Assembly (NCBI GenBank): GCA_905233545.1
Contig: CAJOEV010000019.1
Span: 1-45,918, forward strand
DNA: 45,918 bases
Reading direction: 5' to 3'
Origin: an uncultured Eubacterium sp.
GTDB lineage: Bacteria > Bacillota > Clostridia > Oscillospirales > Acutalibacteraceae
Shown: positions 1-45,918 of the stretch, piece by piece
Layout of the letters: every line of letters starts with the position of its first letter
How positions within the stretch are numbered: the first letter of the stretch is position 1
Translations under genes and position numbers: made by a program
The notes under the pieces: model-generated
Databases searched by the model: none
What the model was told of the DNA's origin: nothing
Seen by the model: the letters and a program-made list of their open reading frames with translations, nothing else

Positions 1-182
1 TTTGCCTTGTCTTACACAAAAATCTGAATTTTTGAGGTGCGAAGCAATTTTGAGATAGGAATTTTTCGTTAGAACAATGAACAAATAAGGGTTAAGGCTG
101 ACGCCTTAATCCTTATTTTGAAGCAGTTATAGCGGAAAATAACATTTCAAAATCTGTTAAATCCCTTAGTTACCCACCCTTT
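1..182. mobile_element. MITE-like element, copy A (left end outside window)
   Basis: The sequence aligns with 14161-14342 at roughly 80 percent by eye, including the shared core tgagatagg, a central hairpin (arms 83-98 and 103-118, loop tgac) and the right terminal repeat at 154-180. The left terminal repeat would fall about 48 nt before base 1, so the copy is cut by the window edge. The right end is followed by TT, then CG, the arm AGTTGGC (185-191) and six T (192-197), which looks like the 3' half of a rho-independent terminator. It lies downstream of pyrI. No transposase is encoded. Confidence 0.7.
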
Positions 183-226
183 CGAGTTGGCTTTTTTAGT
201 TGCAAATGGTAAGTGGCAAGTGAACG

Positions 227-296
227 GTAGGGGCGATTCGTGAATCGTCCCTACAACCTAAAACCTAACACCTAAAACCTAACACCTAACACCTGA
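227..296. repeat. Hairpin core plus heptamer array after pyrI
   Basis: Bases 227-254 form an almost perfect inverted repeat (GTAGGG...CCCTAC around a GT loop, one wobble). It is followed at about 255-296 by about six degenerate tandem heptamers (ACCTAAA / ACCTAAC). The array runs right up to the pyrI stop codon. Bases 1-226 hold only the MITE-like copy A and a short linker; I see no gene in 1-296. Confidence 0.75.
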
Positions 297-704
297 TTAC
301 ACTTTCGTTTCACAGTATAAACAGCGGTATGTTCCCTTGCTGTCGGTGAGCTTGAAAACATGGTCAATCGCCTCGTTATTGCATATACAGCGCGGATTCG
401 GACAGCGCACAACATTGGTGAGCTTCTGCGGTAGGGAGAGCTTTTTCTTTTCTATCCTTTTGCCGTCTTTGATGATGTTCACTGTTGCATTCGGGGCAAT
501 AAAGGCAATCAAATCGAGGTCAAAATCAATGAGTTCATTGATTTTGATAATGTCTTTTGATTGCTGTTTTTTTGATTTTGCATTGGTGATAATTGCAACC
601 TGACACGAAAGCTTTGAAAGTCTGAGCACTTCATAAACGCTCATTGCCTTGCCTGCGGGAATATGGTCTATAACATATCCGTTTTCAATTGAATCTATAT
701 TCAA
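297..704 (-). CDS. pyrI: Aspartate carbamoyltransferase regulatory subunit
   Basis: PyrI is the nucleotide-binding regulatory chain of aspartate transcarbamoylase; it pairs with PyrB and mediates allosteric control by nucleotides. The 135-aa protein has the N-terminal allosteric domain (about 1-95) and a C-terminal zinc domain with C101, C106, C128 and C131 in the family spacing (CPNPRC ... CLYC). The start is a TTG at 704 overlapping the pyrB stop (TTGA). A GGGGTGA Shine-Dalgarno-like stretch inside pyrB sits at suitable spacing. It is the last gene of the pyr operon, followed by a heptamer array and the MITE-like copy A rather than an intact visible terminator. Confidence 0.93.
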
Positions 705-1624
705 AGCAAATCACCCCATTTCAGCAGTGTTATAATCAGCGCCATTCTTATGTATTTTCCGTTGAGCGCCTGTTCGAAATATTTAGCTCTTGGGTCATCG
801 TCAACCGCCGTTGAGATTTCGTTTACTCTCGGCAGCGGGTGCATAATCGTCAGCGATTCTTTCGCATTTTGCAGTTTTTCTGTATCAAGAACAAACGCGT
901 CCTTATGCTTTAAATATTCCTCTTCCGAGAAGAAGCGTTCGCGCTGAATTCTTGTCATATACAGAATATCGAGCTGGGGCATAACCGCCTCCATCTTTTC
1001 AACCTCGGCGTATTCGCAGCCGCTCGGCTCGAGCACATCTGTTTTTATATATTCGGGAACCGAAAGCTCTTTCGGTGAGATAAGAATGAATTTAACATTC
1101 TTATATCGGCTCATTGCCTTAATCAGCGAATGAACAGTTCTTCCGAATTTCAAATCACCGCACAAACCGACTGTGAGATTATCAAATGTTCCCTTCTCTC
1201 TGAATATTGTCAGAAGGTCGGTCAATGTCTGTGTCGGGTGAGCGTGTCCGCCGTCGCCCGCATTGATAATCGGCACTGTTGCCTTCTGAGCTGCAACCCG
1301 AGGCGCACCCTCAAGAGGATGGCGCATTGCAATAATATCCGCATAGCAGGAAACCATTCTCGCGGTATCTTCAACGCTTTCGCCCTTGCTTGCGGAGGAT
1401 GAACCTGCTTCCGAGAAGCCGAGAACATTGCCTCCGAGCTCCATCATTGCTGCCTCAAATGAAAGGCGCGTTCTTGTGCTCGGCTCAAAAAACAGCGTTG
1501 CAAGCTTTTTCCTTTTGCAGATATCAGCGTATTTTTCGGGACTTTCAATAATATCCTCGGCGAGCGCAATAAGCTCGTCTATTTCTTTTAATGATAAATC
1601 CGTTGTGTCAAGTAAATGTCTCAT
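701..1624 (-). CDS. pyrB: Aspartate carbamoyltransferase catalytic subunit
   Basis: PyrB condenses carbamoyl phosphate and aspartate to carbamoyl-aspartate, the committed step of pyrimidine synthesis, in the cytosol. The 307-aa length is normal for the family. The carbamoyl phosphate loop STRTR is at residues 49-53 within [28 protein letters not shown] and HPLPRVNEI follow in the expected order. The ATG overlaps the pyrE stop (ATGA), and the 3' end overlaps pyrI by 4 nt, so pyrE, pyrB and pyrI are probably translationally coupled. A PyrI partner next door argues for the allosteric holoenzyme rather than a solo trimer. Confidence 0.96.
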
Positions 1625-2277
1625 TCTTTTGCTCCGTTTACTGCAAGATAATTCTTGATTCTTTCAACATTTTCGCGGTTGCTTTCGTCCTCTTCAAGAT
1701 ATTCTATGATATCATAGACATCAACAACCGAATATACGGGAAAGCCGTATTCTTCGCCGACCTCAGCCATTGCCGATTTTTCGGTTTTGCCCTTTTCCTT
1801 GCGGTCAACCATAACGAAAACTGCGGCAACTTCGGTATCTTTAAGCGATGAGAGAATTGCCATGCTCTCGCGAATTGCAGTTCCCGCTGTTATAACATCC
1901 TCAACGATAACGATTTTTTCGTTTTCTTTCGGAGTGTAGCCAACGAAAACACCGCCTTCGCCGTGGTCTTTTTCTTCCTTGCGATTGAAGAAAAACGGAA
2001 CATCAAGCCCGTTTTTTGCAAGTGCAACGGCAACCGAAACCGCAATCGGAATGCCCTTGTATGCGGGACCGTATAAAACGGTTTTTTCTTTTCCGATTTT
2101 TTCAAAATATGCCTTTGCGTAAAACTCGCCGAGCTTTTGAATCTGCTCGCCTGTTTTTATATCGCCCGCGTTTATGAAATATGGAATCTTTCTTCCGCTT
2201 TTTGCGGTGAAATCGCCGAATTTCAAAACGCCCGCACCTTCAAGAAACTGAATAAATTCTCTTTTATATTGTTCCAT
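1621..2277 (-). CDS. pyrE: Orotate phosphoribosyltransferase
   Basis: PyrE transfers ribose-5-phosphate from PRPP to orotate, giving OMP. The 218-aa protein carries the flexible catalytic loop [11 protein letters not shown] at about 99-109 and the PRPP-binding motif [12 protein letters not shown] at about 123-134. A strong AGGAGG lies just upstream of the ATG at 2277. It is separated from pyrF by about 120 nt filled with an inverted heptamer-repeat element, the only sizeable gap inside the operon. Downstream it overlaps pyrB by 4 nt. Confidence 0.95.
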
Positions 2278-2288
2278 ATTTCCTCCTG

Positions 2289-2413
2289 AAAATTAGGAAT
2301 TAGGAGTTAGGAATTAGGAATTTTTGGTGCTGCGCACAGCATTTTATAATTAATTGTCCGAGCGCAGCGAGTAACCGCAATTCTTCATTCCTAATTCCTC
2401 ATTCCTCATTATT
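2289..2413. repeat. Inverted heptamer-array element between pyrF and pyrE
   Basis: Left tract 2290-2321 is a period-7 array (AATTAGG, AATTAGG, AGTTAGG, AATTAGG). Right tract 2381-2413 is a period-7 array of roughly complementary sense (TTCCTAA, TTCCTCA, TTCCTCA). Between them lies a GC-rich core (GGTGCTGCGC ... GAGCGCAGCGAGTAACC). The whole can fold back on itself. The right tract runs into the pyrF stop codon at 2399-2401 and provides its last codons. It interrupts an otherwise tightly packed operon. Confidence 0.7.
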
Positions 2414-3109
2414 ACTGATAAACTCCTTAACGCATCTTCTGTACGCTTCAACGGGGTCACTCGCCTGAGTTATCGGTCTGCCGACAACTATATAGTCCGA
2501 GCCGATTTCCTTTGCTTTTTCGGGAGTTGTAACTCGCACCTGGTCGCCGACCTCGCCGTCTGCAAAACGAACGCCCGGAGTTACGGTTACAAACTCTTTT
2601 GAGCAGGCATTCTTAACCATGCCCGCTTCAAGCGGTGAGCAAACAACGCCGTCGAGCCCCGCTGTTTTTGCATTCTGAGCATATTTGACTATTGTATCCT
2701 CAATTGAAGCGCCTATAAGAAGCTCGTTTTGCATTCTTTCTTCGCTTGTTGAGGTTAGCTGAGTTACGGCAATAAGAATTGGTCTTGTGCCGTCCTCACG
2801 GGTTAAACCCTCAAGCGCCGCCTTCATCATATCAATTGTTCCTGCGGCGTGAAGATTTGTCATATCAACATCAAGTGCGGACAAAACCGACATTGATTTT
2901 TTAACTGTATTCGGGATATCGTGGAGCTTTAAATCAAGGAAAATCTTATGTCCTCTTTTCTTGATTTCTTTAACTATTGAAGGACCTTCTGCATAGAAGA
3001 GCTCCATTCCGATTTTAACAAAGGGCTTTTCCTCGGAAAACTTATCGAGGAAATTGAAGGTCTTTTCTGCACTGTCGAAATCGCAGGCAATTATAACATC
3101 CTTACCCAT
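2399..3109 (-). CDS. pyrF: Orotidine 5'-phosphate decarboxylase
   Basis: PyrF decarboxylates OMP to UMP. The 236-aa protein has the catalytic signature [11 protein letters not shown] at residues 59-69 (Asp59, Lys61, Asp64) and the C-terminal phosphate-binding [11 protein letters not shown]. Its length fits the bacterial type I family. The ATG at 3109 overlaps the pyrD stop by one base (TGATG), a normal coupling arrangement. The last codons (NNEE) are read from a heptamer array, so the extreme C-terminus may be an acquired tail rather than conserved sequence. Confidence 0.96.
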
Positions 3110-4020
3110 CAGTCAACCACTCCTATTATATCTGATATTTTTTCTATGCCGAGCTTTTCGCATTCCTTCGGAAGCTCGGTTATTATATTTTTGCATGCAT
3201 AGGGGTCAACAAGATTTGCCGCGCCGACCTGGACGGCGGTTGCCCCTGCCATCATCATCTCAATAACATCCTTTGCGCTTGAAACACCGCCGCAGCCCAT
3301 AACGGGAATATTGCAAGCCTTTGCAACCTGGTATACCATTCGAACTGCAACGGGAAATACTGCATCGCCCGAAAATCCGCCCATTTTGTTTGCAATAACG
3401 GGCGTTCTTTTATTAATATCAATTCTCATTCCGAGAAGCGTGTTTATAAGGCATATACCGTCCGCGCCCGCTTCTTCGCAGGCTTTTGCGATTGAAACGA
3501 TATCGGTTACATTCGGGCTGAGTTTAATAAATACGGGCTTTGTTGTAACCTTTTTAACGGCTCTTGTTACCTCAGCGGCACAGTCAGGGTCCGTTCCGAA
3601 GCTCATTCCTCCGCCGTGAACATTCGGGCAGGAAACATTAACTTCAAGTATTCCGACCTGCTCTTCCTTGTCAAGAAGTTCGCAGGTATAGGCATAGTCC
3701 TCAACCGAAAAGCCCGAAACATTTGCAATAACGGGCTTGTGGAAATACTCTTTCATTTCGGGAAGTTCGTGTTCAATAACATGGTGAACGCCGGGGTTCT
3801 GAAGTCCGACGGCATTAATCATTCCGTTTTTGCATTCTGCAATTCTCGGTGTGGGATTGCCGAAGCGCGCATCCTTTGTTGTTCCTTTGAATGAAAACGA
3901 GCCGAGAATATTTATATCGTAAAAATCTTTGAATTCCTTGCCGAATCCGAAGGTACCCGAAGCGGGAACAATGGGATTATCAAGTTTCAGTCCTGCTAAA
4001 TTAACGGATAAATCTACCAT
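3109..4020 (-). CDS. pyrD: Dihydroorotate dehydrogenase B, catalytic subunit
   Basis: Class 1B enzyme that oxidises dihydroorotate to orotate with FMN and passes electrons to PyrK. The start is placed at the ATG at 4020 ([13 protein letters not shown]), because GGGAGG sits 6-7 nt ahead of it and the open frame upstream to 4104 overlaps pyrK. The protein is 303 aa. Visible motifs are EVNVSCPN, with the Cys active base typical of class 1, KLSPNVTD, and the FMN phosphate site MGCGGVSS near the C-terminus. The pyrK gene next door supports class 1B (NAD-linked) over 1A. Confidence 0.95.
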
Positions 4021-4736
4021 ACGATTTCCTCCCTTTCCAGAACTGGACCGTCCTTGCATATTCTCTTGTAGCCATTCTTTGTTTTGCACGAACAGCCCAT
4101 ACACGCACCGAAACCGCAGCCCATTCTTTCTTCAAAGCTGAACTGACCGCTTGTTTTTGCGGCTGCTTCGATTGCTTTGAACATCGGCATTGGTCCGCAG
4201 GTGTAGAAATAATCATAATCAACACTGCTCATCGCGTCGGTTACAAAGCCTTTTATACCGCAGCTTCCGTCAACGGTTGTAACTAAAGTTTTACAGCCGA
4301 GGGCTTTGAACTCATCCTCTAAAAAGACTTCATCCTTTGTGTTGAATCCGAGAATAACAGTCGGCTTCTGAGAATCGGCAATGAGCTTCTTTGCAAGCAG
4401 GTAAAGCGGAGGGACGCCGACACCGCCGCCGATAAGAAGCGGTTTTTTTGACTTTGAAATATCATATCCGTTGCCGAGTCCCGTTAAAATATCGAGTTCT
4501 TCACCCTGCTGCATTTCACTCATCTGCTCGGTTCCCTCTCCGACGACCTTATATATCAAACTGAGAGTGTTATCCTCGCAGTCGCAAACAGAAATCGGAC
4601 GGCGCAGAAATCTGCCGTCAAGCTTGATATTAACAAACTGACCCGGTGCGGTAATCTTTGATGTATCGCCCTCAAGCTTCATCTTATAAACGTCTTTTGC
4701 AATTTTTTTGTTTTCAATAATTCTGAACATATTCAT
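4014..4736 (-). CDS. pyrK: Dihydroorotate dehydrogenase B, electron transfer subunit
   Basis: PyrK carries FAD and a [2Fe-2S] cluster and hands electrons from PyrD to NAD+. The family's FAD motif (RRPISVCDC), the nucleotide-binding GGGVGVPPL and the C-terminal cluster ligands (CGFGACMGCSC, then a further Cys) are all present. Open frame extends to a TTG at 4781, but that part is a repeat tract (4741-4800). Homology begins at MNMFRII (ATG 4736) or MFRII (ATG 4730). No clear Shine-Dalgarno precedes either, so the exact start is uncertain. It overlaps pyrD by 7 nt. Confidence 0.92.
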   Translation of the reverse strand: MNMFRIIENKKIAKDVYKMKLEGDTSKITAPGQFVNIKLDGRFLRRPISVCDCEDNTLSLIYKVVGEGTEQMSEMQQGEELDILTGLGNGYDISKSKKPLLIGGGVGVPPLYLLAKKLIADSQKPTVILGFNTKDEVFLEDEFKALGCKTLVTTVDGSCGIKGFVTDAMSSVDYDYFYTCGPMPMFKAIEAAAKTSGQFSFEERMGCGFGACMGCSCKTKNGYKRICKDGPVLEREEIVW

Positions 4737-4740
4737 ACAA

Positions 4741-4800
4741 TCGGGTGCGGGCAGCGCCCGCCCGAAATTCTCCATTCTCAATTATCAACTCTAAATTCTA
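4741..4800. repeat. GC-rich core plus heptamer array between carB and pyrK
   Basis: The core CGGGTGCGGGCAGCGCCCG can form a hairpin. Next to it is a period-7 tract (CTCCATT, CTCAATT, ATCAACT, CTAAATT). A related core occurs at 14786-14810. The tract touches the carB stop at 4798 and occupies the normal ribosome-binding region of pyrK. Confidence 0.65.
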
Positions 4801-7800
4801 TTCAGCGTCAATTGTAGACACGCCGAGCGTTATCTCCTCTAAAACATCAAGCAAAACGCGCACTGTATCAAGAGATGTGAACATGGTCACATTGTTATCA
4901 ACTGCTGCACGGCGGATTGACGATCCGTCCGAATGGCTGTCGCCTGCATTGATATCAATTGTGTTAATAACATATGCAATATGTCCCTGGCGCAGAGCAA
5001 CAAGAATTTCGTCGCTTCCGTCCTTTGAAAGCTTTCGGCGTACTCTTGTTCTTATGCCGTGCTCTTTAAGATATTTTGCGGTTCCTTCGGTTGCCTCAAT
5101 ATTAAAACCAAGCTCATAAAATCTTTTAACAAGTGGAAGCGCTTTAGGTTTATCGTTGTCGGCAATTGTAACAAGCACTGTTCCGTAGTTTGCAACATTG
5201 AGTCCCGAAGCCTGAATTGCTTTATAAAGCGCACGGTTCAGATGCTTATCATATCCGATTGCCTCACCCGTTGACTTCATTTCGGGTGAAAGGTAGGTAT
5301 CCATTCCCTTGAGCTTACTGAACGAGAAAGCAGGCGCTTTAACATACCAGCGCTTTTTCTCTGCAGGATAAACTTCTGTGTAGCCCTGCTCTTTGAGGGA
5401 GTGACCTAAAATAACCTGAGTTGCAATATGCGCCATCGGAACAGAGGTTGCCTTTGATAAGAACGGAACCGTTCTTGATGAACGCGGATTTACCTCTATG
5501 ACATAAACATCCTCTTTATCATCAGCAATGAACTGGATGTTATAAAGTCCGATAATGCCGATTGCTTTTCCGAGTTTAACCGTATAATCAAGTATTTTAT
5601 CTTTAACATTCTGCGAAACCGAGAAAGTCGGATAGACCGAAATACTGTCACCCGAATGAACGCCCGTTCTTTCAACGTGTTCCATAATACCCGGGATGAA
5701 AACGCTTTCACCGTCGCATATAGCGTCAACCTCGAGCTCCTTGCCCATAATGTATTTATCAACAAGAACGGGCTGCTCGGTGTTTATTTCAACGGCAGTC
5801 TGGAGATAGTGACGAAGGCTTTCCTCGTTTGCAACAATCTGCATTGCGCGTCCGCCGAGAACGAAGGACGGACGGACAAGGACGGGATAACCGATTTCCT
5901 TTGCAACGGCAACACCCTCTTCAATATCGGTTACTGCAAGTCCCTTGGGCTGAGGAATCTTAAGTTCCTCCATAACCTTTTCAAAGCTGTCGCGGTTTTC
6001 GGCTCTGTCGATTGCCTCAACATCCGTTCCGATAATCGGAACGCCGAGCGCATCAAGCGGTGCAGCAAGATTAATCGCTGTCTGACCGCCGAGGGAAACA
6101 ACAATTCCGAGCGGTTTTTCAAGCTCGATTATGTTCATAACATCCTCAACCGTCAGCGGCTCGAAATAGAGCTTATCCGAAGTCGTATAGTCGGTTGAAA
6201 CGGTTTCGGGGTTGTTGTTGATAATAATAGCCTCATATCCTGCATCGCGGATTGACCAGATTGCGTGAACAGTTGAATAGTCGAATTCAACGCCCTGTCT
6301 TTTTTTCGCTGACAATGCTTTCGTTTTCTTCCTCATAGGTTGAGTAGAAATACGGAACATAGCTGTCAAACTCCGAAGCGCAGGTGTCTATCATTTTATA
6401 TACGGGGAAAACGGAGTTCTCTTTTCTAAGTGAAAAAACTTCAGCCTCTGTCATTCCCCAGACTATTCCGATATATTTATCGGAGATGCCTATTCTTTTT
6501 GCATCCTTAAGGGTCTGAACGTCGCCCTTATTGTCTTTAAGCACCTTTTCAAACTCAACAATATTCTTTAGCTTATCAAGGAAGAACATATCAATCTTTG
6601 TTGCGTTATAGATTAAGTTGAGGTCAACGCCGTTTCTGATAAGCTGACCGATTGCAAAAAGTCTGTCGTCCGTTCCTGTTTTGATATAGCTTATAAGCTC
6701 GTCGTTCGAAAAGCTGTCAAATTTCTTATCATAGAGATGGCAAACGCCGATTTCAAGTGAACGAATGGCTTTGAGAAGACTCTCTTCCATTGTTCTTCCG
6801 ATTGCCATAACTTCGCCCGTTGCCTTCATCTGAGTGTTTAATGTATTGTTTGCATCGGCGAATTTATCAAACGGAAAACGCGCAATTTTTGAAACAACAT
6901 AGTCAAGCGTCGGCTCGAATGAAGCTGGTGTGTTTGCTATCTGAATTTCATCAAGGCGCATTCCAACAGCAATTTTTGCGCTGACTCTTGCAATCGGATA
7001 TCCCGAAGCCTTTGAAGCAAGAGCAGAAGAACGCGAAACTCTGGGGTTAACCTCGATAAGATAGTAGTTAAATGAATGGGGGTCGAGCGCAAACTGAACA
7101 TTGCAGCCGCCCTCAATTTCAAGCTCGCGGATGATTTTCAGCGCACTGTCGCGGAGCATATGATATTCCTTGTTTGTTAAGGTCTGCGACGGCGCAACAA
7201 CAACGCTGTCGCCGGTGTGAACGCCGACGGGGTCGATGTTTTCCATATTACAAATGGTTATTGCGGTGTCGTTGGCATCGCGCATAACTTCATATTCAAT
7301 TTCCTTGTAGCCCTTAATTGATTTTTCAACAAGAACCTGGTGAACGGGAGAAAGAGCAAGCGCATTTTTGAGCATTGCTCTGCATTCTTCCTCATCATCT
7401 GCAAATCCGCCTCCTGTTCCTCCGAGCGTAAATGCCGGACGAAGAACAACGGGATAGCCGATTTCCTCAGCAGCGCGCAATCCGTCCTCAAGCGTATTCG
7501 TTATCTCACTGGGAAGAACGGGCTCGCCGAGAGATTCACAGAGCTCTTTGAATTTTTCTCTGTCCTCCGCCCTTTCAATAGCTTCAAAAGATGTTCCGAG
7601 AATTTCAACATCACATTCTCTTAAAACGCCTTTTTTTGCAAGCTGAACTGCAAGATTGAGTCCTGTCTGTCCGCCAAGCGACGGAAGAATTGCGTCGGGG
7701 CGCTCATGGCGTATTATTCTTGCAACATATTCAAGGGTCAAAGGCTCCATATATACCTTGTCGGCAATATCGGTGTCGGTCATAATGGTTGCGGGGTTTG

Positions 7801-7945
7801 AGTTGATTAAAACAACCTCATAGCCCTCTTCGCGAAGCGCAAGGCATGCCTGCGTTCCCGAATAGTCGAATTCGGCAGCCTGACCGATTACAATAGGACC
7901 TGAGCCGATTACAAGAACCTTGTTTATATCAGTACGCTTAGGCAT
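4798..7945 (-). pseudogene. carB: Carbamoyl-phosphate synthase large subunit, disrupted by a ~38-nt deletion
   Basis: CarB makes carbamoyl phosphate from the ammonia delivered by CarA, bicarbonate and two ATP. Two overlapping frames cover one gene. The first is 6287-7945 (N-terminal carboxyphosphate half, from [17 protein letters not shown]). The second runs from about 6300 down to 4798 (C-terminal carbamate half, from [11 protein letters not shown]). The start codon overlaps carA by 8 nt with AAGGAGG ahead. At the junction the N-half frame ends SEKKTGR-stop, while the other frame reads [10 protein letters not shown]. The family's segment of about 13 residues, like [12 protein letters not shown], is missing, equivalent to about 38 nt and a frameshift. 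Everything else is stop-free and near full length (about 1,060 codons in total). This is either a recent inactivating deletion or an assembly error. Confidence 0.88.
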
Positions 7946-9035
7946 TTGCTTTCGCCTCCTTATCCATTAATTTTGTAAACTCATCAAAGAGATATTCGCT
8001 GTCTTGCGGACCCGGTGCACTTTCGGGGTGATACTGAACTGAAAACAGCTTGTTTTCAGGTGATTCAACGCCCTCTGCAGTGTTGTCAAGAAGATTGACA
8101 TGGGTCATTGTCAGTTCGGTGTTTTCAAGTGAGGCAGTGTCAACCGCATAAGAATGGTTCTGAGAGGTTATTTCAAGCTTGCCCGTTTTCAGGTTCTTAA
8201 CGGGATGATTTCCGCCCCTGTGACCGAACTTCATTTTGAAGGTTTTTGCACCGAGTGCAAGGGATATCATCTGGTGTCCGAGGCAGATTCCGAAAATCGG
8301 GAGCTTGCCTTTGAGCTGCTTAACAACCTCAATAACCTCGGTTACATCCTCGGGGTTTCCCGGTCCGTTTGAGAGGAACAAACCGTCGGGTTTCATGGAG
8401 AGGATTTCCTCGGCGGTTATGTTATAAGGAACAACGGTTACATTACAGCCCTTTTCGTTGAGCTTGCGAACAATGTTCATCTTAATTCCGCAGTCGATTG
8501 CAACAACATCGTATTTATGATTCGGTGTTCTTGAATACCAGCGTTTTTTGCATGATACTCGGGATACCATATCAGTCGGAATTCTGTAGTTAATCAGCAT
8601 TTTATATGCCTTGTCAAAGGGCATATCCGCATCACAAATCATAACTTTCATGCTTCCCTCATCGCGGATAATTCTTGTTATCATTCGCGTGTCGACTCCG
8701 CTGATACCGGGAATATCATATTCATCGAGAACTTCGGAAAGTGTTTTTGTATATCTGAAATTCGATGGCAAATCATTGTATTCACGAACAATAAGACCGC
8801 CCATTGATGGAACTCTTGTTTCAAAGTCCTCGTCGCAAATACCGTAATTTCCGATAAGCGGATATGTCATACAAACCATCTGGTCGGTGTATGACGGGTC
8901 GGACAGTATTTCCTGATATCCGACCATCGAGGTATTGAAAACGATTTCGTTTATTGCGGTCTTTTCGGCACCGAAGCCGTAGCCGTAAAACTCTTTTCCG
9001 TTTTCAAGGATAATTTTCTTGTTATATGGCTTCAT
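7938..9035 (-). CDS. carA: Carbamoyl-phosphate synthase small (glutaminase) subunit
   Basis: CarA hydrolyses glutamine and channels ammonia to CarB. The 365-aa protein has the N-terminal CPSase small domain and a C-terminal class I glutamine amidotransferase domain. The latter includes the nucleophile elbow GICLGHQM and the His/Glu motif [10 protein letters not shown]. The ATG at 9035 is preceded by AAGGAGAGG and lies inside the last codons of pyrC (14-nt overlap); the gene overlaps carB by 8 nt. The glutaminase is intact although its partner carB is interrupted. Confidence 0.96.
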
Positions 9036-10293
9036 AAACGACCTCTCCTTCGCATATAGTCATAATATTTTTTCCGCAGAGCTCCCAGCCCTCAAAGGGT
9101 GTTGCCCTGCCCATGGATTTGAATTCATCGGGGTTAACCGTGAATTTTCTGTTTATATCAATCAGCGCTAAATCAGCCTTTTCACCAACAGCTATTTTTC
9201 CGCTTCCGAGATTAAATATTTCACGCGGTTTAACGCTCATAAGTTCAATCAGTTTTTCAAGGCTTATTATACCTCCTTTAACAAGCTTTGTATAGAGCAC
9301 GGGGAACGCGGTTTCAAGACCGACTATTCCCATTGCCGAGCCCTTAAGCCCCTTGCTTTTTTCATCTTTTGAATGGGGCGCGTGGTCGGTTGCAACAACA
9401 TCAATCGTTCCGTCAATAATGCCCTCAATCAAGGCTTGTCTGTCCTCGGCTGAACGCAGCGGAGGATTCATTTTAAAGCGCCCGTCCTCTTTCATATCCA
9501 TATCGCAGAGGGTTAAATAGTGGGGCGCAGTTTCGCAGGTCACCTTTACTCCCCTTGCCTTTGCCTTTCTTATTATCTCAACGCTTTCCTTTGTTGAAAT
9601 GTGGCAGACGTGATACCTGCATCCCGTTTCTTCTGCAAGACGGCAGTCCCTTTCAATCTGAGCCCACTCGCTTTCGGAGCATATTCCCTTGTGATTATGT
9701 AGTCTTGCATATTCGCCGTCGTGAATGTATCCGCCGTGAAGAAGCTCATTAACTTCGCAGTGGGCGGAGATAACAGCATCCTCCTCGGCGCATTTTTTCA
9801 TAGCATCTTTCATATCGCTTTCGCTTTGAACACCGCAGCCGTCATCCGAAAAGCCGACTGCAATATCTTTCAGTGAAGCGAAATCAACAAGCTCGCCCTC
9901 TCCCTTTCTTCCTTTGGTTATTGAAGCAAAGGGATGAACTTTTATAACGGCATCGCGTTCAATTATATCCGTCTGCGCTTTTATTCCGTCCATTGAATCG
10001 GGAACGGGGTTAACATTCGGCATTGAGCAAACATCCGTATAGCCCGAAGCAGCCGCAGCCGTTGTTCCCGTTTTAATCGTTTCCTTATATGAAAAACCGG
10101 GCTCACGAAGATGAACATGAACATCTGCGAAACCCGGAATTAAATAGTTATTTTTACAATCAATAATACGCTCAGCCCCATCGGAAGAAACAGAAACACC
10201 AATAGCGCTGACGGTTGAATTTTCGATAATTATTTCGTTTTTAACAAAACCGTTTCCCGTATAGACGAGAGCATTTTTCAAAACAAGTGTCAT
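9022..10293 (-). CDS. pyrC: Dihydroorotase
   Basis: PyrC cyclises carbamoyl-aspartate to dihydroorotate. Metal-binding HVHLREPG (His59 and His61 by the start used here), an SMPNVNP segment and ATDHAPHSKDE near the C-terminus match the Bacillus-type amidohydrolase. Open frame reaches an ATG at 10320, but that codon abuts the promoter -10 box, and the inferred transcript begins at about 10316. The ATG at 10293 (MTLVLKN), with AAAGGGAAGGG upstream, is therefore chosen, giving 423 aa. This is the first gene of the pyr operon. Confidence 0.94.
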   Translation of the reverse strand: MTLVLKNALVYTGNGFVKNEIIIENSTVSAIGVSVSSDGAERIIDCKNNYLIPGFADVHVHLREPGFSYKETIKTGTTAAAASGYTDVCSMPNVNPVPDSMDGIKAQTDIIERDAVIKVHPFASITKGRKGEGELVDFASLKDIAVGFSDDGCGVQSESDMKDAMKKCAEEDAVISAHCEVNELLHGGYIHDGEYARLHNHKGICSESEWAQIERDCRLAEETGCRYHVCHISTKESVEIIRKAKARGVKVTCETAPHYLTLCDMDMKEDGRFKMNPPLRSAEDRQALIEGIIDGTIDVVATDHAPHSKDEKSKGLKGSAMGIVGLETAFPVLYTKLVKGGIISLEKLIELMSVKPREIFNLGSGKIAVGEKADLALIDINRKFTVNPDEFKSMGRATPFEGWELCGKNIMTICEGEVVYEAI

Positions 10294-10322
10294 AGAAAAG
10301 TACCCTTCCCTTTCGGACATTT

Positions 10323-10351
10323 ATTATATAATAGAATAGATATAGTGTCAA
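10323..10351 (-). promoter_or_regulatory. pyr operon promoter, perfect consensus
   Basis: On the minus strand TTGACA (10351-10346), a 17-nt spacer and TATAAT (10328-10323) are all exact sigma-A consensus. Transcription would start near 10316, leaving a leader of only about 23 nt before pyrC. That is too short for a PyrR-type attenuator. Confidence 0.88.
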
Positions 10352-10372
10352 TATGTAATAATATACAAAAAT

Positions 10373-10412
10373 GTTAGGTGTTAGGTTTTAGGTTTTAGGG
10401 GTTAGGGGTTAG
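10373..10412. repeat. Heptamer array
   Basis: Period-7 array of TTAGGTG, TTAGGTT, TTAGGTT, TTAGGGG, TTAGGGG between the pyr promoter and the ECF gene terminator. Confidence 0.8.
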
Positions 10413-10414
10413 AA

Positions 10415-10440
10415 AAAACGGCTGAAAGCTCAGCCGTTTT
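10415..10440 (-). terminator. Rho-independent terminator of the ECF S gene
   Basis: A 10-bp perfect stem AAAACGGCTG / CAGCCGTTTT with a 6-nt loop is followed on the minus strand by a T run. It lies 2 nt past the stop codon. Confidence 0.88.
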
Positions 10441-10442
10441 GA

Positions 10443-11015
10443 TTATTTTTCTTTTTTTGCAATATTGATAATACGAACAATTGCCGTACTTAAAACAAGA
10501 TTGATTGCAAGCTCGACAAAGAAGTTCAAACCGATAACTCCTGTTAAAACGAAAAGTCCTGCGTTATCCTTGCCTGCTGCAGTTGCCCATTCGGTTATGG
10601 TCGGCATAAAGAACAGCCAACAGCCAACGGCAAAAACGCCTGTGTTCACAACGGGAGCAACAACGCCCGCACTTATCGCCGCAACAAGCTTGTTTTTGCT
10701 TTCAATAAGCTTATAAACCACGCCTGCTGCAAGACCTGCAAGAGCACCTTTCAGAAGAACAGTTATTACTGTTCCTGCAGGATTGATTCCGAGGAATAAG
10801 CCTGCATCACCCGATATTAAAACCGTTACTCCGAATGCAAGACCGAGCCATGCACCTGCGCCGATTCCGTAAAGCGCTGCGCCGACAATAATCGGCACTA
10901 AAACAAGCGAAATCGAGAACATTCCGAACTTGATGAAGCTGCCGAGAAGCTGAAGAACAACAACAATCGCTGTCATAACTCCGATTCCGACAATCGTTCT
11001 TGTGTTTGTTTTCAT
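10443..11015 (-). CDS. ECF-type transporter substrate-binding (S) component
   Basis: The 190-aa protein is very hydrophobic with about six predicted membrane segments and a short basic tail (IINIAKKEK). The pattern resembles S components of energy-coupling factor vitamin transporters: an N-terminal MTAIVVVLQLL helix, a central AFGVTVLISGDAGLFLGINP region and PVVNTGVF. Such proteins bind a vitamin or micronutrient and dock on a shared EcfAA'T module encoded elsewhere. The substrate cannot be told from sequence. AGAAAGGA lies ahead of the ATG. It has its own promoter, a structured leader of about 75 nt and its own terminator, so it is monocistronic. Confidence 0.75.
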   Translation of the reverse strand: MKTNTRTIVGIGVMTAIVVVLQLLGSFIKFGMFSISLVLVPIIVGAALYGIGAGAWLGLAFGVTVLISGDAGLFLGINPAGTVITVLLKGALAGLAAGVVYKLIESKNKLVAAISAGVVAPVVNTGVFAVGCWLFFMPTITEWATAAGKDNAGLFVLTGVIGLNFFVELAINLVLSTAIVRIINIAKKEK

Positions 11016-11090
11016 ATTTAGTTTTCCTTTCTGCTACTGTTCCAAGCGAAAACGCCGAGGACTGTCTTTTGCCCTCTGTGGATACAATGC
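11016..11090 (-). promoter_or_regulatory. Possible structured leader of the ECF S gene
   Basis: The leader of about 75 nt between the inferred transcription start and the ATG holds two short hairpins on the minus strand: GAGG...CCTC, and GGCG-TTTT-CGCT. S-component genes are often under vitamin riboswitches, but I do not recognise a TPP, FMN, cobalamin, preQ1 or THF consensus here. Confidence 0.35.
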
Positions 11091-11096
11091 GGTCAT

Positions 11097-11124
11097 ATTA
11101 TATCAAAAATAATGTAAATGTCAA
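11097..11124 (-). promoter_or_regulatory. Promoter of the ECF S gene
   Basis: Minus strand TTGACA (11124-11119), 16-nt spacer, TATAAT (11102-11097). It is divergent from the TSCPD-gene promoter. Confidence 0.82.
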
Positions 11125-11147
11125 TTAATAAAGTTAACAAAATAATG

Positions 11148-11176
11148 TTGAAATGGCACTCATTAATATGTATAAT
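11148..11176 (+). promoter_or_regulatory. Promoter of the TSCPD gene
   Basis: TTGAAA (11148-11153), 17-nt spacer, TATAAT (11171-11176). It is positioned about 30 nt before the ATG at 11208. Confidence 0.8.
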
Positions 11177-11207
11177 AATATAGATTAAATTGGAAAAGAG
11201 AAGGATT

Positions 11208-11462
11208 ATGCAGTATAAATATAAAACAAGAGGAACATGTTCAAGAGAAATCACTATTGATATCAACGACGATAACACTATCGGAGATGTTTCGTTTCTT
11301 GGCGGCTGCAACGGCAACCTCAAGGGTATATGTGCACTTGTTAAAGGAAAAAACATTGATGAGGTTATCAGCACATTGAAAGGTATCGACTGCAATTTCA
11401 GAGGAACCTCCTGCCCCGACCAGTTGGCAAGGGCACTTGAACAAATTAAGAATGAAGAGTGA
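11208..11462 (+). CDS. TSCPD-domain protein (TIGR03905-like)
   Basis: Small protein of 84 aa with the TSCPD motif near its end (GTSCPDQLARAL) and conserved Cys residues in TRGTCS and GGCNGN. The domain also occurs at the C-terminus of some ribonucleotide reductases and as short free proteins in Clostridia, where it probably binds metal; no function is proven. The start is put at ATG 11208 because AGAGAAGG precedes it; the frame extends to a TTG at 11190 with no ribosome site. The last codons (KNEE-stop) come from a heptamer array. It may be co-transcribed with the glycosidase 61 nt downstream. Confidence 0.85.
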   Translation: MQYKYKTRGTCSREITIDINDDNTIGDVSFLGGCNGNLKGICALVKGKNIDEVISTLKGIDCNFRGTSCPDQLARALEQIKNEE

Positions 11463-11510
11463 AGAATTAAGAGTTTCGGTTACTCGCTTCGCTCAAACAA
11501 TTAATTCTTT
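11447..11510. repeat. Heptamer array with hairpin core
   Basis: AATGAAG / AGTGAAG / AATTAAG-type heptamers overlap the stop of the TSCPD gene. They are followed by a core GGTTACTCGCTTCGCTC and a tract (TTAATTCTT) that can pair back with AAGAATTAA. The same core in the other orientation occurs at 2360-2376 and 21062-21080. Confidence 0.65.
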
Positions 11511-11523
11511 GGAGATATAATTT

Positions 11524-13446
11524 ATGTTTAAATTAGAAAGCAATCGTTTAAAAAGAGAATTCAAAATTTCAAACAACACCTTTTATGCAAGTCAGATTCA
11601 TAACAAATGTTCTGATATGAATTTCGTTCCCGACGGAAATTCAAGCGAATTTGTTATTTATTTTGAAGACGGAACTCAGTTTTCATCAAAAAGACTTCCC
11701 GTTGTTAATTCAAGCGAAAACGAAGGAAAACTAAGCTTTACCTTTGCTGAGAACAGGGGCGTTACCGTTACTGTTGAATACTGGATTCATGCAGACGGAA
11801 ATTCAATCTGCAAACAGCTTACAATTCAGCAGACTAATGATGAAAAAATCTCCGCTGTCCTTCTTGAAAACATCGGAATTGTAAATTCACAGACTCACTT
11901 CGGTGTTGAAGCTGTTTCGGGCAGCGAAATTCCTGAGTATCAGGCTATGCTCGGTCAGCCGTATTTCATCGACAGTCTGTTTTTCGGATGTGAATTTCCC
12001 GCAACGGATAACAGAATCACTCACGGCAGAGGTCAGATAAAATACTATATCGGCAAGAGCGTTAAGGATTTCAAATGCCCCGTAACAGTTATGGGCGCCG
12101 CAAAGGACAACACTCTTATTGAAGTTAAAAAAGCATTTAATGAATACATTGATTTCATCAGTGTTCCCAGAGAGCTCAGATTCAACTGCAATAATTGGTA
12201 CGACAGCTTGAATAATGTTGATGAAGAAAAGATTAAATCGCTTTTCACTGCTGTTAACGATAATCTTAAATCAAACAATGCTCCAAAGATTGCATCCTTC
12301 GTCATTGACGACGGATGGCAGAGTGAGAAAGCAAAATTCTGGGAAGTTAACGCTAAAAGCTTCCCGAATGAATTAAAAGATATTTCCGAGCTTACAAAAT
12401 CATTCGACAGCTCACTCGGACTCTGGTTATCTCCGAGAGGCGGATACAGCAACTGCAAGAAATTTGCAAAGAAAATCCAGAGAGGCAAAAACGGATTCTT
12501 TAACGAAGAATCCAATGATGTTTGCGTCGGCTCCGAGAAATACATTAACAATGTCTGTGAATTCTTAACCGAAAAGATTAATTCACTCGGCATTAACTAT
12601 CTTAAGCTCGACGGTTTTGCTCTTGTTCCCTGCAGAAACGAAAAGCACGACCACTTAGTCGGTGGATTTGAGGATATGTATTTCGTCACAGAAATGTGGC
12701 ACAGATGGATTGACTGCTTTGAAAAGCTCAGAAAAGCAAACAGCGAGCTCTTCATCAATATGACCTGCTATGTTAATCCGTCGCCCTGGTGGCTCCAGTG
12801 GGTTAATGCTTTATGGATTCAAAACAGCAAGGATATCGGCTTTGCAAACAATATTGAAAACCAGAGCAAGCTTGACGCTGAATTAACCTACCGCGACGCA
12901 AGATATTATGACTGCTTTGTCCGCCGTTCAAGTGCGCTTCCGATGAATGCGGCATACAACCACGAACCCATTTACGGAAGAAAAGCCGAAGTTGAATACA
13001 ACGACGGTGATTTTGAGAAATACTTATATTGGTGTGCAATCAGGGGTGCGGCATTAAACGAGCTTTATCTTTCACCCGATATGATGAACGAATTCAAATG
13101 GTCATCCCTTGCAAAGGTTATGACCTTCCAGAAGGAAAACTTTGAAATTCTTAAAAACGCATCATTCATCGGCGGTGACCCCGAGGGCAGCAATATCTAC
13201 GGATTTATTTCCTTTACTGAGGACGGCGAAGGAATTGTTGCACTGAGAAACCCGAGCGACGAAATCACTCCTCTTACTCTTACATTCAATAAGCTTATGG
13301 GTGTTAACGAAAGCTTTGAAAACAGAAAATGCGAAGTTGTTTTTGCATCGACTGAAATAGATACCGACAGAGAATTTTCATACAACGATAAGCTTGACAT
13401 TTCAATGAATACATTTGAAACCGTTATATTGAAATTCACAAAATAA
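11524..13446 (+). CDS. Clan GH-D glycoside hydrolase (alpha-galactosidase-like)
   Basis: The 640-aa protein has no signal peptide, so it is probably cytosolic. An N-terminal beta-rich domain (about 1-210) is followed by a TIM-barrel with FVIDDGWQ (about 259-266), a clan GH-D hallmark. YLKLDGF has Asp363 as candidate nucleophile, and WIQNSKDIGF has Asp437 as candidate acid/base. A small beta C-terminal domain ends it. The arrangement resembles GH36/GH27 alpha-galactosidases and raffinose-synthase-like enzymes; family and substrate are not certain. It sits 14 nt before lepB. With galE and galT elsewhere in the window it would fit alpha-galactoside use. Confidence 0.78.
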   Translation: MFKLESNRLKREFKISNNTFYASQIHNKCSDMNFVPDGNSSEFVIYFEDGTQFSSKRLPVVNSSENEGKLSFTFAENRGVTVTVEYWIHADGNSICKQLTIQQTNDEKISAVLLENIGIVNSQTHFGVEAVSGSEIPEYQAMLGQPYFIDSLFFGCEFPATDNRITHGRGQIKYYIGKSVKDFKCPVTVMGAAKDNTLIEVKKAFNEYIDFISVPRELRFNCNNWYDSLNNVDEEKIKSLFTAVNDNLKSNNAPKIASFVIDDGWQSEKAKFWEVNAKSFPNELKDISELTKSFDSSLGLWLSPRGGYSNCKKFAKKIQRGKNGFFNEESNDVCVGSEKYINNVCEFLTEKINSLGINYLKLDGFALVPCRNEKHDHLVGGFEDMYFVTEMWHRWIDCFEKLRKANSELFINMTCYVNPSPWWLQWVNALWIQNSKDIGFANNIENQSKLDAELTYRDARYYDCFVRRSSALPMNAAYNHEPIYGRKAEVEYNDGDFEKYLYWCAIRGAALNELYLSPDMMNEFKWSSLAKVMTFQKENFEILKNASFIGGDPEGSNIYGFISFTEDGEGIVALRNPSDEITPLTLTFNKLMGVNESFENRKCEVVFASTEIDTDREFSYNDKLDISMNTFETVILKFTK

Positions 13447-13460
13447 ACGAGGACAGAAAT

Positions 13461-14075
13461 ATGGATAACGAAAACATCAAAAACACTAATGAAGAAGTAA
13501 AAAAGCAAAAATCGAAGCTAAGAGAAACGCTTGATTTCTTTCTTCCGATTATAATTGCTCTCATTGTTGCAATGCTTCTTAAAACCTTTATATTTGCTAA
13601 TGCAGTTGTTCCGACAGGCTCAATGCTGAATACAATTCACGAGGGCGACAGAATTATTGCAAGCCGAATTGAGTACAATTTCAACGACCCAGAAAGATTT
13701 GACATAATCATTTTCAAAGCTCCCGATGAGGTTGCCAAAGGAAACGAAAAAGAATACTATGTTAAAAGAATTATCGGGCTCCCGGGTGAAACAGTAACAA
13801 TTGTCAACGGCGTTGTTTATGTTGCCAATGCAAGCGGAAAAACAACCCAGCTCAGGGACGATTTTGTTACCGCCTGCACACCGACGGGCAATTTCGGACC
13901 ATATACAGTTCCCGAAAACAGCTATTTCGTTATGGGCGATAACAGAGAAAATTCCATTGACTCGCGCTATTGGGCTACAACAAATTATGTTGATGAGGAT
14001 TTGATTATCGGCAAGGTAAAATTCAGATATTATCCCTTCGACAAATTCGGAAAGCTTGATAAAGAGGATTATTAA
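13461..14075 (+). CDS. lepB: Signal peptidase I
   Basis: Membrane-anchored protease that removes Sec/Tat signal peptides. The 204-aa protein has one N-terminal membrane segment (about 27-50). The catalytic Ser54 lies in PTGSML, the general base Lys102 in YYVKRIIGLPGE, and the C-terminal GDNRENSIDSRYW box is present. Single-span topology is the Gram-positive type. GAGGAC precedes the ATG. It follows the glycosidase closely and probably shares its transcript. It converges on the atp operon, with a transposon-interrupted terminator between them. Confidence 0.95.
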   Translation: MDNENIKNTNEEVKKQKSKLRETLDFFLPIIIALIVAMLLKTFIFANAVVPTGSMLNTIHEGDRIIASRIEYNFNDPERFDIIIFKAPDEVAKGNEKEYYVKRIIGLPGETVTIVNGVVYVANASGKTTQLRDDFVTACTPTGNFGPYTVPENSYFVMGDNRENSIDSRYWATTNYVDEDLIIGKVKFRYYPFDKFGKLDKEDY

Positions 14076-14094
14076 TAATAATCGAAACGAAACT

Positions 14095-14356
14095 AAAAAC
14101 AGCACTCGGTTAGGGCGTTGAACTTAGGGATTTGATAGCCTCAAAATGCATATTTTAGCGAAATACTGCGTTAAAAATGCTCGGAATAAACAAATTATTC
14201 CTGTGCTTTTTGAGATAGGTATTTTTCGTTATAACAATGAATAAACAGGGCTTAAGGCTGGCGCCTTAAGCCCTGTTTTGAAGCAGTTAGAGCGAAAAAG
14301 AGCATTTCAAAATCTATTAAATCCCTAAGTTCAACGCCCTTTGAGTGCTGTTTTTT
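14095..14356. terminator. Bidirectional terminator interrupted in its loop
   Basis: The left arm AAAAACAGCACTC (14095-14107) and right arm GAGTGCTGTTTTT (14343-14355) are perfectly complementary over 13 bp. They are flanked by A and T runs, which is the form of a bidirectional rho-independent terminator between lepB and atpC. The 235 nt between them contain a MITE-like element. Removing the element and one TT restores a GGTT tetraloop. The inverted-repeat insert prolongs the stem, so termination may survive. Confidence 0.8.
14112..14340. mobile_element. MITE-like element, copy B (complete)
   Basis: The element is about 229 nt with 27-nt terminal inverted repeats (14112-14138 and 14314-14340) that differ at one position. 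Outer ends are AGGGCG...CGCCCT, flanked by a TT on each side (possible 2-bp target duplication). A perfect 16-bp central hairpin (14243-14258 / 14263-14278, loop tggc) and imperfect complementarity elsewhere mean it can fold along its length. There is no coding frame, so movement would need a transposase in trans. The 1-182 copy is its relative. Confidence 0.8.
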
Positions 14357-14768
14357 ATATATTGTGTCTGTTTTTAATTTTAAGTCGTTCCATTGCTCGC
14401 GCAAGGTCATTCTTTGATTGATGGTATTCGAAAATTGACTGTTTCTGACGAAGCGCTTCCTCTGCTCTGATTTTAGCTTCTTCAGCTCTTTTAGAATCTA
14501 TTTCTTCAGGCTTTTCAACAGAAATGCAAACAACATATGCCACATTATCAAAATACTCAATAAAGCCTCCTGAAATAAATGCGTCTATTACCTCATTATC
14601 GGGAGTTTTAATAACCACCTCGCCCGATTCAAGGGGAGCAACCGTGTTTTCGTGATGAGCAAGGAAACCCATCTGACCTCCGTCCGCAATCGGCAGAGTC
14701 AGCGAAACACATTCACCGTCAAAAAAGGTTTTGTTTGAGGCAATAATTTTCAGTTTAAATGTATTCAA
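14355..14768 (-). CDS. atpC: ATP synthase F1 epsilon subunit
   Basis: Epsilon links the gamma rotor to the c ring and inhibits ATP hydrolysis. It has the N-terminal beta-sandwich (FKLKIIASNKTFF ... LPIADGGQMGFLAHHEN) and a C-terminal helical hairpin (from about EEIDSKRAEEAK). The frame opens at a GTG at 14777, but AGGTGA overlaps that codon. The TTG at 14768 (MNTFKLKI) is properly spaced behind AGGTGA and is chosen, giving 137 aa. The stop codon directly abuts the terminator stem. It is the last gene of the atp operon. Confidence 0.93.
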   Translation of the reverse strand: MNTFKLKIIASNKTFFDGECVSLTLPIADGGQMGFLAHHENTVAPLESGEVVIKTPDNEVIDAFISGGFIEYFDNVAYVVCISVEKPEEIDSKRAEEAKIRAEEALRQKQSIFEYHQSKNDLARAMERLKIKNRHNI

Positions 14769-14785
14769 TCCACTCACCTCAATAT

Positions 14786-14830
14786 AATCGGGTGCGGGCA
14801 GAGCCCGCCATCAATCCGTAATTCGTAACT

Positions 14831-14831
<1 letters not shown>
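14786..14831. repeat. GC-rich core and short heptamer tract between atpD and atpC
   Basis: The core CGGGTGCGGGCAGAGCCCGCC, similar to 4741-4760, is followed by AATCCGT / AATTCGT heptamers that run to the atpD stop. It lies in the only sizeable gap (about 60 nt) of the atp operon besides those near atpE. Confidence 0.6.
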
Positions 14832-17132
<2,301 letters not shown>

Positions 17133-17148
17133 ATAATTCAGCCTTTAA

Positions 17149-19161
17149 TTATTTTTCGAATTCATCAACAGCATTAAGGATTTGTTCCTTAAGCTCATCG
17201 GTCAATACCTTTTCGGTATTGATTTTTTCAATTATTTCTTTATGGTTTTCACTAATGTATTTAAGCATTTCTGCCTGATACTTTTTGATATTCTTTATTT
17301 CAACGCCGACAAAGCGCTTGCCGATTGCAGCAACAAGGGTTATAACCTGCTGAGCAAGCGACATCGGATTACCGAGCGGCTGCTTTAAAAGCTCCATAAG
17401 TCCGCTTCCGTAAACAAGACTTGCCTTTGTTTCTTCGTCAAGGTCCGAAGAAAACTGGGTGAAAACCTCCATCTCCCTGAACTGAGCAAGGTCAACACGG
17501 AGAGAGCCCGAGGCTTTCTTCATTGCTTTTGTCTGGGCTGCACCGCCGACACGCGATACTGAAAGACCGACGTTAACGGCAGGTCTCTGACCTGCAAAGA
17601 ACAAGTCTGCTTCAAGATAAATCTGACCGTCGGTTATAGAAATAACGTTTGTCGGAATGTATGCCGAAACGTCTCCCGCCTGGGTTTCGATAATCGGAAG
17701 CGCTGTTATAGAGCCTCCGCCGAGTTCATCCGAAAGACGGCTTGAACGCTCAAGTAGTCTTGAATGGAGATAGAATACGTCTCCGGGATATGCCTCTCGT
17801 CCGGGAGGTCTTTCAAGAAGGAGCGAAATTGCTCTGTATGCAACAGCGTGTTTGCTTAAATCATCATATACAATAAGGCAATCCCTGCCCTGATACATAA
17901 AGTATTCCGCAATTGCCGTTGCCGAATACGGCGAAATGTACTGAAGCGACGCCGGGTCAGCAGCGGTTGAACAAACAACGATTGTATATTCAAGCGCACC
18001 GTGCTTTTCAAGGTCGCCGACAAGCTTTGCAACCGTTGAAGCCTTCTGACCGATTGCATTATAAATACAGATACAGTCCTTGCCCTTCTGGTTGAGAATT
18101 GTATCAAGAGCAATCGAGGTTTTACCTGTCTGGCGGTCGCCGATAATAAGCTCTCTCTGGCCTCTTCCTATCGGGAACATAGAGTCAATTGCAAGAATTC
18201 CAGTTTCAAGAGGTTTTGAAACTGATTTTCTTTCAACAATTGACGGAGCAGGCTGTTCCACAAGACGGTAGTCATCTGCGTCTATTTTTCCCTTGCCGTC
18301 AATCGGCTCGCCGAGCGCATTGACAACTCGTCCAATAAAACCTTCACCAACGGGAACACCTGCTTTTTTGCCGGTTCTTTTAACTCTTGAGCCCTCGCTT
18401 ATTTCATCGTCACTTCCGAAAAGAATACATCCGATAGAGTTCTTTTTGATGTTCTGAACCATTCCTTTAACGCCTGATTCAAAGATGATAATCTCACCGT
18501 ACATAACGGAATTAAGTCCGTAGACAGTTGCAATACCGTCGCCGACACTGATAACGGTTCCGATTTCCTCATCCTTTGTTTCAAACTCAAATTCTTTTAT
18601 ATCTTCTTTAAGAATTGAGATAATACCTGCGGTGTCGATATTATTGTTCTGAACGGCATTTTTCTCAACGCTTTCTTTTATGCTGTTGAGTTTTGTTTTA
18701 AGACTGCGGTCAAACTGTTTGCCGTCAACGTCAATAACAAATCCGCCGATTAACGATGGGTCTTTAACTATTTCGATTTTTGCATCCGCAGCGCCTGTTT
18801 CTTTGCAGACAAATGCCTTAAAGCCTTCAAGCTGCTCAGCCGATGGGTCCGTTACACAGCGGATAACTGCGTTTGCAATATTGTTTCTTTTATCAAGCTC
18901 AATAAGATATTCCTTTGCTATCTGAGAAAACTCATTAAGCTGCATTTCATCACTGATTTTTGCAATAACACCTCTGATTGACTTCGGGAAAAGCTCTTTA
19001 ATGGCGTTTTCCTTTTCCTGTGCAGGAACGGAGGGACTGTCGAGTATTTCGGCAACCTCGTTTGTTGAGTCAATCACAGACTTGGTTTTATTAATATCAT
19101 CCACACTGACATTGGCTTTGAGCAGTGCAGAAATATAGTCGTTAATCATCATCTGATTCAT
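17149..19161 (-). CDS. Fused ATP synthase delta-alpha subunit
   Basis: One uninterrupted 670-codon frame encodes an F1 delta (OSCP) domain followed by a complete F1 alpha subunit. Residues about 1-165 look like delta (AtpH), ending in the family's [21 protein letters not shown] polar linker (about 166-180, [14 protein letters not shown]) leads to the alpha part from about 180, with [19 protein letters not shown], Walker [12 protein letters not shown] and [20 protein letters not shown]. Usually atpH and atpA are separate; here no stop or internal start with a good ribosome site is apparent at the join. The start overlaps the atpF stop (TAATG). No other delta gene is in the operon, so the fusion must supply both subunits. 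Confidence 0.9.
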
Positions 19162-19643
19162 TATTCTTCACTGCTTTCCTTTAAGAATTCATCAAAAATA
19201 TCGCTGTTTGTGTCAGCGCTGATATTCTTGCCGACAACCTTTTCGGCTGCCTGCATTGCAAGAGAGGCAATTTCTTCTTTTGCAGCTCTCTGCGCATTGA
19301 GAGTGTCAATCTCAATCTGCTTTTTGGCATCAGCTTTCAAAGCCTTAGCGTCTGCTTCGGCTTCTTCAATAATTTTATTGTATTCAACCTTTGCATTATC
19401 CTTGGCTTCGGAAATAATCTGCTCTCCCTCAGCCTCATAATTTGCAATCCTGTTTTCGTAATCAGCAAGCTTTTCATTCGCTTCCTTTTCAGTCTGAGCT
19501 GCATCGTCAAACTGCTTTTGAATAAGCTCTTTTCTTGCATCCATAACTTTTTTGATTCTGCCGAAAAGAAACTTTCTCATAAGTAAATAGAAAACAACAA
19601 GATTGATAAAGGTGAACGCTATGTTCCAGTCAAACTTTAACAT
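19161..19643 (-). CDS. atpF: ATP synthase Fo b subunit
   Basis: Peripheral stalk subunit of 160 aa. One N-terminal membrane helix (about 8-27, [19 protein letters not shown]) is followed by a long charged coiled coil rich in Ala, Glu and Lys. It binds the delta domain at the top of F1, which here is fused to alpha. The coding end overlaps the next start by one base, implying coupled translation. Confidence 0.95.
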
Positions 19644-19679
19644 TTAGTGCATATCCTTCCAATAAAAATGTTAGTTTTC

Positions 19680-19901
19680 TTATTTAAGCATAAAGATAAT
19701 AAGAATACTTACGATAAGACCGTAAATAGCTGTTGCCTCTGCAAGCGCACCGCCGAGAATAAGAGCGGTCTGAATCTTACCTGAAGCTTCGGGCTGACGA
19801 GCAATGCTTTCAACTGCTTTGCTTGTCGCCATACCGATACCGATACCTGCACCAAGACCTACTAAAACTGCGATAGCTGCACCAATTGCAATTGTTCCCA
19901 T
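19680..19901 (-). CDS. atpE: ATP synthase Fo c subunit
   Basis: The 73-aa hairpin proteolipid forms the rotor ring. Two membrane helices flank the polar loop ARQPEA, and the ion-binding Glu is in ALAEATAIYG. The Na+-type ligands known from Ilyobacter/Propionigenium (Gln in helix 1; Ser after the Glu) are not present: the aligned positions are Ile and Ala. A proton-coupled ring is therefore inferred. GGAGAAAA lies ahead of the ATG. Confidence 0.95.
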   Translation of the reverse strand: MGTIAIGAAIAVLVGLGAGIGIGMATSKAVESIARQPEASGKIQTALILGGALAEATAIYGLIVSILIIFMLK

Positions 19902-19938
19902 AATTTTTCTCCTTTTATATTAAATAATAATTTATTTG

Positions 19939-20745
19939 TTAAGCTGTTTTTGTTTTTTTCAATCTTCCTTTTTTGTTTTTCTTTTCCTTCGGTACTTCAG
20001 TTTCATCTTCTTCAGTTGCCTCTGCAAGATATATTGAAGTTAGGAATACAAAAATATATGCCTGCAGCAATCCGTCGAAAATATCGAAATACAGGCTGAA
20101 AACCATCGGAAGCAAAGTATTTCGTGTAACAATTTTCAGAAGCTCCATAATTGTAAACGCTGCAAGAACATTTCCAAAAAGTCGCATACAAAGCGAGAGC
20201 GGTTTTGTGAAAAGCTCAAGCACGTTTATAGGAGCAATAATCCATAGCGGTTTTGCATACGCCTTTATTCTTCCGAACAAGCCTTTATCACGAATATTCG
20301 CAAACTCAACAATCACTATGCTTGTGATTGCCATTGCGGCTGTAACCTGCATACTCTTTGTCGGGGGCTTCAACGAGCCGAAAACCGTCGGTCCGAAAAT
20401 ACCGATAATATTTGAAACGCCGATAAACAGCGCCATACTCATCAGCCAAGGTATGAAATCGTACGTTTTCTCATTTAGAATACTTTTGAAAAAGTCCTCG
20501 CCCTTTTCATACAGCATTTCCATAAACGCCTGGCGTCGGCTTATTTCGCCCTCGACCTTGAATCCGCGGGTTAAAATCAATGCAAGAATTGTCATCACAA
20601 CAATTATTACCCACGATACAACCGTGCTTTCATCAACCGAGATGTGCATTCCGAACAAATTAAAGCTGAAAACCTCTTCAATATTCAGCTCATTTGCAAG
20701 CTCTGCGCCCAAATCAAGTTTCATTACTACAGGAGTTAACATCAT
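19939..20745 (-). CDS. atpB: ATP synthase Fo a subunit
   Basis: Stator membrane subunit of 268 aa forming the proton half-channels. It shows multiple membrane segments and the conserved helix with the essential Arg (LSLCMRLFGNVLAAFTIM). The C-terminal tail is unusually Lys-rich (PKEKKNKKGRLKKTKTA). It is the first gene of the operon, and no atpI is visible upstream. GGGGA lies about 9 nt before the ATG at 20745; a second ATG follows immediately. Confidence 0.95.
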   Translation of the reverse strand: MMLTPVVMKLDLGAELANELNIEEVFSFNLFGMHISVDESTVVSWVIIVVMTILALILTRGFKVEGEISRRQAFMEMLYEKGEDFFKSILNEKTYDFIPWLMSMALFIGVSNIIGIFGPTVFGSLKPPTKSMQVTAAMAITSIVIVEFANIRDKGLFGRIKAYAKPLWIIAPINVLELFTKPLSLCMRLFGNVLAAFTIMELLKIVTRNTLLPMVFSLYFDIFDGLLQAYIFVFLTSIYLAEATEEDETEVPKEKKNKKGRLKKTKTA

Positions 20746-20778
20746 TAATCTATCCCCTATACCTTTAATATAGAATTC

Positions 20779-20806
20779 ATTATATCACTGGAAAAAATTT
20801 TTTCAA
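20779..20806 (-). promoter_or_regulatory. atp operon promoter
   Basis: Minus strand TTGAAA (20806-20801), 16-nt spacer, TATAAT (20784-20779). The predicted leader before atpB is about 27 nt. Confidence 0.8.
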
Positions 20807-20950
20807 TAATATATACATTAAATTCAGTGCAAAAAGTTAAAATAATCGCAATATTTATCAGTTGAATTTAGGTGTTTTGCACAATGATTATACTATTTGT
20901 ATTTTTTGATTATACAATTAGTTTGAAATTATACAAAATAAAAATAGTGG

Positions 20951-20979
20951 TTTACTTATGATATAAAATAGTTTATAAT
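20951..20979 (+). promoter_or_regulatory. Probable proS promoter
   Basis: TTTACT (20951-20956), 17-nt spacer, TATAAT (20974-20979). The leader would be about 140 nt and consists mostly of the repeat cluster. Confidence 0.65.
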
Positions 20980-21000
20980 ATTATTCATAAAATTTGAAAC

Positions 21001-21112
21001 AGGGGTTAGGTTTTAGGTTTTAGGTGTCAGGCTTTGGTCGCTTTGCTCCGATTATAATTGTTTGAGCGCAGCGAGTAACCAAAACTCCACCCTCCACCCT
21101 CCACCCTCCAAA
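21001..21112. repeat. Two heptamer arrays around a hairpin core before proS
   Basis: The left array (TTAGGTT / TTAGGTG, 21003-21032) and right array (three CCACCCT units plus CCAAACT, 21087-21112) flank a core. In the core, CGCTTTGCTC pairs imperfectly with GAGCGCAGCG across AATTATAATTG-like sequence. The core matches those at 2355-2376, 11475-11492 and 37058-37090. Confidence 0.75.
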
Positions 21113-21128
21113 CTTAAAGGAGAATACT

Positions 21129-22568
21129 ATGGCACAGCAAAAGAAAATGGTTGATGCTATAACATCAATGGACGAGGACTTTGCTAAATGGTATACCGAT
21201 GTATGCAAAAAAGCAGAGCTGATTGAATACACAAGTGTTAAAGGATGCATGGTTATCCGTCCTTACGGATACGCAATCTGGGAGAACATTCAAAGAATAC
21301 TCGACGGAATGTTCAAGGAAACAGGTCATGAAAATGTTTGTATGCCCATGTTTATTCCCGAGTCACTGCTCCAGAAGGAAAAAGACCATGTTGAGGGCTT
21401 TGCTCCCGAATGTGCGTGGGTAACCTACGGCGGAAGCGAAAGACTTGAAGAACGCCTCTGCGTTCGCCCGACCTCTGAAACACTTTTCTGTGAGCATTTC
21501 AAAAATGTTGTTCACTCCCACAGAGACCTTCCCAAGCTCTATAACCAGTGGGTAAGCGTTGTTCGCTGGGAAAAAACAACAAGACCCTTCCTCCGTTCAA
21601 GGGAATTCTTATGGCAGGAGGGCCACACGCTTCATGCAACAGCCGAGGAGGCTATTGAGGAAACCGAAAGAATGCTCGGTGTTTACACAAAATTCTGTCA
21701 GGAAAGCCTTGCAATTCCCGTTGTTCAGGGACAGAAAACCGAAAGCGATAAATTTGCAGGTGCAGAGAGAACATACTGCATTGAAGCATTAATGCACGAC
21801 GGTAAGGCGCTTCAGGCAGGAACAAGCCACTATTTCGGCGACGGTTTTGCAAAAGCATTTGAAATTCAGTTTTCAAACAAGGAAAACCAGCTCACATACC
21901 CACACCAGACCTCATGGGGTATGACAACAAGACTCATCGGCGCAATCATAATGACGCACGGCGATGATAACGGACTTGTTCTTCCGCCCGCAGTTGCTCC
22001 GATTCAGGCAATTGTTGTTCCGATTGCACAGCATAAGGAAGGCATTCTTGATAAGGCAAACGAGCTTAAGGACAGACTTGCAAAGGTATGCAGAGCAAAA
22101 ATTGATGACAGCGATAATTCACCCGGATGGAAATTTGCCGAATACGAAATGAAGGGCGTTCCCGTTCGTGTTGAAATAGGACCGAAGGATATTGAAAACA
22201 ATCAGTGCGTTCTTGTAACCCGTCACAACAGAGAGAAAACCTTTGTTTCTCTTGATAACGTTGAAGAAGAGGTTTTGAAGAAGCTTGAAGAGGTTAAAGA
22301 GGGCATTTATAACAATGCGCTTGAAAACAGAGAGCGCAGAACGTATATTGCAAAAACTCTTGACGATATCACCCGTCAGCTTGATGAAAACGGCGACGGA
22401 TTTGTTAAAGCAATGTGGTGCGGCAGCGAAGAATGCGAAGACAAGGTTAAGGAAATAACGGGCGTCGGTTCAAGATGTATTCCGTTTGACCAGGAACAGC
22501 TCAGCGATAAATGTGTATGCTGCGGAAAGCCCGCAAAGCATATGCTTTATTGGGGCAAGGCATATTAA
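21129..22568 (+). CDS. proS: Prolyl-tRNA synthetase (archaeal/eukaryal-like short type)
   Basis: Class II synthetase charging tRNA-Pro. The 479-aa length and lack of the bacterial INS editing insertion place it in the archaeal/eukaryal-like ProRS group found in many Clostridia. Motif 2 is seen in [16 protein letters not shown], motif 3 in [20 protein letters not shown]-terminal Cys residues (CGSEEC ... CVCCGK) probably bind zinc, and the protein ends in the characteristic Tyr (GKAY). AAAGGAG precedes the ATG. A strong terminator follows 0-30 nt after the stop. Confidence 0.96.
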
Positions 22569-22599
22569 AAATCAATCGGCTTTGCCGAATGATTTTTAA
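22565..22599 (+). terminator. proS terminator
   Basis: TTAAAAATCA pairs with TGATTTTTAA, and TCGGC with GCCGA, around a TTT loop, starting at the stop codon. The 3' arm itself supplies the T run. Confidence 0.8.
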
Positions 22600-22724
22600 T
22601 AATGAAGAATGAAAAATGAAGAGTGAAGAATTCAGGGTGGGCGCTGCCCACACCCATTATATTATCAGGTGCGGATGTGCCGCCCGAAATTCGTAATTCG
22701 TGACTTGTAATTTATAATTATAAT
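22600..22724. repeat. Heptamer arrays and GC-rich cores between proS and galE
   Basis: The left array AATGAAG / AATGAAA / AATGAAG / AGTGAAG is followed by GGGTGGGCGCTGCCCACACCC (hairpin) and GGTGCGGATGTGCCGCCC. The right array is AATTCGT / AATTCGT / GACTTGT / AATTTAT / AATTATA. Confidence 0.75.
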
Positions 22725-22737
22725 AAGGAGATAAAAA

Positions 22738-23754
22738 ATGGCAATTTTAGTTACAGGCGGACTTGGATACATCGGCTCACACACCTGCGTTGAGCTTATG
22801 AATGCAGGCTATGAGATTGTTGTTGCAGACAATCTTTATAACTGCAAAAAATCTTCGTACGACAGAATCAAAGCTCTTGTCGGAAAAGATTTTCCGTTTT
22901 ATGAATGTGATATAAGAGATGCAAAAGGACTTCAGAATATTTTTGACAATGAAAAAATAGACAGCTGCATTCATTTTGCAGGACTCAAGGCAGTCGGCGA
23001 AAGCGTTGAAAAACCGCTTGAGTATTTTGATAACAATGTAAACGGAACTCTTGTTCTTCTTGATGTTATGAGAAAGAACAACTGCAAGAAGATTGTTTTC
23101 TCTTCCTCTGCAACCGTTTACGGAATGAACAACATTTCACCGCTCACCGAGGATATGGAAGTCGGCGGAGTAACAAATCCCTACGGCAGAACAAAGTATA
23201 TGATAGAGTGCATACTCAAGGATTTATATGCAAGTGATTCCGATTGGTCAATCTGTCTGCTCAGATACTTCAATCCCATCGGTGCTCACAAAAGCGGAAC
23301 AATGGGTGAAGATCCCAACGGAATTCCGAACAACCTTATGCCCTACATAACCCAGGTTGCAATCGGCAAGAGAGCTGAGCTCGGCGTTTTCGGTGATGAC
23401 TACGACACTCCCGACGGAACGGGCATTCGCGATTACATCCATGTTGTTGACCTTGCGCTAGGTCATGTTAAGGCAGTTGAAAAGGTAAGCGGTGAAAACG
23501 GCTTATTCATCTATAATCTCGGAACGGGAATCGGCTACAGCGTTCTTGATGTTGTTAAGGCATTCGAAAAAGCAAGCGGAGTTAAAATCCCCTACTCCAT
23601 CAAACCGAGAAGAGCAGGAGATATTGCAACCTGCTACAGCGACCCTTCAAAAGCACTTAAAGAGCTTAATTGGAAGGCTGAAAGAGGAATCGAGGAAATG
23701 TGCGAAGACTCATGGAGATGGCAGAGCACAAATCCAAACGGCTATCCCGACTAA
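22738..23754 (+). CDS. galE: UDP-glucose 4-epimerase
   Basis: Interconverts UDP-galactose and UDP-glucose with bound NAD+ (Leloir pathway and precursor supply for surface sugars). The 338-aa SDR protein has the NAD motif VTGGLGYIGSH at the N-terminus, catalytic Ser in SSSATVYG and the YxxxK pair in YGRTKYM. NYLRYFNPIGAH-type substrate residues appear as LLRYFNPIGAHKSG. AAGGAG precedes the ATG. It is monocistronic between the repeat cluster and a bidirectional terminator; galT is 15 kb away with its own promoter. Confidence 0.96.
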   Translation: MAILVTGGLGYIGSHTCVELMNAGYEIVVADNLYNCKKSSYDRIKALVGKDFPFYECDIRDAKGLQNIFDNEKIDSCIHFAGLKAVGESVEKPLEYFDNNVNGTLVLLDVMRKNNCKKIVFSSSATVYGMNNISPLTEDMEVGGVTNPYGRTKYMIECILKDLYASDSDWSICLLRYFNPIGAHKSGTMGEDPNGIPNNLMPYITQVAIGKRAELGVFGDDYDTPDGTGIRDYIHVVDLALGHVKAVEKVSGENGLFIYNLGTGIGYSVLDVVKAFEKASGVKIPYSIKPRRAGDIATCYSDPSKALKELNWKAERGIEEMCEDSWRWQSTNPNGYPD

Positions 23755-23766
23755 TAACAAAAAACT

Positions 23767-23800
23767 AAGGCGAAGGAAATCCTTCGCCTTTCATTTTTTA
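23767..23800. terminator. Bidirectional terminator, galE / hydrolase
   Basis: A perfect 10-bp stem AAGGCGAAGG / CCTTCGCCTT with an AAAT loop has T-rich flanks on both strands, between two convergent genes. Confidence 0.88.
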
Positions 23801-24976
23801 TTTTGTTTTAACCGTTTTAACTGCCGACCACTTTCCGTAGAAGTTTATTCCGCCGATTTTGCGGTATGTACGAACACGGACATAATAGGTCTTTTTTGAT
23901 TTAAGATTTTTAACGTTTTTTGCAGAAGAAGTTTTCTTTATTAAAAGCTCCTTGGTTGATTTTTCATTAAAGTTCTTTGATGTTGAATACTGAAGCTGAC
24001 AGCCTCTTTCTCTTTTAACCTGCTTCCACTGAGCCTTGAAACTCTTCTTACCCGCTTTAACATCAACAAGAGTTGCCTTTTTGCAGTAAATCTTTCTCTT
24101 GAAATCCTGAAATGCTTTGTTTGTTTTGAGCTCGGGGGATTTTCCGATAAACGCCTTTGCAGCTTTCTGATTTCCGTTGAGCTTATAATCAAACCATGCA
24201 ATCATATACGGATGGGTGTCGTAAATACTGTCGGCATGTTCAACATCAGTCATACGCGCGCAATAAACATCATTTTTGATATTCTTCATCGCAGGTTTAA
24301 GACTGCTGTGAGGCGGTGAGATAAATGCATTATCCGTTATTCCCGAACCGGAAATAAGCAATGTCGGAAGTGCAACACATGATGAATCATAGGGGCAATT
24401 CTGAAAACTTGAATCTGCAAGCGCAGGGCTCGGGAGCGAGCACGCATAAACCGCTTTGAAATATTTCAGGTTGTCATAATTACCCTTGCTTGCAAGATTC
24501 ATACAGCAGGTTGCGCCCTGAGAATGACCTGCAAGCCCCACTTTATTAAGATTAAGTTTTTTATAGAGTCTGTGGGATTTTTTGCTGTTATACTTAACAA
24601 GGGCATCCATGCCCGCATTCATACTTGTTCCGACGCCCGTGTTTTCGTCAGTGTTTGTTAGGCAAACAAATCCGTATGACGCCGCTTTTCTAAGATATTT
24701 AACGGTTGTCGGCTTTTTAATATAGTTTGCGCTCGTTCCGTTGCAATAAAGAATAACGGGACGTTTTGACATTTTTTTAATATCCTTCGGATACCAGACC
24801 TTATAGGTGAAATCGTTTCCGGAAACTTTAAAAGTAAATGAGCTGACTTTATACTTACCCATGTTTGAATACTTATCCCAAACGGGAGTTTTGCTTTTTG
24901 CAAATGCTGCAACAGGAACAAGTGCCGTTAAAAGCATAACAAATACCATAAGCAGCGAAACCAATCTCTTTTTCAT
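23798..24976 (-). CDS. Secreted alpha/beta-hydrolase with C-terminal Fn3-like domain
   Basis: The 392-aa protein starts with a clear Sec signal peptide (MKKRLVSLLMVF ... AFA, cleavage about 26/27). The alpha/beta-hydrolase domain (about 45-290) has an oxyanion-region YCNGTSANY, the nucleophile elbow GHSQG with Ser152, a plausible Asp in SGSGITD and His in EHADSIYDTHPY. It resembles the chlorophyllase / dienelactone hydrolase / PET-hydrolase-like esterases; the substrate is unknown. A Lys-rich C-terminal region (about 300-392, with YYVRVRTY) looks like a fibronectin type III module, perhaps for binding. AAAGGAGAAG lies before the ATG. Confidence 0.8.
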   Translation of the reverse strand: MKKRLVSLLMVFVMLLTALVPVAAFAKSKTPVWDKYSNMGKYKVSSFTFKVSGNDFTYKVWYPKDIKKMSKRPVILYCNGTSANYIKKPTTVKYLRKAASYGFVCLTNTDENTGVGTSMNAGMDALVKYNSKKSHRLYKKLNLNKVGLAGHSQGATCCMNLASKGNYDNLKYFKAVYACSLPSPALADSSFQNCPYDSSCVALPTLLISGSGITDNAFISPPHSSLKPAMKNIKNDVYCARMTDVEHADSIYDTHPYMIAWFDYKLNGNQKAAKAFIGKSPELKTNKAFQDFKRKIYCKKATLVDVKAGKKSFKAQWKQVKRERGCQLQYSTSKNFNEKSTKELLIKKTSSAKNVKNLKSKKTYYVRVRTYRKIGGINFYGKWSAVKTVKTK

Positions 24977-25116
24977 ACTCTTCTCCTTTTATACATTTAT
25001 ATATTTTCTTTATTATACACTACACTCAATCAAAAATAAAGAGTAAAACAAATCTTTTTTGTTTAGCTTTTGAAAACAGCCCAACAATTATCAATCTTTT
25101 TTCGTTTTGCTTTTTC

Positions 25117-25145
25117 TTTACATTGTTTTTGTATTAGTGTATAAT
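25117..25145 (+). promoter_or_regulatory. Promoter of the zinc-ribbon gene
   Basis: TTTACA (25117-25122), 17-nt spacer, TATAAT (25140-25145). Transcription would begin almost at the Shine-Dalgarno sequence (GAGGAG, 25152-25157). Confidence 0.8.
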
Positions 25146-25164
25146 GCTTTTGAGGAGTGGTTTT

Positions 25165-25971
25165 ATGAATAGCAAAAAAATATGTCCGAAATGCAAATCG
25201 GAATATCCCGAAGACGCAATGTTTTGCAAGGATTGCGGAACAGCACTTGAAACAATTTCAAGTCAAAATCCTGAAGAAAACAACGCGCCTCAGCCTGTTT
25301 CACCGCAGAGCAATCCTCCCAGGAAAAAGCTGAGCAAAGGGCAGATTATTGCAATTGTTGTTGCAGCAGCGATTGTTTTACTGTTTATCGGCTCAAGATT
25401 GGGACGCAGCGCTGACAAAATTGAAACAACCGAAAGCCCGATAACCGTTACCGAAACAACAACCGAATATACTACCGAAGCTCCTGCCGAAACAACTACA
25501 ACCACAACAAAAGCATCCACAATACCGATAACAAGCACTGTTCCCGCAAAATCATATGTTGACCTCGAGGGAATTCACGCTTACTATACACAGAGAATTG
25601 ATGTTTATCCTACCGATATGGGAGGAAGCGACTCCGAGTATGAACTTGTAAAAGTTTTCTTCCAGACCCGTGACACCGACTATGACGGATTGATGATGAG
25701 AGTTTCCGACTCATACGGCGGTGAGGAATACTACGAGCTTCCGAAGGGCACAACCGATGCGTATTATGTTAACGGCGGAGAAGATTATAAAATTGAAGTG
25801 AGAACTTTCCGCGGAGACCCGAACATAATTCACTGTATCTGGAGCGACTGGACAACCGTCAGCAGCACATCGCTTCTCAGCAAATGGGAAACCCGTACTG
25901 TAAACAGCGATGAATTTGCAGATGAGCGCAGCAGAATGGAAAGCAACGATTACTTAATCATAGGTCCGTAA
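25165..25971 (+). CDS. Zinc-ribbon, single-pass membrane protein
   Basis: The ATG at 25165 is chosen because GAGGAG precedes it and the longer frame begins inside the promoter. The protein is 268 aa. The N-terminal zinc ribbon (CPKCKSEYPEDAMFCKDCG) is followed by a Pro/Gln/Ser linker, one membrane helix (about 62-80, IIAIVVAAAIVLLFIG), a long Thr/Glu stalk (TTTTTTK-like) and an extracytoplasmic beta-rich domain without a family I recognise. This zinc-ribbon, membrane, Thr-stalk layout is common in Clostridia. It suggests an envelope protein sensing or binding something outside, but no function can be assigned. Confidence 0.75.
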   Translation: MNSKKICPKCKSEYPEDAMFCKDCGTALETISSQNPEENNAPQPVSPQSNPPRKKLSKGQIIAIVVAAAIVLLFIGSRLGRSADKIETTESPITVTETTTEYTTEAPAETTTTTTKASTIPITSTVPAKSYVDLEGIHAYYTQRIDVYPTDMGGSDSEYELVKVFFQTRDTDYDGLMMRVSDSYGGEEYYELPKGTTDAYYVNGGEDYKIEVRTFRGDPNIIHCIWSDWTTVSSTSLLSKWETRTVNSDEFADERSRMESNDYLIIGP

Positions 25972-25997
25972 CAGACGCAAAAAGGAAGAAGAACAAA

Positions 25998-26597
25998 ATG
26001 GCACAGATACACACATTTCATATTGTATATAATGGTTGTGATAATAAGATATGGCGGGATATTCAGATATCCTCAACAAACACATTAGCAACCTTAGGCT
26101 ACTGCATCCTTGCATCATTCGAAACCTTGGCATACCATTTGTTTTATATAGAATATAATGGTACAAAATATGATACATATTTGGATGATTTCGGAGATGC
26201 TCAAGCATATTTGAGCGAAGTTAAGCTTAATCAATTATCAATAAAAGTTGGCGATAAGTTTGAAATGCTTTATGACTTCGGCTGCGAACAAATATTCAAT
26301 ATTTCAGTAATCGGTGTAGAAGAAATGCCAAGGGGAACCGGAACCGCCTACCCTAAAGTAATTGCCGGCAAAGGCAGAGGCATTATTGACGATATGCCCT
26401 GCGATGAACTGCTGCAAATCATAAAACGAACAGACAAAGCCGGTAAATCAGATTTTGTTATTACTAATGAATTCGGACATGAAATGGTATGGGACTATCG
26501 TAATTATTCATTAAAATGCGATGATGGGTTAATCCGCATAAGAGTAAAAGAGATAAAAGATGCATACGAAAACCATTTAGATGAGTATGATTATTAA
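25998..26597 (+). CDS. pRiA4b ORF-3-like family protein
   Basis: The 199-aa protein has the core of the Plasmid_pRiA4b_ORF3 family: IWRDIQISSTNTLATLGYCIL at the N-terminus, the YDFG box, and YPKVIAGKGRGIIDD. The family occurs in plasmids, transposons and many chromosomes; its biochemical role is unknown. The usual GDxWxH after YDFG is here CEQIFNI, so the family motif is degenerate. It lies 26 nt after the zinc-ribbon gene, with AAAGGAAGAAG before the ATG, and probably shares its transcript. It is an accessory gene. Confidence 0.75.
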   Translation: MAQIHTFHIVYNGCDNKIWRDIQISSTNTLATLGYCILASFETLAYHLFYIEYNGTKYDTYLDDFGDAQAYLSEVKLNQLSIKVGDKFEMLYDFGCEQIFNISVIGVEEMPRGTGTAYPKVIAGKGRGIIDDMPCDELLQIIKRTDKAGKSDFVITNEFGHEMVWDYRNYSLKCDDGLIRIRVKEIKDAYENHLDEYDY

Positions 26598-26603
26598 ACA
26601 ATG

Positions 26604-26636
26604 AGGAGTTACAATGCTGTAGCTCCTTGTTTTTTT
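26604..26636 (+). terminator. Terminator after the pRiA4b-like gene
   Basis: The 10-bp stem AGGAGTTACA / TGTAGCTCCT (one G-U pair) with loop ATGC is followed by TG and seven T. Confidence 0.88.
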
Positions 26637-26730
26637 ATATTATTTTTTTCGACAAAAAAATAAACAGCAATATACACAGAGTGTAATGATAATGTCGCAC
26701 TTTAACGCCTAATAATCACACGAATAAAGG

Positions 26731-26759
26731 TTGATTGAGACTGTGAAAAGTGGTATAAT
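26731..26759 (+). promoter_or_regulatory. Promoter of the Fic gene
   Basis: TTGATT (26731-26736), 17-nt spacer, TATAAT (26754-26759), about 35 nt before the ATG at 26795. Confidence 0.7.
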
Positions 26760-26794
26760 AGATGTATAAAAAAGATTTGACAAAGTGAGGCAGT

Positions 26795-27868
26795 ATGGCT
26801 GAAAAGAATTGGCAATATGAGCTTGAAGAGTATATAAAGCAGGGCGAACCCACAAGGGCGGAGCGCAGTTATGCTTGGAGAACTGCTATAGGATTACAGG
26901 ATGTTGATGGACTTGAAACATCCGAATACTTGCTTGATACCGCAAAAGAACATATTGAAGGAAAAATAAATATTTCTGAGGCGCAAAAGCGAATTGAAAG
27001 TTATTATCGTCAGAGTGTCAGCCGCAAGCAAAAAGAGTCGCACAATGAGGAAGCGGATATCGTTGCTTCAAGAATTGCTGAGCTTCTTGGCGAAAAAGCA
27101 TTTCAGTTTTCACCTGCCGAATACAAAGAAATCCACAGACGTTTGTTTGCGGGTGTTTTTGACTATGCCGGAAAAATCAGGGATTACAATATCTCGAAAC
27201 CTGAATGGGTATTAAACGGAGACACCGTAACTTATGCATCTTTTGAAAGTATAATCGCTGCTCTTGACTATGATTTCAAGATGGAAAAAGAGTTTGATTA
27301 TTCAGGATTGTCCGTTGATGTTTCGGTTAAGCATATTGCGAAATTCGCTTCAGATATATGGCAAATTCACCCCTTTGGCGAGGGCAATACCAGAGCAACC
27401 GCGGTGTTTGTTATTAAGTATCTTAAAACTTTCGGATTTGATATAAACAATGACATTTTCGCGGAAAACTCATGGTATTTCAGAAATGCGCTCGTCAGGG
27501 CAAATTACAACAATCTTAAGAAAGGTGTTACTGCAACAACAGAGTATCTTGAGCGTTTTCTTGAAAATCTGCTCCTTGGAAAAGACAACGAACTAAAAAA
27601 CAGATTCTTGCATATTGGTTTTGGAAGTGACATAAAGGGTGACAAAAATGTCACCCTGGCAAATAAAAATGTCACCTTTAAAGAATTAGCAATCATTAAC
27701 ATATTAAAAAGCAATCCCAAAATCACTCAAGAAGAACTAGCCAACAAAATTGGTAAAACAAAAAGAACGGCTATAAGAAACACTACCGAAATGCAATCAA
27801 AAGGACTAATACGAAGAAAAGGCGGCAAACAAAACGGTGAATGGGAAATCCTTATTGAAACAGAATAG
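26795..27868 (+). CDS. Fic/DOC family protein with C-terminal winged helix
   Basis: The 357-aa protein has the complete Fic signature HPFGEGNTR at residues 192-200, so AMP transfer from ATP to target hydroxyls is expected. The N-terminus (about 15-70, AWRTAIGLQDVDGLETSEYL ... ISEAQKRIESYY) resembles the VbhA-like antitoxin module fused to some Fic proteins. Its inhibitory motif (S/T-xxx-E-G/N) is degenerate at the aligned spot. The C-terminus (about 300-357, KITQEELANKIGKTKRTAIRN) is a winged helix, suggesting DNA binding or autoregulation. GTGAGG precedes the ATG. It is a single-gene transcript in an accessory stretch. Confidence 0.88.
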   Translation: MAEKNWQYELEEYIKQGEPTRAERSYAWRTAIGLQDVDGLETSEYLLDTAKEHIEGKINISEAQKRIESYYRQSVSRKQKESHNEEADIVASRIAELLGEKAFQFSPAEYKEIHRRLFAGVFDYAGKIRDYNISKPEWVLNGDTVTYASFESIIAALDYDFKMEKEFDYSGLSVDVSVKHIAKFASDIWQIHPFGEGNTRATAVFVIKYLKTFGFDINNDIFAENSWYFRNALVRANYNNLKKGVTATTEYLERFLENLLLGKDNELKNRFLHIGFGSDIKGDKNVTLANKNVTFKELAIINILKSNPKITQEELANKIGKTKRTAIRNTTEMQSKGLIRRKGGKQNGEWEILIETE

Positions 27869-27877
27869 ACAAAGCAA

Positions 27878-27905
27878 AACCGAACTCGTTTGAGTTCGGT
27901 TATTT
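27878..27905. terminator. Bidirectional terminator, fic / membrane protein
   Basis: A perfect 10-bp stem AACCGAACTC / GAGTTCGGTT with a GTTT loop lies between convergent genes. T-rich sequence follows on the minus side, with a weaker run on the plus side. Confidence 0.8.
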
Positions 27906-27907
27906 CA

Positions 27908-28549
27908 TTATGCGTTCTTTTTCTTTTTCACGAATGTGAATAGTACTAACAAATAGCATATCGTTTTCGGCATCATCAGCACACCGAGGATTGGCACGGC
28001 ATCCGCACCGACAACAACGGGAATGTAGAACAAAAACGAAAGTGTTACATATAACCAGATGAATCTGAAGCATTTATCGTCATTTCTGAATCTGAAATAC
28101 AGAATAATGATTATTAGTCCGACAACCGTAAACGGTATGTTGCGGAGTATTCCCCACAAAAGCGGTGAATTATTGCTGAACCACTCGTTTTGGGGGAATA
28201 AACACAGTGCAATTCTTATCGCCGACAATCCCCATATACTCATTGTTATGCCTTTGTTCTCCTGAGCACTATAGTTATTAAGAAAGATATAATACATTAG
28301 AATATAGAATACCGTCATCGTTATTGAGGTAATAAGCTTTCCTGCTCCGTGCGAAGCCGAAAAATCCTTATCCGCAAAATAATTAAGCACTCTCGGTACA
28401 AGATGGAAAGCGTCACCGCAGCCGAGAACAAGCGCAGCAGAACCCATAAGCTTTTGCAGTTTACCGTCTGCTTTAATAAGCAAATAAGCACCTAAGCTAA
28501 TCGCTATTATCAAATACGCTGTATCAAAAAAAGACTCGCCGTATTTCAT
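27908..28549 (-). CDS. Polytopic membrane protein, unknown function
   Basis: ATG 28549 (MKYGESFFD) is used because GGAGG lies just ahead; the frame continues further upstream without a ribosome site. The 213-aa protein is mostly hydrophobic with about six membrane segments and a Lys-rich end (KKKKNA). The motif GCGDAFHLVPRVLNYF near residue 45 with a His and Asp in the membrane is distinctive and seems typical of a small Firmicute family, but I cannot name it. Confidence 0.7.
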   Translation of the reverse strand: MKYGESFFDTAYLIIAISLGAYLLIKADGKLQKLMGSAALVLGCGDAFHLVPRVLNYFADKDFSASHGAGKLITSITMTVFYILMYYIFLNNYSAQENKGITMSIWGLSAIRIALCLFPQNEWFSNNSPLLWGILRNIPFTVVGLIIIILYFRFRNDDKCFRFIWLYVTLSFLFYIPVVVGADAVPILGVLMMPKTICYLLVLFTFVKKKKNA

Positions 28550-28579
28550 AGTAAGACCTCCAAAAACTATTCCCTTAAA

Positions 28580-28608
28580 AATATAACACATTTTAAGGAA
28601 AAGTTAAA
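28580..28608 (-). promoter_or_regulatory. Possible promoter of the membrane-protein gene
   Basis: Minus strand TTTAAC (28608-28603), 17-nt spacer, TATATT (28585-28580). It is a weaker match than the others listed. Confidence 0.5.
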
Positions 28609-28632
28609 GGTTTTACGGGCATTATTTCGTTT

Positions 28633-29649
28633 TCATCTTTCCAGCAAAACTGCATGCGCTATTCCCGGGATTGCCTGACCCTGTTTTGTTGTTGTGGGGC
28701 TCATAAGTGCGCCCGTTGCAACAAAAAGAACTTTGTGAAGGTCGCCCGCTTTCATTTTCTTCATAATATGCGAACACAGAACAGATGCGCTGCAGCCGCA
28801 ACCTGAACCGCCTGAATTTACATCCTGTTTTTTCAAATCAAAAATCATCAGTCCGCAGTCGCCGTGAATGCTCTGAATATTTTTGCTGTACTCAATCTCA
28901 AGAAGTTCGTGAAGAAGCTCAGTTCCCGTATATCCCAAATCCCCCGTTAAAATCAAATCATAATCTTCGGTATTTGTGTTTGTGTCCTCCATGAATTCAC
29001 TTATTGTTCGGGCAGCTGCAGGCGCCATAGCAGCACCCATATTGTTTGCATCCTTAATGCCGAGATCGGTTATTTTTCCTATGTGTACGGCGGTTATTCT
29101 TATTGAATCTTCCCTGTTTTCTTCGCTTTGCTGTTCAACCACTGCTGCACCTGCTCCCGTTACCGTCCACTGGGCTGTAGGAGGGCGCTGTCCGCCGTAT
29201 TCAAGCGGAAAGCGAAACTGTCTTTCGGATGAGCAAAAGTGGCTTGAAGCGCCGCCCACACAGCATTTTGCGCCTCCGTCAACAAGCATTGCACAGTTGG
29301 CAAGAGTAAGCGCCATTGTTGAACACGCGCCGTACATCCCTACAAACGGAATCTGCAAATCCTTCAGCGCAAAGCACGAGCCCACGCATTGGTCGAGCAA
29401 ATCGCCCGTCATTGCAAAATCAACATCCGCAGGGCTTCTTTTTGCATTTGTAAGTGCTCTGATTATTGCGTCATGGAGCATTGCCGATTCAGCAAGCTCA
29501 AAGGATTCCTGACCCATTGTTGTATCTTCAAAAATCGCATCAAAATTATTTCTTAAAGGACCTTCACCCTCTTTTTTGCCAACAACACCTGCCGAGCCGA
29601 TAACAACGGGCTGGCTGTTAAAAAATATTGTTTTTCCGTTTATATACAT
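28633..29649 (-). CDS. spoVAD: Stage V sporulation protein AD
   Basis: SpoVAD is a thiolase-fold protein of the spore inner-membrane SpoVA complex that binds dipicolinic acid for uptake into the spore. The 338-aa product from ATG 29649 (MYINGKTIFF) shows family blocks such as DLLDQCVGSC, GMYGACSTMALTLANC and GGASSHFCSSERQFRFPLEYGGQ. The 11 extra upstream codons of open frame are excluded by homology. Unusually, no spoVAC or spoVAE gene is beside it; the neighbours are a membrane protein and rplT. No obvious sigma-G promoter could be assigned in the 213 nt upstream. Confidence 0.93.
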   Translation of the reverse strand: MYINGKTIFFNSQPVVIGSAGVVGKKEGEGPLRNNFDAIFEDTTMGQESFELAESAMLHDAIIRALTNAKRSPADVDFAMTGDLLDQCVGSCFALKDLQIPFVGMYGACSTMALTLANCAMLVDGGAKCCVGGASSHFCSSERQFRFPLEYGGQRPPTAQWTVTGAGAAVVEQQSEENREDSIRITAVHIGKITDLGIKDANNMGAAMAPAAARTISEFMEDTNTNTEDYDLILTGDLGYTGTELLHELLEIEYSKNIQSIHGDCGLMIFDLKKQDVNSGGSGCGCSASVLCSHIMKKMKAGDLHKVLFVATGALMSPTTTKQGQAIPGIAHAVLLER

Positions 29650-29809
29650 CAATTTCCATAGCCTTTCTGCCCACAGTTTCACTGAGGCTTATCACACATA
29701 TCCGTGGGCAGATATGGCGTATAATGGAAATTCAGCCATCGCTCGTTGTCGCAGAGCGACAAACTGAGCGGGCAATATAATCTGTTTTATTTGCATTTTA
29801 TGCAAAATA

Positions 29810-29842
29810 AAACACCTCGTTCTTAGTATGAACAAGGTGTTT
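29810..29842 (-). terminator. Terminator of infC-rpmI-rplT
   Basis: The 13-bp stem AAACACCTCGTTC / GAACAAGGTGTTT (one mismatch) lies 20 nt after rplT, followed on the minus strand by a T-rich run. Between it and spoVAD (29650-29809) no gene is seen. Confidence 0.82.
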
Positions 29843-29862
29843 AATTTTATCAATTTTATTGA

Positions 29863-30216
29863 TTAAAGAGCTTTCTTAGCTGCTTCTGTAAGAGCTGTGA
29901 ATGCTTCGGGATCGGAAATTGCAATTTCGGAAAGCATCTTTCTGTTAAGGTCGATGTTTGCTTTCTTAAGGCCGTTCATGAATGTTGAATAGTTCATTCC
30001 GTTCATCTTGCAAGCAGCTGAGATACGGGTAATCCAGAGTCTTCTGAAATCTCTCTTCTTCTGCTTTCTTCCGATGTATGCATACTGACCGCTCTTCATT
30101 ACAGCCTGCTTAGCTGTTTTGAAGAGAGCGTGCTTTGAACCGTAGTAGCCCTTAGCTGCCTTTAATACCTTTTTTCTTCTTTTACGAGTCGCCATAGCGC
30201 CTTTAATTCTTGCCAT
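29863..30216 (-). CDS. rplT: 50S ribosomal protein L20
   Basis: Large-subunit assembly protein, 117 aa, strongly basic, starting [18 protein letters not shown] and including [19 protein letters not shown]. In Firmicutes L20 also represses its own infC-rpmI-rplT operon through the leader. GGAGGTAATTAATT lies directly ahead of the ATG. It is the last gene of the operon. Confidence 0.98.
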
Positions 30217-30254
30217 AATTAATTACCTCCGATTAATATAGTAGTCCCCTTGGT

Positions 30255-30452
30255 TTATTTATAAGGGATAAGTCTCTGTAACTGTTTCTGGTTTGTTTCG
30301 TCAGCACCAACATGCTTGCGAAGGTTTCTCTTGCGCTTGGTTGACTTCTTAGTAAGAATGTGTGAAGTGTAAGCGTGGGATCTTGTTACTTTGCCGCTCT
30401 TAGTCTTCTTAAAACGCTTTTTAGCGCCGCTGTGTGTTTTAATCTTTGGCAT
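30255..30452 (-). CDS. rpmI: 50S ribosomal protein L35
   Basis: A 65-aa basic ribosomal protein beginning [20 protein letters not shown], the family signature. It lies between infC and rplT, the conserved order. GGAGG precedes the ATG. Confidence 0.98.
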
Positions 30453-30481
30453 ATTTATTTCCTCCGTAAATAATAATAACC

Positions 30482-31000
30482 TTATTTCGCTGCTTTAGGG
30501 CTCAGGAACATAAGAACCTGACGGCCTTCAAGCTTGGGCTTTTTATCAACATTTGCTTCTTCACTGAGTTCCTCGGCAAATCGCATCATATTGTCCTCTG
30601 CAAGATTGGCATGAGCCATTTCTCTTCCGCGGAGTCTTATAGACACCTTAACCTTGTCCCCTTTTGAAAGGAACTTTCTTGCCTGGTTAACCTTAGTGTT
30701 GAAATCGCCGATATCAATGTTAATTGAAAGTCTGATTTCCTTCGTTTCAACTATCTTTTGCTTTTTGCGATTTTCTTTTTCACGCTTTGACTGTTCATAG
30801 CGGAACTTGGAATAGTCCATAATCTTTGCAACGGGCGGTTTTGCCTGGGGAGCAATCTTAACAAGGTCAACGCCTTTTGCGTCTGCAAGCTGCTGTGCCT
30901 CCTTGGCGCTCATAATGCCGAGCTGTTCGCCTGTTTCCGAAATGACTCTTAATTCCTTATCCCTGATTTCGCCGTTAAGCTGGGGAGCATCTTTGCTGAT
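30482..31000 (-). CDS. infC: Translation initiation factor IF-3, probable ATC start
   Basis: IF-3 binds 30S and proofreads the start codon. The 173-aa protein has the N-domain ([12 protein letters not shown] ... [15 protein letters not shown]), a basic linker ([11 protein letters not shown]) and the C-domain ([12 protein letters not shown]). Only a GTG at 31009 gives a conventional start, but that codon is part of the Shine-Dalgarno GAGGTG (31012-31007). The ATC at 31000 sits 6 nt behind it, at ISKDAPQ, exactly where other Firmicute IF-3 proteins begin. Non-AUG starts at infC are known to let IF-3 repress its own synthesis. Confidence 0.92.
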
Positions 31001-31025
31001 AAAAAACACCTCACTAAAAATTATT

Positions 31026-31080
31026 AAAAAAATAAGTACGAACGCAAAACGCCCGTACTTATACTTAAGTCTTTAAGTAT
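31026..31080 (-). promoter_or_regulatory. infC leader attenuator (L20-leader type)
   Basis: On the minus strand, hairpin ATACTTAA-AGAC-TTAAGTAT (31080-31061) is followed by a terminator. The terminator stem is ATAAGTACG / CGTACTTAT (31062-31032) with seven T after it, all upstream of the infC start. Position and form match the leader attenuators through which L20 controls this operon in Firmicutes. Confidence 0.72.
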
Positions 31081-31139
31081 TGCCCTTTTTACTTACGCTG
31101 AAGGGGAGAACGGAGCGCGTTCTGCTTTGTTGTGCAGAT

Positions 31140-31168
31140 ATAATAGCATAAATAAAAAGGTTTGTCAA
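31140..31168 (-). promoter_or_regulatory. infC operon promoter
   Basis: Minus strand TTGACA (31168-31163), 17-nt spacer, TATTAT (31145-31140). The leader is about 130 nt. Confidence 0.85.
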
Positions 31169-31177
31169 GAATTTTTT

Positions 31178-31312
31178 TAAGTGTGGAGAGTGGATAGTGA
31201 AATTATGGGGCGCAGATATGATGCGCCGGGGAGCGCGAGGTCGTCGCTCCATACATAATACATTGCGGTAAAGCCACGATTCACGAACCACGAGTCACGT
31301 AACACGAATTTC
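31178..31312. repeat. Heptamer arrays and double hairpin before the infC promoter
   Basis: GTGGAGA / GTGGATA / GTGAAAT heptamers are followed by hairpins GGCGC...GCGCC and GGAGCG...CGCTCC. Then comes a second array CACGATT / CACGAAC / CACGAGT / CACGTAA / CACGAAT (31275-31311). It ends next to the dacA stop. Confidence 0.7.
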
Positions 31313-31321
31313 CTGCTACCA

Positions 31322-32728
31322 CTATCGACGGCGAGGAGGCGGTATATATCCCCTGTCGTTCTGCTGTGTGAGCTGTTCATCGAGCTCACGCTGACGGCGG
31401 CGCTTTTCGGCAATGCGCTGTTTTTCTTTTTTAAGCTTCTTTGCAAAAACAATGATATAGACTATTGCACCAATGATTAACAAAATCAGAATTGCAAGAA
31501 CAAATTTGTTTGCAAAAAAGCCTTTGATTCCGTTGAAAATTTTCAAAAATGCCGAAAGCTCAACGGTTTTTGCCGCAACAAGCTTTGTTCGTGCAATAAC
31601 CTTGTTTGCATAGATTATCTCAGCCTTGCATATTTCGTCGCCCTTGGTTACGGGAGCGCCAAGGCTCTCGGGAGGGTCAACGGGTTTAATAATTACCGCC
31701 GACGAATCAAGTGACGCCGGAACGAGGGTTGTTACATCCTCTTTTGCAACAAGCTGAACTGTATCGGCATCCTTGCCGTTGTTAACGGGAATTTCTGTTA
31801 CAAGGTCATTTTTTCTTATTACTGTTGAATATTTCAGTGAATCAAACGCCCAGTCAAAAAGAGTTGCCGCGTCGATAAACGAACACTTTGTGTCTATTCC
31901 GTCAAGCTTTTTTATCGGGCTGTCCATAACCACTGCAAGATAGTTATATCCGTCCTTCGACGCCTTTGTAATAACGCAGTAGCCTGCCTCATTTGTTGAG
32001 CCCGTTTTTATTCCGTCGGCATATTCATAGTAATATGTAACATGGAATTTATCGAGCATAAAGTTTGTGTGAAGGAAAGTGTAATTCTTATACTGAACGC
32101 TCTTTGTTGTTGAGATTTTTACAAAGGTGTCGTTCTTGAGCGCCTCAAGGGTTATTGTTGCCATATCGGCGGCGGTTGTGTAGTGGTCGTCATCATGAAG
32201 TCCGTCGGTGTTCGTGAAATGGGTGTTTTCACATCCGAGGGACTGCACCCAGTCGTTCATCATTGAAACAAAATTATCAACTGAGCCTGCAACATATTCA
32301 CCGAGCACACGGCACGCATCGCAGGCAGAATAAACCATAGTTAAATACAGCAGTTCTTCAATGGTATGCTCTTCGCCCTCCTGAAGTCCTGCAATCTGGG
32401 CTCCCGAGCCGGCAAGGGAAAGCAAAACGCCCTGCGATACCTTTGTTTTTTTTGATAAATCCTTAACATTATTAATAGTTACCATTGCGGTTACAATCTT
32501 TGTTAAAGAAGCGGGATATTTCTTTTTATTCTGGTTTTTTGCAGCGATAATCGGAAGCGAGCTGTCGTCAAGATTAATGAGCATATACGCATCCGCATAA
32601 ACCTTTTCATTAACCTTGTACATCGCTTCATTTTTCATTTCGGGAGTTTTAGCCGAAACCGAAAACGGAGCAAAGACCGAAACAATCAATATATTAAAAG
32701 TAATAAAAAAAGTTATAAGCTTTTTCAT
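31322..32728 (-). CDS. D-alanyl-D-alanine carboxypeptidase (DacA/DacF-like), unusual SxC motif
   Basis: Low-molecular-weight penicillin-binding protein trimming peptidoglycan stem peptides. The 468-aa protein has a signal peptide (about 1-26, ending SVSA) and a peptidase S11 domain with SLTK at 74-77 and KTG at 241-243. A second beta domain and a C-terminal membrane anchor (about 416-438) with a charged, Arg-rich cytoplasmic tail follow. The second catalytic motif, normally SxN, reads SAC at 134-136 (YSACDACR), so the Asn is replaced by Cys. The rest looks intact. Activity may be altered. Confidence 0.9.
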   Translation of the reverse strand: MKKLITFFITFNILIVSVFAPFSVSAKTPEMKNEAMYKVNEKVYADAYMLINLDDSSLPIIAAKNQNKKKYPASLTKIVTAMVTINNVKDLSKKTKVSQGVLLSLAGSGAQIAGLQEGEEHTIEELLYLTMVYSACDACRVLGEYVAGSVDNFVSMMNDWVQSLGCENTHFTNTDGLHDDDHYTTAADMATITLEALKNDTFVKISTTKSVQYKNYTFLHTNFMLDKFHVTYYYEYADGIKTGSTNEAGYCVITKASKDGYNYLAVVMDSPIKKLDGIDTKCSFIDAATLFDWAFDSLKYSTVIRKNDLVTEIPVNNGKDADTVQLVAKEDVTTLVPASLDSSAVIIKPVDPPESLGAPVTKGDEICKAEIIYANKVIARTKLVAAKTVELSAFLKIFNGIKGFFANKFVLAILILLIIGAIVYIIVFAKKLKKEKQRIAEKRRRQRELDEQLTQQNDRGYIPPPRRR

Positions 32729-32762
32729 ATACTTGACACCATCCGTTTTTAAATATATTATA

Positions 32763-32790
32763 ATAATATCACATTGGAAATAAAAGTAAA
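32763..32790 (-). promoter_or_regulatory. Probable promoter of the carboxypeptidase gene
   Basis: Minus strand TTTACT (32790-32785), 16-nt spacer, TATTAT (32768-32763), about 35 nt before the ATG. Confidence 0.6.
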
Positions 32791-32820
32791 GAGAAAAAAC
32801 AATCTTTTTGGAGAGAAATT

Positions 32821-33495
32821 ATGGTATATATTACGGGCGACACCCACGGCGATATAAGCTTCTTTAAAGACCCCCAGCTGAAAAAGCTCACTGAGGATGA
32901 TACATTAATAATCTGCGGTGACTTCGGATTCATCTGGGACGGAAGCGATAAAGAGAAAAAGAAGCTTGAAGCGTTGAAAAAAAAGAAATACACAATCTGC
33001 TTCCTTGACGGCGCACACGAAAATTTTGATATTATTTCAAATTATAATCCCTACAGATTCAAGGGCGGAAACGCGCATAAAATTGCCGACAATATCTTTC
33101 ATCTTATGAGGGGCGAAATCTTCACCTTCGATAAAAAAACATTCTTCTGTATGGGCGGCGGCGAAAGCGAGGACGCATATATGCGTACCGAAGGCGAAAG
33201 CTGGTGGAAAGAAGAAATGCCAAACAGCGAAGAGCTTTTAAACGGCGCACAGAATCTTCAGGATTCAAACTTCCATGTTGACTATGTTTTAACCTATGAG
33301 GCGCCTGCTATTGCAAAGGATTTCATAAGACTTCATTCCCACACCGAAATGCATCTCACTCCGCTGAACTCCTATCTCCAGGAGCTTATGCAAAGTGTTC
33401 AGTACAGGCATTGGTACTTCGGCTCACTGCATATGGATTTGAACATCAGCAAAAAAATGACAGCGGTGTTTAACGAAGTAATAAAAATTGATTAA
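32821..33495 (+). CDS. Calcineurin-like metallophosphoesterase
   Basis: The 224-aa protein begins with ITGDTHGD, the DxH metal motif, followed by the GD box in LIICGDFGFIWDG and GxH-like LDGAHENFD. A final metal His region is in HWYFGSLHMD. The family hydrolyses phosphomono- or diesters; the substrate is unknown. TTTGGAGAG lies before the ATG. It is monocistronic, with a strong terminator 15 nt after the stop. Confidence 0.85.
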   Translation: MVYITGDTHGDISFFKDPQLKKLTEDDTLIICGDFGFIWDGSDKEKKKLEALKKKKYTICFLDGAHENFDIISNYNPYRFKGGNAHKIADNIFHLMRGEIFTFDKKTFFCMGGGESEDAYMRTEGESWWKEEMPNSEELLNGAQNLQDSNFHVDYVLTYEAPAIAKDFIRLHSHTEMHLTPLNSYLQELMQSVQYRHWYFGSLHMDLNISKKMTAVFNEVIKID

Positions 33496-33509
33496 AATTC
33501 AAGGACAGA

Positions 33510-33546
33510 AACGAGTTGTTGCAATTGCAATAACTCGTTATTTTTT
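33510..33546 (+). terminator. Metallophosphoesterase gene terminator
   Basis: The 15-bp near-perfect inverted repeat AACGAGTTGTTGCAA / TTGCAATAACTCGTT is followed by A and six T. Confidence 0.88.
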
Positions 33547-33633
33547 ATAACTTTTGTTTCATAAAGCAATCCGTTTTATTGCCTTACTAAACGCTTAACA
33601 AGCCATAAATGCTCAAATAACAGAATATGTCAC

Positions 33634-33731
33634 ACCCTTTGTGGTATAGGTTGAAAGCGGTCAGACTTCCGCAGGCTGTCCTACCCTTTGCGGTGTAGGT
33701 TGCAGGCGGTCTGAATTTGTGACCGGTTTCA
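33634..33731 (+). repeat. Two tandem copies of a 49-nt unit
   Basis: Copies start at 33634 and 33683, both with ACCCTTTG, GGT, TAGGTTG and GCGGTC. In the first 36 nt I count six differences. Each unit can form short hairpins (for example CGGTC...GACCG in copy 2, GCGG...CCGC in copy 1). Strand is assigned from the downstream genes. It is not a known riboswitch that I can recognise. Confidence 0.6.
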
Positions 33732-33836
33732 GCTTTTCACTGTACACCTGTTAACACTTATTATTAGCAAGTAACCCGGGAGGTGAGCTTTGTTACTTGC
33801 ACACAATCTTTTAATTTTATTCAGGAGGTAGATTAT

Positions 33837-34148
33837 ATGAATTTTGTAAAATGTTTTGACGTTGCTGAAATGGTGATTGATGAGGCAGCCAAACGATTTA
33901 ATCCTTTATGGATTCTGAACACAGAAAGCTTTGAAACTTTCAGGCAGTACTGCTCTGTAATAGATTCAATTTCTGACAAAGTAGAAGCAGAAGCCCTGAC
34001 CGTTTCAGTTGATGAAATCAGCTTGCAGCTTGAAATAACACTCAGCTGCAACAATAACTTAAACGTAAACTTTGTCTTTCCAAGTCTTTGGGATAAGGTA
34101 AGCATTCAAAACAAATCAAAGGGGGTAAGATATAATGGGATGGAGTAA
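33837..34148 (+). CDS. Hypothetical protein, first gene of three-gene cassette
   Basis: The ATG at 33837 (MNFVKCFDVAEMVIDEAAKRF) is set by a perfect AGGAGG at 33823-33828; the longer frame from 33783 has none. The 103-aa protein is acidic, apparently cytosolic, alpha/beta-like, with no membrane segment and no motif I recognise. Its end overlaps the next small gene by 14 nt, so the three genes are probably translated in a coupled way. Function unknown. Confidence 0.65.
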   Translation: MNFVKCFDVAEMVIDEAAKRFNPLWILNTESFETFRQYCSVIDSISDKVEAEALTVSVDEISLQLEITLSCNNNLNVNFVFPSLWDKVSIQNKSKGVRYNGME

Positions 34149-34311
34149 AACTTTTGAGGATAATTATGAAATTTTCTCTGAACGCTTTGAAAACAGCAGT
34201 TACTGCAAGCAAATACAAAACGAAACTTATAAAAAAGAGGCTGTCCTGATTACAGGACAGCTTAACTTTTACGGAAGTAAAAACAATAATACAAAAGGAG
34301 GAGTTATATGA
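34135..34311 (+). CDS. Hypothetical 58-aa protein, second gene of cassette
   Basis: ATG 34135 has AAAGGGGGT about 9 nt ahead, and the TGA overlaps the next ATG (ATGA at 34308-34311). The product begins MGWSKTFEDNYEIFSERF and is polar, with no membrane segment or recognised domain. A 9-bp hairpin GCTGTCCTG / CAGGACAGC (34240-34261) lies inside the gene and could affect its reading or message stability. The case for it being real is the ribosome site plus overlaps on both sides; it is short, so caution is needed. Confidence 0.6.
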   Translation: MGWSKTFEDNYEIFSERFENSSYCKQIQNETYKKEAVLITGQLNFYGSKNNNTKGGVI

Positions 34312-34925
34312 GTTTCTGGGAAAGTTTGTTTGCCGGTGCAATAGCAAAAATAATTGTTGATTACAAAGAAGAAAATGAAGAATCGAAAAAATGGAACGCT
34401 CTTTTTGATGAGCTGCAAGGTTTAGAAGATGATATGTCTGCATTTCTTAAACAAGCAGGCGTTCCTGACTCTTTAGTTGTTTTAGACCCTGATATAATCA
34501 AAAATGGAAATGTCGGAATATCACAAGAACGGCGAAGATTGGCAACCATCAAATCAAAAATCAGGGAATTTATCGCTATCGGAGGAAACCCTCAAAACAT
34601 TGGATTCTATGAAGACATTAACACACTGCTAAATCAACTCAAACAACTGAAAATATATAATCTGCTCGACGAACAGGACGAATTTTTCACTCTTGATGAA
34701 GAAACATTTAAATATGCATTAGCTGTCAGCAGGATGATTAAGGAAGAACCCGAAACATTTGAAACCGGTCGCAAAATCTATAATTATGCTGACGAGCAAG
34801 AAACTATTATCTGCAAAAAGATAGAAAATGCACAAGGACAGGAGTATTACAACCTATTGGCAGCAAAAGAATATGTTCAAAAAATCAAAAGCATATATAA
34901 AGTTTACACCAAATTAACGCTTTAG
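34308..34925 (+). CDS. Hypothetical protein, third gene of cassette
   Basis: The 205-aa protein has GGAGG directly ahead of its ATG, in the 3' end of the 58-aa gene. The N-terminus (SFWESLFAGAIAKIIVDY) is amphipathic and could touch a membrane. The rest is helical and charged with likely coiled-coil stretches (EENEESKKWNALFDELQ; INTLLNQLKQLKIYNLLDEQ). No enzyme motif is seen. Placement with the two preceding unknown genes suggests a small accessory module. I do not recognise it. Confidence 0.65.
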   Translation: MSFWESLFAGAIAKIIVDYKEENEESKKWNALFDELQGLEDDMSAFLKQAGVPDSLVVLDPDIIKNGNVGISQERRRLATIKSKIREFIAIGGNPQNIGFYEDINTLLNQLKQLKIYNLLDEQDEFFTLDEETFKYALAVSRMIKEEPETFETGRKIYNYADEQETIICKKIENAQGQEYYNLLAAKEYVQKIKSIYKVYTKLTL

Positions 34926-34991
34926 TTTTTTATATTGCGTTCAAATCGTTATTAACGTTATCATATAATATGCCGTCTGCAAGACCCGAAA

Positions 34992-35027
34992 TTATTCATT
35001 CTTCAGTTTTCAGTCTTCACTCTTAAC
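34992..35027. repeat. Heptamer array
   Basis: ATTCATT / CTTCAGT / TTTCAGT / CTTCACT / CTTAACT, period 7, adjoining the gdhA terminator. Confidence 0.7.
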
Positions 35028-35029
35028 TA

Positions 35030-35070
35030 AAAAAATAACGGTATCGCGTTTGCGATACCGTTGATTTTTT
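35030..35070. terminator. Bidirectional terminator, cassette / gdhA
   Basis: A perfect 11-bp stem AACGGTATCGC / GCGATACCGTT with a GTTT loop has A and T runs on both sides. Confidence 0.92.
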
Positions 35071-35072
35071 TA

Positions 35073-36422
35073 TTAATAGATACCCTGCTCAAGCATTGCC
35101 TCTGCAACCTTTTCAAAGCCTGCGATATTTGCGCCTGCAACAAGGTCGTAGCCGAGACCGTACTTCTCGGAAGCTTCCATAGAATTGTTGTGGATATCAA
35201 CCATTGCCTGATGAAGTCTTGCATCAACTTCCTCTGCTGTCCAGCTGAGACGAGCGCTGTTCTGGCTCATTTCAAGACCTGATACGCAAACGCCGCCTGC
35301 GTTAACAGCCTTTGAAGGAGCAATGATAACGCCTTCAGTATCTCTGAAGAGGTCGAATGCTTCCTCAGTTGTGGGCATATTTGCAACCTCGATATAGTAC
35401 TTGGTTCCGTTTGCAAGAATCTTCTTAGCCTCGTCAAGAGTTACCTCGTTCTGAGTAGCGCAGGGCATTGCAACGTCAACCTTAACTCCCCACGGTTTTT
35501 CACCTGCGTGGAATTCGCAACCGAACTTGTCAGCATAATCCTGTGCCTTATCTCTTCCCGATGCACGCATCTCAAGAAGGTAATCAAGCTTTTCATCTGT
35601 TACGATTCCGTCGGGGTCATAAACATATCCGTCGGGACCTGAAATTGTTACAGCCTTACCGCCGAGCTCTGCAATCTTCTTTGCAGCGCCCCAAGCAACA
35701 TTACCGAAGCCTGAAAGTGCGAAAGTCTTGCCTTCAATAGTGTCGTTTTCATGCTTGAAAACTTCGCAGGTATAATATACAGCACCGAAACCTGTTGCTT
35801 CGGGTCTGATGAGTGAACCGCCGTATGCTCTTCCCTTACCTGTGAGAACGCCGTTTCTGAATGAATCGGTGATTCTCTTGTACTGACCGAAGAGATAACC
35901 AATCTCTCTTCCGCCAACTCCGATATCGCCTGCGGGAACGTCAACATCAGGACCGATATGACGGTAGAGCTCTGTCATAAATGCCTGGCAGAAACGCATA
36001 ATCTCGCCGTTGCTTCTTCCTCTGGGGTCGAAGTCCGAGCCGCCCTTACCGCCGCCCATGGGAAGACCTGTTAATGAATTCTTAAAGGTCTGCTCGAAGC
36101 CGAGGAAATACATAATCGAAGGATTAACTGTGGGATGGAAACGAAGTCCGCCTTTGTAGGGACCGATAGCAGAGTTAAACTGAACACGGAAACCTCTGTT
36201 TACCTGTGTTTTGCCGTTGTCATCAACCCATGCAATACGGAAAGTGATAAATCTCTCGGGCTCAACCATTCTGCCGAGGATGTCTGCTTCCTCATATTCG
36301 GGATGCTCTGCAACAACTTTGTCGAGAGAACCTAAAACCTCTTTAACTGTCTGGATAAATTCGGGTTTTTCGCTGTCTCTCTTTTCTACTGTGCTTATTA
36401 CTTTTTCAATGTACTCGTTCAA
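35073..36422 (-). CDS. gdhA: Glutamate dehydrogenase (probably NADP-dependent)
   Basis: Reductive amination of 2-oxoglutarate for ammonia assimilation. The hexameric-type protein of about 449 aa has PMGGGKGGSDFDPRGRS with the catalytic Lys region, DVDVPAGDIGVGGREIGYLFG and the Rossmann motif ALSGFGNVAWGAA. Frame opens at a GTG at 36431, but AAGGAG overlaps it. The TTG at 36422 (MNEYIEKVI) has correct spacing and matches the usual N-terminus. The cofactor assignment rests on overall similarity to clostridial NADP enzymes and is not certain. Confidence 0.95.
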   Translation of the reverse strand: MNEYIEKVISTVEKRDSEKPEFIQTVKEVLGSLDKVVAEHPEYEEADILGRMVEPERFITFRIAWVDDNGKTQVNRGFRVQFNSAIGPYKGGLRFHPTVNPSIMYFLGFEQTFKNSLTGLPMGGGKGGSDFDPRGRSNGEIMRFCQAFMTELYRHIGPDVDVPAGDIGVGGREIGYLFGQYKRITDSFRNGVLTGKGRAYGGSLIRPEATGFGAVYYTCEVFKHENDTIEGKTFALSGFGNVAWGAAKKIAELGGKAVTISGPDGYVYDPDGIVTDEKLDYLLEMRASGRDKAQDYADKFGCEFHAGEKPWGVKVDVAMPCATQNEVTLDEAKKILANGTKYYIEVANMPTTEEAFDLFRDTEGVIIAPSKAVNAGGVCVSGLEMSQNSARLSWTAEEVDARLHQAMVDIHNNSMEASEKYGLGYDLVAGANIAGFEKVAEAMLEQGIY

Positions 36423-36461
36423 TGCCTTCACTCCTTTTAAAAATTTATTCTGGCAGTAATA

Positions 36462-36490
36462 ATATTAAACTTATTTTTAACTATTGTCAA
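36462..36490 (-). promoter_or_regulatory. gdhA promoter
   Basis: Minus strand TTGACA (36490-36485), 17-nt spacer, TAATAT (36467-36462). Confidence 0.8.
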
Positions 36491-36584
36491 TAAAAGTTAA
36501 AAAAAATAAACATTTTTTACATCACTTAGTTATAAAAAAACAATAAATTTTGTGCTTTAAAACGAATATTTCGACAAAAAAGGC

Positions 36585-36613
36585 TTGATATTGTGTTTTG
36601 TTTGTGATAAAAT
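36585..36613 (+). promoter_or_regulatory. Promoter of the SCP2-like gene
   Basis: TTGATA (36585-36590), 17-nt spacer, TAAAAT (36608-36613). It rules out the longer upstream start of the next gene. Confidence 0.75.
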
Positions 36614-36641
36614 ACCAAAAAAATATAGGAGGTTAAATGCT

Positions 36642-36971
36642 ATGGCAATGACTTATGAATCAATCGTTGATGCGGCACGCGAAAAGTTTTGTAACGTTGA
36701 TGTTTCTTCAGTAGAGGGAACAAAAGCATTTCAGATCAATATCGAAGGCAAAGCTGTTAACGGAATCTTTTACATTGAAATCAAAGACGGCAAAGTTAAT
36801 GTTGAGCCTTATGAATATTATGACAGAAACGCAGTACTTACTATGAACGGAACAAACTTCCTCAAGCTTATCAACGGCAAGCTTGATCCCGTTGTTGGAT
36901 TCACTCTTGGCAAAATCAAGGTTGACGGTGACGTAAACGCAGCACTTGAAATGATTAAGTTCATAAAATAA
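36642..36971 (+). CDS. SCP2 sterol-binding-domain-like protein
   Basis: ATG 36642 has AGGAGG at 36627-36632. The 109-aa product is a single SCP2-like domain: the FQINIEGKAVNGIFYIEIKDGKVNVE beta region (about 30-50), LTMNGTNFLKLINGKLDPVVGFTLGKIKVDGD, and an amphipathic C-terminal helix. Such small proteins are widespread in Clostridia and are thought to bind lipids or other hydrophobic ligands; the ligand is not known. It is monocistronic with a strong terminator. Confidence 0.85.
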   Translation: MAMTYESIVDAAREKFCNVDVSSVEGTKAFQINIEGKAVNGIFYIEIKDGKVNVEPYEYYDRNAVLTMNGTNFLKLINGKLDPVVGFTLGKIKVDGDVNAALEMIKFIK

Positions 36972-36984
36972 GAGAAAAAAATTT

Positions 36985-37018
36985 CCCGATGAGGTTTTCC
37001 TCATCGGGATTTTTGTTT
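36985..37018 (+). terminator. Terminator of the SCP2-like gene
   Basis: A perfect 10-bp stem CCCGATGAGG / CCTCATCGGG with a TTTT loop is followed by ATTTTTGTTT. Confidence 0.92.
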
Positions 37019-37118
37019 AGGTTTCAGGTATTAGGTGTTAGGTTTTAGTTGTTGTTTGCTTCGCAACGAATTATAATTGCCGCGCGCAGCACCTACAATT
37101 TGTAATTCGTAATTATTT
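37019..37118. repeat. Heptamer arrays with hairpin core
   Basis: The left array TTCAGGT / ATTAGGT / GTTAGGT / TTTAGTT is followed by a core (GCTTCGCAACGAATTATAATTGCCGCGCGCAGC) related to those near 2350 and 21050. The right tract is ACAATTT / GTAATTC / GTAATTA. It lies downstream of both convergent genes. Confidence 0.7.
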
Positions 37119-37121
37119 GCT

Positions 37122-37721
37122 TCACTCTTCACACTTATCAAGATAATGGCAAATCATATCAACAATTTGTTCCCTGCTCATTCTTGATGATGAGAAGCAC
37201 ATTGTGTAGTTATTTGCTCTGCCCCAGTCGCCGTCACCGAAATAATTATAGTATGAAGCGCGTTCTCTGTCCTTGCGTTCAACGGCTCTTCTTGCATTTC
37301 TTTCGGTAACTTTGTTATCCTCGAGATATCTTGCAATTCTGTCCTCAATATCGGCGCCGATGAAAATGCTTATTACTCTTTCATCATCCTCAATTATCTT
37401 GTCGGCTCTTCTGCCAACTATTACGCAAGAGCCCTTTGAAGCAGCGTCAAGAATAACCCTTCTCTGAGCTTCAATAACCTTGCCCTCGTTAACGGCGCTG
37501 TCGATTGAATAGGGATCCATAACCGCATTGAAAAGAAAGCTTCTTGTAGGCTTTTCATCAAACATATCGAATATGCCCTCTTCAATTCCGATTTCCTTTG
37601 CCTTACCTCTCAGCATTGCCGAATCATAAAATGCAACGCCCAGCCTGTCGGCAAGCATTTTGCCGATATCCTTTCCTCCGCTGAGATACTGTCTGCCAAT
37701 GCAAATAACAAAATCCTTCAT
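37122..37721 (-). CDS. Cytidylate kinase-like family protein
   Basis: The 199-aa P-loop protein begins FVICIGRQYLSGGKDIGKMLADRLG, the nucleotide-binding loop of cytidylate-kinase-like (AAA_26) proteins. CVIVGRRADKII, a lid-like Arg-rich segment (RNARRAVERKDRERASYY) and a C-terminal helix follow. The family resembles CMP kinase but is distinct from Cmk; substrates are mostly untested. It lies 8 nt after the LOG gene and is probably in the same operon. Confidence 0.85.
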   Translation of the reverse strand: MKDFVICIGRQYLSGGKDIGKMLADRLGVAFYDSAMLRGKAKEIGIEEGIFDMFDEKPTRSFLFNAVMDPYSIDSAVNEGKVIEAQRRVILDAASKGSCVIVGRRADKIIEDDERVISIFIGADIEDRIARYLEDNKVTERNARRAVERKDRERASYYNYFGDGDWGRANNYTMCFSSSRMSREQIVDMICHYLDKCEE

Positions 37722-37729
37722 ATTTTCAC

Positions 37730-38305
37730 CTACTTAAAATCATTTACCGATAAGTCATCACATTTTTCACTTTCAACATACCGCGCCATTTCTTCAATAT
37801 TATCAAAGCTTCTGAAAAGCGTTCGGCAGGTCGGCTTGATAAAGCCTGTTGCTATTGAGTGTTCAATAGCATCATTAAGTGAATTATAATAACCGAAAAC
37901 ATTGAAAACAGCAATCGGCTTCTTGAGTCTTCCGAGTTGTTTTAAGGTAAGAATTTCAAAGAATTCTTCAAATGTTCCGATACCTCCGGGAGTAATTATG
38001 AATGCGTCAGCCTCATCCTCCATTATGCCCTTTCTTTCGCGCATTGTTTCGGTTAAGGTCATAACATCGCATTCCCAGTTAACATATTCATCGAGGTCCT
38101 CTTTAAAGAATGACGGAACAACGCCGTGTATTCTTCCGCCGCCTTTTTTAAAGCCTCTTGAAGCGGCGCCCATACAGCCTGTTCCTCCGGCACCGAAAAC
38201 GAGGTTGTGACCTCTTTTAGCCAGATATTCTCCCATTTTTTCAACTTCAACAAGATATTTTTTATCAATTAAAACACTTGCTGCACCAAAAACACATATT
38301 TCCAT
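37730..38305 (-). CDS. LOG family nucleotide phosphoribohydrolase-like protein
   Basis: Rossmann-fold protein of 191 aa with the family hallmarks MRERKGIM and PGGIGTFEEFFE (PGGxGTxxE). LOG proteins cleave the N-glycosidic bond of nucleoside 5'-monophosphates (AMP or cytokinin nucleotides); the bacterial role is usually unknown. The ATG at 38305 (MEICVFGAAS) is favoured over earlier starts by homology and an AAAGG upstream. It is first in a two-gene operon with the cytidylate-kinase-like gene. Confidence 0.88.
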   Translation of the reverse strand: MEICVFGAASVLIDKKYLVEVEKMGEYLAKRGHNLVFGAGGTGCMGAASRGFKKGGGRIHGVVPSFFKEDLDEYVNWECDVMTLTETMRERKGIMEDEADAFIITPGGIGTFEEFFEILTLKQLGRLKKPIAVFNVFGYYNSLNDAIEHSIATGFIKPTCRTLFRSFDNIEEMARYVESEKCDDLSVNDFK

Positions 38306-38348
38306 AATACACATACCTTTCAAAAGAAATATATAATACCATATCATT

Positions 38349-38377
38349 AGAATACCACTTTTTTTGCGCTAAGTAAA
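38349..38377 (-). promoter_or_regulatory. Promoter of the LOG operon
   Basis: Minus strand TTTACT (38377-38372), 17-nt spacer, TATTCT (38354-38349). It is back-to-back with the galT promoter. Confidence 0.65.
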
Positions 38378-38394
38378 GAATTTATAATATTTTA

Positions 38395-38423
38395 TTGAAA
38401 AACTAAACAAATACATATATAAT
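38395..38423 (+). promoter_or_regulatory. galT promoter
   Basis: TTGAAA (38395-38400), 17-nt spacer, TATAAT (38418-38423), about 28 nt before the ATG. Confidence 0.82.
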
Positions 38424-38450
38424 ATAAAAAAGCTTTACGAGGTGAAATCT

Positions 38451-39938
38451 ATGGAAATTAATAAAGCTATAAAATCGCTCGCCCTTTATGCAGAGAAAGA
38501 GGGATTGGCAGAAAGAGAAGACTTTCATTTCATAATCAACCAGATTTGTCAGGTTCTTGACCAAGACAGTTTTGAGGATTGTTTTATTGATGAAATTCCG
38601 CCTCTTGAAGATATATTAAAAACAATGCTCGACTATGCGTGCGAAAACGGGCTTTGTGAGGACAGTGTTGTTTACAGAGACCTTTTCGACACAAAGATTA
38701 TGGGAGTTATAACTCCGCGTCCGAGCGAGGTTATAAGAGAGTTTAACGCTCACTATAAAAACTCGCCCGAGGAAGCAACATTCTACTATTATAATCTTGC
38801 TAAAAAAACCGATTACATCAGAGAATACAGAATCAAGAATGATGTTAAATGGATAACAAATACCGAATACGGCGATATTGATATAACAATCAACTTATCA
38901 AAGCCGGAAAAAGACCCGAAGGCTATTGCCGCGGCTCTCAGAATGAAGCAGAGTGCATATCCCAAATGCCAGCTTTGCAGGGAAAACGAAGGATATATGG
39001 GAAGGGTTAACCACCCTGCAAGAGAAAATCACAGAATAATTCCGATTGACCTTGACACACATAAATTCTTCCTTCAGTATTCACCCTATGTTTATTATAA
39101 CGAGCACTGCATTGTTCTTAACAAACAGCATATTCCGATGATAATTAACAAGGATGCGTTTGATAAGCTTCTTGCATTCGTTGAAAAATTCCCCCACTAT
39201 TTCATCGGCTCAAATGCCGACCTTCCGATTGTCGGAGGTTCGATTTTAACCCATGAGCATTTCCAGGGCGGAAGATACGAATTTGCAATGGCAAAGGCAC
39301 CCGTTGAAACAAAGCTCACTTTCAAAGGCTTTGAGGATATTGACGCAGGCATTGTTAAGTGGCCGATGAGCGTTATCAGGATTGCATGCGAGGATAAAAA
39401 CAAGCTCAGCTATCTTGCTGATAAGATTCTCGGCGCTTGGAGGGGCTACACCGATGAAGAAGCCTTCATCTACGCTGAAACAGACGGAGTACCGCACAAC
39501 ACAATAACTCCGATAGCTCGTTTCAGAAACGGCAAATACGAGCTTGATCTTGTGCTCAGAAACAATATTACAACAGAGGATTGCCCGCTCGGTTTCTATC
39601 ACCCCCACCCCGAATTCCACCACATCAAAAAAGAAAACATCGGTCTTATCGAGGTTATGGGACTTGCAGTTCTTCCCGCAAGACTTAAAACCGAAATGGA
39701 AACTCTCAGGGATGCAATGGTAAACGGCAAGGATATTGCAGCCGACGAAACAATTGCAAAGCACAAGGAATGGGCAGAAAAAATCAAGGCAAATAATGAT
39801 ATCACAGCCGAAAACTGCGAAGAAATTCTCAGAGCTGAAATCGGAAAGGTTTTCACAGCTATTCTTGAACAATGCGGAGTTTTCGAAAGAAATGAAAAAG
39901 GAAAAGAGCAGTTTGTTAAATTTGCTCAAAGTGTTTAA
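38451..39938 (+). CDS. galT: UDP-glucose--hexose-1-phosphate uridylyltransferase, class II
   Basis: Transfers UMP from UDP-glucose to galactose-1-phosphate. The 495-aa length and the HPHPEFHHIKKENIGLIEVM block are those of the Firmicute class II GalT, which lacks the zinc site of the E. coli enzyme. LTHEHFQGGRYEFAMAKAP is also conserved. The start is ATG 38451 behind GAGGTG; an in-frame GTG three codons earlier lies inside that ribosome site. A PHP phosphatase gene follows 2 nt after the stop. galE is 15 kb away and no galK is in the window. Confidence 0.95.
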   Translation: MEINKAIKSLALYAEKEGLAEREDFHFIINQICQVLDQDSFEDCFIDEIPPLEDILKTMLDYACENGLCEDSVVYRDLFDTKIMGVITPRPSEVIREFNAHYKNSPEEATFYYYNLAKKTDYIREYRIKNDVKWITNTEYGDIDITINLSKPEKDPKAIAAALRMKQSAYPKCQLCRENEGYMGRVNHPARENHRIIPIDLDTHKFFLQYSPYVYYNEHCIVLNKQHIPMIINKDAFDKLLAFVEKFPHYFIGSNADLPIVGGSILTHEHFQGGRYEFAMAKAPVETKLTFKGFEDIDAGIVKWPMSVIRIACEDKNKLSYLADKILGAWRGYTDEEAFIYAETDGVPHNTITPIARFRNGKYELDLVLRNNITTEDCPLGFYHPHPEFHHIKKENIGLIEVMGLAVLPARLKTEMETLRDAMVNGKDIAADETIAKHKEWAEKIKANNDITAENCEEILRAEIGKVFTAILEQCGVFERNEKGKEQFVKFAQSV

Positions 39939-39940
39939 CA

Positions 39941-40708
39941 ATGTTTAACTTACACACCCACACTTTCAGATGTCACCATGCACAGGGAACGGACGAGGAA
40001 TATGTTTTAAAGGCAATCGAAAACGGATACAGGGTTTTCGGCTTTTCGGACCATGCGCCCCACTTCTTCCCGAACGGCTATGTTTCAACCTGCCGTATGC
40101 TTCCGAGCGAAGCGGATGAATATGCAAGAAGCATTAATGCTCTGCGCGAAAAATATAAAGACCGGATTGATATCAAGCTCGGATATGAAATGGAATGGTA
40201 TCCCGAGCTGATTGAAAAGGATTTGAAATTCTTAAAGGATATCGGCTACGATTATCTGATTTTAGCTCAGCATTTCACCGACAATGAATATGAGGATTTC
40301 AGAGAGTACTGCGGTCATCCGACGGATAATATTAAAACTGTTGACAAATACACAAATCAGCTTCTTGAGGGTGCAAGCAGCGGACTTTTCACATATGTCT
40401 GCCACCCCGATTTAATTAAGTACAAGAAGGATAAGAAAGTCAACACCGAAAAGCTGACTTATCTTGTTGATGAACTTAAGAAAATTGATATTCCGCTTGA
40501 ATATAATTTCTACGGTTATTTCGACAAGCGCCACTATCCGAACAAAGAGTTCTGGCAGCTTGCAAAGGAGAGGGACTGCAAAACCGTTATCGGTCTTGAC
40601 GCCCACAATCCGAAGGTTATTGAGGACAAAAAGCGCCTTGATAAAATGAAAAAGGAAATTGCCGAGCTCGGCATAAAACCGCTTGAAACAATTGAATTGA
40701 TTAAGTAG
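39941..40708 (+). CDS. PHP-domain phosphatase (histidinol-phosphatase-like)
   Basis: The 255-aa PHP protein has NLHTHTFRCHHAQG at its N-terminus (HxH metal motif), FSDHAPHF, EMEWYPE, CHPDLIKY and DAHNP, all expected metal-site segments of the HisJ-like family. It may dephosphorylate histidinol phosphate or another small phosphoester; no his genes are nearby, so the role is open. No Shine-Dalgarno is visible and the ATG is 2 nt after the galT stop, suggesting coupled translation. A bidirectional terminator follows. Confidence 0.85.
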   Translation: MFNLHTHTFRCHHAQGTDEEYVLKAIENGYRVFGFSDHAPHFFPNGYVSTCRMLPSEADEYARSINALREKYKDRIDIKLGYEMEWYPELIEKDLKFLKDIGYDYLILAQHFTDNEYEDFREYCGHPTDNIKTVDKYTNQLLEGASSGLFTYVCHPDLIKYKKDKKVNTEKLTYLVDELKKIDIPLEYNFYGYFDKRHYPNKEFWQLAKERDCKTVIGLDAHNPKVIEDKKRLDKMKKEIAELGIKPLETIELIK

Positions 40709-40715
40709 CAAAACA

Positions 40716-40745
40716 AAAACGAGGCTTGAAGCCTCGTTTTTATAT
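40716..40745. terminator. Bidirectional terminator, PHP / Na-Pi transporter
   Basis: A perfect 10-bp stem AAAACGAGGC / GCCTCGTTTT with a TTGAA loop lies between convergent genes; the T runs are part of the stem ends. Confidence 0.85.
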
Positions 40746-42377
40746 TTGTCTGATAAGATTTTTATCTTTCCTTGCTGCCCAGGCAATGTTGTATGCATGG
40801 TCGCCGACACGCTCAAGGTCCTGGAGAAGCTTTGTGTAAACAACACCCGAAGATGTGTGGCATTTCTTTTCCTTAAGGCGCTGAACGTGGTTATCCTGAG
40901 CCTGAAGAGTTAAATCGTCGATTTTATTTTCAAGATCGTGGAGCTCGTGCTCTTCAAAATCTGTAAGTTTCTTGTTAAGGAAGCAGCCGATTGAACGGTC
41001 AAGAAGCTCAAGCACCTTTTCATAGAGCTCCTGAACTTCCCGATTGCTTTCTTCCGAAAAATCGAGTCCGCTTTCCTGAATGATTTTTGTTCTGTTTAAA
41101 ATATTCTGGGCATGGTCACCGATTCTTTCAAGGTCGGTTATAACATGGAAGAGCTTTCCTATGTATTCCGAATCCTCAGCAGGAATTTTGCCCGAGCAAA
41201 CGGTTACCATAAAGTCTGAAATATTATGGTTGAGCCAGTTAATCAGCTCTTCATTGTCGAGAATTGTTCTTTCGTTTTCAAGCGTGGAGGCAAGATAACC
41301 TTCGCAGGCAAGAACGAAATTTGTCCGAACAAGCTTTGCCATCCTTTCAACCTCGGAGCCAATCTGAAGAACGGTTGCGGTTGTGTTTTCGGTAATCTTT
41401 TTATCAATGTACTGAAAACGCATTGCGCTTTCGTGTTCCTTCGGTTTGAAAACAGCTTCCGAAAGTTTAACAAGCTGCGGAACAAACGGAAGAAGAACAA
41501 GTGCCGTTATAACCTTGAAAAGAATGTGGCAGGTTGCAACCTCAACCGAGCCGTTGCCGCCGCTGAATTCCTTAACCCAGTTCAGGAAAGGAGTAACATA
41601 TGCAAGCGGGGTCAGGAAAATAAGTACGAAATTGAATATGAAATAAACAAATGCTGCTCTCTTTGCGTTTGTCTTTGCGCCGATTGCCGATAAGAGAAGC
41701 GGTGTAACCGAGCCGATATTGATACCGATGATAAGATATATTGCAAGGTTAAGCGGAACACCTCCACTAAGGGCAAGCATCTGCAAAACACCGATTGCTG
41801 CGCTTGAGGACTGCAAAACAGAACAAACTGCAATACCGACAAGTATTCCGAGAATCGGGTTGTTAAAGCTTGTTATGAAATGCTGGAACGATTCGCTTGT
41901 TTTAAGCACGCCCATAGCATTTTCACCGCTCATATATTTGAGTCCGAAGAACAGAATACCGAAGCCGAGAATTATCTGGCCGATGTATTTTTGCTTTTGT
42001 TTCTTTGCAAAAAGTGCAAGTGCGGCTCCGATAACAATACAAATCGGAGCAATTGCCGAAACATCGATAGCAATCAGAACAGCGGTTACGGTTGTTCCGA
42101 TATTAGCACCGATGATAACGCCCGTTGCCTGAGCCAAATCCATAACGCCTGCATTCAGAAATCCCATCAGCATAACGGTTGTTGCCGAGGACGACTGAAT
42201 AACAGCAGTTACAAGAACGCCGAGCAAAAAGCCTTTGAAACGGTTTCTTGTCAGCTTTTCAAGCAGATTTTTCATTTTGCTTCCTGCGACCTGGTTGAGT
42301 CCGTCGCTCATATACTTCATTCCGAAAAGGAACAAGCCCAGTCCGCCGAGAAGGTTTATAATATTAACTACTGACAT
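40740..42377 (-). CDS. Na+/phosphate symporter family protein with PhoU-like domain
   Basis: The protein is about 545 aa. The N-terminal half has multiple membrane segments and two inverted-repeat signatures, QSSSATTVM and QSSSAAIGVL, typical of the NptA/SLC34-like Na-Pi family. The C-terminal half (about 335-545) is a PhoU-like helical domain with two repeats (LERIGDHAQNILNRT; LERVGDHAYNIAWAA). It would import phosphate with sodium. ATG 42377 has GGAGA at good spacing; the earlier in-frame TTG lies inside that site. It has its own promoter. Confidence 0.93.
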   Translation of the reverse strand: MSVVNIINLLGGLGLFLFGMKYMSDGLNQVAGSKMKNLLEKLTRNRFKGFLLGVLVTAVIQSSSATTVMLMGFLNAGVMDLAQATGVIIGANIGTTVTAVLIAIDVSAIAPICIVIGAALALFAKKQKQKYIGQIILGFGILFFGLKYMSGENAMGVLKTSESFQHFITSFNNPILGILVGIAVCSVLQSSSAAIGVLQMLALSGGVPLNLAIYLIIGINIGSVTPLLLSAIGAKTNAKRAAFVYFIFNFVLIFLTPLAYVTPFLNWVKEFSGGNGSVEVATCHILFKVITALVLLPFVPQLVKLSEAVFKPKEHESAMRFQYIDKKITENTTATVLQIGSEVERMAKLVRTNFVLACEGYLASTLENERTILDNEELINWLNHNISDFMVTVCSGKIPAEDSEYIGKLFHVITDLERIGDHAQNILNRTKIIQESGLDFSEESNREVQELYEKVLELLDRSIGCFLNKKLTDFEEHELHDLENKIDDLTLQAQDNHVQRLKEKKCHTSSGVVYTKLLQDLERVGDHAYNIAWAARKDKNLIRQI

Positions 42378-42430
42378 ATAATTCTCCAAATTTCGATTAA
42401 GATAAATTATCAGTAATTTACCTCAATTAC

Positions 42431-42459
42431 AATATAATTGAAACACTGTCAAATGTCAA
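42431..42459 (-). promoter_or_regulatory. Promoter of the Na-Pi gene
   Basis: Minus strand TTGACA (42459-42454), 17-nt spacer, TATATT (42436-42431). Confidence 0.75.
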
Positions 42460-42461
42460 GT

Positions 42462-42497
42462 AAAAAAGGAATTGCCGAAATCCCGGCAATTCCTTTT
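42462..42497 (-). terminator. Terminator of the DUF2804 operon
   Basis: A 14-bp perfect stem AAAAGGAATTGCCG / CGGCAATTCCTTTT has six T following on the minus strand. Confidence 0.9.
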
Positions 42498-42504
42498 CAG
42501 TGTC

Positions 42505-42548
42505 AAACCTAACACCTAACACCTAACACCTAAAACCTAACACCTAAT
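42505..42548. repeat. Heptamer array
   Basis: Six units of AACCTAA / CACCTAA, period 7, running into the DUF2804 stop codon at 42544-42546. Confidence 0.85.
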
Positions 42549-43569
42549 ATTTATTATGCACCTTTTCGGCAAAGCAAAGAAAATCTTTTATTTCAATCTT
42601 TGTCCCGTCGTCAAGAATTGCCGTTCCGCTCATCTTTCCGAACACCTGGTGCTGGTCGGTTATAATTGCTTTTAAATCAATAACAGCGCTTCTGTCAATA
42701 ATCGGCTCAAAGCTCATTTCAAAGCGTCCGTCGCTCGAGGTAAATGTCCACGGGTCAATGTAGTTCTCGCTGATATTGAAAGTTACATCATCGATTTTAT
42801 GCGCTTTTCCGTCGTAGAAAATGACATTCTCACTTGCGGCGCTTGTGTTTCCGAAGCCGTATCCGATATTGAAACCGAAAGGAACTCCGTCAACCTGACC
42901 CGAGCCCGAGCCCCAGTACCAATAGTTGTCATAGGTCCAGACACCGCGTCCCCAGTCAAGCCCTGCAAAATCAGTTTCGGGGTCGAGTTCAAACACTTCG
43001 CCGTCGTACTCAATTCTGCCCGAAGCTCTGAAACAGTTGATTTTCTGATTATAGTAAAATGCTGTTTCATCACTGTCCCAGGGAGTTGCAATAACCATTG
43101 AATCATCGGGCTCATTGCTTAAAGTGATGAAGCATCTTATCCCCTTCCCTCCGTTGAAATCGGGATAGTTCATCCTGAGAATTCTGTCCTTCCCGAAATG
43201 AAGGAATTCAATTCCCATTTTGTTATTAGTGAAAACAACATTTCCCTCTTTTGATGTTGAGGGCATTTTAAATGAGCCCATCGGGAAAGGAACAATAACG
43301 GAATCCGTCTTTTCCATTGCGGATTTCAAATCAACAAGGCTGACGCTGTTCATTCCGAGATATCCCAAATCCGAAACTGTTAAGCAAAGCGCAAGCTTAT
43401 ACTTGTTGCTCATAATATAGTAATAATCCCACTCTTTAATACGGGTCTTGCGCTTTTTTATATCCTTTCTTGAATATTCCTGAATGAGCGTTCTGCTCCA
43501 GCCGGGCTCAACGAGCTTTCCGTTTTCATCAAGGAGCTTATGTGCGGTTGTTACTTCATGATTTCTCAT
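42544..43569 (-). CDS. DUF2804 family protein
   Basis: The 341-aa beta-rich protein has blocks typical of the DUF2804 family: EVTTAHKLLDENGKLVEPGW, then DWGRGVWTYDNYWYWGSGSG, then FGFNIGYGFGNTSAASEN. There is no signal peptide or membrane segment. The biochemical function is unknown; the fold has been likened to lipocalin/AttH-like proteins, which I cannot verify here. GAGGATTAATT before the ATG lies at the end of the M20 peptidase gene, so they form an operon. The stop codon TAG is read from the heptamer array. Confidence 0.85.
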   Translation of the reverse strand: MRNHEVTTAHKLLDENGKLVEPGWSRTLIQEYSRKDIKKRKTRIKEWDYYYIMSNKYKLALCLTVSDLGYLGMNSVSLVDLKSAMEKTDSVIVPFPMGSFKMPSTSKEGNVVFTNNKMGIEFLHFGKDRILRMNYPDFNGGKGIRCFITLSNEPDDSMVIATPWDSDETAFYYNQKINCFRASGRIEYDGEVFELDPETDFAGLDWGRGVWTYDNYWYWGSGSGQVDGVPFGFNIGYGFGNTSAASENVIFYDGKAHKIDDVTFNISENYIDPWTFTSSDGRFEMSFEPIIDRSAVIDLKAIITDQHQVFGKMSGTAILDDGTKIEIKDFLCFAEKVHNKY

Positions 43570-43571
43570 AA

Positions 43572-44687
43572 TTAATCCTCACTTTTCATCAATTCAAGTG
43601 CCAGCTGTGCTGCGCTGACAAGTTCGTTCACACTTGTGTATTCATCAACCGAATGGCAGTTGTTCATTCCCGTTGCAACAACAATGCCTTCAACTTCATG
43701 CTGTGCAAAAACATTTGCGTCCGAGCCTCCGAATGTTGCAAACAATTCTCCCGAAAGTCCTAAATTATTACAGCATTTTTTGAATCTTTTTGAAATTATG
43801 CTGTCTGCTTCAACATTAAACGCCTTAACTGCAATCTCGTATTCAAGTTCAACTTTTGCTCCGAATTCATCTGCCGAGGCTTTGCAGATTTGTTCAACCT
43901 CATTGTACGAATTCATAACCTTTGAATCATCAAAGCTTCGGATTTCTCCCTTAATTTCACATAAGTCGGGAACAATATTCGTTGCCTTTCCGCCTTCGAT
44001 AACGCCGACATTTGCAGTCATTCCGTCGGCAATCGCACCGCAGGGGATTTTTGAAACAGCAAGCGCAGCTGCTTTGATTGCATGAACTCCCTCGGTTGCG
44101 GCAAAGGCAGCGTGAGCACTTTTGCCTATGAATTTAGCTTTGTATGAAAGAATTGTCGGAGCACTTGAAGCGGCACCGCCGATTTCACCGTCCATATCGA
44201 AAACATATGCCTGCTTTGATTTGAGAAGCGAATAATCGAAAAATGCGCTTCCGCCGCAGTGGGTTTCCTCGCTGATTGTAAAAAGCAGTTCAATAGGTCT
44301 GTGGGGAAGATTGTTTTCCTTAATAACCGTAAGCGCTTCAATAATTGCAACAATTCCTGCAACATCGTCCGAGCCTAAAACAGTATCGCCCTTCGAGGTG
44401 ATTTTTCCGTCGGGATGAATAACGGCGCATTTGTTTTTTGACGGCTCAACAGTGTCCATATGGGCTGAGAAGACAATCGGCTCAAGCTCACTGTTGCCAT
44501 CAACAAAAGCATAGAGATTGCCCGTTGTTCCGCCCGATTTTTCGCCTGCGTTATCTTCAGCAGCTTCAATTCCGAGTTTTTTAAGATATTCTTTAAGATA
44601 TTCGCAAACAAGCCTTTCATCGTGTGAAGGACTGTCGAGCGAAACAATTGATGTGAAATTTTCAAGTATTCTTTCTTTATTAACCAT
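43572..44687 (-). CDS. M20 family metallopeptidase (PepT-like)
   Basis: The 371-aa di-zinc peptidase has SAHMDTVEP (His/Asp ligands), GSDDVAGIVA (bridging Asp), EETHCGGS (catalytic and ligand Glu), FDMDGE, and a C-terminal FGGSDANVF His-site region. The inserted dimerisation domain lies between about 175 and 290. It is closest in style to PepT-like tripeptidases, so cleavage of short peptides is likely. ATG 44687 has a CAGGCAGG-type ribosome site. It lies between the ECF S-like gene and DUF2804, probably co-transcribed with both. Confidence 0.92.
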   Translation of the reverse strand: MVNKERILENFTSIVSLDSPSHDERLVCEYLKEYLKKLGIEAAEDNAGEKSGGTTGNLYAFVDGNSELEPIVFSAHMDTVEPSKNKCAVIHPDGKITSKGDTVLGSDDVAGIVAIIEALTVIKENNLPHRPIELLFTISEETHCGGSAFFDYSLLKSKQAYVFDMDGEIGGAASSAPTILSYKAKFIGKSAHAAFAATEGVHAIKAAALAVSKIPCGAIADGMTANVGVIEGGKATNIVPDLCEIKGEIRSFDDSKVMNSYNEVEQICKASADEFGAKVELEYEIAVKAFNVEADSIISKRFKKCCNNLGLSGELFATFGGSDANVFAQHEVEGIVVATGMNNCHSVDEYTSVNELVSAAQLALELMKSED

Positions 44688-44705
44688 AATCAACCTGCCT
44701 GAGTT

Positions 44706-45617
44706 TTATACTTTTACTATATCACTTGTTTTATTATCTTTCAAGATATTGTATTTCGTGTCTATGCGCTGAATTTTTCTGATAAAGCCCTCTCCGAAGA
44801 AGAAAAGGAAAACTGCCGTTGTCAAGCCGAAAACGAGATTAAACGGCATTCCTGCTCCGTAAATCGACAGTATTCCCGAAAGCGTTATGTTGTCTCCCAG
44901 CGACATGAAAACCGTTGAAATATCAACAATCAGTCCGTACAAAAATGTTGCCGAAAGAAAGCCGTACAGCGCAAGGGTATATCTATTATATGCTTTTTTG
45001 AAAATCAGCCCTGCAAAGAAGCCGACAAACCCAAGAGCAGCCATCTGAAACGGTGTCCAGATTCCCTGAGAAAATATGAAGTTTGAAACAAACGCCGAAA
45101 ACGCGCCGACAACATATCCCCTCTCGGCTCCGAGACATACCGAAGAAGCAATAACAACCGCCGCAATCGGTTTCACCTGCGGAACAAGATAGAACGCAGC
45201 TCTTGAAACAACTGCAAGCGCAATCAGGCTTGCAATCAGCGTTATCTCTCTTGACGAGCTGTTTTTCCTTTCAAAAGAAGCGATATCAGTTATCTTAACT
45301 ACACTCTTAGCTACGTTAGTTATGTAAAGGTCAAGATCGTCTCTGTAGACAAAAGTCGTGAAACCTGCGCTAATGGCTTCTTGTTCTCTTGTAACGTTCT
45401 TAACGTGAAACAAAAGTCTTTCAGCACTGTCTTTCTGTCCGTTATCAAGAAAAGCTTGTATTTCACCTTTTAAGGAATCCTGTAAAATATCAAGCATACC
45501 TCTCGTTACAACTTGCCGTTTATCCTTAATCTGTTTAAAAAAGTCCTGCGGCGGTAAGTTCTTTGAGAAAATCCTCTTCCTGATCCTTGATATCAGGTTT
45601 TTTATCGTTTGAAACAC
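44706..45617 (-). CDS. ECF S component-like membrane protein with uncertain N-terminus
   Basis: From about residue 120 the 303-aa frame is a typical S-component-like membrane domain of about six helices, with VSRAAFYLVPQVKPIAAVV and SQGIWTPFQMAALGFVGFFAG, resembling vitamin (perhaps cobalamin-type) ECF S proteins. Residues about 28-118 are soluble and unrecognised (KQIKDKRQVVTRGMLD ... YRDDLDLYITNVAKSVVKI). The GTG start at 45617 lacks a ribosome site and overlaps the preceding frame by 83 nt. Joining the two frames at the six-A run 45537-45542 would give one longer protein. The first about 27 residues are therefore doubtful. Confidence 0.6.
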   Translation of the reverse strand: MFQTIKNLISRIRKRIFSKNLPPQDFFKQIKDKRQVVTRGMLDILQDSLKGEIQAFLDNGQKDSAERLLFHVKNVTREQEAISAGFTTFVYRDDLDLYITNVAKSVVKITDIASFERKNSSSREITLIASLIALAVVSRAAFYLVPQVKPIAAVVIASSVCLGAERGYVVGAFSAFVSNFIFSQGIWTPFQMAALGFVGFFAGLIFKKAYNRYTLALYGFLSATFLYGLIVDISTVFMSLGDNITLSGILSIYGAGMPFNLVFGLTTAVFLFFFGEGFIRKIQRIDTKYNILKDNKTSDIVKV

Positions 45618-45918
45618 TGTGTTCCATTCCTTTCAAAAAACGCAATCTTGTTTCCTCTTCAAACAGCCAAGCAATATCAGGTTCTTCTCCTTCTTTTAAA
45701 ATGGTAACAAGGCATACGGCTTGATCCTTTTTAACAAAAGTAACTACTGTGCCTCTAAGATAGGTTAGAACCAAGATATCAAGGTAACAATCATACCACT
45801 TAAGATCGATAACTTCTTTTATCATACTGGCTATTCCTTTAATCCCCGTTGTTCTTGTTATTGTATTGACAGGGATCCATCCTTGGTGTTTAAGACGCTT
45901 CCTGATATCCTTTTTAAG
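45535..45918 (-). CDS. Unrecognised protein, runs off the window; possibly the N-terminal part of the ECF-like protein
   Basis: The frame is open from the window edge to a TAA at 45535-45537. The part from ATG 45825 is 96 aa (MIKEVIDLKWYDCYLDIL ... LTAAGLF); upstream codons are also open (KRLKHQGWIPVNTI). It has alternating hydrophobic strands (TVVTFVKKDQAVCLVTILK) and an acidic tail. It ends exactly where the next frame takes over at a homopolymer, so it may be the upstream part of a single gene split by an indel. The family is not recognised. Confidence 0.55.
   Translation of the reverse strand, partial: LKKDIRKRLKHQGWIPVNTITRTTGIKGIASMIKEVIDLKWYDCYLDILVLTYLRGTVVTFVKKDQAVCLVTILKEGEEPDIAWLFEEETRLRFLKGMEHSVSNDKKPDIKDQEEDFLKELTAAGLF

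Follow-up and report, generated by a model that had tools for sequence, protein, structure and literature searches.

The window, which is the whole 45,918-nt stretch of DNA that was analysed, carries a lepB-like gene on the + strand and atpC on the - strand, with a non-coding element of 229 nt between them. Coordinates of the features are given in Table 1. The name lepB is presumptive and follows the sequence-only reading (an earlier annotation of the same letters), and atpC is likewise what we take the second gene to be. Relatives of atpC were found in 70 of 80 genomes of the genus, which belongs to the gut Clostridia. The element is bounded by 27-nt terminal inverted repeats (TIRs) with one mismatch between them, and the ORF list shows none of 60 aa or longer within it. 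Two 13-nt arms of perfect complementarity, AAAAACAGCACTC on the left and GAGTGCTGTTTTT on the right, lie outside the element; their outer ends are an A run (left) and a T run (right). A TT dinucleotide adjoins each end of the element, so that a terminator with a GGTT tetraloop is left when the element is removed together with one TT. Because lepB and atpC converge, this predicted terminator would be common to both genes. The coordinates, letters, TIRs and length given in the sequence-only reading were exact, and its description of a coding-free element between perfectly complementary arms, with a tetraloop restored by excision, agrees with the letters of the window; the bidirectional lepB/atpC terminator that it proposed is a prediction that the convergent ORFs and the arms fit.

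The 273-nt region of arms and element was predicted to fold as one long hairpin on either strand, at -128.8 kcal/mol (+) and -119.3 kcal/mol (-), with z scores of -16.1 (+) and -15.7 (-) against 200 dinucleotide shuffles. The stem score of the window arms has an empirical p of 0.0019 against mismatched flanks. A GC stem, a short loop and a T run are all present at the host site, as in an intrinsic terminator predicted from sequence. No Rfam match at gathering score was found in the window, and a known RNA family was rejected as the identity of the element for that reason.

Table 1. Features at the lepB-atpC junction, with the second copy at the start of the window.
Feature	Position	Strand	Basis or remark
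Second copy, A'-type, right part, cut by contig start; T run after	1..180	+	TIR end 154-180
lepB-like signal peptidase gene, + strand side of terminator	13461..14075	+	ORF
Host terminator left arm (A run + CAGCACTC)	14095..14107	+	Complementary to 14343-14355; stem score 32
Left TT, putative crossover dinucleotide	14110..14111	+	Exactly TT duplicated at sister site versus empty sites
MITE-like element, family A, 229 bp, non-coding	14112..14340	+	78-91% to three other full-length own-genome places
Left TIR, 27 nt, putative recombinase half-site	14112..14138	+	
Internal hairpin h1, A run before, T run after	14173..14211	+	Inner stem folds
Internal hairpin h2, 16 bp stem, terminator-shaped	14243..14278	+	Pattern scan and covariation
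Right TIR, 27 nt, one mismatch to left	14314..14340	-	
Right TT copy	14341..14342	+	
Host terminator right arm (GAGTGCTG + T run)	14343..14355	+	
atpC (ATP synthase epsilon), - strand side of terminator	14355..14777	-	ORF

Copies and families of the element

Families were defined by their TIRs as A (AGGGCGTTG...), with a variant A' (AGGGTGGGC...), B (GGGGCGNCCGTCATAA...) and C (AGGCGAGGTGCGRTAACGAAGG...), and families B and C have interior parts in common with family A of the window. A search for further copies, which had been proposed with the sequence-only reading, gave matches at 12 separate places in the element's own genome as a minimum and more in the genus, so the element is not unique to its locus. 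Four of the 12 places are full-length (78-100% identity), three are diverged and five are cut by contig ends, one of the cut copies being the window's own first 180 bases. The ends of contigs C18, C19, C40, C41 and C43 of the assembly fall within such copies, and with five contig ends inside copies the assembly seems to have been broken at the repeats. Most genomes of the genus are in pieces, their contigs stopping within these repeats, and copy counts for the genus are to be read as "at least".

The TIR patterns of A, B and C were found in 9, 16 and 21 of the 80 genus genomes, respectively, with one mismatch tolerated for A and two each for B and C; the own genome was among those with A and C, and a reversed control TIR pattern was found in 0 of 80. 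In a public set of species genomes, the A pattern was found in 29 stretches, all of them titled as Clostridia-type MAGs (Eubacterium, Oscillospiraceae, Clostridiaceae or Clostridia), and several have the gut of deer, sheep or goat in their names. Among 398 genomes of the GTDB family (7 from this genus), A-type ends were found in four, namely the own genome, G031 of the genus and two in other genera, and C-type ends in three, namely the own genome and two in other genera. No match to the window element was found in plasmid and phage collections, from which near records were possibly left out. The 13 single matches of the TIR-A pattern in viral contigs were taken as chance, and the exact TIR-B and TIR-C patterns had no match there.

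Both ends could be delimited for 54 copies (30 A, 9 B and 15 C), which are a subset of all copies. The moved unit in these copies is 126-322 bp long and gene-free. As in MITEs, the elements are short, bounded by TIRs, without a transposase gene and present in many dispersed copies.

Some sites are more complex. At L122 (G069:C4), a B element lies beside a B-end-like sequence in the same terminator, by nesting or by repeated use of the site. C ends lie downstream of homologous genes, presumably malic-enzyme-like ORFs, in two species (L241 at G012:C10 and L264 at G014:C57), either as independent hits or as an old shared insertion. Solitary B ends at L215, L217 and L228 are followed directly by another hairpin and look like relics of elements whose remainder was replaced. 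Single B-type ends (L212, L213, L215 and L217) were also considered as ends of autonomous transposons, a candidate that was rejected when no transposase was seen by eye among the ORFs; some of these ends resemble end relics beside another hairpin.

Flanks and internal hairpins

Flank tests were done on 52 copies after L042 and L260 had been dropped for their short flanks. The element was found mostly in the loops of terminator hairpins, which is the location that the sequence-only reading had suggested would emerge from a tabulation of flanks. A stem score of at least 20 within 8 nt of the junction, a threshold set after inspection of the null distribution, was reached by 36 of the 52 A/B/C copies and by 5.4% of mismatched flank pairs. 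The mean stem score was 23.9 against a permutation maximum of 14.5, with 0 of 20,000 partner permutations reaching the observed value. In control MITE families of the genus (D-H), a strong stem was found in 1 of 29 copies (Fisher p 3e-9 versus A/B/C), and an A run on the left with a T run on the right was found in 39/52 A/B/C copies versus 3/29 control copies. Since the controls were handled in the same way and rarely have a stem, neither intergenic location nor the method explains the A/B/C result.

The same controls bear on the idea that insertion between genes is random and that selection leaves mainly the harmless copies in terminator loops. Such loops are plausible as safe sites, but the D-H families, with a stem in so few copies, indicate that other sites are tolerated, and selection alone would not bring the 2-bp repeat to the dyad or close to it, where it is found (see below). 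Random insertion with selection was rejected on the control families and is considered very improbable.

The remaining 16 of the 52 copies are under the stem threshold; L025 and L071 among these have short arms by eye, and L004, L240 and L259 have almost no stem (scores 6, 6.5 and 7). Outside the genus, the left flank of the A-type copies of G094 is an A run, an arm and TT in 4/4 copies, which were examined after the rule was formed and whose right flanks lie beyond contig ends. In G138, also of another genus, one paired copy has complementary GC arms, with no TT repeat and no T run directly after the arms.

The internal hairpin h2 is present in 50 of the 54 delimited copies (absent in L011, L068, L246 and L259) and covaries. 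Across 29 distinct stems, positions 8-13 use three to four Watson-Crick pair types and are paired in 28-29 of 29, and position 5 is paired in 20 only, most C stems having a T-T mismatch there. The figures count stems from three related families and do not stand for independent events. Hairpin h2 bears A and T runs and is terminator-like on the - strand (1 match versus a shuffle mean of 0.5). Hairpin h1 lies in the segment (q55-101) that is most widely common to the MITE families of the genus among the matches listed.

Families D-H (L036-L038, L104-L133 and others) have an internal hairpin core in common with A/B/C and differ in their ends, and hairpin cores and ends seem to have been exchanged between MITE families. 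At the D-H junctions, T precedes and A follows the element in 24/29 copies, which suggests a TA-duplicating transposase for these families.

Because the complementary arms are extended by the TIRs and the internal hairpins are terminator-shaped, termination for the convergent neighbours is probably retained after insertion, and the element may do little harm where it lands, as far as can be judged from the letters.

Empty sites and the core dinucleotide

An A' insertion (G000:C28:1946-2222) is also present in G016, where it is 96% identical, and is absent in G012 and G020 (flanks 99% identical) and in G045. Among the matches listed, this is the sole site with strict empty counterparts. The empty site reads AAAAAACTCCTCATCC-ATTT-GGATGGGGAGTTTTT, a perfect terminator with an ATTT loop, and the filled site reads ...CATCCATT[element]TTTGGATG...; TT alone, located on the dyad, is duplicated at the filled site. 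Filled and empty states with a TT repeat, as expected of a mobile MITE, were thus found at one site. A variant terminator without the element is present at that site in G019. Identity in this region is 96-99% between species that differ by about 15% or more around atpC, and with identity above the atpC level the region either moved horizontally or lies in some contigs that were mis-binned. Whichever is the cause, one and the same terminator is seen there both with and without the element.

At the lepB-atpC site itself, no strict empty counterpart was found among the atpC loci of 29 relatives, and in none of these loci did the stretch examined have lepB next to atpC. A terminator-like hairpin follows atpC in 22 of 27 assessable relatives (2 were too short), and in one of the 22, L142, the hairpin belongs to another MITE. 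The empty sites that the sequence-only reading had expected in relatives were accordingly obtained for one sister insertion, in three genomes, and not for the window copy.

These data also bear on whether the whole structure could be one composite, immobile terminator conserved at the locus. It does fold as one long hairpin, but it is multicopy with unrelated flanks, and its sister copy has empty sites, on which this explanation was rejected; there is practically no chance that it is correct.

The flanking dinucleotides, read in the orientation of the element, were TT/TT in 39, AA/AA in 4 and other in 9 of the 52 copies, and the ratio of TT/TT to AA/AA was 23:1 for A, 9:0 for B and 7:3 for C. 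A 2-bp core repeat, as would be expected of a derivative of a large serine recombinase (LSR) element, is therefore present at both ends in 43/52 copies, and 9/52 are without a clean 2-bp repeat. In a palindromic target the central dinucleotide is nearly the only cue, so the TT bias fits a serine recombinase whose 2-bp core is non-palindromic.

TIRs with a 2-bp duplication would also fit IS30, and the mover could be a DDE transposase that prefers palindromes and duplicates 2 bp, the LSR neighbours described below being coincidental. A model is IS1630 of Mycoplasma fermentans, an IS30-type element that, according to the title of a paper cited in PMC3317919, targets and duplicates inverted repeats of variable sequence. 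According to PMC3317919, however, the duplications of IS1630 are 16-26 bp in 4/7 copies of one genome, not 2 bp, and the element is autonomous with an IS30-family transposase; here TT only is duplicated at the site with empty counterparts, orientation is locked to TT (39 versus 4) and LSR elements end in C-element sequence. An IS30-like origin is on this evidence unlikely.

Serine recombinases and the terminator as their probable target

LSR genes were found beside B-type and C-type ends and, once, beside an A-type end. In another genus, about 75 bp separate a C-like end from the stop of an LSR gene with Resolvase, Recombinase, Zn_ribbon_recom and DUF4368 domains. Relatives of this LSR (E up to 1e-15) were found in 46 of the 80 genus genomes. 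At G011:C8, G011:C65, G049:C43, G020:C17 and G021:C177, no more than 0.4 kb separates an LSR match from a B or C end. About 200 bp of the C element (74-272 or 74-278) align after the LSR stop at L301 (89%), L302 (86%) and L318 (92%), so that the small element looks like transposon ends without genes. Ends in common with DUF4368 LSR elements were found at several loci for B and C and at one locus only for A (L309 in G031), where an A-type end with no pattern mismatch has its outer base 61 nt after the LSR stop, beside a T-run arm. The link of family A to the LSRs consists of this genus locus and of a distant resemblance between the A core and one C-type LSR end (76%, E 2e-8).

LSR genes of the own genome are located on C49, C72, C73 and C4, and A-type ends were seen beside none of them; the C72 gene is C-type (93% to L302). 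The LSR fragment on C73 lies beside an ORF that we take to be relaxase-like and has relatives at 66-76%, and no A-type end was found in the sequence downstream of its relatives L315, L317 and L319. In a search for an LSR element with both family ends, L376, L377, L378, L384 and L385, where contigs break, gave one end and no second. The LSR with the A-type end (L309/L376, G031:C12), whose other end was among those not found, adjoins presumably phage-like genes and may be carried by a satellite or prophage. A cassette of tnpV (PF14198) and DUF6809 (PF20648) adjoins B/C half-elements at L281-L287 (e.g., L267:1596-2699), with its junction near the position of the B/C central hairpin and no recombinase ORF in the cassettes beside half-elements. 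G014 and G020 have in common, at 98% identity, a 5.5-kb stretch that stops 4 bp past a C end.

MITEs usually derive from DDE transposons. The ends of families B and C are those of LSR elements and not of a DDE transposon (for A this was seen at one locus only), and the label "MITE-like" is used here for that reason. The element is best explained, with a probability of about 0.8, as a MITE-like derivative of a Tn4451/TnpX-type LSR transposon for which the terminator dyad is attB. A DUF4368 LSR would integrate the non-autonomous element into intrinsic terminators, and in the own genome such an enzyme would move family A in trans. In the excised circle, the two TIRs would be joined across TT to form attP, and attB would be a palindromic terminator with TT (or AA) near the dyad. 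Recombination at the 2-bp core would leave TT at both ends with the orientation fixed. The insertion would split the terminator, with the arms staying complementary and the stem being extended by the TIRs, and the internal terminator-shaped hairpins would re-supply termination.

Related enzymes are known from a multi-targeting LSR clade in which 63% have DUF4368 and which includes TndX-like enzymes; the core of one LSR is TT, with enrichment of T and A at the ends, and the motif of Cp36 is A-rich/AA/T-rich (PMC10083194, in part). Tn4451 has low specificity and recombines at 2-bp identical sequences, according to the available part of PMC5704250. The families described here resemble these systems in having a linked recombinase with the same Pfam domains, many target sites, and a TT or AA core within A-/T-rich flanks, and the TnpV cassette adjoining half-elements is a likeness to Tn4451/TnpX. 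They differ in that the target is a terminator loop and the unit is 126-322 bp without genes. The terms "terminator", "hairpin", "palindrom" and "inverted repeat" have 0 occurrences each in the main text of PMC10083194 as available, and "terminator" has 0 in the available part of PMC5704250.

An LSR might read only an A-rich/TT/T-rich motif and hit terminators as matches to it, the hairpin having no role in recognition; apart from the role of the hairpin, this is compatible with derivation from an LSR transposon. When 43 sites were aligned on the core, A was strongly enriched 10-19 nt to the left and T 10-19 nt to the right, in accordance with a motif such as that of Cp36. At equal A/T richness (A+T of 16 or more), however, a stem was formed at 19/25 insertion sites versus 23/134 background TT sites, a background from nine stretches that includes true terminators and elements and in which C-rich/G-rich half-sites were unmatched, and the G138 copy has arms yet no T run directly after them. 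With a small background and unmatched arms, the comparison supports, and does not prove, recognition of the dyad itself beyond an A/T motif, and recognition of the motif alone keeps a chance only somewhat short of even.

Pneumococcal SPRITE, RUP and BOX, as prokaryotic MITEs, are also short, TIR-bounded, intergenic and hairpin-forming, and SPRITE is terminator-like (PMC10969869). In the available part of that review, "serine" has 0 occurrences and terminator loops are not mentioned as a target, and no terminator-targeted serine-recombinase MITE was found by title or start of abstract in the open-licence literature. The elements described here are probably a serine-recombinase MITE family with terminator loops as attB. 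The wider proposal, that terminators are a general safe harbour of the DUF4368 clade, could equally well hold or fail; under it, the AT-rich attB sites of multi-targeting enzymes would be terminators read as TT/AA dyads, and MITE-like passengers would re-supply two-way termination and make insertion near-neutral. If the explanation is true, it would add a kind of MITE that searches of the open-licence literature did not list, moved by a serine recombinase, targeted to terminators and carrying its own terminator-shaped hairpin. It would also provide a testable targeting rule, a hairpin dyad with a TT/AA core, and would reveal the real aim of a low-specificity recombinase clade that is already in use in genome engineering.
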